Shown piece by piece: positions 1 to 64,000 of a stretch of DNA of 64,000 nucleotides. The notes under the pieces were generated by a model. That model searched no databases. It saw nothing but the letters and a program-made list of their open reading frames with translations, and was not told where the DNA came from. Within the stretch, counting starts at the first letter, position 1; every line of letters starts with the position of its first letter. The DNA comes from Halarcobacter sp. (GTDB lineage: Bacteria > Campylobacterota > Campylobacteria > Campylobacterales > Arcobacteraceae): positions 1,922,001 through 1,986,000 of the forward strand of contig NZ_OY780939.1 in NCBI RefSeq assembly GCF_963675975.1, written 5' to 3'. The translations under genes were made by a program, and so were the position numbers.

Positions 1-1
1 T

Positions 2-67
2 GAATCAAATCAAGTAAAGGTTATTGATGGGGAAGATATGTTTTTAATGTCCCTTGAAATGGAATAA
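2..67 (+). CDS. C-terminal fragment of an unidentified protein
   Basis: An open frame enters from the left edge and ends at TAA (65-67), giving 21 residues that finish in FLMSLEME. Only the tail is present, so no family can be assigned. It is on the same strand as the diguanylate cyclase that follows, about 95 bases downstream. Confidence 0.5.
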   Translation, partial: ESNQVKVIDGEDMFLMSLEME

Positions 68-162
68 TATTCTAACTTAAAAATTTATTTTAGTTAATAT
101 ATTTATTTACAAAAATTATCTTTTGGTTATATAATAACTAAAACTTTATATAGAGATGAGTG

Positions 163-2073
163 ATGAATAAGATTAGACTTGAAAAACTTATATATAAAAA
201 TTATTTAAAAACATCTGTATTCTCTATACTTTTTATTGAATTAGCACTTTTAATCATATATTTTACAGTTAATAATAAAATTGTAGATATTAGTATCCAA
301 AGTTTATTAAGTGATATTGAAAAAAGTGTTTATTCTACAATTAAAAATTCAATAAAAGACACTGAACAAAAATTTAATCATGTCGAAGATTTATCATATA
401 TTTTACAAAATGAACATCAAAATTATTTTAAATATAGTATGAAGTTAGATGATTTTGATAATAGATATTTTAGATACGCAAATAATGGAGTTTTCTATAA
501 ATACAAAGATACTGGTGGAGCTTCACTTTTTGTATCAAATAAGGAAAATGTAAATAAAAATTTAAAAGATGAAATAGCAAGAACAGAAGTATTTGATACA
601 ACATTAAAAACATTAGTTAATAGAAATAATTTAATAGTTGCAGCGTATTACAATTCACACAGAAACTACACAAGATACTACCCTTTTTTGAAAGATATAT
701 ATAAAGTTTTTCCTGCTGATTTAAAAGTTTCAAACTATAACTTTTATTATGAAGCCAATAAAAAGAATAACCCTGAAAAGAAAGCTGTTTGGACAGATGT
801 ATATCTAGACCCAGCAGGTCAAGGTTGGATGTTAAGTGTAGTTGTACCAATTTATAAAAATGATTTTCTAGAAGGGGTATCAGGAATAGATATTACCGTA
901 AAAAGTATCATAAAAAATATTCTTGAATCAGAGATTCCTTATAATGCTTCATCAATACTTTTAGATAAACATGGAAATATAATAGGTATTACAAAAAATA
1001 GTGAAGATATTTTAAATTTAAAAGATAGTAGTGACTATAAGTATATAAAAGATGAAAAAATTGGTAAGACCATATATAAAAGAGATAGTTTTAATATTTT
1101 AAATCATCAAGATGAAAAAATAAAAGAGCTATTTAACAAAGTTATCAATGAAGATAATTATTCAAAAGAGGTTTATTTAAATGGAAAGAAATATCTTCTT
1201 TTTAGTGAAAAAATTAAAAAAACATCTTGGTTTGTAATCTCTTTAATAGATGAAGATAATATTACCTCAGAAGTTAGAAGTTTAGAAAGTTATTATAAAA
1301 AACTTGGTTATACAATAATTGCAACAATAATAATATTTTATTTAGCTTTTTTTGTGTTTTTACATTTTAGGGCAAAAAAATTTGTTAGAAAAATAAACTT
1401 TCCATTATTAAAAATTATTGAGATGACAAAAAATATTGGTGATAAAAAATCAGCTGAGAAACTCCAAGAGTGTGGTGTATATGAAATTGATTTATTGAGT
1501 GACAATTTTAATAAGATGGTAGATAAGTTAGAAGAAAAAAATAAAGAATTAATACAGTCAGAATATAAAGTTGCTTTTAATGAGAAACTTGCTTTAACTG
1601 ATTCTTTGACAAAAGTTTATAATAGAAGATTTTTAGATGAGTTTTCAAATAAATATTCAAGTGAAATTTCATTAAGTAAAGAGGGACTAGCACTATTTGT
1701 TGTAGATATTGATAATTTTAAAAATATAAATGATACTTACGGACATGATAGGGGAGATGAAGTTATTACAACTTTAGTTTCTATTATAAAAACTGTAATC
1801 AGAAAAAATGATTTCATAGTAAGATTAGGTGGAGATGAGTTTTTAATACTTCTACCTAGTAGTAATCTTAAAAACTGTAAAAAAGTTGCAACTAAACTTA
1901 TAGAAAGCATTAATGAACGAAATGAAATTTTAGAACCCTTTGAAATAAGTTTTACTATTAGTATAGGAACAGCAAATTATGAAAAAGATGATGTAGGTAT
2001 AGAGGATACAATTAAAAGAGCAGATAAGCAACTATACAAGGCAAAATCTCAAGGAAAAAATTGTATTACATAA
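163..2073 (+). CDS. Membrane diguanylate cyclase with periplasmic Cache-type sensor
   Basis: Predicted to make cyclic di-GMP from two GTP in response to an extracytoplasmic signal. A membrane segment near residues 19-39 is followed by a long periplasmic region resembling a double Cache domain (to about 385), a second membrane segment, a HAMP-like linker with a coiled coil, and a C-terminal GGDEF domain. The active-site GGDEF is at about 556-560. RKND lies five residues before it and fits the RxxD product-inhibition site, so the enzyme is probably active and feedback-inhibited. The frame also has a GTG one codon earlier (160); ATG at 163 is preferred, though neither has a strong ribosome site. 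It stands alone ahead of the Liv genes. The ligand cannot be read from the sequence. Confidence 0.88.
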   Translation: MNKIRLEKLIYKNYLKTSVFSILFIELALLIIYFTVNNKIVDISIQSLLSDIEKSVYSTIKNSIKDTEQKFNHVEDLSYILQNEHQNYFKYSMKLDDFDNRYFRYANNGVFYKYKDTGGASLFVSNKENVNKNLKDEIARTEVFDTTLKTLVNRNNLIVAAYYNSHRNYTRYYPFLKDIYKVFPADLKVSNYNFYYEANKKNNPEKKAVWTDVYLDPAGQGWMLSVVVPIYKNDFLEGVSGIDITVKSIIKNILESEIPYNASSILLDKHGNIIGITKNSEDILNLKDSSDYKYIKDEKIGKTIYKRDSFNILNHQDEKIKELFNKVINEDNYSKEVYLNGKKYLLFSEKIKKTSWFVISLIDEDNITSEVRSLESYYKKLGYTIIATIIIFYLAFFVFLHFRAKKFVRKINFPLLKIIEMTKNIGDKKSAEKLQECGVYEIDLLSDNFNKMVDKLEEKNKELIQSEYKVAFNEKLALTDSLTKVYNRRFLDEFSNKYSSEISLSKEGLALFVVDIDNFKNINDTYGHDRGDEVITTLVSIIKTVIRKNDFIVRLGGDEFLILLPSSNLKNCKKVATKLIESINERNEILEPFEISFTISIGTANYEKDDVGIEDTIKRADKQLYKAKSQGKNCIT

Positions 2074-2160
2074 ATGACTAACTGACAAAATAAAAACAAC
2101 TTTTATATAATTTGTACATAATTTATACGTTTTTTATAAAAAGTTTTTAAATTTTTATGG

Positions 2161-2166
2161 TATTAT
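2161..2166 (+). promoter_or_regulatory. Probable -10 element of the livJ promoter
   Basis: TATTAT lies 28 bases before the livJ start, behind a T-rich stretch of the kind that replaces a clear -35 box in Campylobacterota. A good ribosome site (aaggag) lies between it and the ATG at 2194. Called by eye only. Confidence 0.45.
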
Positions 2167-2193
2167 CCTTGCATAGATTAACAAGGAGTATAT

Positions 2194-3309
2194 ATGAAAA
2201 AATTAATGAGTTTAGCGCTTGCTTCTGCATTAACTTGTGGTATTGCATCTGCAAAAGAGATTAAAGTTGGTGCTGTTATGCCTATGTCTGGACCTCTTGC
2301 ACAATATGGTCAAGTTTGTTATTTAGGTTTAGAATTAGCCAATAAATTACAGCCTACACTTAAAAATGGGGATACAATTAAGATAGTATTAGCTGATAAT
2401 AAAGGTGATAAAGTTGAAACTGCTACAGCTACAACAAGACTTATCTCTTCTGAAAATGTAGTTGCAATTTTAGGTGCACTTACATCTACAAATACAGCTC
2501 AAACAATTGCTATTGCTGATAAGAAAAAAGTTCCAGTAATTGCATCTGTTGCTACAAATGATAAACTTACAGCAAAAAGAGATTATGCAAATAGAGTTTG
2601 TTTTACTGACTCTTTTCAAGGTGAAGTTGTTGCAAATTATGCATTGTCTCAAGGTTATAAATCTGCTGTTGTAATTGTGGACCAAGCTCAAGTTTATTCT
2701 TTAGGTCTTGCAAAAGCATTCCAAAAAGCGTTTAAAAGTAAAGGTGGAAAAATCTTAGAGAAAATCAAAGTAACTTCAGGGGATAAAGATTTTAAAGCTG
2801 TTGTTTCACAAATCAAAAAATTAAATCCTGATTTTATGTTCTTACCTTTATATCACCCAGAAGCTTCTATGATTGCTAGACAATCTAAACAATTAGGTGT
2901 TAATAAACCTATGTTTAGTGGAGATGGTGTTGCTAACCAAACATTTATTGATTTAGGTGGAGATTCAATTGAAGGTTATATGTTTACTGACTTCTTTGAT
3001 TATACAAATCCTCCTTCAAAAACATCTGCTGATTTCGTAGCTTTCCATGAAAAAGAGACTGGAAACAAAGAGATGAATTCATTTACTGCATTAGGTGCTG
3101 ATACTTATAATGTTTTAATTGATGCAATGAATAGATGTGAAGATCCTACAGATTCTGTTTGTGTTAACAAAGAGATTAAAAAAACAACTGGATTTGATGG
3201 TGTTTCAGGAAAAATTTCTATTGATAAAGAGGGTAACTCTACAAGATCTGCTGTTATCAAAGAGATTAAAGATGGGAAAATGGTTTATAAAGCGACTGTA
3301 AATCCTTAA
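2194..3309 (+). CDS. livJ: Branched-chain amino acid ABC transporter, periplasmic binding protein
   Basis: Soluble receptor that delivers an amino acid (leucine/isoleucine/valine type) to the LivHMGF transporter encoded just downstream. The N-terminus is a clear Sec signal peptide (lysines, hydrophobic core, cleavage near GIASA-KE, about residue 20). The mature protein opens with IKVGAVMPMSGPLAQYGQ, typical of the Leu/Ile/Val-binding family (periplasmic-binding fold type I), and its 371 residues match that family. A strong terminator separates it from livH, which would let the binding protein be made in excess. The exact ligand is not readable; related proteins also bind amides or aromatic acids. 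Confidence 0.88.
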   Translation: MKKLMSLALASALTCGIASAKEIKVGAVMPMSGPLAQYGQVCYLGLELANKLQPTLKNGDTIKIVLADNKGDKVETATATTRLISSENVVAILGALTSTNTAQTIAIADKKKVPVIASVATNDKLTAKRDYANRVCFTDSFQGEVVANYALSQGYKSAVVIVDQAQVYSLGLAKAFQKAFKSKGGKILEKIKVTSGDKDFKAVVSQIKKLNPDFMFLPLYHPEASMIARQSKQLGVNKPMFSGDGVANQTFIDLGGDSIEGYMFTDFFDYTNPPSKTSADFVAFHEKETGNKEMNSFTALGADTYNVLIDAMNRCEDPTDSVCVNKEIKKTTGFDGVSGKISIDKEGNSTRSAVIKEIKDGKMVYKATVNP

Positions 3310-3327
3310 TTTTTATTTTAATATTGA

Positions 3328-3360
3328 AGTCTAGCAATTATTATTGCTAGACTTTTTTTT
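3328..3360 (+). terminator. Rho-independent terminator after livJ
   Basis: Perfect 11-bp inverted repeat (agtctagcaat / attgctagact) with a TATT loop, followed by a run of T. It lies 19 bases after the livJ stop and probably separates high-level livJ transcription from livHMGF. Confidence 0.9.
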
Positions 3361-3425
3361 TGTCATAATAAAAGTAAAAGAGTTTATTTTTATTATAACA
3401 AAAGTAATTCTTCTGGGGAGATTTA

Positions 3426-4322
3426 ATGGATATATTAACTTTTATGCAACAAATGGTAAATGGATTTTCTTTAGGATCTATGTATGCTTTGATTGCTATT
3501 GGATACACTATGGTTTATGGGGTTTTAAGACTTATAAACTTCGCCCATGGTGATATAATGATGGTCGGAGCCTTTTTAGGTTACGCTTTTATTGATGTTT
3601 TAGGATTACCTTTCACTCTAAGTATATTATTAGCAGTTACACTTTCTGCTGCACTTGGAATGTTAATGGATAAAGTTGCATATAAACCTTTAAGAGAAGC
3701 TCCAAAAATTTCTCTTTTAATTACTGCAATTGGTATCTCATTTTTCTTAGAAAATGCCTTTACTGTTTTTGTAGGTGGAGTTCCAAGAGCATTCCCTGTA
3801 CCTTCTTATATGGAAAATATAATAAATATAGCAGAGGTTACATTCTCTGTATCTTCAATAATTGTTCCAATCGTAACACTTGTATTATTACTTTGTATTT
3901 TATATGTTTTATACAAAACAAAATATGGTATGGCAATTAGAGCCTTATCTTTTGATATTAAAACTGTAAACCTTATGGGAATAGATGCAAACCTTATTAT
4001 CTCTATTGTATTTGCATTAGGTTCAGCTCTTGCAGCAGTTGGAGGTATATTTTGGGCTATTAATTATCCTTCAGTTGAACCAATGATGGGTGTGTTAGTT
4101 GGACTTAAAGCCTTCGCAGCAGCAGTTGTAGGAGGTATTGGTTCAGTTACTGGTGCTGTTATTGGTGGTTTTATTATTGGATTTACAGAAGTTGTTGTAA
4201 TCGCATTTTTCCCAGAACTTGGTGGTTATAAAGATGCATTTGCTTTTGTATTTTTAATCTTAGTTCTTTTATTTAAACCAACAGGTATTATGGGTGAAGA
4301 TCTAGAAAAGAGTAGGTTTTAA
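3426..4322 (+). CDS. livH: Branched-chain amino acid ABC transporter permease LivH
   Basis: Integral inner-membrane subunit that forms the translocation path with LivM. The 298 residues are mostly hydrophobic and start with the family pattern MVNGFSLGSMYALIAIGYTM and VLRLINFAHGDI. A glycine-rich segment (AVVGGIGSVTGAVIGG) near residue 240 fits the region that contacts the ATPase. The start has ggggag seven bases upstream. It is first in a tight operon livH-livM-livG-livF, with two bases between livH and livM. Confidence 0.92.
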   Translation: MDILTFMQQMVNGFSLGSMYALIAIGYTMVYGVLRLINFAHGDIMMVGAFLGYAFIDVLGLPFTLSILLAVTLSAALGMLMDKVAYKPLREAPKISLLITAIGISFFLENAFTVFVGGVPRAFPVPSYMENIINIAEVTFSVSSIIVPIVTLVLLLCILYVLYKTKYGMAIRALSFDIKTVNLMGIDANLIISIVFALGSALAAVGGIFWAINYPSVEPMMGVLVGLKAFAAAVVGGIGSVTGAVIGGFIIGFTEVVVIAFFPELGGYKDAFAFVFLILVLLFKPTGIMGEDLEKSRF

Positions 4323-4324
4323 TT

Positions 4325-5365
4325 ATGGTAGAAAATCAGATATTTACAAAACACAGATTAATAAATCTTGCAATTATAATACTTGCAATTTGGTTTACTT
4401 GGTTTGCTCAAAACTTTTTTGATGAGTATACAGTAAGAGTTATAAATAATGTTGCGATATTTATAATACTAGCAGTTTCATATAACTTAATAAATGGTGT
4501 AACAGGGCAGTTTTCACTTGAACCAAATGGGTTTGTTGCCATTGGTGCTTATGTAACAGCAATATTAACTGTTGATGCAGAAGGTATGCTTTATCAGTAT
4601 GATATTGAAGATCCTGCACAATGGATATTAGCTTTACAAGCAGATTTCTTTTGGGCTTTATTACTTTCTGGTATCCTTTCTGCTTTATTAGCTTTATCTT
4701 TATCTTTTCCTGTATTTAGAGTTAGAGGAGATTATCTTGCAATTGTTACATTAGGTTTTGGTTTTATTATTAGAATCTCAGCTATTAATTCTCCTGAGAT
4801 TACAAATGGTTCACTGGGAATAAATGATATTCCAGAATATTCAAATCTATACTGGACGGGTGGTTTTGCAATCTTTGCTGTATTGGCTATTTTAAATATT
4901 ATATATTCAAAATATGGTAGAGCTATGAAAGCTGTAAGAGATGATGAAGATGCTGCAATTGCTATGGGTGTAAATACATTTAAAATAAAAACATTGGCAT
5001 TTTGTACTTCAGCATTTTTTGAAGGTATAGGTGGTGGTTTATTAGCTGCATTATTAACATCTATTTCACCAGACTTATTTACATTCTTCTTAACATTCCA
5101 ATTATTAATTATAATAGTTCTTGGTGGACTTGGAAGTACGACAGGAGCTATATTAGGTACCGTTTTTGTAATGGCAGGATTAGAATGGATGAGATTCTTA
5201 GATGAACCAATGAATCTATTTGGATATGAAACAGAAGGTTTACCTGGAATGAGAATGGTTGTATTCTCATTAATTTTAATTATTGTTATGTTATTTGCAA
5301 GAGAAGGATTAATGGGTAAAAAAGAGCTAAAAGATTTATTTAAAAAGAAAAAGGCTGATAAATGA
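4325..5365 (+). CDS. livM: Branched-chain amino acid ABC transporter permease LivM
   Basis: Second permease of the Liv transporter, 346 residues with about eight to ten hydrophobic segments. Family signatures are NLINGVTGQFSLEPNGFVAIGAY near residue 55-77, the VRGDYLAIVTLGFG loop near residue 137, and the LGGLGSTTGAILG segment near the C-terminus. It starts two bases after livH and overlaps livG by four bases (ATGA), so translation of these subunits is probably coupled. Confidence 0.92.
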   Translation: MVENQIFTKHRLINLAIIILAIWFTWFAQNFFDEYTVRVINNVAIFIILAVSYNLINGVTGQFSLEPNGFVAIGAYVTAILTVDAEGMLYQYDIEDPAQWILALQADFFWALLLSGILSALLALSLSFPVFRVRGDYLAIVTLGFGFIIRISAINSPEITNGSLGINDIPEYSNLYWTGGFAIFAVLAILNIIYSKYGRAMKAVRDDEDAAIAMGVNTFKIKTLAFCTSAFFEGIGGGLLAALLTSISPDLFTFFLTFQLLIIIVLGGLGSTTGAILGTVFVMAGLEWMRFLDEPMNLFGYETEGLPGMRMVVFSLILIIVMLFAREGLMGKKELKDLFKKKKADK

Positions 5366-6129
5366 TTTTAGAGGTTTGCAATATTACTAAAAATTTTGGT
5401 GGTGTAACTGCTATTAAAGATACCTCTTTTCATGTAAAAGCAAAAGAGATTTATGGTTTAATTGGTCCAAATGGTGCTGGTAAAACAACTATGTTTAATA
5501 TTATTACAGGAAACTATGAACCAAGTGAGGGACAAATAAAATTTCATGGTCAAAGAATTGATGGAATTAAACCTCATAAAATAGTTCATAGAGGAATAGC
5601 TAGAACTTTCCAAAATATTAGACTATTCACATCTATGACAGTTTTAGAAAATATTTTAATAGGATTTGATTATCAAGCTGAATATACTTATTTAGAAGCT
5701 ATTTTAAGATTTCCAAGATTTTTTAAAGAGGAAAAAAGAGTTAAAAAAAGAGCTTATGAAATTATGGATATTCTAGGGATTTCAGAATATGCTGATGAGA
5801 TGGCAACTTCACTTTCGTATGGTAGTCAGCGAAAAGTTGAGATAGCAAGAGCTTTAGCTGCTTCTCCACAATTGCTTTTATTAGATGAACCAGCAGCAGG
5901 AATGAATCCTCAAGAAACACATGAATTAGCAGAACTGTTTTTTAAGATTAGAGATGAGTTTGATATTACAATTTTATTGATTGAGCATGATATGAAATTT
6001 GTAAATAAACTTTGTGACAGAGTAATGGTTCTTGATTATGGGAAAACTATCTTTGAGGGTGATATTAAAGATGCTATTAAAGATGAAGAAGTTATAAAAG
6101 CTTACCTTGGAGATTTTAAACATGCTTAG
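5362..6129 (+). CDS. livG: Branched-chain amino acid ABC transporter ATP-binding protein LivG
   Basis: Cytoplasmic ATPase of the Liv importer. Visible motifs are Walker A (GPNGAGKTT, about 36-44), the Q-loop region in ARTFQNIRLF, an altered signature LSYGSQRKVEIARAL, Walker B LLLLDEPAAGMNP, and the switch histidine in LLIEHDM. The family motif ARTFQNIRLF and the 255-residue length separate LivG from LivF. Its start overlaps the livM stop. Confidence 0.93.
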   Translation: MILEVCNITKNFGGVTAIKDTSFHVKAKEIYGLIGPNGAGKTTMFNIITGNYEPSEGQIKFHGQRIDGIKPHKIVHRGIARTFQNIRLFTSMTVLENILIGFDYQAEYTYLEAILRFPRFFKEEKRVKKRAYEIMDILGISEYADEMATSLSYGSQRKVEIARALAASPQLLLLDEPAAGMNPQETHELAELFFKIRDEFDITILLIEHDMKFVNKLCDRVMVLDYGKTIFEGDIKDAIKDEEVIKAYLGDFKHA

Positions 6130-6817
6130 TGTAAAAAATTTAGAAGTATATTATGGTTTAATCAAAGCAGTAAAGGGAGTAAATTTTGAAGTTAACGCTG
6201 GACAAATTGTTTCTTTAATTGGAAGTAATGGTGCAGGTAAAACTTCAACTTTACAATCTATTGTAAATGATGTAAAGAAAAAAGGCGAAATTATCTTTAA
6301 TGATATAGATATTTCAAATCATAAAACCCATAAAATTATAAAAGAGGGTATCTCTTTAGTTCCAGAAGGAAGAAGAGTATTTCAAAACTTAACAATTGAA
6401 GAAAACCTAAGAATGGGTTCATTTAACAATGATGACTTATATGAAGAGTATCAAGAAAGAATGTTTAAAATCTTTCCAAGATTGATTGATAAAAAAGGAC
6501 AATTAGGTGGAACTATGAGTGGAGGTGAACAGCAAATGCTTGCAATTGCAAGAGCTTTAATGTCTTCTCCAAAACTACTTATGTTAGATGAACCTTCTTT
6601 AGGGTTAGCTCCTAAAATTGTTGGTGAACTTTTTGAAACAATTGTTAAGTTAAAAGAAGAGGGTATTACTATTCTTTTAGTTGAACAAAATGCTTTTGCA
6701 GCTTTAGATATATCAAATTATGCTTATGTATTAGAAAATGGCGTTGTAGCTCTTGAATCTGATGCAAAAGAGCTTATCAATTCTGATGAGATTAGAAAAA
6801 AATATTTAGGTGGTTAA
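6122..6817 (+). CDS. livF: Branched-chain amino acid ABC transporter ATP-binding protein LivF
   Basis: Second ATPase of the Liv importer. Walker A is GSNGAGKTS, the signature is MSGGEQQMLAIARAL, Walker B is LLMLDEPSLGLAP and the switch is ILLVEQNA; VPEGRRVF is characteristic of LivF. I choose ATG 6122 (231 residues, MLSVKNLEVYYG) rather than the in-frame TTG at 6107, because it matches the usual N-terminus; the start then lies inside the end of livG (8-base overlap). It is the last gene of the operon. Confidence 0.92.
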   Translation: MLSVKNLEVYYGLIKAVKGVNFEVNAGQIVSLIGSNGAGKTSTLQSIVNDVKKKGEIIFNDIDISNHKTHKIIKEGISLVPEGRRVFQNLTIEENLRMGSFNNDDLYEEYQERMFKIFPRLIDKKGQLGGTMSGGEQQMLAIARALMSSPKLLMLDEPSLGLAPKIVGELFETIVKLKEEGITILLVEQNAFAALDISNYAYVLENGVVALESDAKELINSDEIRKKYLGG

Positions 6818-6832
6818 ACATAATTGTTTAAC
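6813..6832 (+). terminator. Hairpin at the end of the Liv operon
   Basis: Perfect 8-bp inverted repeat (gttaaaca / tgtttaac) with a TAAT loop that includes the livF stop codon. The T-run after it is poor, so termination is likely but weak. Confidence 0.45.
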
Positions 6833-6925
6833 TGCTTATATTTATTTACTTTATAGTAAAACTATTTATAAACTATTAACTTTTTATCACTATAATTACA
6901 TTGATAAATTTAAATTAGGATAGAT

Positions 6926-7327
6926 ATGCTTTTAATGAAACTTGAAGCAAGAGAGAAGTTCTCTTTTTTGCAACTTGCACACTATTTAGCGAGAATTGAT
7001 AATGACTACGGTGAAAAAGAACAAGAGATTATTTTAGAATATTGTGCAGAGATGGGTATTGAAAATGACGATAATTTTGATATGAATGAGTTTTCTTTAG
7101 AAGAGATACTAAAAGATTTTAGAACGGAAAAAAGTAAAAAAATTGTTGTATTAGAATTGATGATTTTAATACATGCTGATGATAAATTTGATTTAAAAGA
7201 AAGAACATTAATATCAAAAATAAATGATACTTTTAAATTGTCTCCACAAAATTTAGAGTTTTGTTCACAGTGGGGAAAAGGTGTTGCAGCGCTATATTCT
7301 CAGGGAAAACTTTTTATTAACAATTAA
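6926..7327 (+). CDS. Acidic TerB-like protein
   Basis: Cytoplasmic, acidic protein of 133 residues. Two matching helical halves each carry a 'DxxYxEKE' or 'DDKFDLKER' pattern (about 26-36 and 87-98), which resembles the TerB/DjlA-N metal-binding helical fold. There is no transmembrane segment or signal peptide. No other tellurite-resistance gene is near. It is followed at about 60 bases by genes for two small division-type proteins, a pseudopilin and PriA, which may be cotranscribed. Family assignment is by pattern only; the cellular role is unknown. Confidence 0.5.
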   Translation: MLLMKLEAREKFSFLQLAHYLARIDNDYGEKEQEIILEYCAEMGIENDDNFDMNEFSLEEILKDFRTEKSKKIVVLELMILIHADDKFDLKERTLISKINDTFKLSPQNLEFCSQWGKGVAALYSQGKLFINN

Positions 7328-7389
7328 TTAAAAAATAATTTTTTTTGTTTAAACAGTTTTTCTAGGATAAATTAGATAAAATAATATGT

Positions 7390-7593
7390 ATGGAAATCAT
7401 TGAAAAATTAAATATGAAAATTGACAAACTATTATATCAATATGAACTCTTGAAAAAAGAGAATGAAAACTTACGTCAAGATTTAGATGATTTAAAGAAT
7501 AAAAACGATGAGTTGGAGAGAAATAACCAAGATATGCTTCTAAGAATTGATAGTACTCTAACCTTTGTAGAGGCAAAAAATATTGGAAAATAA
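7390..7593 (+). CDS. Small coiled-coil protein, ZapB-like
   Basis: A 67-residue protein that is almost wholly a predicted coiled coil (hydrophobic residues spaced 3-4 apart, many Glu/Lys/Asn). Size and pattern resemble ZapB-type division proteins, and the next gene looks like ZapA, the partner of ZapB in FtsZ-ring assembly. Its end overlaps the next gene by 11 bases, which supports joint translation. A short coiled coil is weak evidence for a specific function. Confidence 0.45.
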   Translation: MEIIEKLNMKIDKLLYQYELLKKENENLRQDLDDLKNKNDELERNNQDMLLRIDSTLTFVEAKNIGK

Positions 7594-7792
7594 ATTGACA
7601 TTTCATATAAATAATATGGCTTATACTATTGTTGTAGATGAAAAAATAGCAAATGAGATTACACGCTATTTAGATTTGGATAAAAATTTAGATACAAGGG
7701 AATTATTAGCTGCTTATATTAGAATCTCACAAGAGTTTAGTAATTTTAAAACTGATTTAGAAAAAATTTCTGAAAAAATCCCTAAACTTTAG
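7583..7792 (+). CDS. Small ZapA-like protein
   Basis: A 69-residue protein with the layout of short ZapA proteins: a beta-type start (KLTFHINNMAYTIVVDE) then a long helix (REL LAAYIRISQEF..DLEKISEKI). ZapA binds FtsZ and tightens the division ring. The start codon is TTG at 7583, with agagg 9 bases before it inside the upstream gene; TTG 7595 and ATG 7616 are alternatives. The pairing with a ZapB-like coiled coil supports the call, but both are short. Confidence 0.45.
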   Translation: MENKLTFHINNMAYTIVVDEKIANEITRYLDLDKNLDTRELLAAYIRISQEFSNFKTDLEKISEKIPKL

Positions 7793-7794
7793 CG

Positions 7795-8226
7795 ATGAGG
7801 AAAGCTTTTTCACTGATTGAACTGATATTAGTATTAGTAGTTATCTCCATATTATCTGTATTTGTTCTATCAAAATTTGATGATTCTTCTAAGTTTGCCA
7901 ATAAAACTAAAATCAAATCAGAAATTGCACTTATAAGAAATGGGATATCAAAACTTATTAGTTCTAATACTTTGTTAAATAAAGATGAAAATATATATTT
8001 AGATGAAGAAAGTATTAATCAAGAAGGAAGTTTACTTTTTAAAAATATCATAGACTCTCCTTTGCTATCTACTAGTAAAGATAAAAAAGAGTTAGGAAAA
8101 TGGATAAAGACCTCCTCAAATAGATATGTTATTTATATCTCAAATGATGAATATTTAGAATTTGTTTTAGAAAATAATAGTTTTGTATGTAAAAGTGATA
8201 AAGAGTTATGTGTGAGTTATGAATGA
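7795..8226 (+). CDS. Type II secretion/type IV pilin-like protein
   Basis: Residues 1-22 (MRKAFSLIELILVLVVISIL and following) form a type III prepilin signal: basic leader, cleavage before F5, glutamate at mature position 5 and a hydrophobic helix. The residue before the cleavage site is alanine instead of the usual glycine. The remaining 120 residues are a soluble domain with two cysteines near the end (C132, C138), which may form a disulfide. No other pilus or secretion gene is adjacent; it overlaps priA by four bases, so it is likely cotranscribed with it. Confidence 0.65.
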   Translation: MRKAFSLIELILVLVVISILSVFVLSKFDDSSKFANKTKIKSEIALIRNGISKLISSNTLLNKDENIYLDEESINQEGSLLFKNIIDSPLLSTSKDKKELGKWIKTSSNRYVIYISNDEYLEFVLENNSFVCKSDKELCVSYE

Positions 8227-10070
8227 ATTATTATGAAGTTGTTATATTAAAATCTCCCCAATCAGCACTAACTTACCAAAGTGAAGAAAACTTAGAAATT
8301 GGTTCTAAAGTTTTAGTTTCAATTAGAAATAGAAAAAACTTATGTGAAGCAGTTGTTATTAAAAGTGTTGATAAACCCTCATTTAAATGCAATGATATTG
8401 ATGAAATTTCTACATATTTTTATAATGATAAGATGATAGAAATTTCAAGTTTTATTTCACAATATTATGTATGCTCTTTGGGTGAAGCATTAAGTATATT
8501 TACTCCTTATAACAAAGAGCTAGAATATATAAATGACGAAGTAAAATATGATTCAAATATACAACTATCTGAAGAACAACAAAAAGCTTTTAGTTTTTGT
8601 GAAGAGAAAAAACAAGCTTTACTTTTTGCAAACACAGGTAGTGGAAAAACAGAAATATATATAAAAACCATGGAAAAAATTTTAAACTCCGGTTCAAATG
8701 CTGTACTTCTTATGCCTGAGATTTCATTAACACCACAAATGCAAAACAGATTAGAAAAAGTTTTTGGACAAAGTGTTGCAATATGGCACTCAAAAGTATC
8801 TAAAAAAAGAAAAACAGAGATATTAGAAGGTGTATATACAAACAAAATAAAACTAATAGCTGGAGCAAGGTCGGCTCTTTTTTTACCCTTTAAAGATTTG
8901 AAATTGATTGTTGTTGATGAAGAGCATGATGAATCATATAAAAGTGATAGTAAACCAAGATACAATGCAAAAGATTTATCTTTGTATATTGCTAAAAAAT
9001 ACGATATTAGACTTATTTTAGGAAGTGCAACTGCTTCTATCTCTTCTTTTCATAAAATTCCATATTATAGATTAAAACAAACATTTTATGAAACAAGGAA
9101 AAGAATTTTATTTGATGATTCCTCTTTAGAATTGTCTCCTAAAATTATAAATAAAATTGCTTCTACTTTAAACAATCAAAATCAAGTAATTGTATTTTTG
9201 CCAACAAGGGCAAATTTCAAATATCAAATTTGTACAGATTGTGGAAAATCAGTTGAGTGTCCTTTTTGTTCAGTTTCAATGAGTTTACATAAAAATGATT
9301 TGGCTTTAAAATGTCACTATTGTGGATATACTCAAAAAATACCTGAATCTTGCCCTTCATGTAATACAGGAACAATACACAATCTAAGAGTTGGAACTGC
9401 TGAAATTGAAGAAAGATTAAAAGAATTGTTCCCCGAAAAATCCATAAAAAGATTTGACAGGGATGAGATTAAAACAGATACAAAATTAAAAGCAGTGTTA
9501 AATGATTTTAACAACAATAAAATTGATATTTTAGTTGGAACACAAATGCTTTCAAAAGGGCATGATTATCATAATGTAAAACTAGCTGTAGTTTTAGGAA
9601 TTGATTCAGTATTAAATATGAATTCCTATAAATCAAGGGAAAGAGCTTTATCATTACTTATTCAAATTGCAGGAAGAAGTGGAAGAAAAGGTGAGGGTGA
9701 AGTTATTGTTCAAACACAAAATCAAGATTTTTTTGAGTTTTATATGAATGAGTGTGATTATGAAGAGTTTCTAAGTGGTGAATTGGAGTTTAGAGAAGAT
9801 TTATACCCTCCATTTTTTAAAATGGCAAAAGTATTATTTGCCCACTCAAATGGTTTAAAAGTTAAAGATGAGATGGATAGATATATAAGAATCTTGAAAA
9901 AAATCGAAAATATTGAAGTTGTGGGATCAGGACAAAGTGCAATATTTAAATTAGCAAATAAATACAGATATGAGATTATATTACGCTCTTCAAATATAAA
10001 AGCATTGTTAACTGCTTTACATAGTATTGATTCTCCTATGGCAACTATTGATATGGATACTAACTTTTAG
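8223..10070 (+). CDS. priA: Primosomal helicase PriA (replication restart)
   Basis: Superfamily 2 DNA helicase that reloads the replicative helicase at stalled forks. Visible are an N-terminal DNA-binding region (1-110), Walker A ANTGSGKT (136-143), Walker B/DEEH box (232-235), eight zinc-binding cysteines in CxxC pairs (about 337-379, CTDCGKSVECPFC to CPSC) and helicase motifs V/VI (VGTQMLSKGHDY; IQIAGRSGRKGEG). At 615 residues it is shorter than the E. coli enzyme, mainly at the N-terminus, as is common in this phylum. Its start overlaps the pilin-like gene by four bases. Confidence 0.93.
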   Translation: MNYYEVVILKSPQSALTYQSEENLEIGSKVLVSIRNRKNLCEAVVIKSVDKPSFKCNDIDEISTYFYNDKMIEISSFISQYYVCSLGEALSIFTPYNKELEYINDEVKYDSNIQLSEEQQKAFSFCEEKKQALLFANTGSGKTEIYIKTMEKILNSGSNAVLLMPEISLTPQMQNRLEKVFGQSVAIWHSKVSKKRKTEILEGVYTNKIKLIAGARSALFLPFKDLKLIVVDEEHDESYKSDSKPRYNAKDLSLYIAKKYDIRLILGSATASISSFHKIPYYRLKQTFYETRKRILFDDSSLELSPKIINKIASTLNNQNQVIVFLPTRANFKYQICTDCGKSVECPFCSVSMSLHKNDLALKCHYCGYTQKIPESCPSCNTGTIHNLRVGTAEIEERLKELFPEKSIKRFDRDEIKTDTKLKAVLNDFNNNKIDILVGTQMLSKGHDYHNVKLAVVLGIDSVLNMNSYKSRERALSLLIQIAGRSGRKGEGEVIVQTQNQDFFEFYMNECDYEEFLSGELEFREDLYPPFFKMAKVLFAHSNGLKVKDEMDRYIRILKKIENIEVVGSGQSAIFKLANKYRYEIILRSSNIKALLTALHSIDSPMATIDMDTNF

Positions 10071-10097
10071 TTTAGAAGCTTTTATGACAAATTTGAG

Positions 10098-10103
10098 TAT
10101 AAT
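10098..10103 (+). promoter_or_regulatory. Probable -10 element of the dapD promoter
   Basis: A perfect TATAAT lies 28 bases before the dapD start and after the priA stop. The ribosome site is ataagg just before ATG 10132. Confidence 0.6.
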
Positions 10104-10131
10104 CACCCTCAAAATTTTATAAGGAAAAGTT

Positions 10132-11319
10132 ATGGCATTTACGAAAGATGATTTTAAAAATAAAATTGAAGAGATTCAATCTCAACCTTGGTACAAAGAG
10201 CCAATTGGTTTTGGTATCGCAAGAGTTGATAGAGGACAATTAAATAAAGATAAAATTCTACAAGCTACTTATCCTGTAGTAAACTGGAAAGAAAACTATG
10301 GTTCTGCTGCTGTTTTCTTAAATGCATTAAAAGAATCTGGAGTTGAAGTTGATACTTCAAAATCAGAATTTGTATGTAGTGTTAGTGACGCTTTTTTAAC
10401 TTCTTGTATAGAAGTTTTCAGACCATATATCCCCGAAGCAAAAGGTCAAGAACATAAAAATGTTCAAGTTATTTCAAAATTAGCTTCTTTACCACTTGAT
10501 TCTGGTTTTTCTGCTGATGATTATAAAGTTGTATTTATTTTTGCTGATGAAGCAGTTGAGTCTGTAGAAACTGCATATTTAAAACTATATGCACTTTCAA
10601 CTGGAAAAGCAGCTCTTAGATCATTAAACTTAAATGGTATCTTTGGAACACTTCACAATTGTGCATGGGTTGGTAATGAACCAATTGAATTAGACTGGTT
10701 AAGAGAAAATGAAATCACATTAAAACTAACTGGTAAATATCCAGAAGTTACAATGGTAGATAAATTCCCAAGATTCTTATCTCATGTAATTCCAGCAGAT
10801 AATACAAGAATCTTAGAAACTAGTAAAGTTAGATTTGGTGCTCAATTAGCAGCTGGAACAACTGTTATGCCTGGTGCTGCATATATTAACTTTAATGCTG
10901 GTACTGAAGGTTCTGTTATGGTTGAGGGAAGAATTTCTTCTTCTGCTGTAGTTGGAGCTGGTTCTGATGTTGGTGGTGGAGCTTCAATTCTTGGAGTACT
11001 TTCTGGAACTGATGGTGTACCTGTTTCAATTGGTGAAAACACATTACTTGGTGCTAACTCTTGTACTGGTACTGCTATTGGTGATGGATGTATCTTAGAT
11101 GCAGGTGTAACAATCTTACCAGGAACTAAAATTACATTATCTGAAAAAGCTGTTGCTGCAATCCAAGAGATTAATCCAGATAAAGAGATTAAAACACTTA
11201 TGAGAGGTATGGATTTCTTAGGTGTAAATGGAGTACATTTTAGAGTTAACTCTGTAACAGGTCAAACTATTGCTATGAGAAGTACTAGAGAAGTTAAACT
11301 TAACGCTGACCTTCACTAA
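10132..11319 (+). CDS. dapD: Tetrahydrodipicolinate N-succinyltransferase DapD
   Basis: Catalyses succinyl-CoA-dependent N-succinylation of tetrahydrodipicolinate, a step to meso-diaminopimelate and lysine, so it supplies peptidoglycan. The 395-residue form has a large N-terminal domain (PIGFGIARVDRGQL near 25-38) and a C-terminal left-handed beta-helix with hexapeptide repeats (about 230-345: GTTVMPGAAYINFNAG, GRISSSAVVGAGSDVGGG, GENTLLGANSCTGTAIG). This longer type is the one I associate with Campylobacterota and Actinobacteria. It has its own promoter and terminator. Confidence 0.92.
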   Translation: MAFTKDDFKNKIEEIQSQPWYKEPIGFGIARVDRGQLNKDKILQATYPVVNWKENYGSAAVFLNALKESGVEVDTSKSEFVCSVSDAFLTSCIEVFRPYIPEAKGQEHKNVQVISKLASLPLDSGFSADDYKVVFIFADEAVESVETAYLKLYALSTGKAALRSLNLNGIFGTLHNCAWVGNEPIELDWLRENEITLKLTGKYPEVTMVDKFPRFLSHVIPADNTRILETSKVRFGAQLAAGTTVMPGAAYINFNAGTEGSVMVEGRISSSAVVGAGSDVGGGASILGVLSGTDGVPVSIGENTLLGANSCTGTAIGDGCILDAGVTILPGTKITLSEKAVAAIQEINPDKEIKTLMRGMDFLGVNGVHFRVNSVTGQTIAMRSTREVKLNADLH

Positions 11320-11326
11320 TATATAA

Positions 11327-11360
11327 ATATAAAAGGCTTTTGCCTTTTATATTTTTTTTA
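11327..11360. terminator. Terminator between convergent dapD and the cyclase gene
   Basis: Perfect 11-bp stem (atataaaaggc / gccttttatat) with a TTTT loop and a following T-run. A-rich sequence on the other side may let it also stop transcription of the minus-strand gene that ends at 11372. Confidence 0.88.
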
Positions 11361-11371
11361 ATTTGTATAGA

Positions 11372-13213
11372 TTAAAATAAATCTACACTAGATACTTGTT
11401 CCTCTTTAAATCTAATTACTTTATCTCTTCCACTATTTTTAGCTTCATAAAGTGCAATATCAGCATTTTTAATTACTGTGTCAAGTTTTGTAGAATCTTG
11501 AGGATACATAGATAAACCAATACTAACAGTCTTTTTAAGTTTATTACCTGCATAAACATCAATCTCATTTTCTCTAACTCTTTGAGCTATTTTTTGAGCA
11601 ACATTTAAAGCATCTTCTTCAGATTTGATATTTACAAGTAGAACAATAAACTCTTCTCCCCCATATCTTACAACAATATCAGATTCTCTAACAGTATCTT
11701 CTAATATATGTGCTAACTCTTTTAATACAGTATCTCCTATATCATGACCATACTCATCATTTACAGCTTTAAAGTGGTCCATATCAAGCATGAGAATACC
11801 AATATTTCCATTTTCTCTTTTTATTTGTGGTAATAGTTTTTTAGAGTGCTCTTCTAGGAATTTTCTATTATAAAGACCAGTTAATCCATCTTTAAATGCT
11901 GATTCTTTTAATGCTGCCATAAGAAGTTTAACTTCAATTACAGGGGCAGTTTCTGTTAAATAACTTTTTATAAATGTAACTTTTTCTTTTAGCTTCTCTA
12001 ATTTTTCTTTAGTGTCACAAGTAATATGAATAATTAGGTAGTGACTTTTTGAAATATCAATATTTATACAATAATAAAATTTTTCAGTATTGGTATAATA
12101 TTGACAACTATTGTGAAAATCAATAGAAACTACATCATGTTTTGTTCTAGCACATCTACATAATTCAGGGGAACTAGTCATAGTTTTTTCACAATAAAAT
12201 GAATCACCATATTCAATAACTTTTCTCATTTTATGTTTGGCTACATCTATTTCTACAAAAGTAAAGTTTTCTAAGTCAAATCTATTTATCATAACTTGCT
12301 TTAGTCTACAGTAAATCTCATCTAAAGTGCTGTCAAATTCAATTTGTTTTTTGTATTCAAAAAGATTTGATAAGTTATCTATTATCTCTTTAGATTCTGT
12401 TAAAGGATTTCTTTGTAAGTTTGAAGTTTTAAATCCAGTATAAACTTGTAGTTTTTTATCAATATCACTTGTAGTATCTTTAAAAACTTCTAATAAATTA
12501 TTATAATCATTTGTAATATGTATAATATCATTTGATAACTCTTTTGGGGCATCAATTTTATCAAAAATACCTTGAGTTGCATTTGATATATTTATTTTAA
12601 ATAACTCATACAGTCTAAAATAAGGCATAATATATTTTTTATTATAAATTAAAAAGAATATAATTGTAAGTAGAATAAATACTGAAACTATATAAATAGA
12701 TTCAATTCCTATCTCTTTTATTGTACTTATATCCAAAACTAAGGATACAGCACCTAAAGTTGTTCCTTGTTTTACATTATGGCATTGTAAACAGTCGATA
12801 CCTTTTTCTGCTATTGCGTTATATGGTATAGTAACCCTAACACTTGTATGAGTAACAGATTCATCAAGTTCATAATACATTACACCACTATTTAAAACTT
12901 TTTTATCAATATCATCTTTAGGTAAATCTCTTATATGACCAAATTGTTCATTTACATGATCACTTCTTGATATCCAAAGTTTGTTAACATTTTTCATGTT
13001 TGAAATTGATTGGATGAAAGTTCCAACTTGATTCATATTACCATTAACCATATGTGAAGTTAATCCACTTTTTACAGCTTCTGAAATAGAAACGGCATTA
13101 TGAATTGCTGATTTAATACCTGCACTTCTTAAGTTATATAAACTTAATGCGGTAATTGAGATAGATAATGCAATTACCATTAAAACAGAATTTAAGATTA
13201 TATTTCGACTCAT
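11372..13213 (-). CDS. Diguanylate cyclase with periplasmic haem-binding (CXXCH) sensor
   Basis: Membrane GGDEF protein of 613 residues, predicted to make cyclic di-GMP. Two membrane segments (about 5-26 and 171-190) enclose a periplasmic domain that ends with C-L-Q-C-H (141-145), the covalent c-type haem site; the arrangement resembles DUF3365/Tll0287-type haem sensors. After a helical linker there is a GAF-like region (290-420) with a cysteine cluster (C341, C352, C354, C370, C382). The catalytic domain has GGEEF (518-522) and an RxxD inhibition site, RESD (509-512). Redox, gas or light sensing through the haem is inferred. It is convergent with dapD and about 70 bases downstream of the EnvC-like gene's stop on the same strand. 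Confidence 0.85.
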   Translation of the reverse strand: MSRNIILNSVLMVIALSISITALSLYNLRSAGIKSAIHNAVSISEAVKSGLTSHMVNGNMNQVGTFIQSISNMKNVNKLWISRSDHVNEQFGHIRDLPKDDIDKKVLNSGVMYYELDESVTHTSVRVTIPYNAIAEKGIDCLQCHNVKQGTTLGAVSLVLDISTIKEIGIESIYIVSVFILLTIIFFLIYNKKYIMPYFRLYELFKINISNATQGIFDKIDAPKELSNDIIHITNDYNNLLEVFKDTTSDIDKKLQVYTGFKTSNLQRNPLTESKEIIDNLSNLFEYKKQIEFDSTLDEIYCRLKQVMINRFDLENFTFVEIDVAKHKMRKVIEYGDSFYCEKTMTSSPELCRCARTKHDVVSIDFHNSCQYYTNTEKFYYCINIDISKSHYLIIHITCDTKEKLEKLKEKVTFIKSYLTETAPVIEVKLLMAALKESAFKDGLTGLYNRKFLEEHSKKLLPQIKRENGNIGILMLDMDHFKAVNDEYGHDIGDTVLKELAHILEDTVRESDIVVRYGGEEFIVLLVNIKSEEDALNVAQKIAQRVRENEIDVYAGNKLKKTVSIGLSMYPQDSTKLDTVIKNADIALYEAKNSGRDKVIRFKEEQVSSVDLF

Positions 13214-13282
13214 ATTTTTGCATACCCTTTAAGGTAGATATTTTATAATAATTTTTCTTAATAGCTTATTTTTAAGTTATTT

Positions 13283-14581
13283 TTATATTCTAAACAAGTC
13301 TTTTGGGTTTACATGTTTTTCATTTTTTGTAGCTTGAAAAGTAAGGGTATCATTTACTCTACCAACAACATAACCTTTTTTTATCCAACGACCAACTTTT
13401 AAAGAAGGTGATATTTGATCTAAATGAGAGTAGATTGTATGTAGTCCATCTTTATGTTGAATAATAACTACATTTTCTAACATTCCTGCATCTTTTTTTG
13501 CATATACAATTTTACCATTGAAGATTGATTTTACTTTTGCTTGAGGTTTTTTTGTTTTTAATACAATTGATTCATTAAAAAGTTCAATTTTATATACTGG
13601 ATCAAAATATGTCCCAAACTTTTTAACAACTTCAAAAGAGTCTAAAGGTGCAATTGTTTTTCTTCCTCTATATTTTGTCATTTTTATACCAGCAGTTGAA
13701 GAACCAATCATTCTAACATCAATATCAATATCATTTGCATATTTGCTATTTCTAGCTTCTTCATCTAAAGTATAATCTTTTTTCGAAGATTTTTTACTTG
13801 CTTTCTTTTTTTGTTTAGCAAGTCTTCTTGCTTTTGCAATTCTAGCTTTTCTCTCTTTTTCCAACTCTTCTTTTTTCAAAATATTAAGTTTTCCTAAAAG
13901 ATCTTTTAGTGATTCTTGTTTTTGTATAGTCTTTTTTAATTCAGATTGGTATTCTTTATGTTTTCTTTCTAAACTTACAAGAGATTTTGAATATTTCTTT
14001 TTTAATATGTTTAGTTCATCTTTTTTCTTTTTTCTATCTTTTATATAAGATGAGATCTTTTCAATACGCTTTTGATTCTCTTTTTTATTTTGTGTAATAA
14101 GTTCATAACTGTTATTTAGTTTTAATATCTCATCTTTTGAATTTTGTGAAAGTATTGAATATATTTCAGAATCAACTAACTCTTTAAGATCACTTTCACC
14201 TGCAAGTTTAAGTGCAATAGAAGAGGAAAAATCATCTATAATAACTTTTATAATCTGTTTTTCATTATCTTCTCTTTTTTTCACTAAAGATTTTGAATCT
14301 TCTTGTAGATTATCTAAAGATTTTTTTGCCTCTTCAAGTTGTGATTGATGTTTTTTAATATCATCATTTACAACATCAATAACTTTTTCTAATTTACTTA
14401 ATTCTTGGTTTTGATTAGAGATTTGTTTTGCTAAGATTTTAACTTGAATATCTGCTTTTTGCTGTTCACTTTTATTTTTTTCTAGGATTTGCTTGTTTTT
14501 CTGAATTTTTTTATCAATAGTTTTAGTAGAAGCATCTAGAAAAGAGATAATAAAAATAAAAATAAGTAAAAATCTAGTCAT
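13283..14581 (-). CDS. EnvC-like murein hydrolase activator (coiled coil plus LytM/M23 domain)
   Basis: Exported protein of 432 residues: signal peptide (1-17), two long coiled coils (about 20-250, rich in K/E/Q), a basic linker (KARRLAKQKKKASKKSSKK) and a C-terminal LytM domain (about 300-432). In classic M23 peptidases zinc is held by H..D and HxH; here the first motif reads KKFGTYFDP without His and the last is LTFQATKN instead of LHFE, so the domain looks catalytically degenerate, as in EnvC. Position directly after ftsE and ftsX, overlapping ftsX by 8 bases, supports a role in FtsEX-controlled septal peptidoglycan splitting. Confidence 0.8.
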   Translation of the reverse strand: MTRFLLIFIFIISFLDASTKTIDKKIQKNKQILEKNKSEQQKADIQVKILAKQISNQNQELSKLEKVIDVVNDDIKKHQSQLEEAKKSLDNLQEDSKSLVKKREDNEKQIIKVIIDDFSSSIALKLAGESDLKELVDSEIYSILSQNSKDEILKLNNSYELITQNKKENQKRIEKISSYIKDRKKKKDELNILKKKYSKSLVSLERKHKEYQSELKKTIQKQESLKDLLGKLNILKKEELEKERKARIAKARRLAKQKKKASKKSSKKDYTLDEEARNSKYANDIDIDVRMIGSSTAGIKMTKYRGRKTIAPLDSFEVVKKFGTYFDPVYKIELFNESIVLKTKKPQAKVKSIFNGKIVYAKKDAGMLENVVIIQHKDGLHTIYSHLDQISPSLKVGRWIKKGYVVGRVNDTLTFQATKNEKHVNPKDLFRI

Positions 14582-15392
14582 GTTTAATTTTATATTTTAA
14601 AAGTACACCAATTATAGTTAATATAGAAATACCAAACGATAGAACGAAAATTTTTAATAATGAATCTTCTATTGTAAGTGTAACTAATACAATATTTTCT
14701 AAATCATCAGGTAATATAATCCCAATATTCCCAACTAAATATATAAATATAGCTGAAACAGTAAAAAATGATATTAGTGAACTAAATATAGCATATTTCA
14801 GTATAGTTGCAGAACTATATAAAATAGAGGCACCATGTAACTTTAGAATTGTGATTTTTTCATGATGTTCATAAAACCAAATCCTTATTTGTTTTGAAAT
14901 CATAATAATTGCAAATATAGTAATGATAGAAAAAAGTATCATACTTATTTGGCTAAGTAAAAGTAGTAGTAGATAGATACTGTTGTGGTTTTTAGAAAAT
15001 ATTTCTACTTTTCTAATATTTTTATTTTCATAAAGTTCATTTTTAATACTATCTAATTCACTGGTTGTTGGAAAAACTTCAAGTTTTATTTTGTAAAAGT
15101 GTGGAAGTTTTCTTTTTAATAGATCAACTGAAGTACTAGATAAACTTGAACTAATATTTTTTATGATTTTATCGTTTTGAAGTGTAATAATCTTATCAAC
15201 TTTTATATTAGCTAATTCACTAATATTTTCTTTTATCAAAGGTGTATTTGTAATAATTACAATTGAATAATCATCAGCAATAGTTTTTTTATAGTTATTA
15301 AGAATATTTGTTGCAAAAATATAAATAATAAAAGAGATTAACATTGCTGTTAATGGTATGATAAAAGCAAAAGTGTTTTTAAGAAACTTCAT
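14574..15392 (-). CDS. ftsX: Cell division protein FtsX
   Basis: Membrane partner of FtsE. The protein has an N-terminal membrane segment, an extracytoplasmic loop (about 35-140) and three C-terminal membrane segments (about 145-170, 195-220, 240-265), the FtsX layout. I start at the internal ATG (15392, [13 protein letters not shown]) rather than the ATG four codons earlier at 15404; either start lies inside the end of ftsE. FtsX transmits ATP hydrolysis by FtsE to a periplasmic activator, here likely the adjacent EnvC-like protein. Confidence 0.8.
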   Translation of the reverse strand: MKFLKNTFAFIIPLTAMLISFIIYIFATNILNNYKKTIADDYSIVIITNTPLIKENISELANIKVDKIITLQNDKIIKNISSSLSSTSVDLLKRKLPHFYKIKLEVFPTTSELDSIKNELYENKNIRKVEIFSKNHNSIYLLLLLLSQISMILFSIITIFAIIMISKQIRIWFYEHHEKITILKLHGASILYSSATILKYAIFSSLISFFTVSAIFIYLVGNIGIILPDDLENIVLVTLTIEDSLLKIFVLSFGISILTIIGVLLKYKIKHD

Positions 15393-16041
15393 AAATAATA
15401 CCATCTTCTATAGAGAGTTGTCTAAATCTAATACCAAAGTTTTTAGGAACTCTGTGGGTTACAACAACAACAGTGATACCTAATTGTTCATTTGCACCTT
15501 TTAAAAGATTCCATACAACTTCAGCAGAATAATCATCAAGGTTACCAGTTGGTTCATCTGCAATTATGATTTTTGGATTGTGTGCAAGAGCACGTGCAAC
15601 GGCAACTCTTTGTTGCTCCCCACCACTTAGTTCATTTGGATAATAACCTTGTCTATGGGCTAATTTTACGTGAGTTAAAAGTTTTATTGCTTGCTCTTTT
15701 GATACATCACTTGAATAACCATTGATTTTAAGTGGAATCATAATATTTTCTTCAATAGTCCACTCTTTTATAAGTTTATAATCTTGGAAAATAATTCCAA
15801 TATCTTTTCTTAGTCGTCTAAGGGGTTTTCCTTTTATTCCAAAAACCTCTTGTCCTGCAATATTTAAACTACCGTGTTTTAAAGGAATCTCTCCATAAAA
15901 TGATTTTAAAAGTGTAGATTTTCCACTACCACTTGTTCCGCCAATAAATATAAACTCTCTTTCTTTTACTGAAAAATTACCTTTTTTTATAATGTATTTA
16001 TTCTCATCATAAGAGAGGTATATATTTTTAGCTTCAATCAT
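15379..16041 (-). CDS. ftsE: Cell division ATP-binding protein FtsE
   Basis: ABC ATPase of 220 residues with Walker [11 protein letters not shown] (about 34-43), signature [15 protein letters not shown], Walker [13 protein letters not shown] and a switch His in VVVTHR. Sequence and neighbours (ftsX, EnvC-like) identify FtsE rather than a LolD-type ATPase. It overlaps trmB by 8 bases at its start and ftsX at its end, so the four genes read as one transcript. Confidence 0.88.
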
Positions 16042-17233
16042 CTTGTAATATCTCTTTTAGTTTATTATGAGCTTTTATATTTGCACTTGTAGGAAGTGGT
16101 GTATCTTGAAAATATTTAGCTTTTTTCTCATCTATTAAAATATATTTGTTTAAAGGTCTGTCAAAACTTCCATAAGTAACTTGAATAAGTCCAGAATCAT
16201 CTTTATCTTCTATTACAAAAATATCTTCAATATGGATAAAATAATCCTCTTCAACTATAGCTTTAGTACAAATATTCTTTATAATCTTTGAAAACTCAAT
16301 CTCTTTATCAAAACTAAAATCGTATTCAAGGTTTATATCTTCATCTTCTTGGGCACAATAAAGTGTTACATCATAGATATGTTTTCCTTGTTTTTTCCAT
16401 CTATCTTCATATTTACTTGAAACTTGTAAATCTTTGTTTATATCAATCTCTATTTTACCTTTAGGAAGGTTAGTTAAAAGCTCAGTACAATAATCAAAAT
16501 ATTTTCTACTATCTGTTCTTAACTCTAAAGTTCCACCAACTTTTAATACTCTTAAAGCTTCATTTATAAAAGCATTTGAGTATATTCTTCTATGTGGTTT
16601 TTTGTCCCATGGTACAGGGAAATGTACAAAAATTCTTCCAACTTTATTTGAATTTATAAACTCCATAAAAAGTCTTGCATCATAGTTTACAACTAAAACA
16701 TTTTCTATATTTTGTATAGTTAATTGTTTTAATAATTGTTCAATAGATGGTGTATGAATCTCTAAACCAATAAATTGAATATGTGGATTCTCTTTTGCTT
16801 GATGTAGAAGATGTCTTCCACTACCAAACCCAATCTCTATTTGAATCTCTTTTTCTGTTTGAAAATCATTTACAAAAAAATCTATATCTTTTAAATTCTC
16901 TTGATCAGGCTTAACTTTTTGATTAAAGTTTTGAGTATTACTAAAAAGTATGTTTGCATCAATTGCTTCAACATAAGAATTTATAGCATCTTTAACAATT
17001 TGTACAGGGGTAACTCTTGTGACTTTGTCTGCTTTTAAAAGTAGATTTTCATCTTTTGATTTAAGAGTTAAAAAAAACTCTTTATTGTTGTTTGTAACAG
17101 CTATTTTGTATTCTGGCTTTCTTGTCTTTTGTGTAAAGTTATAAGACTTTGCAACAAAATCAAAAGAAATATCTTTGAATTTTGTAGGCGTTACTAATTC
17201 TTTATTGTATTTATCAAAAACTATGTGCGGCAT
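16034..17233 (-). CDS. trmB: tRNA (guanine-N7-)-methyltransferase TrmB
   Basis: Uses S-adenosylmethionine to form m7G46 in tRNA. The Rossmann methyltransferase core lies in the middle (about 130-290): EIGFGSGRHLLHQA as the SAM site, GLEIHTPSIEQLLKQ, and VHFPVPWDKKPHRRI, the TrmB signature. At 399 residues it is much longer than the usual 210-240; an N-terminal extension of about 120 residues and a C-terminal extension of about 100 flank the core, a form I associate with Campylobacter/Helicobacter relatives. It lies upstream of ftsE and 3 bases after the fibronectin lipoprotein gene. Confidence 0.85.
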   Translation of the reverse strand: MPHIVFDKYNKELVTPTKFKDISFDFVAKSYNFTQKTRKPEYKIAVTNNNKEFFLTLKSKDENLLLKADKVTRVTPVQIVKDAINSYVEAIDANILFSNTQNFNQKVKPDQENLKDIDFFVNDFQTEKEIQIEIGFGSGRHLLHQAKENPHIQFIGLEIHTPSIEQLLKQLTIQNIENVLVVNYDARLFMEFINSNKVGRIFVHFPVPWDKKPHRRIYSNAFINEALRVLKVGGTLELRTDSRKYFDYCTELLTNLPKGKIEIDINKDLQVSSKYEDRWKKQGKHIYDVTLYCAQEDEDINLEYDFSFDKEIEFSKIIKNICTKAIVEEDYFIHIEDIFVIEDKDDSGLIQVTYGSFDRPLNKYILIDEKKAKYFQDTPLPTSANIKAHNKLKEILQDD

Positions 17234-17236
17234 ATA

Positions 17237-18517
17237 TTAATTTTTCTCTTGTAATTTTGGTAATACTAATTCTGTGTTACTTGTTATTTCTGAAACAATT
17301 CCATTTTCATCAACAGCTTGAACTGCATAACTATACTCCACACCTCTTGCTATATCAGCATCTTCAAATCTTAGAGCTTTTATATTTTCTATTTTAGTAG
17401 TTTTTTGTTTGAAAAAAGTCTCTTTAACTGTTTTGTATACTGTATATGATACTGCTCTATTATCCCCTGGTTGCCAGTTTAAAATAGCTTTTTGACCTTG
17501 GATTTGTGCTAGAGTCATAATTGGTTTTTTTAATTTTACTAATGTTGAACCCATCACAGCATTTACATGTTCGCTACTTTCTAAACCATCTTTATCAACT
17601 GCTCTAATTTTGTAAAAATAAACTTTTCCATCTTCATTTATAAAATCATCATAATTAAAAGTACTTGCATTTAATACTTGTATTTTATCAAAACCACTTG
17701 TAGCACTTGTACTTCTATATACATTGTATTTAACCACATCAGAAGATTTTGAAGCTTCCCACGAAATAGAAATTTTTCTTGGTAAATCTCTAGTTGCTGA
17801 TACTTTTAATACACTTTCAGGTAGAGGTTTTGTTTGAGCTTGAACAATTTGGCTAGGCATTGCTTCTAATTTATCATAAGTTAAAGCTGTGATTTTGTAT
17901 TGATAGATTATATTATCATCTAAATCCATATCAATATACTCAGCTTGTAATCTTCCATCAATAGTGGTAAGTACTTCCCATTCACTAGTTTCAGGAGAAC
18001 TTCTTTCTATTTTATATCCATTTACTCTTTCGTTTGAGTGTGGTCTCCATATTATTTTTATTTGTCTTGGAAGATTTGAAATTGCTTGGACAAAAGATAC
18101 ACCTTCCATTAAAGGTAGTGTAGAAACTACATAATCATTTGTTGTTTTAGATTCAACTTCACCATCTGTCGCTGCTGAAATTTTGTAAACATATTTTGTG
18201 TTTGGTTGTAAATCTTCATCAACATAGTGTGTAGTATATCTATTTTCAATTGTATCAATGTGTTTTAATTTTGTTCCATCTTCTTGCATATTTGCTCTGT
18301 AGAAATGATAACCTACAACTCTAGGATCATCAACTTTTCTCCACTCAAAAGCAATAGAGTTTATATCTGCAATTGATCTTACTGAACTTGAATCTACAAC
18401 TTCTAAAGTTTCATCAATCTTTGGTTTTTGAGGTTCATTTAATTTATCTTTATAACTACAACCACTAACTAATAAAATCAAAGTTGCTAATGATGTTAGT
18501 TTCATCAATTTTGTCAT
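17237..18517 (-). CDS. Lipoprotein with four fibronectin type III domains
   Basis: The N-terminus is a lipoprotein signal (hydrophobic stretch then LVSGC, lipidated Cys about residue 20). The rest divides into four fibronectin-III-like units of about 90 residues, each with a W near the start (FEWRK, IIWRP, ISWEA, LNWQP) and YxV/IxA near the end. It is probably anchored to the outer membrane or cell surface and acts in binding or scaffolding. Start ATG 18517 is chosen because ggagaag precedes it; the frame is open further upstream. Its first 53 bases overlap the end of the pseudouridine synthase gene. Linkage to trmB-ftsEX suggests an envelope role, which is inference. Confidence 0.78.
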   Translation of the reverse strand: MTKLMKLTSLATLILLVSGCSYKDKLNEPQKPKIDETLEVVDSSSVRSIADINSIAFEWRKVDDPRVVGYHFYRANMQEDGTKLKHIDTIENRYTTHYVDEDLQPNTKYVYKISAATDGEVESKTTNDYVVSTLPLMEGVSFVQAISNLPRQIKIIWRPHSNERVNGYKIERSSPETSEWEVLTTIDGRLQAEYIDMDLDDNIIYQYKITALTYDKLEAMPSQIVQAQTKPLPESVLKVSATRDLPRKISISWEASKSSDVVKYNVYRSTSATSGFDKIQVLNASTFNYDDFINEDGKVYFYKIRAVDKDGLESSEHVNAVMGSTLVKLKKPIMTLAQIQGQKAILNWQPGDNRAVSYTVYKTVKETFFKQKTTKIENIKALRFEDADIARGVEYSYAVQAVDENGIVSEITSNTELVLPKLQEKN

Positions 18518-19451
18518 TAATCTTCTCCATATCAAAATTATTTATTAGGTATTGATGCATATCATCACTAAGCTTAGCTTTGAAGCTCATTTTTTCATTT
18601 GTAATTGGGTGAATTAAGTATAAAATATATGCATGCAAATAAAATCTATTTATTTTATTTAATTCGCCCTTAAAACCATATAAATTATCCCCTAATATAT
18701 GCCTATTTATCGAACTTAGATGAACTCTGATTTGATGAGTTCTTCCTGTAAAAAGTTTGCAGGCAATTAACTCACTTTTTTGATTATTTGAGGTTTCAAT
18801 TTTGGCAAAGGCTGATTTTGCATTTTTCCCATTTTCAACTATTGCCATTTTTAATCTATTATTTGGATTTCTTGCAATTGGTTTTTCTATTATTATATTA
18901 TCTTTAAGGGGTAAATCAAGTATCGCAAGATAATATCTTCCCATACTTTTATCTTCAAGTTGTTTAGAAAGATTTACATGGGCTTCATTTGTTTTTGCAA
19001 CAACCATCACTCCACTAGTTCCCTTATCTAATCTATGAACAATTCCATGTCTCTCTTCTCCACTAATTGTTGATAAAGAGATATTTTTAAGTTTAAGCCA
19101 ATCAACTAAGGTTGCATCTTTTACACTTGGTGCATCATGAACTGTCAAATTATATGGTTTGTTTACAACTAATATATAGTCATCTTCATAAATAATTTCA
19201 ATATTTTTATCTTTTAATGATTCTTTTATAAACTCTTCATCTTTTACATCTTCAAAAACTGCTTCTGGAAAATTTACTTCAACTTCTTGATTTGGTTTCA
19301 ATTTTATACCTGGTTTTGCTATAATTTTGCCATCAACTTTAACAAAATCTTTTTTTATAAGTTGTTCAATTTGGTTTCTTGAAGCATCAATATGTAAAGT
19401 TAAAAATTTATCTAATCTATTTGCTTCTAAAACAATAAAATTTTTATACAT
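18465..19451 (-). CDS. RluA/RluD-family 23S rRNA pseudouridine synthase
   Basis: Isomerises uridine to pseudouridine in rRNA. An N-terminal S4 RNA-binding domain (about 5-65: RLDKFLTLHIDASRNQIEQL) is followed by the catalytic domain with the motif GIVHRLDKGTSGVMVVAKT, whose Asp is the nucleophile, and LFTGRTHQIRVHL. I start at ATG 19451 (MYKNFIVLEANRLDKFL), which has aaagag 9 bases upstream; the longer frame from 19469 has no ribosome site and would abut the divergent rodA start with no gap. RluD is the nearest match, but RluC cannot be excluded. Confidence 0.85.
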   Translation of the reverse strand: MYKNFIVLEANRLDKFLTLHIDASRNQIEQLIKKDFVKVDGKIIAKPGIKLKPNQEVEVNFPEAVFEDVKDEEFIKESLKDKNIEIIYEDDYILVVNKPYNLTVHDAPSVKDATLVDWLKLKNISLSTISGEERHGIVHRLDKGTSGVMVVAKTNEAHVNLSKQLEDKSMGRYYLAILDLPLKDNIIIEKPIARNPNNRLKMAIVENGKNAKSAFAKIETSNNQKSELIACKLFTGRTHQIRVHLSSINRHILGDNLYGFKGELNKINRFYLHAYILYLIHPITNEKMSFKAKLSDDMHQYLINNFDMEKINDKIDETNIISNFDFIS

Positions 19452-19469
19452 TTTTGGGTACTCTTTCAT

Positions 19470-20576
19470 ATGCGTTTATTTGATAAAAGAATTATATCTC
19501 ATTTTGATTATTTACTTATTATATTTATACTACCTTTGGTATTACTTTCATATAATTTAATTAGTGAAACAAATACTACCCTTGCAAATAAACAATTAAT
19601 ATATTTCTCAATATCACTTATAGCATTTATTGTTGTTTTTATTTTACCTATTAGAAGAAATATAAGAATAATACCTCTTTTGTATTGGATTGGTATTTTT
19701 TTACTTTTAGCTGTTGAGTTTTGGGGAGTAACCAAACTTGGGGCAAAAAGATGGCTAAGTCTTCCTTTAATGGGGATGACAATCCAACCAAGTGAATTAT
19801 TTAAACCTGTATTTATACTTATGTTAGGACACTTAATCCAAAATAGACAACCTGAAAAAGGTGGATACAACTTCAAAGATTTTGTATATTTTTCTTTTTT
19901 CATTCTTTTGCCATTTTTTCTTATAGCTAAAGAGCCAGATTTAGGTACAGCATTAGTACTACTATTAGTTGGTTATGGAATTTTGTTTATTATTGGCGTA
20001 AATTGGAAAATTTGGGCAGGGATATTTTTAGTTATAGGTCTTGCTTCACCTTTGATTTATACCTATATGATAAAAGATTATCAGAAAAAAAGGATTAAAG
20101 ACTTTTTATCAGAGAAACCAAGTTATCAAGTACAACAATCAATTATAGCAATAGGAAATGGGGGATTGTTAGGTAAAGAAGCAGAAGATGCTACACAATC
20201 TCAGTTAAAGTTTTTACCTATTGCTACAAGTGATTTTATATTTGCTTATTTTGTAGAAAGATATGGGTTTTTAGGAGCCTTTGGTTTAATTGTAATATAT
20301 GCTTTACTTATTTTGCACTTATTATCCTTGAATTATTATTTTCAAGATGATTTTGTAATACGTAGCTTTGCCTCCGGATTAGGTCTTTTGATTTTTCTAA
20401 ATATGAGTGTAAATATTTTAATGGTGATTGGTTATGCACCTGTTGTAGGCTTGCCTTTACCGATGTTTTCTTATGGTGGAAGTTCTTTTATAAATTTTAT
20501 TGTACTATTCGCTATTTTAGAAAATCTATTAGCCTTTAGGTTTATGGATATGTATAGTTTTGAGAGGAGATTATAA
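19470..20576 (+). CDS. rodA: Rod-shape peptidoglycan glycosyltransferase RodA
   Basis: SEDS-family polymerase of lipid II acting with PBP2 during cell elongation. The 368-residue protein has about ten membrane segments, begins MRLFDKRIISHFDYLLIIF and ends with PVVGLPLPMFSYGGSSFI, the SEDS signature. The start codon sits next to the start region of the divergent pseudouridine synthase gene, so its promoter must lie inside that gene. The stop overlaps the next gene's ATG by one base. Confidence 0.9.
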   Translation: MRLFDKRIISHFDYLLIIFILPLVLLSYNLISETNTTLANKQLIYFSISLIAFIVVFILPIRRNIRIIPLLYWIGIFLLLAVEFWGVTKLGAKRWLSLPLMGMTIQPSELFKPVFILMLGHLIQNRQPEKGGYNFKDFVYFSFFILLPFFLIAKEPDLGTALVLLLVGYGILFIIGVNWKIWAGIFLVIGLASPLIYTYMIKDYQKKRIKDFLSEKPSYQVQQSIIAIGNGGLLGKEAEDATQSQLKFLPIATSDFIFAYFVERYGFLGAFGLIVIYALLILHLLSLNYYFQDDFVIRSFASGLGLLIFLNMSVNILMVIGYAPVVGLPLPMFSYGGSSFINFIVLFAILENLLAFRFMDMYSFERRL

Positions 20577-21427
20577 TGGAAGCTCAATTAGCTTGTTTTA
20601 TTGGTTTTGAGGATAGTTTTGAAGAGTCAAAAGCTGTTCTTTTTGGAGCACCTTTTGATGGAACAACATCATTTAAGCCAGGAGCTAGATTTGCACCAAG
20701 TGCTATGAGAGAAGATTCTTGGGGATTAGAAAGTTATAGCCCATATCTTGATAAGGATTTAGAAGATATAAAACTGTTTGATTATGGTAATTTAGAACTT
20801 CCTTTTGGAGATAAGAAAAATGCCCTTAGAATGATTCAAGAAAAAACTCAAGAGATAATTGATGCAGGAAAAATCCCAATTATGATAGGTGGAGAACATT
20901 TAGTTTCATTAGCTCCTGTAAAAGCACTAAGTAAAAAGTATAAAGATTTAAATATCATTCACTTTGATGCACATACAGATTTAAGAGAAGATTATTTAGG
21001 TGAAGCACTAAGCCATGCTACAGTAATCAGAAGAATCTACGACCAAGTGGGCGATGGAAATGTAAATCAGTTTTGTATAAGAAGTGGATTAAAAGAGGAG
21101 TTTGAATGGGCAAAAAAGCATACTCACTTAGAAAAGTTTACATACAACACTTTAGAATCATGTGTTAGAAGAATAAAAGACAAACCAGTATATATCACAA
21201 TAGATTTAGATGTATTCGACCCAGCAGTATTCCCAGGAACAGGAACACCAGAACCAGGTGGAATAAACTTTCACCATATGATGGAGATAATCTCTATACT
21301 AAGTAGACTTGAAAATGTAGTAGGGATGGATGTAGTTGAGCTAAGTCCCAAATATGATGCAAGTGGGGTTTCTACAGCTGTTGCTTGTAAGACTTTAAGG
21401 GAACTTGTTTTAGCTACTGTTAAATAG
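20576..21427 (+). CDS. speB: Agmatinase / ureohydrolase
   Basis: Hydrolyses agmatine to putrescine and urea using two manganese ions. Ureohydrolase motifs are all present: GGEHLVSLAPV, HFDAHTDLREDYLGE with SHATVIRR, and TIDLDVFDPAVFPGTGTPEPGG. The 283-residue length fits. ATG 20576 shares its A with the rodA stop, implying a two-gene operon. Substrate could differ (guanidinobutyrate, for instance), so speB is the best guess. Confidence 0.83.
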   Translation: MEAQLACFIGFEDSFEESKAVLFGAPFDGTTSFKPGARFAPSAMREDSWGLESYSPYLDKDLEDIKLFDYGNLELPFGDKKNALRMIQEKTQEIIDAGKIPIMIGGEHLVSLAPVKALSKKYKDLNIIHFDAHTDLREDYLGEALSHATVIRRIYDQVGDGNVNQFCIRSGLKEEFEWAKKHTHLEKFTYNTLESCVRRIKDKPVYITIDLDVFDPAVFPGTGTPEPGGINFHHMMEIISILSRLENVVGMDVVELSPKYDASGVSTAVACKTLRELVLATVK

Positions 21428-21451
21428 TGGTGGGGTAACATTTAAAATGAC

Positions 21452-21482
21452 CCAATAAATTGCCTGTAGGGTAATTTATTGG
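21452..21482. terminator. Long hairpin after speB
   Basis: Thirteen-bp stem (ccaataaatt at 21452-21461 pairs with aatttattgg at 21473-21482, continued by GCC/GGT) with a 5-base loop. There is no T-run, so it may be a transcript-end hairpin between the convergent speB and TIR genes rather than a classic terminator. Confidence 0.5.
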
Positions 21483-21504
21483 CTCTACTGACTTGTTATA
21501 AGAA

Positions 21505-22344
21505 TTATTGTCCAATGCTTTTTTCTATTCTACTTAATATTCTATCTCTTTTTCTTTCCCAAGTTGACATGCTTACAGTACTTTTTAGCGAAAATACCTT
21601 TTCTATTTTTTCTTTAAAAAGATTTAGTTTAAGAGGTTCATTGATTTTAAAGCCTTGAGATAGAGGTATTACACCTTTAACATCTGCATAATCTAGTGGA
21701 GGAACTAAAACAGGTATGTGCTCTTTTGCTAATACCCAAGTAGCACCCATTTCACAAAGGCATACAGGGCTTTCGTAGAAACTTTTAGACAAAATAAAAA
21801 TTACAAGAGAGTCAGATGACAACTCATCTTTTATAGAGTCAAGGAAATTCTCACCTAGTTCAATTCCATAGCCTTCAAATGATGTACAAAATATTTGATG
21901 AGAGTCAAGTCCAATAGATTCTAATATTTCAATCATCTCTTCAACAATATCGGAATCTTTAGAAGCATGGCTAATAAAGACTTTCGTTATTGGTTTTTCA
22001 ATACTTTCTTCAACTAACTCCAATGCTTCTGTCTCCTGTTCTTCAATTTCTTCAATATACTGTTCAATTGATGATTTCAATATACTAAAATCTTCACGAA
22101 AACAACGAAGATGCTCTAAAGTGTAGTCAGAATCTACGAAATGTACCATTGCAGGATAAAAGAAGTTTAAGTCATTAAAATGTCTAAATTCTGCTGATTC
22201 TTTTCCAAAAACTTTAATAAAAGTTCTCTCAACTAAATTTCTCCATGTTTTAAAATTTGTATCATCGCAATTTTCAACAGTTACATTTGATGATCTCTCA
22301 AGTAATTTATTTAATAGTCTTATTTTTTCACTAGATGACAGCAT
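21505..22344 (-). CDS. TIR-domain protein, possible NAD-cleaving defence effector
   Basis: 279 residues. The C-terminal part (about 118-260) is a TIR domain: KVFISHASKDSDIVEEMI, then FCTSFEGYGIELGENF, and SPVCLCEMGATW, whose Glu198 matches the catalytic glutamate of NAD-hydrolysing TIRs. The N-terminal 95 residues (with KTWRNLVERTFIKVFG) are soluble and unrecognised, joined by an acidic Glu-rich linker (95-117). There is no membrane segment. It is a lone gene: no SIR2/SLOG partner, cyclase or other defence gene is next to it, so it is not a visible Thoeris or CBASS locus. Its upstream flank is an AT-rich, repeat-filled island of about 800 bases. Confidence 0.8.
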   Translation of the reverse strand: MLSSSEKIRLLNKLLERSSNVTVENCDDTNFKTWRNLVERTFIKVFGKESAEFRHFNDLNFFYPAMVHFVDSDYTLEHLRCFREDFSILKSSIEQYIEEIEEQETEALELVEESIEKPITKVFISHASKDSDIVEEMIEILESIGLDSHQIFCTSFEGYGIELGENFLDSIKDELSSDSLVIFILSKSFYESPVCLCEMGATWVLAKEHIPVLVPPLDYADVKGVIPLSQGFKINEPLKLNLFKEKIEKVFSLKSTVSMSTWERKRDRILSRIEKSIGQ

Positions 22345-22565
22345 TTTTGATAATTACTCCTAACTTATAACTATTTATTAGTACTATATATATAAATAAT
22401 ATATAAAATATTTATTATCATAACATTTTTAATGTAAAAATAATAAACTAATTGAGGTATTAAATAGCTTAAATACTATTAATTATAAAATAATTAGTAA
22501 TAATAAAAAATATATTATTTTAAAAACTATTTTCAAAATATTTGAGCTTAATTAAACTTTTAACA

Positions 22566-22758
22566 ACTTTCTTTTATGAAAAAGAAAGTAGCAAAGAAAT
22601 CACCCTACAAAGTTTTGAAGGCGAAGCTTCCCTCGCTTTTTATTTATCACTTTTGAGTGAGTAAAAACTTGCTAAAACGTGACATCTAATCACGTTTCTT
22701 TACGCTTCAAACAGTTTACTCACGTGTTTTCAAAAGAGATAAATAAACGCTCGGCTTC
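22566..22758 (-). repeat. Structured repeat, copy A
   Basis: Read on the minus strand, the order is gaagccgag, a helix, the conserved tract actgtttga, an inner hairpin, then aaaaagcgagggaagcttc, and a final hairpin. In plus coordinates the helices are 22623-22627:22754-22758; 22639-22648:22738-22747; 22650-22656:22730-22736; 22657-22665:22715-22723; 22675-22682:22690-22697; and terminal 22566-22575:22580-22589. Copies B (22874) and C (44782) keep the same layout with different paired bases. Confidence 0.75.
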
Positions 22759-22873
22759 AAAAATGCAGGGAGATTGGATAAGGACATTTGATTTGTTTAG
22801 TACCATTTAATTTAAATTGGTGTGGCATTAAATCTACGTAAAAAGTTTGCGGCTCTTTCCAGTCCAGACTTTG

Positions 22874-23059
22874 TTGAAGCCGGAAGGTTTTTAATTATTT
22901 TCGGAAAAGCCTGAGAATGTCTGAGAGAAAAAGGTGACTAAATGTCACGTTTTTATCGAGTTTCGCAAGGCAGAAAATAATTACAAACCTGTAGGGAACT
23001 TTAGCTTCAACAACACGTCTGGTTGCTTTTTGCCATACTTTTTTCAACAAAAAAGTATG
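22874..23059 (+). repeat. Structured repeat, copy B
   Basis: Same layout as copies A and C. Helices are ttgaagc 22874-22880 with 23004-23010; 22885-22901 with 22974-22990 (16 bp, one mismatch); gcct 22909-22912 with 22968-22971; gtgac 22934-22938 with 22944-22948; and a perfect 11-bp terminal hairpin, catactttttt 23034-23044 with 23049-23059. The conserved tract reads tgtctgag (22919-22926). It faces away from copy A across a spacer of about 115 bases. Confidence 0.72.
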
Positions 23060-23142
23060 AAAGCGTACTCACCACGTGAGTACAAGAGACCAAGAGGAGT
23101 GTCCAACTCCTCATTAACAATATATAATCTATCTTTTATATC

Positions 23143-24069
23143 CTAAGAATGTTTTTCTATTATAGCCTTTACTTCTTCTAAAAGCTCAACCGAAGCCTCT
23201 ATCTCAGCTTTTCTAATAGCAACACTCTCAATATTACACCCAACAGGAATACCTCTTTTTAATCCAAAAGTATATAACTCCTCAAAAATCTTTTTAGAGA
23301 TTAAAATAGAATCATGTAAAATATCCCCTGATTCTTTTAAATCCTCTTCTAAATAGTTTGGAATACTAATCCCTAACCATTTCATGAAATCTAGAGTTTT
23401 TTTACTTCCACAAGGAGTTAGTGTAAAGATTATTGGTACCATTGGAAGGTTGTTTTCTTTTACATATTTAACATAATCAGTTAAAAATACTTTTGATGCT
23501 TCTACATCATATACACATTGAGTAATAAAAAACTCACAAGAGTTTTCTATTTTTGATGCAACTCTTAAGTGTTCATCCTCTTTTTTCTTGTGTCTTTCAG
23601 GAATAGCAATTCCACCTAAACATAAGTTGTTGTTTACTTCTCTTTTTAATCTATATGCTTCTTTTAAAGTTAAAGGATTTTTTTGTTCGTGTGAAGCAGC
23701 TCCAACAAATACTGAATGTACTTGTCCATCTTGTTTTGTAAAATCAAGCCAATTTGTAAATGTTTCAGTATTATAGTTACCTACAGCTCTATATACAATT
23801 CTTGGTGTTTTTAATTCTTGTAAATATTTATGTGAATACTCGCAAGGATCTAATGTTTTAATAAAAGGAAAAGGTCTCTCTTCATCTGTTCTATCTGATT
23901 CATCTTGGATATCATAAAGTACTAAACCATCCACATCTAGTTTTGAGATTCTATCAATATGTTTTTTTGCAATCTCTTTAATCTCATCTTCTGTATGGTT
24001 AACTTTTGGTGGTGTAATACCGTATAAAACTATACCTTTTTCTTTATTTCTAATTTTGTCTGTTAACAT
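23143..24069 (-). CDS. Methylenetetrahydrofolate reductase-family protein
   Basis: A 308-residue TIM-barrel protein resembling MetF-type reductases, which reduce methylenetetrahydrofolate for methionine synthesis. Family-like stretches are GIVLYGITPPKVNHTEDEI, DVDGLVLYDIQDESDRTDEERPF, AYRLKREVNNNLCLGGIAIPERH and FFITQCVYDVEASKVFL. Several differ from canonical MetF, so this may be a side branch with another role. It stands alone, downstream of tonB on the same strand and next to the repeat island. Confidence 0.65.
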   Translation of the reverse strand: MLTDKIRNKEKGIVLYGITPPKVNHTEDEIKEIAKKHIDRISKLDVDGLVLYDIQDESDRTDEERPFPFIKTLDPCEYSHKYLQELKTPRIVYRAVGNYNTETFTNWLDFTKQDGQVHSVFVGAASHEQKNPLTLKEAYRLKREVNNNLCLGGIAIPERHKKKEDEHLRVASKIENSCEFFITQCVYDVEASKVFLTDYVKYVKENNLPMVPIIFTLTPCGSKKTLDFMKWLGISIPNYLEEDLKESGDILHDSILISKKIFEELYTFGLKRGIPVGCNIESVAIRKAEIEASVELLEEVKAIIEKHS

Positions 24070-24136
24070 TCAATATCCTAATAGTATTTATAAAATTTTG
24101 TTATTTTACTTATTTTATAGTTAAAATTATGTAAAA

Positions 24137-24922
24137 TCAGTATGTTTTGTAAGTGATAAAAAACCTTATTTTAGTTGTTTCTTTAGGTCTTGGATAATCT
24201 TTATAGGCAAACTCAATAGTTTCTAAAATAGATTTATCATAAAAAGAGTATTCCCCCGGTTTAATTATTTTTAATCCGCTAATATCACCATTTGGATGCA
24301 ATGAAAACTCCACTATATTATAATCATTTTTTTTCAACTTTAGTGCAATAGAGGGAAACCTATAATATTTTCTAGTGATTGATACAATATCATTTAGATT
24401 GTTTTGTATAAAAACTTTTTGCACATTTGTTAGTTTTTCATACTCTTTTCCATATGTTTTGATATAACTTTTTGTCATAGCATCAAGCATATCCACATCA
24501 ACAGGAACAGGATCTTTTAGTAAAAAGTTTTCAAGATTTTTATTTGGAATAGTTTTTCTTTTTTCTTGTGGTTTTATGGCAACTTTTTTTTCTGCTTTAA
24601 ATTTTTTTACAATCTTTTTAGGAGTAGAAGAGGGGATTTTTTTTGCTTTTTTTACAACCTCTTTTTTCTTTTGTGGAACTATTTTATTTCTTTCTACAAC
24701 CTTATAGTTTTTAGGTTTAGGTATAGGTTTTATCTCTTGTTTTGGTTCAGGCTTTGGAGTAGCTATTTTTTTAGGCATTAGTTTTACATATCTTACAGAA
24801 GATACCTTTTCTACTTTTTCCTCTTTTTTCTTTTTAGGTTCCTCTTTTTTTAAATCAATTGGAAGAAAAATAAGTAAGTGTAAAATTATTGATAAAATAA
24901 AAGCATATATAATTGGTTTCAT
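24137..24922 (-). CDS. TonB-like energy transducer
   Basis: Couples the proton-motive force of ExbBD to outer-membrane receptors. The layout is classic: one N-terminal membrane segment (IIYAFILSIILHLLIFLPI, about 3-21), a Lys/Pro-rich spacer across the periplasm (KPEPKQEIKPIPKPK and more, about 50-125), and a C-terminal domain (about 170-261) with FSLHPNGDISGLKII and SILETIEFAYKDYPRP. No exbB, exbD or receptor gene lies beside it. Confidence 0.82.
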   Translation of the reverse strand: MKPIIYAFILSIILHLLIFLPIDLKKEEPKKKKEEKVEKVSSVRYVKLMPKKIATPKPEPKQEIKPIPKPKNYKVVERNKIVPQKKKEVVKKAKKIPSSTPKKIVKKFKAEKKVAIKPQEKRKTIPNKNLENFLLKDPVPVDVDMLDAMTKSYIKTYGKEYEKLTNVQKVFIQNNLNDIVSITRKYYRFPSIALKLKKNDYNIVEFSLHPNGDISGLKIIKPGEYSFYDKSILETIEFAYKDYPRPKETTKIRFFITYKTY

Positions 24923-25017
24923 AACGGAATTATAGTAGAATATTGCTTTTAAAAAATAAAGAGAAATTTTTTATTATCCATATTTATATATGGCAGTTTA
25001 ATATATAGGACGTAATA

Positions 25018-26301
25018 ATGTTTGAAAACTCAATCAAAGCTTATGAAGATGCAAAAAAAGTTATCCCTGGTGGAGTAGATTCTCCTGTTAGAGCATTTAA
25101 ATCAGTTGGCGGAACACCACCATTTATTGATAAAGGTGAGGGTGCTTATTTAGTTGATGTTGATGGAAATAGATATTTAGACTTTGTTCAAAGTTGGGGA
25201 CCACTTATTTTTGGTCATTGTGATAGTGATATTGAAAATGCAGTATTGCAGACAGTTAAAAAAGGTTTATCATTTGGTGCACCAAGTGTTTTAGAAACTG
25301 AACTTGCTGCTGAGATTGTTGATATGTATGATAACATTGAAAAAGTTAGATTCGTAAATTCTGGTACGGAAGCAACTATGTCAGCTATTAGATTAGCTCG
25401 TGGTGTAACTGGTAAAAACAATATATTAAAATTTGAAGGGTGTTATCATGGGCACTCTGATTCATTATTAGTGCAAGCTGGTTCTGGTCTTGCTACACTT
25501 GGAACACCAAGCTCTCCTGGAGTTCCTGCAGACTTTACAAAATATACACTTGTTTGTGAGTTTAACAATATTGAAAATCTAAAAAAATGTTTTGAAGATT
25601 CAGATGACATTGCTTGTATCATAATTGAGCCAATTGCAGGAAATATGGGATTAGTTCCAGCAAGTGAAGAGTTTTTAGCCGAGTGTAGAAGACTTTGTGA
25701 TGAAAATGGAACTTTATTAATCCTTGATGAAGTTATGTCAGGATTTAGAGCATCTTTAACTGGAGCTCATGGAGTAATCAATGTAAAAGCTGACATTATC
25801 ACTTTTGGTAAAGTTATTGGTGCAGGTATGCCTGTTGGTGCTTTTGCTTCTACAAGTGATATTATGGAACAACTTTCACCAAATGGTGCTATTTATCAAG
25901 CAGGAACATTAAGTGGAAATCCAGTTGCAATGGCAGCAGGTCTAACAAGTCTTAGAAAACTAAAAGCAAATCCAGAAATTTACGTGGAGTTAGAAAGAAA
26001 ATCTAAAAAATTAGTAAATGGATTAAAAGAGGTTGCTACTAAAAATGGTGTTGCTCTTCAAGTTGATACTAGAGGAAGTATGTTTGGTTTCTTCTTTGCT
26101 GATAAGATGCCAACTAACTTTAGTGAAGTAAGTAACTTTTGTAACTTTGATAGATTTGGAAAATTTCACAGTGAGATGATTAAAAAAGGTTTCTATTTTG
26201 CTTGTTCTCAATATGAAGTAGGGTTTATGTCTACAGTTATTACAGATGAAGAGATTGATGCTTGCATAAATGCAGCAGATGAAATTATGAAAAATTTCTA
26301 A
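25018..26301 (+). CDS. hemL: Glutamate-1-semialdehyde 2,1-aminomutase HemL
   Basis: PLP enzyme that makes 5-aminolevulinate for haem synthesis by the C5 pathway. It has 427 residues with family motifs [18 protein letters not shown] near the start, [43 protein letters not shown] and the PLP lysine in [16 protein letters not shown]. It is followed at nine bases by ppnP, in a run of same-strand genes to 27496. Confidence 0.95.
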
Positions 26302-26310
26302 GGAGAAATT

Positions 26311-26628
26311 ATGAGTTTTATTGAAAAAAATGTTGATTTATTAAAAAAAGCAAATATCTATTTTGATGGTAGAGTTACAAGTAGAAACTATACAGATAGT
26401 GATGGTGTGATTAAATCACTTGGTATTATGTTACCAGGTGAATACACTTTTAATACAAAAGCTCCTGAAAAGATGGAAATTCTTTCTGGTAAAGTTGAAG
26501 TTTTATTAGCAGGTATGGAGAGTAACTGGGAAACTTATGAGGGCGGAGATCTATTTGAAGTTCCAGCTAATTCAAGTTTTGAAATAAAAGTTGATGATAT
26601 AACTGATTATTGTTGTACATATTTATAA
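26311..26628 (+). CDS. ppnP: Pyrimidine/purine nucleoside phosphorylase PpnP
   Basis: Small single-domain cupin (105 residues, formerly DUF1255) that phosphorolyses several nucleosides. Diagnostic parts are SLGIMLPGEYTFNTKAPEKM, the cupin strand EILSGKVEVLL and GGDLFEVPANSSFEIKV. It has a good ribosome site (aaggag) and follows hemL at nine bases. Confidence 0.85.
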   Translation: MSFIEKNVDLLKKANIYFDGRVTSRNYTDSDGVIKSLGIMLPGEYTFNTKAPEKMEILSGKVEVLLAGMESNWETYEGGDLFEVPANSSFEIKVDDITDYCCTYL

Positions 26629-26640
26629 TATAGGAAAAAT

Positions 26641-26952
26641 ATGGAAAATAAAGAAGAGAAACAAGTTCCTAAGCATAGAGGTAAATTACAAGCATTAGAT
26701 AATTTATCTTTAGGTATATCTCTTGTTGCGGCTGTAGCAATTGGTTTTGGTATAGGTTATGGTTTAAAAGAACTAACTGGTTATGAGTGGACTTTATGGC
26801 TTGGTATATTTTGGGGTATAGCTGCTGCTGTACTAAATATATATAAAGCATATAAAAGAGCTATGAAAGAGTATGAAGGTTTAGAAAATGACCCAAGATA
26901 CTCTTACAGAGCAAAACATGGTGACAAATCTTTCGACGACGAAGATGAATAA
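26641..26952 (+). CDS. AtpZ/AtpI-family membrane protein
   Basis: 103 residues with two membrane segments (about 25-45 and 53-72), a glycine-rich first helix (VAAVAIGFGIGYGLKE) and charged ends. This fits AtpZ/AtpI proteins, which assist F-type ATP synthase assembly or magnesium supply. No ATP synthase genes are near. The end overlaps the start of the next gene by 8 bases. Confidence 0.65.
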   Translation: MENKEEKQVPKHRGKLQALDNLSLGISLVAAVAIGFGIGYGLKELTGYEWTLWLGIFWGIAAAVLNIYKAYKRAMKEYEGLENDPRYSYRAKHGDKSFDDEDE

Positions 26953-27496
26953 TATTTTTAGATTTGCAAAGGTCTTTATACTTGTTGACCTTTGCTTTAT
27001 AGTATATTGTCTTGTTTTCCAAAATTCCTTATGGCTTCTAAATACACAAATAGCCTTTTTAGGTTCACTTTTTGTTACACTGGCTTCTTTTCTTTCATAT
27101 AAAAGAAATGTAAGTAACAGATTATCAAACTTTGATTATTCAAAAGAGATAAAAGGTGAAGATAGAGATAAAGTTGATGAGATAGATGATCCTTTTGATT
27201 TATATAGTGAATATGAAGAGATTCCCGAAGAGGAATTGACTCCTGAAAAAATCAAAGAGATAATCAAAGAGGAAAAAACAAAAGTAAAAAAGAATTCTCT
27301 AAAAAATACTGTTTTTTCAGCTGGTGGTTTTGTATCTATTTATAGAATCTTGGGATATGGGGCTTTAGTATTTGGATTTTTTGCGTTAAATAACAATAAG
27401 TTACTTTTACCAATCCCATTTTTAATAGGACTGGCAATAGTACCGATTTCAGTTTTAGTATCTAAACTTACTTTAAAATCAGAGGAAGATCAATAG
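26945..27496 (+). CDS. Membrane protein of unknown function
   Basis: About 183 residues with two N-terminal membrane segments (about 5-25 and 30-50), an acidic cytoplasmic middle (YSEYEEIPEEELTPEKIKEI and following) and two more hydrophobic segments near the C-terminus. I place the start at ATG 26945 (MNNIFRFAKVFILVDL), overlapping the previous stop, rather than the upstream in-frame start at 26888. The 3' end overlaps the convergent gene at 27468 by 29 bases. No family recognised. Confidence 0.65.
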   Translation: MNNIFRFAKVFILVDLCFIVYCLVFQNSLWLLNTQIAFLGSLFVTLASFLSYKRNVSNRLSNFDYSKEIKGEDRDKVDEIDDPFDLYSEYEEIPEEELTPEKIKEIIKEEKTKVKKNSLKNTVFSAGGFVSIYRILGYGALVFGFFALNNNKLLLPIPFLIGLAIVPISVLVSKLTLKSEEDQ

Positions 27497-28154
27497 TTAT
27501 TTTATCTTCATCTTTTGTTACTATAAAAGAAGCATTTTCATCTTTATAGTCAAATTTTGAGATATTACATTTAGTGCTAGATAAAACTTCTACACTAATA
27601 ATAGAGTGTTTTTCTCCCTCTATTCTAATATATTCACCAATTTTCAATATAACTGATGTTGTAAGCATTTCTGAACTATCAAATGCATCATAAATAAGAT
27701 TAAGTGCTTTGATAAACTCACTAGCATTTATTTTAAATTCTGGAATTGAAGGGTCATAGTTTTTTATAAACCTTGCCTGAGATTTAATCTTTTTACTAGA
27801 TATTGCTAAATCAACTAGCGTAAATATATTTGTAATATTTGTATTTTTTGTACTTAATTGAGAATCTTTTTTAACCATTGCACTTTTATAAAGTTTCATA
27901 TGGATTTCATCTTCATCATTATATTTAACAGTAATAGCATAAAAAGAATAGTTTTTTATAGATAAATCAATGTAAGTACTTTCTACACCATAAGTTTTAG
28001 GTGCATACTTTAGCGCTAAATCAAAAAGCTCTTTTTGCTTAATTCTACTAAGCAAAAATTGAGCTTCATGATTTGAGTAAGTTAATTTCCCTGCTGAGGA
28101 AAAAGATATTATAGGGTTGAGATCTAACTCAACCCATTCTTCGTAAAAGTTCAT
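27468..28154 (-). CDS. Unknown cytoplasmic protein, PAS-like start
   Basis: 228 residues, no signal or membrane segment. The beginning (NPIISFSSAGKLTYSNHEAQFLL) resembles the start of a PAS domain, and the middle (SKKIKSQARFIKNYDPSIPEFKI and EFIKALNLIYDAF) faintly resembles a histidine-kinase dimerisation region, but there is no phospho-acceptor or ATPase motif. It starts one base after the rpoD stop, so it is probably cotranscribed with rpoD. Possibly a signalling remnant; unproven. Confidence 0.55.
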   Translation of the reverse strand: MNFYEEWVELDLNPIISFSSAGKLTYSNHEAQFLLSRIKQKELFDLALKYAPKTYGVESTYIDLSIKNYSFYAITVKYNDEDEIHMKLYKSAMVKKDSQLSTKNTNITNIFTLVDLAISSKKIKSQARFIKNYDPSIPEFKINASEFIKALNLIYDAFDSSEMLTTSVILKIGEYIRIEGEKHSIISVEVLSSTKCNISKFDYKDENASFIVTKDEDKITIDLPLILK

Positions 28155-28155
28155 A

Positions 28156-30024
28156 TTAGCTCTCTACGTAATTTTTAAGGTTTTTACCAACTTTTGGATG
28201 TTTTAATTTTTTAATTGCACTTGATTCGATTTGTCTAACTCTTTCTCTTGTTACAGAAAGCTCTTTACCAATCTCTTCTAGTGTTCTATCAGATGCATCA
28301 TCCATAAGACCAAATCTCATTCTAACAACTGCTTGTTCTCTCTCATTTAACTGAGCTAAGATTTGATCTATTTGACCTTGTAAATCCTCTTTCATGATAT
28401 TATCAACTGGAGTTGGTGCCTTTTCATCAGGTACAAAGTCTCCAAATTTACCATCATCATCTGAACCAATAGGTGCCTCAAGAGATACAGGTTCTTTAGT
28501 GATTTTAATTACCTGTTTTACTTTATCAACAGGTAATGCAACCTCTTTTGCAATCTCTTCTACATCTGGCTCTTTACCGTTTTCTTGAATACCTTTTCTA
28601 ATGATTTTATTAATTCTATTAATAGTTTCAATCATATGAATTGGAATTCTAATAGTTCTTGCTTGGTCAGCAATCGCTCTTGATATTGCTTGTCTAATCC
28701 ACCATGTTGCATAAGTAGAGAATTTATAACCTTTTTTATACTCAAACTTGTCAACAGCTTTCATAAGACCAATATTACCCTCTTGGATAAGGTCTAAGAA
28801 TGGTAAACCTCTATTTGTATATCTTTTTGCAATAGATACAACAAGTCTAAGGTTTGATTTAGCCATTCTAGTTTTAGCTTTATCTGTAATTCTTTTACCA
28901 CGTTTGATTTGCTCAAGAACATCCATTAGTTCTTCAGGTTCTAAGTCAAAGCCACCTTTAGATGCTTCAGCTGTTTGGAAAAGTTTTTTAATCTCCATAT
29001 AAGTTGAAACCATAGTTGCTTCTGGAACCATAGCAGTAATTTGTGCTTTAGAAAGATTTACAATATTATCTAAAATCTTTTGGTGGTTTTTAAGAAGAAT
29101 ATCATTAAAAAGTGGAAGTTTATATTCTAACTTTTTAAGTTCAGTTTCGAAACCTGATTCAGATTTAAGTGCAGTTTCCATAGCTCTTACTATTTCACTA
29201 ATAAGTTTAGAAGTTGGACCTAAATCTAATAAAGCCTCTTTTAATACTCTTTTTTTGAAAGCTACTGCAAGGTTAAATTGCATTTGATCAACATCACTAT
29301 CAGATTTTGGTTCCTCTTTCGCTTGAAATTTTAACCAATCTTTTTTTGCTTTTTCCAAGATTTTAAAAGCAGCAATAATTGTTTCTGCTCTTTTGTCTAG
29401 TTTTTTTGTAGCTTTTTTTGAAGAATCATCATCTTCTGATTCAACGTCATCATTTTCATCTGAATCGTCATCATCATTGTCATTATCATCATCTGAATCT
29501 TCATCATCAAAGTTTCTGAAAAGCTCTTTAACTTTTCTTTCTCTGTTTACTAAAGGTTCTTTGTATTCTAAAATAAAATCAATAAGATATGGAACATAAC
29601 AGATAGCATCTAAAATTACGTCCTCTCCCATTTCTATTTTTTTAGAGATTTCAATCTCTTCCTCTTTTGTTAGAAGTGGGATTTGTCCCATCTCTCTTAG
29701 ATACATTCTAACAGGAGAGTCCGATCTAGACCATTCAAGAAGCTCTTTACTTTTTAATAAGTCAAAAACATCTTCGTCGTTTTCTTTTAATTTGTTTCTT
29801 AAATCTTCTTTTTTCTTCGCCTCTTCAGCATTCATTCTTTTTGCTTGTTCTTGCGAGCTAATTAAAGTTACATTATATAATTGAACAAGAGCTATAAGTT
29901 TTTTTATATTTGCTGATGAAGGAGCTTTTGGAAAGATTTTGATAAGTTTTTCATAAGTAAGAATCGAATCTTTGTATTCTTTTACAATAGTTTCAATATC
30001 TTTATTTAAATCTTTTGTACTCAT
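28156..30024 (-). CDS. rpoD: RNA polymerase primary sigma factor RpoD
   Basis: Housekeeping sigma-70, 622 residues. Region 1.2 is [20 protein letters not shown], region 2 has [27 protein letters not shown] and [16 protein letters not shown], and region 4 ends with [21 protein letters not shown]. Between regions 1.2 and 2 there is a non-conserved part with a highly acidic tract of Asp/Glu/Ser (DNA about 29400-29520). An unknown gene follows after one base. Confidence 0.96.
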
Positions 30025-30193
30025 AAATGGGTGTTCCTCATATGTTGAAAGATAAGTCAGATATTATACCGAAATTTTTTAAAAATCACTTTAAGAGATT
30101 CTCTTTAATCTATAATTTTTAAAATTTTAGGTAAAATGCAGAGTTTTAGAAAATGAAATTAAAAAAAAAGTACTAAACTTAAGGAAATATAAT

Positions 30194-30697
30194 ATGAGTA
30201 AGATTACTGGAAAAGTTTGGAATTTTGGAGCAAATATTGATACTGATGTTATCATTGCTGCAAGATATTTAAATAGTTCAGATCCAGAACATTTAGCAAA
30301 ATATGTAATGGAGGATGTAGATCCTGATTTCCCAAAGAAATTACAAAAAGGTGATATTATTGTTGCAGGTGAAAACTTTGGTTGTGGTTCAAGTAGAGAG
30401 CATGCACCAATCGCACTAAAAGCAGCAGGTGTTGCTGCTGTAGTTGCTCCATCATTTGCAAGAATTTTTTATAGAAATGCATTTAATATGGGGCTTCCAA
30501 TTTTTGAATTACCTGAATCATTAGAGATTAAAGAGGGTGAAGAGATTTCAATTGATTTAGCTGAAGGAATTATTACAAATAATACTAAAAATAAAACATA
30601 TAAATTTATTCCAATTCCTGAATTTATGCAAGAACTAATTCAAACTGGTGGATTAATCAATTATGCAAAAGCTGAAATGAAAAAGGAAAGTAAATAA
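30194..30697 (+). CDS. leuD: 3-isopropylmalate dehydratase small subunit LeuD
   Basis: Small subunit of the enzyme that isomerises isopropylmalate in leucine synthesis; needs the iron-sulfur LeuC subunit, which is not in this window. The 167-residue protein has [42 protein letters not shown] and [15 protein letters not shown], typical of the short LeuD. The ribosome site aagg precedes the ATG. It overlaps leuB by one base. Confidence 0.92.
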
Positions 30698-31767
30698 TGA
30701 AAAAATATGATATCTCAGTAATCAAAGGTGATGGTATTGGTCCAGAAATTGTTGATGAAGCTATAAAAGTTTTAGATGCGGTTTCATATTCTTGTGGATT
30801 TACTTTAGAATATAAAGAATATTTAATGGGTGGTATCGCTATTGATGTTACTGGAACTCCATTACCAGATGAGACTGTAAAAGGTGTATTAGATTCAGAT
30901 GCTTGTCTTTTTGGTGCAATTGGTGGAGAAAAATGGGATACTCTTCCAAGAGATTTAAGACCAGAAACTGGACTTTTAAATTTTAGAGAAAAAATGGGTG
31001 TATTTGCAAACTTAAGACCAGCAATTATTTATGATGAGTTAGTAAATGCATCAACTCTTAAACCAGAAGTTATCGAGGGTGTTGATATTATGGTTGTAAG
31101 AGAACTTATTGGTGGAATCTATTTTGGTAAGCCAAGAGAAAATGATGGTTTCAAAGCTTTCAATACTATGGTATATACTAAACCTGAAATTGAAAGAATA
31201 GGTAAACAAGCATTTGAATTAGCTATGAAAAGAGATAAAAAAGTTTGTTCAGTTGATAAAGCAAATGTTCTAGAGGTTTCTCAATTATGGAGAGATACTA
31301 TGGAAGAGGTAGCACGTGATTATCCTGAAGTTGAATTATCTCATATGTATGTTGACAATGCAGCTATGCAACTAGTTAGAAATCCAAAACAATTTGATGT
31401 TATTGTAACTGGAAATATTTTTGGAGATATTCTTTCTGATACAGCTTCAATGGTTGTTGGTTCTATTGGATTATTACCATCAGCTTCAACTGGTGAGAAA
31501 ACAGCAATTTATGAGCCAATTCATGGTTCTGCTCCTGATATTGCAGGACAAGGAATCGCAAATCCAATTGCAACAATTGAAAGTGCTGGAATGATGTTAA
31601 GATACTCTTTAGGTGAATCAGAAGCAGCAGATAAAATTGATGCAGCTATTAAAAAAGCACTAAAAGATGGATATAGAACAAAAGATTTAGCAGCATATGA
31701 TGCTAAAGAGGTTGTATCAACAGCAGAAATGGGTGATATAATCGCAAACAATATTACACTTGTATAA
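30697..31767 (+). CDS. leuB: 3-isopropylmalate dehydrogenase LeuB
   Basis: NAD-dependent oxidative decarboxylation of isopropylmalate, the step after LeuCD. Motifs: [19 protein letters not shown] near the start, [45 protein letters not shown] and [17 protein letters not shown], ending with [18 protein letters not shown]. 356 residues is standard. Translationally coupled to leuD. Confidence 0.95.
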
Positions 31768-31771
31768 TTAT

Positions 31772-31795
31772 AGTTTAGGACTTTTGTCCTAAACT
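31772..31795 (+). terminator. Hairpin after leuB
   Basis: Perfect 10-bp stem (agtttaggac / gtcctaaact) with a TTTT loop, five bases after the leuB stop. Only short T clusters follow, so its strength is uncertain. Confidence 0.6.
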
Positions 31796-31895
31796 TCCCT
31801 CACTTTTAAAATTTTCAAATTATATTTTTTATAAATTTTATGATAAAATATTTAATTATTCTTATCTATTAAGATATCCCAAAATTTGGAATTCT

Positions 31896-34538
31896 ATGAA
31901 AAAACAAGATACTTTAGAAAAAATTTTAATCCCCGTAATAATAACAGGTTTTTTATTTATTGTTAGTTTATATATTGGTATAAATATGATTGTAGGTTCA
32001 TATATTGATGATCAAACAAAAATGTTTTTTGCTTTTTATATGACTTTATTACTAATTACACTTGTAATTATAGCTATATTTGTAACAAATAGATTTGTAA
32101 AAAAACCAATGATTGAGTTAACTGACTTTCTAGATAAAATTGAAAATGATCAATATGAATCTTTCAAAAAAAACTTTGATAATACAGATATTGATAACTT
32201 TGTTGTTCAAGTTAATAAATTAATCAAATATTTAGATAACAAAGATAAAAAAACAAATAATTTGATTGAAAACTTAAAAGATTCAAATAAATCATTAGAA
32301 GAGTATCAAAAGGCTGTTGATGCTTCTGCAATGATATTAAAGTTTGATGTGGATGGTAAAATCACATATGCAAATGATAAACTCCTGAAAAACACCTCAT
32401 ATAAAAAAGATGAATTAGTCAATAAAAACTATAATATTCTTAAACATAAAGATATGGATGAGCAATTTTTTATAAGTCTTTGGGATACAATTAAACAAAA
32501 AAATATCTGGAATGGTGAAGTTAAAAACATTGATAAAAACAATAATATTTTTTATACTTCAACTATAATTGTTCCTATCCTTGATTCAAATGAAGAGATT
32601 ATTGAGTATCTTTCTTTTTCAATAGATATTACAAAACAAATAGAATCACTAAAAAAAGCAAAAGAGGCAGAGGCTTCAAAATCAATATTCTTAGCAAATA
32701 TGTCCCATGAGATTAGGACACCATTAAATGGTATTTTAGGATTTGCAAAGCTTCTTGAAAGCTCACAACTACCTAAAAAAGAAAAAGGTTATATCAATAT
32801 TATAAATAGTAGTGCTAAATCTTTACTTGGAATTATCAATGATATCTTAGATATTTCAAAAATTGAAAGTGGAAAAATTGAATTAGAAAAAAGAAGATTT
32901 AATCCTTTTAAAGAGTTTGAACCAGCTATTGAACTTTTTGTTGCAAAAGCAAATGAAAAAAGTATAGATATACTATTTTATATCGATCCTAGTTTACCAA
33001 GTTCTATAATAGGGGACTCCTTAAAAGTTAAACAAGTACTTTCTAATCTAATTGGAAATGCAATAAAATTTACACCAGAACATGGTGATATTACTATACG
33101 TATAGAAGAAACAGAAAAAACTGATAAAAAAGTAAAAATACTTTTTAGTATAAAAGATAGTGGTATAGGTATAGCAAAAGAGAACCAAAAACTAATATTT
33201 GACCCATTTTCACAAGCAGATAGTAGTGTTACTAGAAAATTTGGAGGTACAGGTCTTGGGCTTAGTATTAGTTCAAATATTATTTCACTAATGGGTTCAG
33301 AAATCCATTTGGATAGTCAAGAAGATAAAGGAAGTGAGTTTTATTTTGAGCTTGAATTAGATTATGAAAAAAGTAAAAATCTATATCCTCAAATAGATAC
33401 AAGTTCTAAAATTGCAATCTATTGTGAAGAGTATGATTGTACATCTCAATTAGGAATAGCAAAAAAATATTTAGCAAATTATAGTAATCCTGAAGTTACA
33501 AACACGGTTAAAGGTTTAAATGATTATAGTCTAATAATTGGTTGGTATGAAGAACTAACCTCTTTAAATTTAGATAAAATAGATATTCCATTGATTTTTA
33601 TTAGTGATTATAAAGATAAAAATTTAGAAATATCAAATGAACATAGAATAATAAAGTCACCAATAAATCAGTCTAAACTATATGATGCTATTGTAGATAT
33701 TTTAAATCCAGATCTTAAAGAAGATGTTCAAATAGATACCCAACTAATAGAAAATTCAAATATTTTAGCTCTTGTTGTAGAAGATAATCCAGTAAATCAA
33801 CATCTAATGGAAGCTATGCTTTCACAGAAAAAAATAAAATCAAAATCTGCTGATAATGGACAAATTGCAGTTGATAAAATTAAATCTGGTTTGGTTTTTG
33901 ACATTATTTTTATGGATATTAATATGCCTGTTATGAATGGAATTGATGCTACCCATGAGATATTAAAATTTGAGCAGGAAAACAATCTTGAACATACACC
34001 AATAATTGCATTAACTGCAAATGCTTTATCTGGAGATAAAGAGAAGTTTTTAAAAGAGGGGATGGATGGATATATACCTAAACCTTTTGAAGAGTATATG
34101 TTAGATGATGTACTAAATAACTTCTTAAATTTAAAAAAGAAAGAAGAGAGTAAAGATTCAAATAAAATTATTGAAGTAGATGTTGATGAGTTTGATATAG
34201 ATATTGAGAATTTTGAATATTCAATTGAAGAGAGTGCAAATAATTTAAAACTAAAACTTCCTATTTTTAAAACTATTCTAAAAACGTTTATAACTTCAAT
34301 AAATTTAGATTTAGAAAAATTAGATGAAGCAATTGAAAAAAATGATTATAAAGAGATTCAATCTATTGCTCATAAAATAAAAGGTGCTTCGGGAAATCTT
34401 AAAATGGATACAATATTTAAGCTAACAAAAGATATTGAATATCTTGCTAAAGATAAAACTGACATTGATTATAAACAGAAGTATGAACAACTAGTTTTAT
34501 TAATTGATAAAATAAAAGAAGTTTATGAGAAAAGTTAA
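31896..34538 (+). CDS. Hybrid sensor histidine kinase with receiver and HPt domains
   Basis: 880-residue membrane phosphorelay protein of the BarA type. Order: two membrane segments (about 12-34 and 43-66) with almost no periplasmic loop, HAMP-like stretch, PAS domain (about 137-245), HisKA with phospho-acceptor His271 (MSHEIRTPLNGILGF), HATPase (IGNAIKFTP, DSGIGIAKE, GGTGLGLSIS), a degenerate receiver (about 505-610), a true receiver (LVVEDNPVNQ, phospho-Asp674 in FMDINMPVMNG) and a C-terminal HPt with His826 (SIAHKIKGASGNL). The PAS rather than a periplasmic domain is the likely input. Four-base overlap with the convergent HIT gene; no output regulator beside it on the same strand. Confidence 0.9.
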   Translation: MKKQDTLEKILIPVIITGFLFIVSLYIGINMIVGSYIDDQTKMFFAFYMTLLLITLVIIAIFVTNRFVKKPMIELTDFLDKIENDQYESFKKNFDNTDIDNFVVQVNKLIKYLDNKDKKTNNLIENLKDSNKSLEEYQKAVDASAMILKFDVDGKITYANDKLLKNTSYKKDELVNKNYNILKHKDMDEQFFISLWDTIKQKNIWNGEVKNIDKNNNIFYTSTIIVPILDSNEEIIEYLSFSIDITKQIESLKKAKEAEASKSIFLANMSHEIRTPLNGILGFAKLLESSQLPKKEKGYINIINSSAKSLLGIINDILDISKIESGKIELEKRRFNPFKEFEPAIELFVAKANEKSIDILFYIDPSLPSSIIGDSLKVKQVLSNLIGNAIKFTPEHGDITIRIEETEKTDKKVKILFSIKDSGIGIAKENQKLIFDPFSQADSSVTRKFGGTGLGLSISSNIISLMGSEIHLDSQEDKGSEFYFELELDYEKSKNLYPQIDTSSKIAIYCEEYDCTSQLGIAKKYLANYSNPEVTNTVKGLNDYSLIIGWYEELTSLNLDKIDIPLIFISDYKDKNLEISNEHRIIKSPINQSKLYDAIVDILNPDLKEDVQIDTQLIENSNILALVVEDNPVNQHLMEAMLSQKKIKSKSADNGQIAVDKIKSGLVFDIIFMDINMPVMNGIDATHEILKFEQENNLEHTPIIALTANALSGDKEKFLKEGMDGYIPKPFEEYMLDDVLNNFLNLKKKEESKDSNKIIEVDVDEFDIDIENFEYSIEESANNLKLKLPIFKTILKTFITSINLDLEKLDEAIEKNDYKEIQSIAHKIKGASGNLKMDTIFKLTKDIEYLAKDKTDIDYKQKYEQLVLLIDKIKEVYEKS

Positions 34539-34897
34539 TCTAAAAGATTAACTAACTCTTCGCAAAATATATCAAAAGAGGGTAAGTTTAAATCACTCTC
34601 TCTTTGTTTTTTCCCCCACATAGGTTCGGGAAAATATGAATCCTCTTTGAACCTAGCCATTATATGAAAATGTACATGAGGTACATAGTTTCCAAAAGAA
34701 GCAATATTTATTTTTTCTGGATTATAATAAGCTAGCATCTTTTTTTCAATAACATCTAAAATATTAAAAATCTCTTGTTTTATATTTGTAGGACATTGTG
34801 ATAACTCTTTATAATTGTCATTTGTAAATATTTTAAGCCAAGGTATTTCACTCTCTTCAATTTGTACATTAATATATTCATTCGTGAAGATCGTCAT
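34535..34897 (-). CDS. HIT-family protein
   Basis: Histidine-triad nucleotide-binding protein of 120 residues. The catalytic triad HVHFHIMARF is intact (about 76-85). HIT proteins hydrolyse nucleotide conjugates such as AMP-lysine or dinucleoside polyphosphates; the substrate is unknown here. It overlaps the HD-GYP regulator gene by 20 bases, so the two are cotranscribed. Its C-terminus converges with the hybrid kinase gene. Confidence 0.82.
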   Translation of the reverse strand: MTIFTNEYINVQIEESEIPWLKIFTNDNYKELSQCPTNIKQEIFNILDVIEKKMLAYYNPEKINIASFGNYVPHVHFHIMARFKEDSYFPEPMWGKKQRESDLNLPSFDIFCEELVNLLD

Positions 34898-35918
34898 ATA
34901 TTTTCCTTATTTTATCAATTGAATTTAAAAACAAATCAACCAAAATAGGGTCAAAGTGTTTACCTTTTTGTGAGATTAAAAAATCTGATGCCTCTTCAAA
35001 ACTCCACGATTTTTTGTAGGGTCTTACTGAAGTTAAAGCATCAAATACATCTGTAATAGAAACAATTCTAGCACTAATAGGTATCTCATCACCCTTTTTT
35101 CCATTTGGATAGCCTGTCCCATCAAATTTTTCATGATGATTATAAGCTATTTTCTCACCCTCTATTAAATATGGACTTTGTGTATCTTTTAATATCTCTT
35201 TACCAATAAAAGCATGAGAACGCATTATTTTTGTTTCTTCTTCATCTAGAAATGATTCTTTTAATAATATACTATCTGGAATTCCAATTTTTCCAATATC
35301 ATGGAAAGGGGAAGAGTAAAATATAATCTCTTGCATCTTTTCATCTAATCCATACTCATTTGCAAGAACTTTTGAATAATGGGCAACTCTTGTTGTATGA
35401 TTAGAAGTTTCCTCATCTTTGTATTCAGCAGCTCTTCCTAATACCATTAAAGTTTCATGTTCTCTATTTAAAATCTCTTTTGTAGCATACTCAACTTCAC
35501 TTTCTAAATGTAATGCTTTATCTTTTAGTTTTAGCTGGGCTTCTCTTAAACTTATAAGGTTAAGACTTCGTGCTTTAAATTCTGCTATGTCTATAGGTTT
35601 AGATAAAAAATCAGTTGCTCCTGCTTCAAGGGCATTTAATTTTACCTCTTGTACATCTCCAACTGCTGTAATTACAACTATTGGGATCTCTTTGTGCTCT
35701 TTTCTAAATCTTTTAATCAGTTCTATACCATCAATTTCTGGCATCATATAATCAGTATACAATATATCAATATCGTTTTTTAATGCGTATTCCAATCCCT
35801 CTAAAGAGTTTTCAAAAGTAGTTATTGAAAGATTAAAATCAGCTGCATAAGCTTGTACTAACATTAAATTTACAGGTTCATCATCTATATATACAGCTTT
35901 TATATTTTCTAAATTCAT
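34878..35918 (-). CDS. Response regulator with HD-GYP cyclic-di-GMP phosphodiesterase domain
   Basis: 346 residues. An N-terminal receiver (1-120) has the acidic pair DDEP (12-15) and phospho-acceptor Asp56 (YTDYMMPEIDG). A helical linker leads to an HD-GYP domain (about 150-346) with HDIGKIGIP (206-214) and HHEKFDGTGYP (261-271), the metal and substrate residues of active cyclic-di-GMP phosphodiesterases. A partner kinase could be the adjacent convergent hybrid kinase, which is inference. The protein opposes the two diguanylate cyclases in this window. Confidence 0.9.
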   Translation of the reverse strand: MNLENIKAVYIDDEPVNLMLVQAYAADFNLSITTFENSLEGLEYALKNDIDILYTDYMMPEIDGIELIKRFRKEHKEIPIVVITAVGDVQEVKLNALEAGATDFLSKPIDIAEFKARSLNLISLREAQLKLKDKALHLESEVEYATKEILNREHETLMVLGRAAEYKDEETSNHTTRVAHYSKVLANEYGLDEKMQEIIFYSSPFHDIGKIGIPDSILLKESFLDEEETKIMRSHAFIGKEILKDTQSPYLIEGEKIAYNHHEKFDGTGYPNGKKGDEIPISARIVSITDVFDALTSVRPYKKSWSFEEASDFLISQKGKHFDPILVDLFLNSIDKIRKIYDDLHE

Positions 35919-36042
35919 TATAATGACCTTATATTAAAAGTGTATAGTACCAAATTTGATATTACAAAATAATAAATAAATATATAATGTAATTTTATAA
36001 AGTATACAATTAGAATTAAACAACATTTAAGCTAAAATTAAT

Positions 36043-36048
36043 TATAAT
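36043..36048 (+). promoter_or_regulatory. Probable -10 element of the rpmJ-rplQ operon
   Basis: Perfect TATAAT in an AT-rich run, about 210 bases before rpmJ. It would place the RNA start near 36055 and leave a leader of about 200 bases, just ahead of the hairpins. Confidence 0.55.
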
Positions 36049-36060
36049 CCGTTTCCATTT

Positions 36061-36200
36061 TTCCAACCATAAGAGAATTTTTTATAAAATCTTTTTGTGT
36101 TTTATAAAGGGTTGGGAAGAACCAGAAAAACAAAAATGACCATGCAGATGTCTAGTTGTCTTTGTTTGCTCTGTTGATTTATAAACAAAGACTTTTGTTT
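36061..36200 (+). promoter_or_regulatory. Structured leader of the ribosomal protein/alpha operon
   Basis: Three hairpins can be drawn. The first is nested: 36061-36068 with 36110-36117, and 36081-36089 with 36100-36108 (9 bp, perfect). The second pairs gtctttgttt (36158-36167) with aaacaaagac (36183-36192). The third pairs aaacaaa (36183-36189) with tttgttt (36194-36200). The last two share one strand, so only one can form. In E. coli, S4 represses the alpha operon by binding a folded leader; rpsD (S4) is in this operon, so the same logic is plausible here. Confidence 0.55.
36136..36177 (+). CDS. Possible 13-residue leader peptide ([13 protein letters not shown])
   Basis: A short open frame in the rpmJ leader with three Cys and three Leu codons, ending at TGA (36175-36177). 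Its codons 8-11 cover the 5' strand of the second leader hairpin, so ribosome position could decide which hairpin forms. There is no good ribosome site before it, so it may be chance. Confidence 0.25.
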
Positions 36201-36257
36201 TTCATTGAGCAGTTTTTCCCTGTTGGAAGTGGTAATATACACAAAAAGGACAGACTG

Positions 36258-36371
36258 ATGAAAGTTAGAGCTTCAGTAAAGAAAATGTGTGATAAATGTA
36301 AAGTTATCAAAAGAAGAGGTATCGTAAGAGTAATCTGCGAAAACAAAAAACATAAACAGAGACAAGGATAA
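36258..36371 (+). CDS. rpmJ: 50S ribosomal protein L36
   Basis: 37 residues ([20 protein letters not shown] and on). It has the zinc-ribbon residues C11, C14, C27 and H32 of the zinc-binding form. The frame is open further upstream to a TTG at 36156, but the true start is ATG 36258, preceded by aaagga. First gene of rpmJ-rpsM-rpsK-rpsD-rpoA-rplQ. Confidence 0.95.
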
Positions 36372-36374
36372 TCG

Positions 36375-36743
36375 ATGGCAAGAATTGCAGGTGTTGATTT
36401 ACCAAACAAAAAAAGAATGGAGTATGCTTTAACATACATCTATGGAATTGGTTTACATAATTCAAGATTAATCTTAGATGCTGTTGGAATTGATTACAAC
36501 AAAAGAGCACACGAACTAACAGAAGATGAAGCAGCAGCAATTAGACAAGAGATCCAAAAAAACTATATGGTTGAGGGTGATCTTAGAAAAAAAGTTGCTA
36601 TGGACATCAAATCTTTAATGGACTTAGGTTCATACAGAGGTTTAAGACACAGAAAAGGTTTACCTTGTAGAGGGCAAAAGACTAAAACTAATGCTAGAAC
36701 AAGAAAAGGTAAAAAGAAAACTGTTGGTGCAGCAGCTAAGTAA
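36375..36743 (+). CDS. rpsM: 30S ribosomal protein S13
   Basis: 122 residues; begins [20 protein letters not shown] and has the C-terminal [20 protein letters not shown] tail that contacts tRNA and the 50S subunit. It starts three bases after rpmJ. Confidence 0.97.
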
Positions 36744-36753
36744 GGGATAACGA

Positions 36754-37146
36754 ATGGCAAAAAGAAAAGTAACTAGAAAAAAAATAGTAAAAAAGAACAT
36801 TGCTGACGGTATCGTTCATATTGCAGCAACATTCAACAACACAATGGTAACTGTAACTGATGCAGCGGGTAACGCTATCGCATGGTCAAGTGCAGGAAAC
36901 TTAGGATTCAAAGGTTCTAAAAAATCTACTCCTTTTGCAGCTCAACAAGCAGTTGAAGATGCAATGACTAAAGCAATGGAACATGGTATTAAAAATGTTG
37001 GTATCAAAATCCAAGGACCAGGTTCAGGTAGAGATACAGCAGTTAAATCTGTTGGAGCAATGGAAGGTATTACAGTAAAATGGTTTAAAGATGTTACACC
37101 ATTACCACACAATGGTTGTAGACCTCCTAAAAGAAGAAGAGTGTAA
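36754..37146 (+). CDS. rpsK: 30S ribosomal protein S11
   Basis: 130 residues with [38 protein letters not shown] and the C-terminal THLP-like [15 protein letters not shown]. Part of the platform of the 30S subunit. Ten bases after rpsM. Confidence 0.97.
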
Positions 37147-37156
37147 GGAGTAGTTA

Positions 37157-37783
37157 ATGGCTAGATATAGAGGACCAAGAGAAAAGATTGAAAGAAGATT
37201 GGATGCAGACCTTGGATTAAAAGGTGAGAGAAGACTTAACGGAAAATCTGCATTAGAAAAAAGACCATTTGCTCCAGGACAACACGGACAAAGAAGAGGT
37301 AAAATCTCTGAGTATGGTTTACAATTAAGAGAAAAACAAAAAGCTAAATTCATGTATGGTGTTTCTGAAAAACAATTCAGAAAATACTTCAAAGAAGCAG
37401 CAAGAAGAGATGGTAATACAGGGGCAAACCTTATTACATTAATCGAGCAAAGATTAGATAACGTTGTATATAGAATGGGATTTGCTACAACTAGAGCAAA
37501 CGCTAGACAATTTACAACTCACGGACACGTTTTAGTAGACGGTAAAAAAGTGGATATTCCATCTTTCGTTGTAAAACCTGGACAAAAAATTGAAATTAAA
37601 GAAAAATCTAAAACTAACCCACAAGTTGTAAGATCATTAGAACTTACAAACCAAACTGGTCTTGTTGATTGGGTTGACGTAGATAAAGATAAAGTATTCG
37701 GAATTTTTACAAGAATCCCAACTAGAGAAGAAGTTGTTATTCCTGTTGAAGAAAGATTAATCGTAGAGTTATATTCTAAATAA
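37157..37783 (+). CDS. rpsD: 30S ribosomal protein S4
   Basis: 208 residues: N-terminal [20 protein letters not shown], central FRKYFKEA and the S4 RNA-binding domain ([20 protein letters not shown] and on). It lacks the four N-terminal zinc cysteines of the zinc-binding S4 form. S4 starts 30S assembly and in enteric bacteria is the translational repressor of its operon, which makes it the first candidate to bind the leader upstream of rpmJ. Confidence 0.96.
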
Positions 37784-37798
37784 TAAGCAAGGTAGGCT

Positions 37799-38797
37799 AT
37801 GAAAAAATTTGCAGACACACCGTTTTTACCAACAGAGGTTGAGATAGAGGCTATCAGTGATAATGAAGCTAAAATATCAGCATATCCATTTGAAAGTGGT
37901 TTTGCAATAACTTTAGCACACCCTCTTAGAAGACTTTTATTAAGTTCGTCAGTTGGATACGCTCCAATTGCTGTAAAAATTGAAGGTGCTTCTCATGAGT
38001 TTGACTCATTAAGAGGAATGCTTGAAGATATAGCTATTTTTATAATTAATCTTAAGAATATAAAGTTTAAAATTAATGGTGATGAAGAGCAAGTTGTTGT
38101 TGAATACTCTTTTGATGGTCCAAAAGAGATAAAAGGTGAAGACTTAGTAAACTCTGATGTTGAAGTAGTTTCTCCAGATGTACATTTAGCAACAATTAAC
38201 TCTGACTGTAACTTAACATTCTCTGTAATTATCCAAAGAGGTATTGGTTATATGCCTTCTGAGGATATCAGAGATATGGTAAGTTCTGATTATATTCCAT
38301 TAGATGCTTTCTTTACACCAGTAAAAAAAGTAGTATATGATATTGAAAAAATGTTAGTTGAAGATAATCCTAACTTTGAAAAAGCTGTATTTACAGTACA
38401 AACAAATGGACAAATTACTCCAGTTGCTGCTTTTAAAGAAGCAGTATCAGTTATGTACTCTCAAATGTCAGTATTTAACAAAGTATTTGATTTATCTGAA
38501 GTTACAGTTAATGATGCTGGTGAAGAACCAGTTGAATTAAAAGATTTAATTGTAAAAATTGATGATTTAAATTTAAGTGCTAGAAGTTTCAACTCTTTAG
38601 ATAGAGCTGGACTTAAATTCCTAGGTGAATTAGTACTTATGAGTGAAGTAGAAGTTAAAAATATTAAGAATTTAGGAAAAAAATCATTTGATGAAATCGC
38701 TGAGAAATTAGATTATTTAGGTTTCCCAATTGAGAATACACTTCCTGAAAATGTTGCATCAGCTTTAAGAAGAAAGCTTGAGCAACTTAAAGCATAA
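37799..38797 (+). CDS. rpoA: RNA polymerase alpha subunit
   Basis: 332 residues. The N-terminal domain (assembly of beta and beta') includes GFAITLAHPLRRLLLSSSVG; the C-terminal domain (about 250-332) includes LNLSARSFNSLDRAGLKFLG and NLGKKSFDEIAEKL, which bind UP elements and activators. 15 bases after rpsD. Confidence 0.97.
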   Translation: MKKFADTPFLPTEVEIEAISDNEAKISAYPFESGFAITLAHPLRRLLLSSSVGYAPIAVKIEGASHEFDSLRGMLEDIAIFIINLKNIKFKINGDEEQVVVEYSFDGPKEIKGEDLVNSDVEVVSPDVHLATINSDCNLTFSVIIQRGIGYMPSEDIRDMVSSDYIPLDAFFTPVKKVVYDIEKMLVEDNPNFEKAVFTVQTNGQITPVAAFKEAVSVMYSQMSVFNKVFDLSEVTVNDAGEEPVELKDLIVKIDDLNLSARSFNSLDRAGLKFLGELVLMSEVEVKNIKNLGKKSFDEIAEKLDYLGFPIENTLPENVASALRRKLEQLKA

Positions 38798-38811
38798 TTT
38801 AAGGGTTTGAC

Positions 38812-39162
38812 ATGAGACATAAGCACGGATATAGAAGATTAAACAGAACTTCTTCTCATAGAAAAGCGTTACTAAAGAACTTAGCAATCGCTTTAATCGA
38901 AAGAGAGAAGATTGAAACAACTGTACCAAAAGCAAAAGAATTACAAAGATACATTGAAAGATTAGTAACTACATCTAGAAATGCAGATTTTAACACTCAC
39001 AGAGCTGTTTTCGCATTATTACAAGATAAAGAAGCTACTAAAAAAATTATCAATGAAATTGCACCAAAGTACTTAGAAAGAAATGGTGGATACACTTCAA
39101 TTGTTAAGACAAGAATTAGAAGAGGTGATGCTACACCTATGGCATTTATTTCTTTTGTTTAA
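38812..39162 (+). CDS. rplQ: 50S ribosomal protein L17
   Basis: 116 residues, starting [20 protein letters not shown], the L17 signature. Last gene of the operon, followed by a strong terminator 20 bases on. Confidence 0.97.
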
Positions 39163-39182
39163 TCAAGATAACAAATAGATCC

Positions 39183-39217
39183 AAAAAGGGAGATGAACAT
39201 GTTTCATCTCCCTTTTT
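39183..39217 (+). terminator. Rho-independent terminator of the rpmJ-rplQ operon
   Basis: Fifteen-bp stem (aaaaagggagatgaa at 39183-39197 with 39203-39217) and a 5-base loop, with more T after it. Confidence 0.93.
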
Positions 39218-39282
39218 TTATACTTAAAAACTATTCAAAATATTTCAAATATCACTTTACCCAGATTTAATCAATTTTTTTA

Positions 39283-39288
39283 TATAAT
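39283..39288 (+). promoter_or_regulatory. Probable -10 element of the gatA promoter
   Basis: TATAAT behind a T-rich stretch, about 40 bases before the gatA start and after the ribosomal operon terminator. Confidence 0.55.
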
Positions 39289-39327
39289 AGCGCGCAATAT
39301 ACTATTCGTTAATCCTAGGAGACAGAT

Positions 39328-42155
<2,828 letters not shown>

Positions 42156-42161
42156 AAAATG

Positions 42162-42190
42162 AAAAGTGATGTTCTAAACATCATCTTTTT
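42162..42190 (+). terminator. Terminator after guaB
   Basis: Inverted repeat aaaagtgatgtt / aacatcatctttt with one bulged base and a CTA-type loop, ending in CTTTTT. Six bases after the guaB stop. Confidence 0.65.
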
Positions 42191-42205
42191 GCTTTACTCT
42201 GCGTT

Positions 42206-42265
42206 GAAGTGAAAATTTTAATGCTCACGTACTTACGTGTACGCTCCGCTTAAAATTTTCACTTC
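42206..42265. repeat. Palindromic element with inner hairpin
   Basis: Perfect 16-bp outer stem, gaagtgaaaattttaa (42206-42221) with its complement (42250-42265), enclosing a 5-bp hairpin cacgt/acgtg (42226-42230 with 42235-42239). There is no T-run, so it is not a plain terminator. It resembles dispersed intergenic palindromes in design; only one copy is in the window. Confidence 0.65.
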
Positions 42266-42394
42266 GCCTTGATTAAAACTAAAATCTAATATTTATAACA
42301 TCACTTTATATTTAATTTTTTTATAAGTTCTTATCTGAATAATTTTAAATTAAAGTTTTTTGCAATATAATTTTTAATATTATAAAGGTTGTTT

Positions 42395-43003
42395 GTGACA
42401 GTAAAAAGTAAAAAAAGTTTATTCATATTATTTTTTCTTTTTTCATTCGTTATAATGGTCTGGTCTACTAATAAACCTATCATTGTCAATGAAGATATCT
42501 TTATTTATTGTTGGACTGACATTCTAGCTGGAATTATTACTATTTATGTTATGTTTTTTTTCATCAAAGAATTAAGAAATGAATGGAATGATACAGTCAA
42601 ATCAATCAAACTATTTATTTTAGTAATTGCTTCACCTTTTATAGTGCCTTTTTTTGTAAAACTTTTTTTTGAACAATCACTAATGCTTTTCTTTCATATA
42701 CTTACATCTGAAAAAAGTATAAAAGTAGTAAAAGTAAAAGATAAAATATCTCTTAGAAGATGTCAAAATGGGATTGAATTACAAGGTTACTCTTTTGTTA
42801 ATGGAAGAATATGTGGAATACCTGAAGAACATTTAAATAGGTTAAAATATGGAGATCAAATTACAATAGAAGGTGAAAGTTCTTATTTTGGTTTTACTAC
42901 AGAAAAGATCAAGTATATTTATAAAGAAAAAAAAGAGCCAACAGATACAAGTCCAGACGCAGATTGGAAGAAACAACCATCAAAATCCTATAAAGTACTT
43001 TAA
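42395..43003 (+). CDS. Membrane protein of unknown function
   Basis: About 202 residues with three hydrophobic segments (about 8-26, 43-62, 78-105) and a C-terminal soluble part ending with a short basic/proline tail. I start at GTG 42395, which has aaagg 6 bases upstream; a TTG two codons earlier is the alternative. No family recognised. It is the first gene of the accessory region after guaB. Confidence 0.6.
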   Translation: MTVKSKKSLFILFFLFSFVIMVWSTNKPIIVNEDIFIYCWTDILAGIITIYVMFFFIKELRNEWNDTVKSIKLFILVIASPFIVPFFVKLFFEQSLMLFFHILTSEKSIKVVKVKDKISLRRCQNGIELQGYSFVNGRICGIPEEHLNRLKYGDQITIEGESSYFGFTTEKIKYIYKEKKEPTDTSPDADWKKQPSKSYKVL

Positions 43004-43009
43004 CTTTTT

Positions 43010-43045
43010 CAATTACAATTATACCCTACAATTACAATTATACCC
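43010..43045. repeat. Two-copy tandem repeat, period 19
   Basis: The unit caattacaattataccc occurs at 43010-43026 and 43029-43045. It sits exactly at the left end of duplicated block A, right after the previous gene's stop. Confidence 0.75.
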
Positions 43046-43093
43046 CAGAGGTTGAATCTCCACTTTTTAATTTAACAACTTTATAAAAGGTTA

Positions 43094-43261
43094 TCAGTTT
43101 TTACTTTCATCTCTAGCTTTTTTCTTTGCTTTTTTTATATCTTTTTGACGTGTTGGTGTAAATTGATTTTCTGCTCTTTTATTCTCTGCTCTTTTTTTTT
43201 GAATAAAATAAATAATAACTCCAGAACAGACAAAAGATAGTAATGCTACTACTTCAAACAT
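43094..43261 (-). CDS. Small membrane protein (55 residues), copy A
   Basis: One N-terminal membrane segment (MFEVVALLSFVCSGVIIYFI) then a very basic tail (QKKRAENKRAENQFTPTRQK and on). aaagga-type sequence precedes the ATG. A close paralogue lies at 45026-45205, and conservation of the frame across both copies is the main evidence that it is real. Function unknown. Confidence 0.6.
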   Translation of the reverse strand: MFEVVALLSFVCSGVIIYFIQKKRAENKRAENQFTPTRQKDIKKAKKKARDESKN

Positions 43262-43420
43262 TGATTTCCTTTTTTGTTTATAATATCATAGTAAAAATAT
43301 ATGTAAATCTTATGTTATATATTTTAAATAAATGTAGAAATTAAACTCAAATAGATATAATTCTTTTCACAAAAAATAATTAAAAATTACACTCCAAAGC
43401 TAGAATCTCCACTTTTAAAT

Positions 43421-43840
43421 CTATTTAAAATTCACTCCAAAACTTTTGAGTAGAAGTATTGCATCTTCTTTTTTATATTGTAAAATTAATTCTTTTTCTT
43501 CTTTAGATGCTTCTTCAAAAAAATTTTCTAATATTTTAGTGCCAAATTGAATTACATTATTATTAACCTTTAAACCAAAACTTTTATCTTGTGATTGTTT
43601 AAATAGCTCATGTAATTTTGCATATCCTGATTTATTAAAAACAATAATTATATTGTATAGATTTTGATTTTTAGGGTCAATTAATGCTTTTTTGTATCTA
43701 ATACTTTTTATATCATTTTTTGTTAGACTTGTTGTTTTTTCATATATAAAAAAATTGTTTTTATAAGAAATTTTCTCATTAGTTGTTGAACATGCATTAA
43801 AAGTAAATATAGTTAGAATTAATAGTATTAGATATTTCAT
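43421..43840 (-). CDS. Lipoprotein of unknown function, copy A
   Basis: 139 residues with a lipoprotein signal (MKYLILLILTIFTFNACS, lipidated Cys17) and a soluble domain (about 20-139). Nearly identical in design to the product of 45328-45735, with a 4-residue insertion (EASK) near residue 110. Its ATG overlaps the stop of the 95-residue gene upstream by one base, so the two are cotranslated. No family recognised. Confidence 0.65.
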   Translation of the reverse strand: MKYLILLILTIFTFNACSTTNEKISYKNNFFIYEKTTSLTKNDIKSIRYKKALIDPKNQNLYNIIIVFNKSGYAKLHELFKQSQDKSFGLKVNNNVIQFGTKILENFFEEASKEEKELILQYKKEDAILLLKSFGVNFK

Positions 43841-44127
43841 TAGTATTCAACCTTTATTAATATATTTTGTCCTAGTGTATGACTTTTAAAACGGACTTTG
43901 GTACTACAAAAACAATCTTTAGACATAAAAGTCGTACTTGTTGGACCTACAAGTTTTTTGGGCATACTTTTTCCACCTTCTAATATTTCAATATCAAATG
44001 TAGATTTAGCTTTCGATTCTGATGAAAATGAAACTTTAAATCCAATTCTTCCAGTATGTGTATAAATTTTAATCCATTTTCCCCAACCTATGCCAAGAGG
44101 TGGTGCATATGCTTTAAATATAGTCAT
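43840..44127 (-). CDS. Unknown 95-residue protein
   Basis: Beta-rich, no signal peptide or membrane segment, with a CxC (FMSKDCFCSTKV, about 70-74). It starts MTIFKAYAPPLGIGWGKWIK and ends LIKVEY. First gene of a pair with the lipoprotein at 43421. A remnant of its last codons remains next to the second lipoprotein at 45735, so this gene was part of the duplicated block. Confidence 0.6.
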   Translation of the reverse strand: MTIFKAYAPPLGIGWGKWIKIYTHTGRIGFKVSFSSESKAKSTFDIEILEGGKSMPKKLVGPTSTTFMSKDCFCSTKVRFKSHTLGQNILIKVEY

Positions 44128-44340
44128 TTTACTACCTTTTTATAAAGTTAAGCTTTATAATATTATAAATTATCTTTTAATGTAATTAGAAATAATTTTT
44201 TATAGTATTTATTAGTAGATAAGATGTATGATTTTCTTAATCTCAACATACATATTGACAATACATACTTTAATAAGAGTAGAAATTAAACTCAAATAGA
44301 TATAATTCTTTTCACAAAAACTAATTAGGAAAAATAATTT

Positions 44341-44712
44341 ATGAATGAAACTCTAATCTATCCAATGATTGCTCTAATAGCTTTCATAGCTTACAAAAAA
44401 TATACTCAATACAAAGTCTTAAAACTTGTACCATCTCTTTTAGAAGAGGGTGCTCAGATTATTGATGTTCGAACAAAAGAGGAGTTTAATTTAGCTAATA
44501 AAGAGGGAAGTGTAAATATCCCTTTAGAATCCCTAAAAAATAGAACAAATGAGTTGGACAATAGTAAACCTATAATTCTTTGTTGTGCTAGTGGAAGTAG
44601 AAGTGGTTTAGCCAGACGACTTTTATTGTCTAATAGTTTTGACAATGTTCATAACGCTGGTACAGAAATAATACCCCTGAGGTTGAATCTCCATTTTTAT
44701 AATAATCATTGA
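44341..44712 (+). pseudogene. Rhodanese-like protein with replaced C-terminus
   Basis: N-terminal membrane anchor (LIYPMIALIAFIAYKKYT) then a rhodanese domain with IDVRTKEEF and the active loop CCASGSRSG. It matches the paralogue at 50506 up to VHNAG, then diverges: the paralogue ends MWKSLLKF, but here the frame runs into the dispersed motif 'cccctgaggttgaatctcca' and adds unrelated residues. So the last strand of the domain is lost. It could still fold, but a broken copy is more likely. Its upstream region is shared with the paralogue. Confidence 0.6.
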
Positions 44713-45025
44713 GTATCTCACCAACTAAAATAAATGGTACAAAAAAATGTAAAGGTCATTATCCCACTCTCCCACATTTGAGAAGCCGAGTGTTTATTTA
44801 TTGTTTCGGAAAAGTTTTGTAACTGTTTGAGCATAAGAAATGTGCTGGGAGCATATTTTTATGTGAGTTTTACAAAACAGAAATAATAAATAAAAAGCGA
44901 GGGAAGCTTCTGCCTTCGAAACTCTGTGGGTTGCTTTTTGTTTTACTTTTTTCAATAAAAAAGTAGAATTTCTATCCCAGGGCTTAAGTTTCTACTTTTT
45001 AATTTAACAACTTTATAAAAGCTTA
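44713..45025. other. Gene-free stretch with structured repeat copy C
   Basis: No gene. Contains the third copy of the structured repeat (44782-44965) and then the left end of duplicated block B. It separates the broken rhodanese from the small membrane protein. Confidence 0.7.
44782..44965 (+). repeat. Structured repeat, copy C
   Basis: Same layout as copies A and B at 22.6-23.1 kb. Helices: gaagc 44782-44786 with 44906-44910; tttatttatt 44793-44802 with 44885-44894; gttttgtaa 44814-44822 with 44870-44878; cata 44852-44855 with 44860-44863; and the terminal hairpin tactttttt 44944-44952 with 44957-44965. The conserved tract actgtttga is at 44822-44830. Parts of the sequence, such as aaaaagcgagggaagcttc, are identical to copy A over 19 bases. 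Confidence 0.75.
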
Positions 45026-45205
45026 TCAGGTTTTACTTTCATTTCTAGCTTTTTTCATTGCTTTTTTCATTGCTTTTTTTATATCTTTCTGACGTGTTGG
45101 TGTAAATTGATTTTTAACTCTTTTATTCTCAGCTCTTTTTTTTTGAATAAAATAAATAATGATTCCAGAACAAACAAAAGATAGTAATGCTACTAGTTCA
45201 AACAT
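45026..45205 (-). CDS. Small membrane protein (59 residues), copy B
   Basis: Paralogue of the protein at 43094-43261: the same membrane segment (MFELVALLSFVCSGIIIYFI) and basic tail, with a 4-codon internal duplication (KKAM twice) that keeps the frame. A multiple-of-three insertion and silent changes support a translated gene. Function unknown. Confidence 0.6.
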   Translation of the reverse strand: MFELVALLSFVCSGIIIYFIQKKRAENKRVKNQFTPTRQKDIKKAMKKAMKKARNESKT

Positions 45206-45327
45206 TGATTTCCTTTTTTATTTATGACATCATAGTAAAAATATATGTAAATCTTGTGTTATATATTTATAAGCCAATATTTAAAATTGCAAGTAACACC
45301 CCAGAGCTAGAAACTCCACTTTTAAAT

Positions 45328-45735
45328 TTATTCAAAATCCACTCCAAAACTTTTGAGTAGAAGGATTGCATCTTCTTTTTTATATTGTAAAATCAATTCT
45401 TTTTCTTCTTTAAAAAAGTTTTCTAATATTTTAGTGCCAAATTGAATTACATTATTATTAACTATTAAACCAAAACTTTTACCTTCTGATTGTTTAAATA
45501 AATCATGTAATTTAGCATAGCCTAATTTATTAAAAACAATAACTACATTGTATAAGTTTTCATTCTTGGGGTCAATTAATGCCTTTTTGTATGAAATACT
45601 TTTTATATCATTTTTTGTTAAGCTTATTGTTTTTTCATATATAAAAAAGTTGTTTTTAAATGAAATTTTTTTATTAGTTGTTGAACATGCATTAAAAATA
45701 AATATAGTTAGAATTAATAGAATTAGATTTTTCAT
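45328..45735 (-). CDS. Lipoprotein of unknown function, copy B
   Basis: 135 residues with a lipoprotein signal (MKNLILLILTIFIFNACS). Nearly identical to the 43421-43840 product. Its usual upstream partner is missing apart from a remnant at 45735-45770. Confidence 0.65.
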   Translation of the reverse strand: MKNLILLILTIFIFNACSTTNKKISFKNNFFIYEKTISLTKNDIKSISYKKALIDPKNENLYNVVIVFNKLGYAKLHDLFKQSEGKSFGLIVNNNVIQFGTKILENFFKEEKELILQYKKEDAILLLKSFGVDFE

Positions 45736-45770
45736 TAGTATTCAACCTTTATTAATATATTTATAATATT
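45735..45770 (-). pseudogene. Remnant of the 95-residue gene
   Basis: Read on the minus strand, the bases before the lipoprotein start encode NIIN-ILIKVEY and then TAA; the last seven residues equal the end of the intact protein at 43840-44127. The rest of the gene is absent. Confidence 0.6.
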
Positions 45771-45950
45771 AAAAGTTATCTTTTGATATTATAAATATAA
45801 TTTTTTTAAATATCTACTTAAAATAACATGAGAATTTTTCAATGTAAATATGATTTAGAACAAAAATTATCAAAAAAGTGCCAGACACTATTTTTGATGC
45901 TAGATAGTTATGTATTGTGGGTGGTAATAAAATACTGATAAAATCTTGAA

Positions 45951-45984
45951 GAGATAGTTAGTCCTACTGACACAACTATTTCTC
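45951..45984 (+). promoter_or_regulatory. Hairpin upstream of the 46009 gene
   Basis: gagatagtt (45951-45959) pairs with aactatttctc (45974-45984) with one bulge; the loop can pair further (gtc/gac). It lies 25 bases before the start codon, so it may affect translation or be an operator. Function unknown. Confidence 0.35.
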
Positions 45985-46008
45985 AACTTAACCGTTATAA
46001 GGAAAACG

Positions 46009-46749
46009 ATGGTAAATATATTATTTGCAAAAACATTTTTAATTGTAGGAGGAATGCTTTTCCTTACAGCATTGACAGCAAAAATTAATCGATTCTTTGA
46101 AACTTCATTTGAAATGTGGTCAACATTTATTATTTCTTTTTTATTATTATTTCTAATTTTAGGCTTCTCAAATGACTACCCTTTAAATCTTATTTTAGTT
46201 GCTGCTTTTTCTTTAGTGATTGGTTGGCTAATTGGACCTGCAATTGAACGTTTTGGAATGAGATATAAACTACGAATGTATTTAAAAAGCAATGGAATTG
46301 TTTTAAAAAAAGGTGAAAGTGCCACAGATAAACAAATGGAAGAATTTGAAAAGTCTTTTGATAAAGATGCTTATCACAAAGAATGGCAAAATGTGATTTT
46401 TCAAGCGGTGATGGGAACTGCTTTAGCTGTCGTTGCAACAGCTTCTATAGTTTTTCTCACTGATATTGATTTTAGTTTTTTAGGTGGCTTTCTATTTATA
46501 AGTTTGATTATTCTCATTATAATGGGATTAATTAATACTTTCTTTATACGTTCAAAGCTTTTTTCATTGATTAGAGCATATCTTGGCGCAGTAGTTTTTA
46601 CATTCTATTTATTATATGACTTCAATTACCTTCAAAGTAAATCAGGAGATGAAAGTTGGTCAACAGCAATTAATATATCAGTAAATATTTATTTAGACAT
46701 AATAAATCTATTCTTAGATTTGTTAGAAATTTTATCTGAGTCAAACTAA
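46009..46749 (+). CDS. Multi-pass membrane protein of unknown function
   Basis: 246 residues with about six hydrophobic segments (two near 5-60, one near 62-80, then after a hydrophilic loop with KGESATDKQMEEFEKSFDK three more near 128-215). Start ATG has ataagga upstream. No family recognised. Base use is a little less AT-rich than the neighbours. Confidence 0.6.
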   Translation: MVNILFAKTFLIVGGMLFLTALTAKINRFFETSFEMWSTFIISFLLLFLILGFSNDYPLNLILVAAFSLVIGWLIGPAIERFGMRYKLRMYLKSNGIVLKKGESATDKQMEEFEKSFDKDAYHKEWQNVIFQAVMGTALAVVATASIVFLTDIDFSFLGGFLFISLIILIIMGLINTFFIRSKLFSLIRAYLGAVVFTFYLLYDFNYLQSKSGDESWSTAINISVNIYLDIINLFLDLLEILSESN

Positions 46750-47118
46750 TGTATTACAACAAATTCCTAAAAAAGAATATTTATGCATAGAATAAACAGG
46801 TAATGACATACCTCCTATTTATATAATACTATTCCATATCAATGAGAATAAAAAAGTATCAGTCATCTTTTATATTTTTTCTAATTAATACACATAAAGT
46901 ATTGTTATTACAGATATATAGATAAAATATATATTTTAATTATAATTAAAAGTAAAAATAAAATCATAATATTATATTTACAATTAGTTTTTATTAAATG
47001 GCAAATTTAAGGATACTTTATGTAATTATCTAGTTATATAAATAATTAAGTAACAAATATATATAATATATTATTATTTTTTAAGTAGTTATATTTCAAA
47101 TCAAATTAAGGATCAATT
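46750..47118. other. Gene-free AT-rich stretch
   Basis: About 370 bases with no open frame of note and no strong hairpin. It probably holds the promoter of the DUF2059-like gene that starts at 47119. Confidence 0.6.
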
Positions 47119-47586
47119 ATGAAAGTATTAAAATCAGGTGTTATTTGTTTATCACTTTTAATAGCACAATACAGTATTGCAGACGTAGAGGCAGATAGGG
47201 AAGCCGAAAAATTATTAAGTACAATAGGCATGGAAAAGGTAATGAATCTGTCAATGTCTCAGATGATAGATCTTCAATTACAGCAAACTCCAGCTTTAGC
47301 TCCGTATAAGCCTGTAATAATTAAGTTTTTTAATAAACATATGAGCTGGGAGTCGTTAAAACCTGAATTTTTAAAAATTTATTCTGAAGCTTTCTCTGCA
47401 AAAGAGCTTCATGAAATCAACGAATTTTACGCAACTAAAACCGGAAAAAGGACCATCGAATTAATGCCTTCACTAATGACACAAGGAGCTCAGATTGGGG
47501 CATCCCGTGTGCAGGAAAATATTGAGGAATTACAGGCGATGATAAAGGCAGAGTCAGAACGACTTCAAAAATTGAGTAAGCAATAA
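47119..47586 (+). CDS. Periplasmic DUF2059-family protein
   Basis: 155 residues with a signal peptide (MKVLKSGVICLSLLIAQYSIA, about 21). The rest is helical, with YKPVIIKFFNKHMSWESLKPEFLKIYSEAFS and the following TxTGKRTIELMP pattern that marks DUF2059. Function of the family is unknown. Codons such as AGG, CCG, CGT, GCC and TCG are commoner than in the neighbours, which hints at recent transfer. Confidence 0.68.
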   Translation: MKVLKSGVICLSLLIAQYSIADVEADREAEKLLSTIGMEKVMNLSMSQMIDLQLQQTPALAPYKPVIIKFFNKHMSWESLKPEFLKIYSEAFSAKELHEINEFYATKTGKRTIELMPSLMTQGAQIGASRVQENIEELQAMIKAESERLQKLSKQ

Positions 47587-47610
47587 ACTTAATATAATGA
47601 AGGATAATCT

Positions 47611-47964
47611 ATGCCATCTGGAGTAAATCAAGCTATTATTGCAATTTGGGTTACAATAGGATTATCAGTAATTTCTGCACTTATTAATAGATTGCTGGGA
47701 GAATTATCTGTTGAAAAGTTTATTATTTATATACTTTTATGTGCTCTATTTTGTATTTTCCCTTACAAATTAGCTAAAGGTAGTAATCCTACGAGATGGA
47801 TTTATACAATATTAATTGTAAGTAGTATTCTTTTAATGCTTGGTGGTGTTGGTACTGATATGCCAAAGTTAGATATGATTGTTTCAATTGTTGTGTTACC
47901 TATAGAAGTTTTTGCTATCTTCCGTCTTTTTCAATCAGAAGCTTCTTCCTGGTTTTATAAATAG
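47611..47964 (+). CDS. Small four-helix membrane protein
   Basis: 117 residues with four hydrophobic segments (about 7-25, 35-51, 65-83, 90-110). It follows the DUF2059-like gene by 24 bases, so it is probably cotranscribed. No family recognised. Confidence 0.6.
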   Translation: MPSGVNQAIIAIWVTIGLSVISALINRLLGELSVEKFIIYILLCALFCIFPYKLAKGSNPTRWIYTILIVSSILLMLGGVGTDMPKLDMIVSIVVLPIEVFAIFRLFQSEASSWFYK

Positions 47965-47974
47965 TAATTAGTAT

Positions 47975-48085
47975 AAAACAAAAATTCCACTTCAAAATTT
48001 TTGAGTAGAAAAATTGCATTTTCTTTTTTATTTAGATGATCCTTCAAAAAATATAATATAGAATTTTCTAAATACTAATATTTTA
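47975..48085 (-). pseudogene. Decayed third copy of the lipoprotein tail
   Basis: The bases read like the 3' part of the two lipoprotein genes: 'tttgagtagaa', then 'attgca', then 'ttctttttta', and later 'ttcaaaaaa' with 'ttttctaa', in the same order and spacing as at 43440-43540. The frame is broken and the rest of the gene is missing. About 30 bases further on (48112) a piece of the rhodanese promoter motif also recurs. Confidence 0.5.
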
Positions 48086-48243
48086 TTGAGAAAATATACT
48101 TAAAAAATAGCAAAAATTAAACTCAAATATATATTATTGAACACTATTATATAATATTTTCTATAATTATTAATAAGTAATATAAGTATTTATTAATAAT
48201 AAAAATAATAATATATTAATATTAAAATATAAGGAGACTATAA

Positions 48244-48687
48244 GTGAAAGGAAAAATATTAGACTTTAGCTTACAAGAGGGTAAAGGTATTATTTCTGGT
48301 GATAATGGAACTCGATATGATTTTGTTATTTCAGAATGGAAAAATGAAAAAGCACCTGCAGTTGGTCAAACTGTAGATTTTGATATGAATGAAAACAGCG
48401 CAGTTTCTATTTATTTAGAAAAAGCAATAGCTAGTGGAGAAAAAAGCAAACTTGCAGCAGCATTATTGGCATTATTTTTAGGTGGATTTGGTATTCATAA
48501 ATTTTATTTAGGTTGTAATACTGCTGGTATTATAATGCTTTTAGTTTTCTTATTTGGTTTTATTTTATTAGGAATCCCAAGTATTTTTATTGGAATGATT
48601 GCATTTATTGAAGCAATATTATATTTAATTAAATCAGAAGAAGATTTCGAAAAAATTTATATTGATAATAAAAAATGTTGGTTCTAA
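48244..48687 (+). CDS. TM2-domain protein with N-terminal cold-shock-like fold
   Basis: 147 residues. The first 60 (MKGKILDFSLQEGKGIISGD and VGQTVDFDMNE) resemble the OB-fold of cold-shock proteins. The rest is a TM2 domain: AALLALFLGGFGIHKFYLG near 77-95, with two membrane segments. Start is GTG with aaggag upstream. Proteins of this mix are common in bacteria but not characterised. Confidence 0.72.
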   Translation: MKGKILDFSLQEGKGIISGDNGTRYDFVISEWKNEKAPAVGQTVDFDMNENSAVSIYLEKAIASGEKSKLAAALLALFLGGFGIHKFYLGCNTAGIIMLLVFLFGFILLGIPSIFIGMIAFIEAILYLIKSEEDFEKIYIDNKKCWF

Positions 48688-48720
48688 AAAGTTAGCTATT
48701 TTAAATAGCTAACTTTTTTT
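48686..48720 (+). terminator. Rho-independent terminator after the TM2 gene
   Basis: Ten-bp stem (gttagctatt / aatagctaac, 48691-48700 with 48704-48713), lengthened by flanking A and T, with a T-run. It begins inside the stop codon. Confidence 0.9.
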
Positions 48721-48787
48721 CTTTTTATTTATCCTAGAAGATAAATTCTCATTTTTAAACTTTACCTCTTCGTTATTCAATATATTC

Positions 48788-50305
48788 TTATTCTTCTTCA
48801 ACAAAAAAATCAATAGGATTTTTATCATTTACACAATCGGGTGGAGTAAATTCACTTTTGCTTTCCCAAAATCTTTCAAGTGACAACTTCCCACAGTTTG
48901 AAGTGAAGTTTCCATGACCATAGTTTTTTAAAACAATGTTTGTTGAGTTTTGAAGTCTTGCATCAATGTTTTCTGCATAAAAGTATGGAGTTACGGGATC
49001 TAGTGTACCTGTTATTATAAGTACTGGAACGTTATTTTTATAAGGATACTGTACAAATCTTCCCCCTCCATATACCTCATAAATCCCATTATGTGTCATA
49101 ATGTCATAAATGCTGTAAGAGTTTGTAAATTCTCCTAAAGTATCTTTTTTAGCTAAAAGAGTATTGAGATTAATAGGATAATCTTGGTAGTGAATAAAGT
49201 TAAATATAAGATCTTCATCACCTTCTTCTGTGTAGGTTGTGGTAAGAGACTCTAAAAAGGTGTAGTTATCATATATAAGTTCATTATAGATCCTATGAAT
49301 CATATATGGAATAGTGCTATAATTGCTTCTCGAATAAAGGTTTTCGTAAACTTTTATAGCTAGATTTCTCCCATCAATATTGTATTTATTACCATTAAAG
49401 GTATAAAAAAATGGTTTATTATGTAAATAGTCCATTACAAAGAGAAACTCATCTTTCAAGTTTGGATAAGCTCCATTACATTTGCTATCCTCTTCACACA
49501 CCTTAAAAAAACGCTCAATAGCTTCTTTATATTGAGTTACTGAGTGTTGCATAAAATCACTATTTTCTGGTAAAACACCATCTAACACAACACTTTCTAA
49601 ATTTTCAGGGTAAAGTTCTAAATACTCTAAAGAGAGCCTACTTCCATAAGATACACCTAGTAGATTTATCTTTTCATATCCTAAACTTTTTCTTAAAGAT
49701 TCAATATCATATGCACTATTTCTTGTTGTAAAATCTTTTTTAAATAGACCTTTACTTTGTAGAAAATTTTTACACCCAATTAAAGCATCTATATAAGAGC
49801 TTTTAATTGAAGTTTCAAACTGCTCTTGGGTGATAGAGTTTATTGTGTTGTTTTCACCAAGAAGCTCTGTTAGGTTTTCTTTTAATTCACTCTCATCTAC
49901 ACTAGAACAAGAAAGATAGGAAGAGGAGTACTGCTCCCCTCTACGATTATAAAAGATAAGGTCTCTATCATCAAAAGTAGAGAAATTAGATGATACCCAA
50001 TCTAGAAAAGTGAGTTCTTTTAAAGCTCCTTTTTCAGTAGGACCTCCTACTTCATAAATAACTGGTGATTTTATAGCTTCTTTTTTTGCTCTTTTAATAA
50101 CAATTGGAAGGGAAAAAGTTGATGTTGGATTAAAGTAGTCGTTTGGGACTTCTAACACTCCACATTCAAGGTCAGTTCTATCAATATCAAAACTACTACA
50201 CTCTGTAGTATAATAACTTTTTGAGATCTGTGGGATAGTGTTATCACTGCCACAGCCTGAAAAGATTAAAATACCCATAATAAGGGAAAAAATAATTGTT
50301 CTCAT
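48788..50305 (-). CDS. Lipoprotein alpha/beta hydrolase with TAP-like C-terminus
   Basis: 505 residues. Lipoprotein signal MGILIFSGCGSDN (Cys18). Serine hydrolase fold with nucleophile motif LLGVSYGSR (about 215-223) and C-terminal GTLDPVTPYFYAE and YGHGNF, giving the acid and histidine. The pattern resembles tripeptidyl/prolyl aminopeptidases of the TAP family. It probably acts on peptides in the periplasm or outer surface; the substrate is unknown. Single gene with no partner. Confidence 0.75.
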   Translation of the reverse strand: MRTIIFSLIMGILIFSGCGSDNTIPQISKSYYTTECSSFDIDRTDLECGVLEVPNDYFNPTSTFSLPIVIKRAKKEAIKSPVIYEVGGPTEKGALKELTFLDWVSSNFSTFDDRDLIFYNRRGEQYSSSYLSCSSVDESELKENLTELLGENNTINSITQEQFETSIKSSYIDALIGCKNFLQSKGLFKKDFTTRNSAYDIESLRKSLGYEKINLLGVSYGSRLSLEYLELYPENLESVVLDGVLPENSDFMQHSVTQYKEAIERFFKVCEEDSKCNGAYPNLKDEFLFVMDYLHNKPFFYTFNGNKYNIDGRNLAIKVYENLYSRSNYSTIPYMIHRIYNELIYDNYTFLESLTTTYTEEGDEDLIFNFIHYQDYPINLNTLLAKKDTLGEFTNSYSIYDIMTHNGIYEVYGGGRFVQYPYKNNVPVLIITGTLDPVTPYFYAENIDARLQNSTNIVLKNYGHGNFTSNCGKLSLERFWESKSEFTPPDCVNDKNPIDFFVEEE

Positions 50306-50505
50306 ACAATTCCTTCTTTATAAAAAGTTAAAAAAGCCATCTACACTATAAGTTGATAGAATAAATAATACCATACAAGCACTAAAATAATATCCCTAGT
50401 TATACCTAAGTAAACACTCATAATATTATATTTTAAATAAGAGCAAAAATTAAACTCAAATAGATATAATTCTCTTCACAAAAATTTAATTAGGAAAAAT
50501 AATTT

Positions 50506-50853
50506 ATGAATGAAACTCTAATCTACCCTATAATTGCAATAATAGCTTTCATAGCTTATAAAAAATATACTCAATACCAGGTCTTAAAACTTGTACCATC
50601 TCTTTTAGAAGAGGGTGCCCAGATTATTGATGTTAGAACAAAAGAAGAGTTTAGTTTAGCTAATAAAGAGGGAAGCGTAAATATCCCATTAGATTCTCTA
50701 AAAAATAGAATAAATGAGTTAGACAATAATAAACCTATAATTGTTTGTTGTGCTAGTGGGAGTAGAAGTGGCTTAGCAAGACGTCTTTTATTATCTAATG
50801 GCTTTGAGAATGTGCATAATGCTGGTATGTGGAAATCTCTTTTAAAGTTTTAA
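50506..50853 (+). CDS. Membrane-anchored rhodanese, intact copy
   Basis: 115 residues: an N-terminal membrane segment (LIYPIIAIIAFIAYKKYT), then a single rhodanese domain with IDVRTKEEF, and an active-site loop CCASGSRSG giving Cys plus Arg as in CxxxxR. It ends MWKSLLKF. Such proteins move sulfane sulfur or bind it. A broken paralogue lies at 44341; the two share about 60 bases upstream, including a TATAAT. Confidence 0.8.
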   Translation: MNETLIYPIIAIIAFIAYKKYTQYQVLKLVPSLLEEGAQIIDVRTKEEFSLANKEGSVNIPLDSLKNRINELDNNKPIIVCCASGSRSGLARRLLLSNGFENVHNAGMWKSLLKF

Positions 50854-50988
50854 AACAGCTTTTATTCTAAGTATTTCTGATTTGTAATAATGAAAAAACT
50901 TAGCCTACAAATTTTATATAAAAGAGCTTGTTAAACTGATTTTGAATATTATGAAAATTAAAATAATGTTAGGGAGTAAATAATAATT

Positions 50989-51444
50989 ATGGAAAGCTAC
51001 TTACCTTATTTTCTTATTTTTATTGGAGTAGGTTTAATTATATTTCTTACAAGTTTGATATTAAGAGCCACTAAAAGTAAAAGTTGGGAAAAAACATCTG
51101 GTGTATTGTTAGATAAGGGGACAAGACTTCATATTTCTAGAGATATTATAACAAAAAATATTGATTGGAAAAGTATTCATATTGATGTTCAATATGAATA
51201 TGAAGTTGATGGAAAAATATATATTTCAAAAAGAGTCACTTTTTCTGACATGGTTAATAAACCAATGAGTTGCCTAAACAAACTATTAAATGAGTATTTA
51301 TCTACAAATAAAATTATTGTTTATTATAATCCCAAAAATCATGGGGATAGTGTACTATTTCCTGGAGCTACTATATGGAATTTTACCCCAATGATTACAG
51401 GAGTAATATTTATAAGTGCAGGAATATTTCTTTTAAATAGTTAA
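50989..51444 (+). CDS. DUF3592-like membrane protein
   Basis: 151 residues with membrane segments at both ends (about 5-27 and 130-148) and a beta-rich middle (WKSIHIDVQYEYEVDGKIY, IVYYNPKNHGDSVLFPG) typical of DUF3592. Function unknown. Good ribosome site (ttaggga-type). Confidence 0.65.
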   Translation: MESYLPYFLIFIGVGLIIFLTSLILRATKSKSWEKTSGVLLDKGTRLHISRDIITKNIDWKSIHIDVQYEYEVDGKIYISKRVTFSDMVNKPMSCLNKLLNEYLSTNKIIVYYNPKNHGDSVLFPGATIWNFTPMITGVIFISAGIFLLNS

Positions 51445-51471
51445 GTAAAATTATTAGCTCATTCTTACTGT

Positions 51472-51506
51472 AGGCAATAATAGAGTTAATCTATTATTGC
51501 CTTTTG
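51472..51506. terminator. Terminator between convergent genes
   Basis: Perfect 12-bp stem (aggcaataatag 51472-51483 with 51491-51502), 7-base loop and a TTTT tail, between the ends of the DUF3592 and PsiE-like genes. Confidence 0.82.
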
Positions 51507-51509
51507 TAC

Positions 51510-52004
51510 TTAGACTTTATCTTCTTTTTGCCAAGTTCTTTTTAGGTTATGTATATAAACAATCAAAATAAAAAATATTGATGATGTTACACCTAATACT
51601 AATAATAGACTTGTTTCTTCAGGTACTGTGTCAAGTAAAATTAACTTTCTTATGATAACTACGAATGCAATCTCTAGGAAGGTTAGGGCATATTCAAAAC
51701 CACTTTTTATAAATAGTGTTTTTACTATTGCCAATACAATCAAGGTAAATAAACCATCTGTTAATATCATTTTTATAGACATAAAATCTAATGCTCCTTG
51801 TGAAAGAGTCAATGAAATCATTTTATGAGAAAGACTTAATATACAAACTGCTAAATAAACTATCATACTCAATATAAATAGATGTTTTAACAAATTTATA
51901 ATACGCAAAAATATGATATCGATTTTATTTTCTAAAATTTTATCAAATTGATTTAGCTGACTAAAAACCTTTTCTAGAAGGTTTTTTTCTTGGACATCTG
52001 CCAC
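51510..52004 (-). CDS. PsiE-like membrane protein
   Basis: 164 residues with four membrane segments (about 35-55, 80-100, 105-122, 130-152) after a soluble N-terminus. The pattern, with LKHLFILSMIVYLAVCILSL and EIAFVVIIRKLIL, resembles the phosphate-starvation-inducible PsiE family. No phosphate genes near it. Assignment by pattern. Confidence 0.55.
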   Translation of the reverse strand: MADVQEKNLLEKVFSQLNQFDKILENKIDIIFLRIINLLKHLFILSMIVYLAVCILSLSHKMISLTLSQGALDFMSIKMILTDGLFTLIVLAIVKTLFIKSGFEYALTFLEIAFVVIIRKLILLDTVPEETSLLLVLGVTSSIFFILIVYIHNLKRTWQKEDKV

Positions 52005-52206
52005 TTTTTTTATTCCTTATTTTATGGGCTTAATTTTTGCGAATATTATCACAATAGAAATAAAAATACAAGTGAAAATGAACAAATATTCATAATAAAT
52101 TTTATACACTATTTTTTTCATTTTTTTATAGTAAAAAATAAAAATATTATTAACTTATATTAATATAAAAACAACTATTATACTTATGAAAATACTAGGA
52201 TAGCAT

Positions 52207-52986
52207 ATGAAAAAGATAGTTTGTTTTTTTATAATTTTTAGTGTAAATATTTTTGCAGGAAAATTAATTGAGTTGAATACTAGAGAGGGGATTACCCAGA
52301 AGTTTGAATTAATAGAAGCTAGGAATCCTGTAGCGAGTTTGATATTATTTGTAGGTGGAAAAGGTGCATTGGATTTATCTGCATCATATATTGGTGTTAA
52401 TTATGGTTGGGGAAAATTAAATTTTTTAGTTAGAGTAAAAGATGATTTTGTAAAAAATGGATTTAATGTAGCTGTTGTAGATGCTCCAAGTGATAAGCAA
52501 GTTAAAAAAGGTATGTTAGGTGGTTTTAGAAATAGTGTTTCTCACCAAGAAGATATAGATAAGGTTATCTCATATTTAAAAGAAAAATACTCATTGCCTA
52601 TTTGGTTGATAGGTACAAGTAGAGGGACTGAGTCAGCTGCAAGTATAGCTATAAATACAAAAGTTGGAATTGATGGTTTGATTTTAAGTTCAAGTATTAG
52701 TGAAGAAAGCTCTAGAGGTATAGCTGTTACACAAATGGATTTAGATGAAATAAAAGTTCCAGTTTTAATAACTGCTCATAAAGATGATGCTTGTAAACAT
52801 ACACCAGCTTCAGGAGCACAAAAAATAAAAGAGCTTTTATCAAATACAAAAAAAGTACAAGTTAGTATTTTTGAAGGTGGACATGAAGTTCAAGGCCCAT
52901 GTCGAGCTAAATCCCATCATGGATATTTAGGTGTTGAAGAAAAGGTTGTAGAGAGTATGTCAAAGTACATAAAAGAAAATATCTAA
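52207..52986 (+). CDS. Exported alpha/beta hydrolase
   Basis: 259 residues with a signal peptide (MKKIVCFFIIFSVNIFA). Nucleophile motif IGTSRGTES (about 137-145), acid in TAHKDDACKH, and His in EGGHEVQG, a dienelactone-hydrolase-like layout. The substrate cannot be told. Single gene with its own ribosome site (tagga). Confidence 0.7.
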   Translation: MKKIVCFFIIFSVNIFAGKLIELNTREGITQKFELIEARNPVASLILFVGGKGALDLSASYIGVNYGWGKLNFLVRVKDDFVKNGFNVAVVDAPSDKQVKKGMLGGFRNSVSHQEDIDKVISYLKEKYSLPIWLIGTSRGTESAASIAINTKVGIDGLILSSSISEESSRGIAVTQMDLDEIKVPVLITAHKDDACKHTPASGAQKIKELLSNTKKVQVSIFEGGHEVQGPCRAKSHHGYLGVEEKVVESMSKYIKENI

Positions 52987-53045
52987 AACTATTTAGTAAA
53001 AAAGAGTTAAAATTATAAATTCAAAAATTTATAAAAAGGATATAT

Positions 53046-53480
53046 ATGTCAAAAAGTTTTGAATTTATAAATATTGGAAAATTTGAAGATATTAAAGATA
53101 GTCAATATACCTTGCCAGATTCAAAAAAGGTATTAGAAGGTAAAATTTTTTTAAATGAATTAATGAGTTTAAGTGGAAGTGAAATATCTTTAAACAGCTT
53201 TGCTCCAGGTCAATACTTCCCTTTTGATCATAAACATATAAAAAATGAAGAGATCTTTATTATACTAAAGGGTAATGGAGAATTTGAAATAGATGGAAAT
53301 AAATTTCAAATAGAAGAGGGTAGTGTAGTAAAAGTTAGTCCTAAAGAGGTCAGAAATATTTGTAATACTTCAAAAGATACAAATCTTTTATATATTGTAA
53401 TACAAACAAGAGAAGATAGTATGAATAGTAAAAAACCTACAGAAGATGGTATTAGCGTGATTGAAAGAACTAAATGGTAG
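53046..53480 (+). CDS. Cupin-domain protein
   Basis: 144 residues. Cupin motif 1 is FDHKHIKNEEIFIILKGNG with metal-type His/His/Glu, and motif 2 is EEGSVVKVSPKEVRNICN, where the usual His is replaced by Asn. No partner gene identifies a substrate. It follows the exported hydrolase by 59 bases. Confidence 0.72.
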   Translation: MSKSFEFINIGKFEDIKDSQYTLPDSKKVLEGKIFLNELMSLSGSEISLNSFAPGQYFPFDHKHIKNEEIFIILKGNGEFEIDGNKFQIEEGSVVKVSPKEVRNICNTSKDTNLLYIVIQTREDSMNSKKPTEDGISVIERTKW

Positions 53481-53604
53481 AAAATATTAGAATTTATCTT
53501 TTATTAATATTTAACTAACTATTATTTCAAAGTTTTTAAAAAAGAAATTATATTTACAGTTTCTTTTCTAAATGATAATTTATTAAATAAATCTAGGGTT
53601 GCAA

Positions 53605-53814
53605 ATGGCTAAAAGTCAAAACAATAACAGTGTAAAAAGTTCAAAAGTTGATCTTATCAAACTTGGAAGTAATTCTACTCCAAAAGCATTTTCAAAAGAT
53701 ACTACAGTAAAAGACCAAGTGGTAAATGCTAGAAAAAGTGCAAGCTTAAATAAAGAAAAAGCTAAGAAAAAAGCCAAAATGGCAAAAGCTTCAAGAAAGA
53801 AAAATAAGAAATAG
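53605..53814 (+). CDS. Small basic protein of unknown function
   Basis: About 69 residues from ATG 53605 (the frame opens at a TTG two codons earlier). It starts MAKSQNNNSVKSSKVD and ends with a Lys/Ala-rich tail (KKKAKMAKASRKKNKK), as seen in nucleic-acid-binding or ribosome-associated small proteins. No family recognised. Confidence 0.5.
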   Translation: MAKSQNNNSVKSSKVDLIKLGSNSTPKAFSKDTTVKDQVVNARKSASLNKEKAKKKAKMAKASRKKNKK

Positions 53815-53899
53815 AATAATTTTATAAACTAACTATTTCTTCATACAAAAATACATAAATTAAATATAAAATGGATTATTATTTTATAAAGGCTGTGTT

Positions 53900-53995
53900 A
53901 TGTTAGAAAAGTATGAAGATCAAATCATTTTTGGTGTATTTAGTGTATTTTATTATCTTTCCTCGTTTTTTGTATATGTATCTGTACTTCATTAA
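53900..53995 (+). CDS. Possible 31-residue membrane peptide
   Basis: ATG with aaagg seven bases upstream opens a frame of 31 residues (MLEKYEDQIIFGVFSVFYYL and on) with one hydrophobic segment. Size and composition fit a small membrane protein; there is no second copy to support it. Confidence 0.35.
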   Translation: MLEKYEDQIIFGVFSVFYYLSSFFVYVSVLH

Positions 53996-54036
53996 AAAAG
54001 AAATAAAAAACAACCTAAATCATAGTATAATTAAAT

Positions 54037-54384
54037 ATGAAAATAGAACTATACTATGATAAAGAGTGTCCTTTTTGTAAATATTATGCAAATTATATAG
54101 AACTAAAACAAAATCATAATCTTATTCTTCAAAATGTAAGAGAGAGTAAAAAGACTATTGATGAATTTAGAAATCTTGGATTTGATATAAATGATGGATT
54201 TATAATAAGAGTAGATGAAAAAGATTTATATCAAGGTTCAGATGCAATTATATATTTAAATAAAATCTCTAAAAAAAGAATTTATTTTAAAGATAATAAA
54301 TTTTTTAGAAATTATATCTATTCATTTGTAAAAATATTAAGAAAAATTATTCTTAATTTAATAGGTAAAGATACTAAAATTTAG
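54037..54384 (+). CDS. DUF393 / thiol-disulfide-like protein
   Basis: 115 residues. It starts MKIELYYDKECPFCKYYANY, with the CxxC and YDxxCPFC pattern of the DCC1/DUF393 family (thioredoxin-like). A basic, hydrophobic C-terminus (FVKILRKIILNLIG) may touch the membrane. The role is unknown. Confidence 0.68.
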   Translation: MKIELYYDKECPFCKYYANYIELKQNHNLILQNVRESKKTIDEFRNLGFDINDGFIIRVDEKDLYQGSDAIIYLNKISKKRIYFKDNKFFRNYIYSFVKILRKIILNLIGKDTKI

Positions 54385-54499
54385 CTAATTATAGTAATTA
54401 TTATCAACTTTAGTTCTAAAAATACATAAGAAAAAAATAATTTTATTCATTGTTTATAATACACTTGTTAAACTCCTCTCAAAATTAATAGGAGAGATA

Positions 54500-55186
54500 A
54501 TGAAAAAAATAATCTTATCAGCAATACTTACTACTAGTTTTGTTTTTGCACATCAAATAACAGCAAAACTAGAAAATAATGTTTATAGTGCTCAGTTTTG
54601 GGCACATGGAAAATATGATAATTTTGATATCAAACAACTAAAAGGTGCTACTGCTTATGATCAAAATAACCAAGAGATAAAAACAGGAATTGATTATTCA
54701 AAGGGTACACAATTATTTATGGCAAAAAAACCTGCGATGATAGCTTTATCTTTTGATGCTGGATATTGGACTAGAACTGATAAAGGTTATGAAAATATAG
54801 AACCAAGCAAATATAAAGGTATGGTTTTTAATACTTTAAAAAGTATCAAATATGGAAAAAGATATTTCTCTTGGAGTGATTCATTTATAAACCCTGTAGG
54901 TTTAAGTATGGAAGTTGTGCCTTTAATCAATCCTTTAAACATAAAAAAAGGTGAAAAACTACCAGTTTTAGTTTTAAAAGATGGGGAAGCTTTACAAAAT
55001 GCAGGTTTCGAAACATCTGATTATGAGGATTTAGATATAAAAACAAATAAATTTGGTATTGCATATATACCTGTAAAATCAACTGGATTACAAATAATTG
55101 CAGCAAAATATTATTCAAGTGAAATAAATGATCCAAATGTAAATAATATTACTATTCAAAGTAGTATCTCTTTTGAGGTAAAATAG
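54500..55186 (+). CDS. DUF4198-type exported protein, nickel-uptake-like (NikM-like)
   Basis: 228 residues with a signal peptide (MKKIILSAILTTSFVFA) followed directly by H, as usual for metal-binding DUF4198 proteins, where the N-terminal His can bind metal. Later GYWTRTDKGYENIEPSKYKG and a beta-rich body. This family is found with TonB-dependent nickel or cobalt uptake. Overlaps the next gene by one base. Confidence 0.65.
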   Translation: MKKIILSAILTTSFVFAHQITAKLENNVYSAQFWAHGKYDNFDIKQLKGATAYDQNNQEIKTGIDYSKGTQLFMAKKPAMIALSFDAGYWTRTDKGYENIEPSKYKGMVFNTLKSIKYGKRYFSWSDSFINPVGLSMEVVPLINPLNIKKGEKLPVLVLKDGEALQNAGFETSDYEDLDIKTNKFGIAYIPVKSTGLQIIAAKYYSSEINDPNVNNITIQSSISFEVK

Positions 55187-55614
55187 TGATAAAAAAGTAT
55201 CTTATTGCATTTTTGATTTCAAATATTTCATTATTTGCGCATGGTATTTTTTATAATGTAGTAGAGGGAGCGATTAGTATTCATCTCTCTTCTGCTAATA
55301 ATATTAGTATAAGTGATGCAGAAGTAAAAGTTTTTGCCCCAGGAGGAAGTTTAGCTTATGCAAAAGGATATACTGACATAAATGGAAATTTTGCTTTTAT
55401 GCCTGATAGTGCAGGCACATGGCATGTAAAAGTTTCTATGTCAAGTGATCATGGGAACCACGAAAAAGAGTTTAATATTGAATTATCAGATGATTATAAA
55501 GTTAAAGATTTTGATAAACTTCCTATAGAAAGGTATTTAGGTATCTTAAGTATTTTAGGAATTATCTTTGGTATTTTTGGTGCATTTAGTTTTTTTCAAA
55601 GAAAGAAAAGTTAA
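55186..55614 (+). CDS. NikL-like exported protein with C-terminal anchor
   Basis: 142 residues: signal peptide (MIKKYLIAFLISNISLFA-H), a beta-sandwich domain of the carboxypeptidase-regulatory kind (ISDAEVKVFAPGGSLAYAKG, TDINGNFAFMPDSAGTWHVKV), and a C-terminal membrane segment (GILSILGIIFGIFGAFSFF) with a basic end. The GTG start shares its G with the stop of the DUF4198 gene. The layout matches the small subunit of NikMNQO/NikL-type transporters, but no permease or ATPase is here. Confidence 0.62.
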   Translation: MIKKYLIAFLISNISLFAHGIFYNVVEGAISIHLSSANNISISDAEVKVFAPGGSLAYAKGYTDINGNFAFMPDSAGTWHVKVSMSSDHGNHEKEFNIELSDDYKVKDFDKLPIERYLGILSILGIIFGIFGAFSFFQRKKS

Positions 55615-55673
55615 GCATTATTGATTTTAATATAAATTTTGTATACTAATATTTTAAATATTGAGGATATGAA

Positions 55674-55796
55674 ATGAAAAATATTTTTATTATAACTATA
55701 GTTGTTGTTGCTATTGGATATATGTTTGTTTTGATGAAAGATAGATTTGATAATATCAAAGAAACAAACCAAAAAATAGCACAACAAAAAAAATAA
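55674..55796 (+). CDS. Small membrane protein (40 residues)
   Basis: ATG with a gagga-type ribosome site opens a 40-residue frame: one membrane segment (IFIITIVVVAIGYMFVL) then a charged helix (MKDRFDNIKETNQKIAQQKK). Not recognised. It lies between the nickel-like pair and adk. Confidence 0.5.
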   Translation: MKNIFIITIVVVAIGYMFVLMKDRFDNIKETNQKIAQQKK

Positions 55797-55875
55797 GCTA
55801 GATATTTCTTTCGTATTATCTAGTTTTAACGAATTTCTTTATACAATCACACCACTAAAACTAAGGAAATTGACT

Positions 55876-56520
55876 ATGAATTTAATGGTATTTGGTGCAC
55901 CAGGTGCAGGTAAAGGTACACAAGCAAAATTTTTAATTGAAAAGTATGATATCCCACAAATCTCTACAGGGGATATTTTAAGAGCTGCTATTGCAGACAA
56001 AACTGAAATGGGAATGGAAGCTAAAAAGTTTATGGATGAGGGTAAATTAGTTCCTGATTCAACTATTATTGGTATTATCAAAGATAGATTAGCTGAGGAT
56101 GACTGTAAAAAAGGTTTTATTCTTGATGGTTTTCCAAGAACTTTAGCTCAAGCAGAAGCTTTAAGTGAACTAATGGAAAAAATGGCTATCTCTTTAGATA
56201 AAGTTATTTCATTAAATGTTCCAGATGAATTAATCGTAGGAAGAATCACAGGAAGAAGAGTTTGTTCAAAATGTGGAGCATCTTTCCATGTTGAATTTAA
56301 TCCTTCAAAAGAGGAAAATGTATGTGATTACTGTGGTGGTGAACTTATTATCAGAAAAGATGATAATGCTGAAACTGTAAAAAGCAGACTTGGTGCATAC
56401 CATGAGCAAACAGCTCCATTAATTGAGTTTTATACTAAGATGGGTGTTATGGTAGAACTTGATGGTACAAAAGATGTATCAGAAGTTACAGCAGATATGT
56501 TTTCTGCAATTGAAGCTTAA
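55876..56520 (+). CDS. adk: Adenylate kinase
   Basis: Balances AMP, ADP and ATP. 214 residues: P-loop GAPGAGKGTQ (8-17), LDGFPRTLAQAEAL, and a LID domain with four zinc-type cysteines (CSKC and CDYC). I start at ATG 55876 (MNLMVFGAPGAGKG), with aagga upstream; a TTG two codons earlier is also in frame. Promoter-like TACAAT lies about 30 bases ahead. Confidence 0.95.
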   Translation: MNLMVFGAPGAGKGTQAKFLIEKYDIPQISTGDILRAAIADKTEMGMEAKKFMDEGKLVPDSTIIGIIKDRLAEDDCKKGFILDGFPRTLAQAEALSELMEKMAISLDKVISLNVPDELIVGRITGRRVCSKCGASFHVEFNPSKEENVCDYCGGELIIRKDDNAETVKSRLGAYHEQTAPLIEFYTKMGVMVELDGTKDVSEVTADMFSAIEA

Positions 56521-56533
56521 TCAAAACCTCTTA

Positions 56534-56558
56534 TGAGTTGAAGTTTTACTTCAACTCA
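56534..56558 (+). terminator. Hairpin after adk
   Basis: Eleven-bp stem (tgagttgaagt with acttcaactca) and a TTT loop, 14 bases after the adk stop. There is no T-run. Confidence 0.5.
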
Positions 56559-56615
56559 ATCTTACAAACTGCAATATTTCTATAGCATTTGAAAATTTTT
56601 TGTTAATATTGATTT

Positions 56616-58415
56616 ATGAATTTAACTAATGAACAAAAAGAGATACTAAAAGCTGTCTCAAAATATAAAAATATAAAAATAAACGCTTTTGCAGGCACAG
56701 GGAAGACTACAACTTTAAGATGTATAGCAAATGAGTATAAAGATAGAAAAATTCTTTATCTAGCATTTAACAGTGCAATTAAAAACGAAGCAAGTTCAAC
56801 TTTTCCTAGCAATGCTTATGTAAAAACAACTCACGGCTTAGCCTATAGTGCTATAAAAAAATATACTGATATAGATTTAAGCCGCTTGCAAAACTATAGG
56901 GCAATAGATATTGCAAATGAGTTTGAGATACCTTATACAAAAGCTTTAAGTGCATTAAAAATCTTTGAAAATTTTTGCAATAACACACAAGAAAAAATAA
57001 ATGAAGAAGATATAGAGCATAAAACTGCAAAAAAGATGTTTGATCATATGTTAATTGGTGTTTTAAAACCTACACATAGCTTTTATTTAAAATACTATTA
57101 TCTACTTATCTCAAAAGAGCAAATCCCACAATTTACCTATGATATTGTGATGCTAGATGAAGCTCAAGATACAAATGAAGTAACCCTAGGAATATTTAAC
57201 TGTTTAAGCTCAAAAATTAAAATCTATGTTGGGGATAGACATCAACAAATATATAGTTTCAGAGGTAGTAAAAATGCCCTTGATAAAATCTCTTGTGATA
57301 AACAATTATATTTATCAGAAAGTTTTAGATTTAACAAAGAGATTGCAAACTATGCAAATATTTTATTAAAAAGCTTCAAAGATGAACAAGTTGATATAAA
57401 ATCAAATAAAAACAATGATGAGTTAAAAACCTTTGGTTATATCTCAAGAACAAATGCCCACCTAATCTCAGTTATCTCAAAAAGAATAGAACAAAGAAAA
57501 CCTTTTGTCACTGTTAGAAATCCTGATGAGATATTTAGTCTTAGTATTGAAATATACTATTTACTAAACAATGAAACAGATATGATAAGAAAAAACCCTT
57601 TTTTAAAAGGTTTTAAAGATGAAGAAGAGTTAGCTTCTTATGCAAAAGAAACAGATGACTTTGAACTAAGAAGTGCTTTAAAAATAGTAAAAGAGTATCA
57701 AAATCAAATATTTGATTTCAAAGAGATAGCTCAAAAGTTTTATAAAGCTTGGCAAAATAGAGATTTAAACAATTTTGACAAAAGATTAAATGAGATTTTA
57801 TTTCTAACTACAGCTCACACAGCAAAAGGTTTGGAGTGGGATAGTGTAGTTGTAGCAGATGATTTTCCAAATTTTGCAGACTTGATTTTAGATATGGGAT
57901 ATACAAGTTTAAAACAGTTTAAAAAAGAGTTGAAAAAACTTACAAATCAAGAGTTGATTGATGAGTTTAACCTTTTTTATGTGGCTTTAACAAGAGCAAA
58001 AACAAAACTTGTAAAAGATAGTGAAAACTTCCATTATCTTATGTATTCAAATCTAGAAAAACTAATTGATAAAAAGATATCTGATACAAATGAAGAGTTT
58101 GAAAAAGATGACAAAAATATTGTTTTATCAAAAATGGACAAAGATGAGTTTCAAAAGATTAGAGAAAATAAAAACATTGAAAAAGGGAAAGCTAAAAATA
58201 GTGGTTTAAAATGGTCTTTAGAAGATAGAATAAAACTAAAAAGTTTATACAAAAAAGATACAAATATAGCCATAATAGCTACAAAACTAGAAAGAACTTC
58301 CACAGCCATATTAGCTGAATTATTAAAAAGTGAAGTTATAACTAAAGAGGAGAAAAATATCTTATCAACTTTAGTAAAGAACAATCAAAAAGCTAGTAAA
58401 ACTATACTAGCTTGA
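56616..58415 (+). CDS. UvrD/FBH1-like superfamily 1 helicase
   Basis: 599 residues. Walker A AFAGTGKTTT (24-33), FNSAIKNEA, Walker B MLDEAQD (about 179-185), GDRHQQIYSFRGS, and C-terminal TAHTAKGLEWDSVVV and FYVALTRAK. The layout resembles the FBH1-like/UvrD-type DNA helicases that strip recombinases or aid repair. After the helicase core a region of about 80 residues (WSLEDRIKLKSLYKK and IAIIATKLERTSTAILAEL) looks like a helix-turn-helix/SANT-type DNA-binding tail. It is a lone gene between adk and a convergent DUF3144 gene. Confidence 0.8.
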   Translation: MNLTNEQKEILKAVSKYKNIKINAFAGTGKTTTLRCIANEYKDRKILYLAFNSAIKNEASSTFPSNAYVKTTHGLAYSAIKKYTDIDLSRLQNYRAIDIANEFEIPYTKALSALKIFENFCNNTQEKINEEDIEHKTAKKMFDHMLIGVLKPTHSFYLKYYYLLISKEQIPQFTYDIVMLDEAQDTNEVTLGIFNCLSSKIKIYVGDRHQQIYSFRGSKNALDKISCDKQLYLSESFRFNKEIANYANILLKSFKDEQVDIKSNKNNDELKTFGYISRTNAHLISVISKRIEQRKPFVTVRNPDEIFSLSIEIYYLLNNETDMIRKNPFLKGFKDEEELASYAKETDDFELRSALKIVKEYQNQIFDFKEIAQKFYKAWQNRDLNNFDKRLNEILFLTTAHTAKGLEWDSVVVADDFPNFADLILDMGYTSLKQFKKELKKLTNQELIDEFNLFYVALTRAKTKLVKDSENFHYLMYSNLEKLIDKKISDTNEEFEKDDKNIVLSKMDKDEFQKIRENKNIEKGKAKNSGLKWSLEDRIKLKSLYKKDTNIAIIATKLERTSTAILAELLKSEVITKEEKNILSTLVKNNQKASKTILA

Positions 58416-58419
58416 TGAA

Positions 58420-58707
58420 CTATTTTACATCATTTTGTGAAAAATCGTAGTTTTCTATATGATTATCTATATTTTCACCTAAAGCTAATTTATATTGCTC
58501 TGTAAAATACTCTATAACTTTTTGTTTTTCAGCTTCCATTGCTTCTTTTGATTCAAAAGAAGTTGAAGCCATCCAGGCATTAAATCTTGCTGCTGCGTAC
58601 ATCAAAGATGCACTAACTTCACCTTGTGTTGTGTTTTCTTCTAATTGTTCATTTGCTAAAGCAATATGCTGGTCTGCTCTTATTAAAAATCCATTATTAT
58701 TTGTCAT
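58420..58707 (-). CDS. DUF3144-family protein
   Basis: 95 residues, soluble, acidic, helical. Motifs ADQHIALANEQL and VSASLMYAAARFNAWMAS mark DUF3144. The role is unknown. It runs divergently from the small stress-type genes starting at 58893 and ends five bases after the helicase stop. Confidence 0.72.
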   Translation of the reverse strand: MTNNNGFLIRADQHIALANEQLEENTTQGEVSASLMYAAARFNAWMASTSFESKEAMEAEKQKVIEYFTEQYKLALGENIDNHIENYDFSQNDVK

Positions 58708-58892
58708 TTTATACCTTGTTTTTCTTTTATTATATTGAAATTTTTCTTTATACTAATTTGGAATTTTTGTAAAAATAATCTATAAATAATAAATAATATT
58801 TTTAATTTATTTAATTTTAAGTTGCATTTGTTAAATTAGTAGTAACCTAATGAGTTGTAACACAATTAGGTTTGTAAATATAGGAGGATGGG

Positions 58893-59063
58893 ATGTTATC
58901 ATGGTCTTTTGCCTTTTTAATTTTAGCAATTATTGCTGGAGTTTTAGGTTTTACAGGTATTGCAGGTGCTGCTGCAAGTATTGCAAAAATATTATTTTTT
59001 ATTTTTTTAATACTTCTTATAGTTTCAGCAGTTTCAAGAGCTCTTAGGGGAAAAACTCCTTAG
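58893..59063 (+). CDS. DUF1328 (YtjA-like) small membrane protein
   Basis: 56 residues, [20 protein letters not shown] and on, with two membrane helices and the [20 protein letters not shown] pattern of DUF1328/YtjA. Ribosome site ggagga precedes the ATG. This family is often stress-induced in proteobacteria. Confidence 0.85.
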
Positions 59064-59087
59064 ACAAAAAATATTAAAAGGATTCAA

Positions 59088-59417
59088 ATGAAGAAATTAT
59101 TACTACTAATACCATTTTTAGTTTTTATTTTACAAGGTTGCAATGATAATGAAGTTGAAGAAAAAGTTTCTAGTGTAAAAGAGAATATAAAAGATACAAG
59201 TGAAGATGTAAGAGATAAAGTAGAAGATGTTATTGATAATGCAGAAGATACTATAGATGATAAGAGTGAAGATGTATCTGATAAAGCAGAGGATATTGTC
59301 GATGAAGCAGAAGATGTTGTTGATTCAAATGAAGATAAAGTAAGCGATACAATTGATGATGTTCAGGATAAAGTTGAAGAAACATATGAAGATGTAAAAG
59401 AAAAAGTTAAAGAATAA
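59088..59417 (+). CDS. Acidic repeat lipoprotein
   Basis: 109 residues. Lipoprotein signal MKKLLLLIPFLVFILQGC (Cys18), then a very acidic chain of short repeats of the form (D/E)KxEDVxDxAED, predicted as amphipathic helix. Such helices can bind membranes or act as hydrophilic stress proteins. It lies in a same-strand run with DUF1328 and the coiled-coil protein. Confidence 0.7.
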   Translation: MKKLLLLIPFLVFILQGCNDNEVEEKVSSVKENIKDTSEDVRDKVEDVIDNAEDTIDDKSEDVSDKAEDIVDEAEDVVDSNEDKVSDTIDDVQDKVEETYEDVKEKVKE

Positions 59418-59427
59418 AGGAGATATT

Positions 59428-59715
59428 ATGGATAAAAATACATATGAACAAAAAGCACAAGCTAAATTAGATGAAATAGATGGACGAATTCAAGTTCTAA
59501 AAGCAAAAAAAGATGGTTTAGAAGCTGATGCCAAAATTGAATATGATAAAAAGATAGAGGAATTAAATTCTTTAAAAGATGAAACTCTTGATAAATTTAA
59601 TAAATTAAAATCTTCAAGTAGTGATGCTTGGGATGAATTTAAAGCGGGATTTGAAAAATCTACTGAAATCATGGAAAGTAGTTTAAAAGCAGCCCTTTCA
59701 AAATTTGATAAATAA
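59428..59715 (+). CDS. Coiled-coil protein of unknown function
   Basis: 95 residues, helical and charged (MDKNTYEQKAQAKLDEIDGR, KKIEELNSLKDETLDKF). No signal or membrane part. A good ribosome site (aaaggag) and 10-base gap to the lipoprotein gene suggest one operon. Resembles small hydrophilic stress proteins in composition only. Confidence 0.6.
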   Translation: MDKNTYEQKAQAKLDEIDGRIQVLKAKKDGLEADAKIEYDKKIEELNSLKDETLDKFNKLKSSSSDAWDEFKAGFEKSTEIMESSLKAALSKFDK

Positions 59716-59809
59716 TTTTGAAACTTAACTTACATTATTAATTCATAGATAATTTAATGGATTAAGAATGTAGGTTATAAAATTAAAAAAACATATAAAG
59801 GAGTTTATT

Positions 59810-60142
59810 ATGGAACTTCAAGGAATAACAATTGATTTTTATGATAAAAGAACATGTGGTCTTTTACCAGACTTATGTCTTAAATGGGATATTCGTTATG
59901 ATGAGTTAGAAGATAATGATGAACTTCTACAATATTGGGAAGATAGCCTTAATAGAGTCTTGTCTAAAACTGATAAGGTAGTTAGCGGAAATATGGATGG
60001 AAAATCGATTTTATATTCTGCTGATGAAGAAGCAATTAAGATTATAAAAGAGGAATTCAAAGAATTAGAACTTGATAAAATCAATTATGAAGATATAATT
60101 AAATGTGAAAATTGTCTAAAAAATGATTATTTGGCAAAATAA
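59810..60142 (+). CDS. Unknown acidic cytoplasmic protein
   Basis: 110 residues with no signal or membrane part. Four cysteines (C16, C23, C99, C102), the last two as CENC, could bind metal. Good ribosome site (aaaggag). No family recognised. Confidence 0.55.
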   Translation: MELQGITIDFYDKRTCGLLPDLCLKWDIRYDELEDNDELLQYWEDSLNRVLSKTDKVVSGNMDGKSILYSADEEAIKIIKEEFKELELDKINYEDIIKCENCLKNDYLAK

Positions 60143-60204
60143 CATAAAAGCATAATTTAATCAATATAATTATATCTTTAGAAAAAAGATTAAAAAGTGT
60201 AGCT

Positions 60205-60606
60205 ATGTCAAAAGATTTGAGATTTAATTTAGAAGATGTTAGTCAGATAATTATTGGTTCTTTTGCCTTGGCAATTCCAATATCTTTCTCAGAAGAGGCT
60301 TGGCGATTAAGTGAAACTTTGCCTTTTTTTAACCTATCTTTATTACTTCTCTTATCTTTTTGTTTTTTAGGTTTTTATACTTTTCAAAGTATATTTCAAG
60401 GTGCTGTAAAACATAGACTCTTTGCTTTTGTTTTCAGAGTATTTATTGCATATTTGATTGCTACAGTAGTAGTTTTTTTAATACTTTTAGCAATAGACAA
60501 ATTACCCTTGATTGATGAAACAGTTATAGCAATAAAAAGAATAATAGTAATATCTATGCCAGCTTCCATGGGAGCTATTATTGTTGATGGTTTTGATAAG
60601 GAATAA
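60205..60606 (+). CDS. DUF2391-type membrane protein
   Basis: 133 residues with four membrane segments (about 14-30, 40-60, 70-97, 107-128) and the stretch IIIGSFALAIPISFSEEAW, which fits DUF2391/TIGR02587. Function unknown. Two bases before the cupin gene, so cotranscribed with it. Confidence 0.65.
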   Translation: MSKDLRFNLEDVSQIIIGSFALAIPISFSEEAWRLSETLPFFNLSLLLLLSFCFLGFYTFQSIFQGAVKHRLFAFVFRVFIAYLIATVVVFLILLAIDKLPLIDETVIAIKRIIVISMPASMGAIIVDGFDKE

Positions 60607-60608
60607 AA

Positions 60609-60923
60609 ATGCTATTTGACAATATTTATGATGACATTTTAATCGATAAAAAAAATGAACAGTTTATTGATTTAATAAAAAATGAAAATGTAAGAATAGA
60701 AAAAATTGTATCAAATGGACAATGTTCACCAAAAGATTTTTGGTATTCTCAAGATGAAAATGAGTTTGTTATTATCTTAAAAGGTGAAGCTATACTTGAA
60801 TTTGAAAACGAAAAAGTTCCTATGTTAGAAGGTGATTATATAAATATCCCTTCCAAAAGAAAACATAGAGTGGAATACACTTTAAAAGATGAGCCAACAA
60901 TCTGGCTGGCAGTTTTTTATTAA
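60609..60923 (+). CDS. Small cupin protein
   Basis: 104 residues: single cupin with SPKDFWYSQDENEFVIILKG (motif 1, with Glu but no His pair) and GDYINIPSKRKHRVEY (motif 2, His kept). It starts two bases after the DUF2391 gene. Substrate unknown. Confidence 0.7.
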   Translation: MLFDNIYDDILIDKKNEQFIDLIKNENVRIEKIVSNGQCSPKDFWYSQDENEFVIILKGEAILEFENEKVPMLEGDYINIPSKRKHRVEYTLKDEPTIWLAVFY

Positions 60924-60926
60924 GTC

Positions 60927-60954
60927 TAGAATGAGGCTAAAAGCCTACATTCTA
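60927..60954. terminator. Hairpin between convergent cupin and oxidoreductase genes
   Basis: tagaatg-aggc (60927-60937) pairs with gcct-a-cattcta (60943-60954) with one bulged A. It probably serves both genes. Confidence 0.65.
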
Positions 60955-60956
60955 AA

Positions 60957-63900
60957 TTAACTTATTTTTGTTATATCTACAGGTATTGCTTGTCTAGCAT
61001 TTGAACCAATAACAAAATCTCCAAGTGTGGCTAATCTTCTTGATTTGTCTAGAAGTCCTAATTTATTTATATTTACACCACTTTTTCTTGCTACTCTTGC
61101 TTCAAATGTTTTGTTGTTTATTGTAACAGCAACTGCACCTTCCGCATCTCTTCCTAAACCATGCTCTATACCAATACATTCAGGATATAAACCATTTTTA
61201 TATCTAAGCATTCCCGTTACTATACCATCTTGTGAAGTTATTTTTACCATATCTCCATGTTTTAAGCCTTTTTCTTTGGCAGTACTTGGATTCATATCAA
61301 CATAAGTAGTAAATCTTATATGTTGAAGTTTACTACTTGAAGCATCACATTGTGATAAAACATTTGATTTATAACTAAATGCCAACATTGGAAATCTATT
61401 TTTGGGATATATATCTTTTAATAGTTTCCCATCATTAAGTCTTGCCATATAAAATCTAGGCGTTCCACTAAACTCTTCACCTGTTAAGGCATGTTTTGAT
61501 GTACCAACAGTTTGGTTATAGATATTTATAATATTTGTATATTTATGGGCTAACTTATCCTCTTTATACCCATCTTCTTTACTTTCAAATCTTCCACCTC
61601 TAGCCATGACATAAGCAGTTTTTCTCCAGTTTTCACCACTAATATTTTGTAAGGTTTTTATATATGGTTCTAAACTTGCTAATTTAATCTCTTCATCTGT
61701 GATATCAGGAACACCATTTTTATCAAGTGCAATATTCTCAAATGCTCTTATATAAAAATCTTGAGGTCTATTTAAAGGATATTTTTTACCATCATTTCCT
61801 ACAATAGCATTTTCTCCAAATCCTGGAAGATTAAGTTTTTTACCTAACTCAATCATAAAACTATCCATACAAATTGGTTCACCATTTTTAAATCTTGCTT
61901 GTTTTGGTTTTATCATTGGAAATGCTGCAGTGTTTATTTTTGTTTGAGATCCAGCCCAAGCTCCTGCAACTCCCCAAGTTTCATATATAACTGAATCAGG
62001 TACGATATAATCAGCATATTGAGATGTTTCATTTATAAATGGATCAATAGCAATGATTAAAGGAACTGAAGTATTTGGGTCTTTAAGTAGTTTTACAATA
62101 TTTTGTGAACCACTTTGACCATAAACAAAATTTGCATTCCAGCTAATAAGAGCTTTTAACTTATATGGGTATTCATTTGCACTATTAGTGATAATATCTG
62201 ATTCTATAGCATTTGTAAAAGGATACCAAGTATCTTTTGCAGGGTATGGATTTTCACCTTTTGCTATTTTTTCTTTAAATTCAGCAGTTTTTTCATAAGC
62301 TACTCTTGTTTTATCTACTCTGTAGCCTTTGGCTTTAACTTTCCCTTTATATCCTACAAGATTGTATTTTGAACCTTTGAAGTCTTTATATCTTCCACCA
62401 CCAGCACTCATACCGCCTTTGTAGTTTAGATTTCCTACCATTGCACCTAACATCATAATTGCATAAGTAGTATAAAATCCTGTAGTATGCATAGTCCCAC
62501 CATGACAATCTGTTGCAGCTTTTCTTCCATGTGATGTAAACTCTTTAGCTGTTGCGATAATTTTTTCTTTACTTATCCCTGATTCTTCTGCATAAGTTTC
62601 CAGTGATTGTTCAAATGCACTCTCTTTTAAAAGTGTCATTGAACTTTTAACTTTATATGTTGTTTCATCAATAGTAATCACTTTGTCAACAAATAATTCA
62701 GCTTGGTCTACAAGTGAAGCTTTTTTTAGTTTTCCATCTACTGCATCAAGAACTAAAGGCTCTTTATCTTGTTCTAAAAATTTACCTTTATTTTTTCCCT
62801 CTTGAATCACTAAATGTGTAGCATTAGTATATGAAGCATCGTTTAATCTCTCTTTGGCTTCTAAAGATGGAATTCTAAGATATTTCTCATTATATAAAGA
62901 GTTAGCAATAATAACTTGTAAAAGTCCCATTGCAAAAGCCAAGTCTCCACCTGGCAAGATAGGAATCCATTCACTCTTTTCTCCAACAGCTATATTATCA
63001 GAGTTTGTAAGCATAGGTGCTACAGTTACACACTTTAAATTCTCTTTTACTCTTCCTTTTGTAAGAAGTTTACTTTGTCTTTTAAAAGGATTACCTGCTT
63101 GCCCTGGAGCTGTACCAAAAGTTAATAAATATTCACAATATTCAAAATCTGGTTTTAAGTGGGGATATTTTTTAAAATCACCCAAATAAGAAGCTTCTCC
63201 TGAACGCATAGAAAGTCCGCAAATAGATGTATGCCCTTGATAGTTCATTGTTCCAAAAGAGTTTTTAAATCTATGTACCATAAAAGCTTTTCTTCCATCA
63301 TCTCCTGTTCCTAAGATACACAATTGATTGGCTTTTGGTCCCATTTCTGGATTTTCATTTTTAATAGGAGTTGTTAAGTCTCTAATAGAAGCTAACCCTT
63401 CAACTTCACCTTCACCAAAAAGATTCCCACCTTTTGTTATCTCTTCAAGAAGTTGTTCTATCTCTATCTCTTCCCATTTATTTTCACCTCTATTTCCTAC
63501 TCTTTTTAAAGGTTTTAATACTCTTAATTTATCATTTATCTTATCAAATACTACATTACCCCTTGCACAAGCAGTTGATCTGTAAGTTAAATTCTCTTTA
63601 GAATCTCTTTCTAGAAGAGAAAAACTTTTTTCCAAAGATGTATTGTAAGGAAGCCATGGGTCACTAGATAAAGGACTATATGGATTTCCTGTTACTTTTA
63701 CTACATTATCTGTTTTATTATCTACTTTAACTCTAACACCACAGTGAGTAGTACATCCATTACATACACTACTTCTTAAAGAGTAATCATCATTTTTAGA
63801 AAATTTATCAAATATAATCCCTTCTGTTTCAAGAGAATTAGTATAGATTGGATCATTTGTTTTTTCGCCATTTCTACTCATTGTAGCAGCAGCTTTTAAT

Positions 63901-63980
63901 GTATCTTTATATCCAACAACAGAAGCACAACCTGCTACAACTGTTGTTCCTAATAAAAATCTTCTTCTATTTTTGTTCAT
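60957..63980 (-). CDS. ttrA: Tat-exported molybdopterin oxidoreductase, tetrathionate reductase TtrA-like
   Basis: 1007 residues. Twin-arginine signal (NRRRFLLGTTVVAGCAS). A [4Fe-4S] site C73, C76, C80 and C138 (VCNGCTTHCG, later STACARGN). Molybdenum-region sequence TSICGLSMRSG with Cys as likely metal ligand, then DFEYCEYLLTFGTAPGQAGNPFKRQ, which I associate with TtrA. The length fits TtrA. It would reduce tetrathionate to thiosulfate in the periplasm as part of TtrABC. The ATG has aaggag upstream; partner genes (electron-transfer and membrane subunits) would lie beyond the right edge. Related arsenate or other sulfur-compound reductases cannot be excluded. Confidence 0.75.
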   Translation of the reverse strand: MNKNRRRFLLGTTVVAGCASVVGYKDTLKAAATMSRNGEKTNDPIYTNSLETEGIIFDKFSKNDDYSLRSSVCNGCTTHCGVRVKVDNKTDNVVKVTGNPYSPLSSDPWLPYNTSLEKSFSLLERDSKENLTYRSTACARGNVVFDKINDKLRVLKPLKRVGNRGENKWEEIEIEQLLEEITKGGNLFGEGEVEGLASIRDLTTPIKNENPEMGPKANQLCILGTGDDGRKAFMVHRFKNSFGTMNYQGHTSICGLSMRSGEASYLGDFKKYPHLKPDFEYCEYLLTFGTAPGQAGNPFKRQSKLLTKGRVKENLKCVTVAPMLTNSDNIAVGEKSEWIPILPGGDLAFAMGLLQVIIANSLYNEKYLRIPSLEAKERLNDASYTNATHLVIQEGKNKGKFLEQDKEPLVLDAVDGKLKKASLVDQAELFVDKVITIDETTYKVKSSMTLLKESAFEQSLETYAEESGISKEKIIATAKEFTSHGRKAATDCHGGTMHTTGFYTTYAIMMLGAMVGNLNYKGGMSAGGGRYKDFKGSKYNLVGYKGKVKAKGYRVDKTRVAYEKTAEFKEKIAKGENPYPAKDTWYPFTNAIESDIITNSANEYPYKLKALISWNANFVYGQSGSQNIVKLLKDPNTSVPLIIAIDPFINETSQYADYIVPDSVIYETWGVAGAWAGSQTKINTAAFPMIKPKQARFKNGEPICMDSFMIELGKKLNLPGFGENAIVGNDGKKYPLNRPQDFYIRAFENIALDKNGVPDITDEEIKLASLEPYIKTLQNISGENWRKTAYVMARGGRFESKEDGYKEDKLAHKYTNIINIYNQTVGTSKHALTGEEFSGTPRFYMARLNDGKLLKDIYPKNRFPMLAFSYKSNVLSQCDASSSKLQHIRFTTYVDMNPSTAKEKGLKHGDMVKITSQDGIVTGMLRYKNGLYPECIGIEHGLGRDAEGAVAVTINNKTFEARVARKSGVNINKLGLLDKSRRLATLGDFVIGSNARQAIPVDITKIS

Positions 63981-64000
63981 AATCTACTCCTTTATTATAG

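Follow-up and report, generated by a model that had tools for sequence, protein, structure and literature searches.

The window analysed here is a stretch of 64,000 nucleotides from a Halarcobacter sp. (contig NZ_OY780939.1, positions 1,922,001 to 1,986,000). A gene for a predicted diguanylate cyclase (Table 1) lies about 70 bases after envC and on the same strand as trmB-ftsE-ftsX-envC (window 11372-17233), and dapD and priA converge on this run of five genes. The order trmB-ftsE-ftsX-envC-cyclase is seen again in loci of the same genus and in L087, L088, L092, L097, and L100; the cyclase may be co-transcribed with the FtsEX-EnvC cell-wall genes. Another cyclase-like gene (637 residues, window 160-2073) has a GGDEF motif and a periplasmic part without CXXCH, and the gene after it (2194-3309) looks like one for a branched-chain amino acid binding protein. 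The genome holds 53 GGDEF matches, the cyclase under study being one among many, and only three of these carry the particular GAF domain described below: the present gene and its paralogues at C1:1401264 and C1:1163003. The nearest relatives with named records belong to Arcobacter, Halarcobacter, Malaciobacter, and Poseidonibacter.

Table 1. Features of the cyclase gene, in order along the protein (positions within the window)
Feature	Position	Strand	Basis
Predicted diguanylate cyclase, 613 aa	11372..13213	(-)	ORF; AlphaFold pLDDT 85.6; matches in 49/60 related genomes
TM helix 1, residues 5-28	13130..13201	(-)	Hydropathy; helix in model
Periplasmic c-haem Cache-type sensor domain (predicted), residues 28-169	12707..13132	(-)	Profile match to 3b42; PF21563 in 26/98 relatives
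Met55, predicted distal haem ligand	13049..13051	(-)	Met in 150/155; aligned with GSU0935 Met60
C141-L-Q-C-H145, haem c attachment motif (predicted)	12779..12793	(-)	C/C/H in 154/155/152 of 155
TM helix 2, residues 170-192	12638..12706	(-)	Hydropathy; model helix
HAMP-like linker and coiled coil, residues 193-258	12440..12637	(-)	HAMP model; conserved P197/G215; model helices
GAF-fold domain, cytoplasmic, with four-cysteine site, residues 264-430	11924..12424	(-)	AlphaFold, Foldseek, VIA
Cys341, after strand 2, conserved site	12191..12193	(-)	Cys in 147/155
Cys352, conserved site, C-R-A-x-R-T motif	12158..12160	(-)	Cys in 154/155
Cys354, outside conserved site	12152..12154	(-)	Cys 13/155, Ala 128
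Cys370, conserved site	12104..12106	(-)	Cys in 154/155
Cys382, in strand 3 (379-386), conserved site	12068..12070	(-)	Cys in 154/155
GGDEF catalytic domain, residues 440-597	11423..11896	(-)	Pfam PF00990, 164 bits (cut-off 23.8)
I-site RESD and GGEEF motif	11648..11689	(-)	Motif reading in query and relatives

The computed domain order places a periplasmic sensor domain between two membrane helices, followed by a linker, a GAF-fold domain, and the catalytic domain. The linker resembles HAMP, with the HAMP model matching 5 of 72 relatives (best 8.7e-5); P197 is nearly invariant and G215 is invariant. Conservation was assessed over 155 homologues drawn from two partly overlapping collections. 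All 155 retain GGEEF, and the RxxD inhibition site, located five residues before it, is found in 126. The protein is predicted to be an inner-membrane GGEEF diguanylate cyclase with an intact I-site.

As the full-length fold search was dominated by the GGDEF domain, the periplasmic part was compared by sequence profile. With a profile of 98 periplasmic domains, the top PDB match, which spans nearly all of the domain, is the sensor domain of GSU0935 (3b42, E 9e-4); the next matches (E 3e-3) are unrelated proteins. In the 3b42 alignment, C141, C144, and H145 fall on C140, C143, and H144, and Met55 falls on the axial Met60. We regard homology of the whole domain to GSU0935 as moderately supported at the level of sequence profiles. 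Pfam PF11845 (Tll0287-like) does not match the query and matches relatives weakly (3 of 98 and 5 of 72, best 0.0011); 26 of the 98 match the sensor model PF21563 instead. As the query falls below the PF11845 threshold, we class it as a divergent relative of the c-haem Cache domains, of GSU0935 type. The same genome has three clear PF11845 c-haem domains elsewhere (L170, L171, and L172), one of them in a frame of 198 residues and the other two in frames of 653 and 1004. Were the CXXCH to carry no haem, its conservation would be due to another metal or to a thiol function; we consider this very improbable, since haem is favoured by the motif and where it lies, by the His/Met pair, and by the homology to the crystallised haem sensor GSU0935, and cytochrome c assembly genes (PF01578) are present in the same genome. 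In GSU0582 and GSU0935, oxidation makes the axial Met60 dissociate, and CO or NO can take its place on the haem (PMC8396549). Such domains are named sCache_heme in a 2026 preprint, which finds them in over half of the genomes of Campylobacterota, already reports them on GGDEF/EAL proteins, and describes a signalling c-haem Cache member that binds NO tightly and forms no stable oxygen complex (PMC12889525). No cd1 nitrite reductase was found in the present genome, so any NO sensed natively does not come from such an enzyme.

The first-pass annotation, made from the DNA letters, had placed a covalent-haem motif in the periplasmic part and five cysteines in a GAF-like cytoplasmic part of one GGEEF cyclase. 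Every residue and coordinate it gave for these was confirmed on the 613-residue frame, and the haem motif holds up both in its conservation (CXXCH kept in about 98% of the 155 relatives) and in the GSU0935 profile match. The cytoplasmic site, which the annotation would have given up had its cysteines not been conserved, stands with one correction: Cys341, Cys352, Cys370, and Cys382 are kept in 95-99% of the relatives, whereas Cys354 is not. As the latter is alanine in most relatives, the site has four cysteines and not five; judged by the alignment, Cys354 is a lineage feature. The conservation of the two sites exceeds chance: other cysteines of the same region served as internal controls and are not kept either (C302 varies, C399 occurs in 48 of 155), and Cys354, Cys302, and Cys399 were ruled out as ligands by their lack of conservation. 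Arg353 and Ser363 are nearly invariant as well, giving the motif C-R-A-x-R-T...V-x-S. The placement of both sites on one cyclase is borne out by the relatives, 144 of 155 having the CXXCH and the four cysteines complete together. A larger alignment of 180 rows contains 167 with four cysteines, seven with three, and six with none or one; one of these six (L222) is a random hit to an unrelated frame and is to be dropped. Among the rows with three, the first cysteine is displaced by one alignment column in L038, L043, and L057, and a new cysteine stands three residues after C370 in L070, L073, and L078. The cysteines are lost and gained as a set, as one shared site predicts.

As the same annotation had suspected, the domain with the four cysteines is a genuine GAF fold. 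AlphaFold predicts the isolated domain with pLDDT 91 and pTM 0.84, Foldseek matches it to GAF domains (prob 1.00), and VIA comparison gives Z up to 13.5 (rmsd 3.1 over 149 residues). No sequence match of this domain to any solved structure, Fe-S proteins included, was found, and Pfam and NCBIfam models gave chance-level matches with no GAF model among them. One relative matches the NCBIfam PocR model at 0.0014, and the profile comparison with a PocR domain is not significant (prob 0.5). All four cysteines lie in one 42-residue segment from the end of strand 2 to strand 3, with the spacing X10-X17-X11. In GAF domains, the region between strands 2 and 3 acts as a lid over the ligand pocket. Their position in the predicted fold suggests that the four cysteines cluster.

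By themselves, the four cysteines do not separate an iron-sulfur cluster, a zinc ion, and a disulfide switch. In the second case, the haem would be as proposed, and one zinc would close the GAF lid, making the domain structural or a zinc sensor rather than a redox sensor. Four thiolates kept and lost as a set suit zinc as well as they suit Fe-S, but the 10/17/11 spacing is unlike that of common zinc knuckles and most members have no CXXC pairs. Zinc-sensing cyclases do exist, although their CZB domain differs in using three histidines and one cysteine in a helical bundle (PMC8846402). On balance, zinc seems unlikely to us. In the third case, the cysteines would be free of any ligand and would switch between thiol and disulfide or persulfide forms within the GAF pocket, in a sensor built on a fold like that of free methionine-R-sulfoxide reductase (fRMsr), a GAF-fold thiol enzyme. 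In the structural comparison, fRMsr entries rank near the top (3mmh, Z 13.4, rmsd 3.5 over 151; 3ksf, Z 12.7, rmsd 3.1 over 141), but plain GAF domains tie with them within Z 1. fRMsr uses cysteines in the same lid, and many of the bacteria concerned are sulfur oxidisers, both of which count for a switch. When E. coli MsrC is compared by hhalign, however, no significant sequence relation to fRMsr emerges (prob 1.0 of 100); in this weak alignment, the SEIV of the SEIVxP substrate motif stands opposite a YYCINI stretch. The all-four-or-none pattern also exceeds what a two-cysteine disulfide needs, and we give the switch only a small chance.

Relatives that carry one of the two sites bear on whether both matter. 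The four cysteines and GGEEF occur without CXXCH in L074, L075, L205-L209, and L211, in which the periplasmic part is shorter, and cysteines and GGEEF occur likewise in L214-L217, in which it is different and non-haem. In L214-L217, the cysteines read C-X7-C-X2-C-X17-C plus one further cysteine, which is near the AirS spacing. Conversely, L060, L219, and L220 keep CXXCH and GGEEF and have lost all or nearly all of the GAF cysteines together; L221 and L223 have neither site. As each site is kept alone in some lineage, the two are independent modules. The single-site relatives, the haem-only ones included, are ready natural controls. It could still be that the periplasmic haem is the only sensor, with the cytoplasmic site a folding element in a plain haem c-sensing cyclase. 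The three haem-only relatives would fit this, as would the NO-sensing behaviour of haem Cache domains on signalling outputs (PMC12889525), but the relatives without CXXCH retain GGEEF and the GAF site in two distinct periplasmic contexts, and we hold this reading to be distinctly improbable.

The GAF domain is present in 81 of 298 sampled Campylobacterota genomes and in 34 of 58 genera; matches in the scan of genome contigs apparently all belong to Campylobacterota, and a search of plasmids for the family gave no match. In L212, L213, and L218, two family genes are adjacent, one with GGEEF and the other with CXXCH, the four cysteines, and an altered GGDEF motif (YSGDTF, YGVDTF, and LSGDEF). 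Each pair is possibly a catalytic protein and its regulatory partner.

We give an even chance to an inner-membrane cyclase with haem c outside and a second cofactor inside, most likely Fe-S, as two redox or gas sites in series. In this two-site model, the haem attachment, the axial role of Met55, and the second cofactor are our interpretation, as are the ligands sensed and the sign of the response. Outside, the Cache-type domain would hold one covalent haem c, with His145 as the near axial ligand and Met55 probably as the far one. On oxidation, or when NO replaces Met55, the ligation would change and the helices that run through the membrane and the HAMP-like linker would move. Inside, the GAF domain would hold the second cofactor, most likely an iron-sulfur cluster, on Cys341, Cys352, Cys370, and Cys382, and its loss, oxidation, or nitrosylation would alter the coiled coil that pairs two GGEEF domains. 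The c-di-GMP output would then depend on the states of both sites and would be limited by product binding at the RESD site. Such a cyclase would probably sense redox conditions or nitric oxide both outside and inside the membrane.

In known c-di-GMP networks, redox state and gases are sensed by means of haem b, flavin, hemerythrin, or disulfides. The first-pass annotation knew of no described cyclase with both a haem and a cysteine site, and our full-text search of open-licence papers likewise found none with both Fe-S and c-type haem. The sensory domains of c-di-GMP proteins were surveyed in 2022, and that census makes no mention of iron-sulfur, Fe-S, or c-type. The fusion of c-haem and GGDEF is already known as an architecture; what is new, by the papers searched, is the four-cysteine GAF domain and the combination. 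That this is a widespread Campylobacterota cyclase family with haem c outside and Fe-S inside on one chain has in our estimate slightly less than an even chance; no earlier cyclase would then have had an Fe-S sensor, and the protein would be a two-sided, two-cofactor coincidence detector of redox state or NO that writes c-di-GMP. A conserved two-cofactor protein would permit a direct test of how bacteria compare redox outside and inside before they settle or swim; the phylum is common at oxic-anoxic and sulfidic borders.

Several known systems share parts of this architecture. DcsBis (4zmu) has, like the present protein, a GAF domain directly before GGDEF and matches it structurally over residues 300-602; unlike it, DcsBis has no haem domain, and to our knowledge no four-cysteine site. 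The c-haem Cache proteins (GSU0582 and GSU0935 of Geobacter, DcrA of Desulfovibrio, DUF3365/Tll0287) likewise have a periplasmic CXXCH between two membrane helices with a HAMP-like linker behind, and GSU0935 has the same near histidine ligand and, in Met60, the counterpart of Met55. None of these is described with a four-cysteine GAF domain; GSU0582 and GSU0935 drive chemotaxis, where the output here is GGEEF, and the query is too divergent for PF11845. GSU2622 of Geobacter combines, as here, a c-haem motif, HAMP, GAF, and a c-di-GMP-type output (PMC8396549), but its output is HD-GYP (breakdown) and not GGEEF. For the cytoplasmic site, the likeness to AirS and CSK on which the Fe-S reading draws is put forward as an analogy, no sequence link having been found. 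CSK/Hik2 is a redox kinase with a [3Fe-4S] cluster in its GAF domain (PMC6949291) and so resembles the proposed site in reporting redox state from a GAF Fe-S centre; it differs in that one conserved cysteine is shown to matter for the cluster, in its kinase output, and in having no membrane haem. AirS of Staphylococcus aureus binds, through Cys-X7-Cys-X-Cys-X17-Cys, a [2Fe-2S] cluster that is reactive towards peroxide and NO donors (PMC4601167). Its output is a histidine kinase and its X7/X1/X17 spacing differs from the X10/X17/X11 found here, but both proteins have a cytoplasmic sensor region with a cysteine cluster and share the X17 interval (C352-X17-C370 here), so that AirS is likened to the present cyclase by spacing and proposed role.
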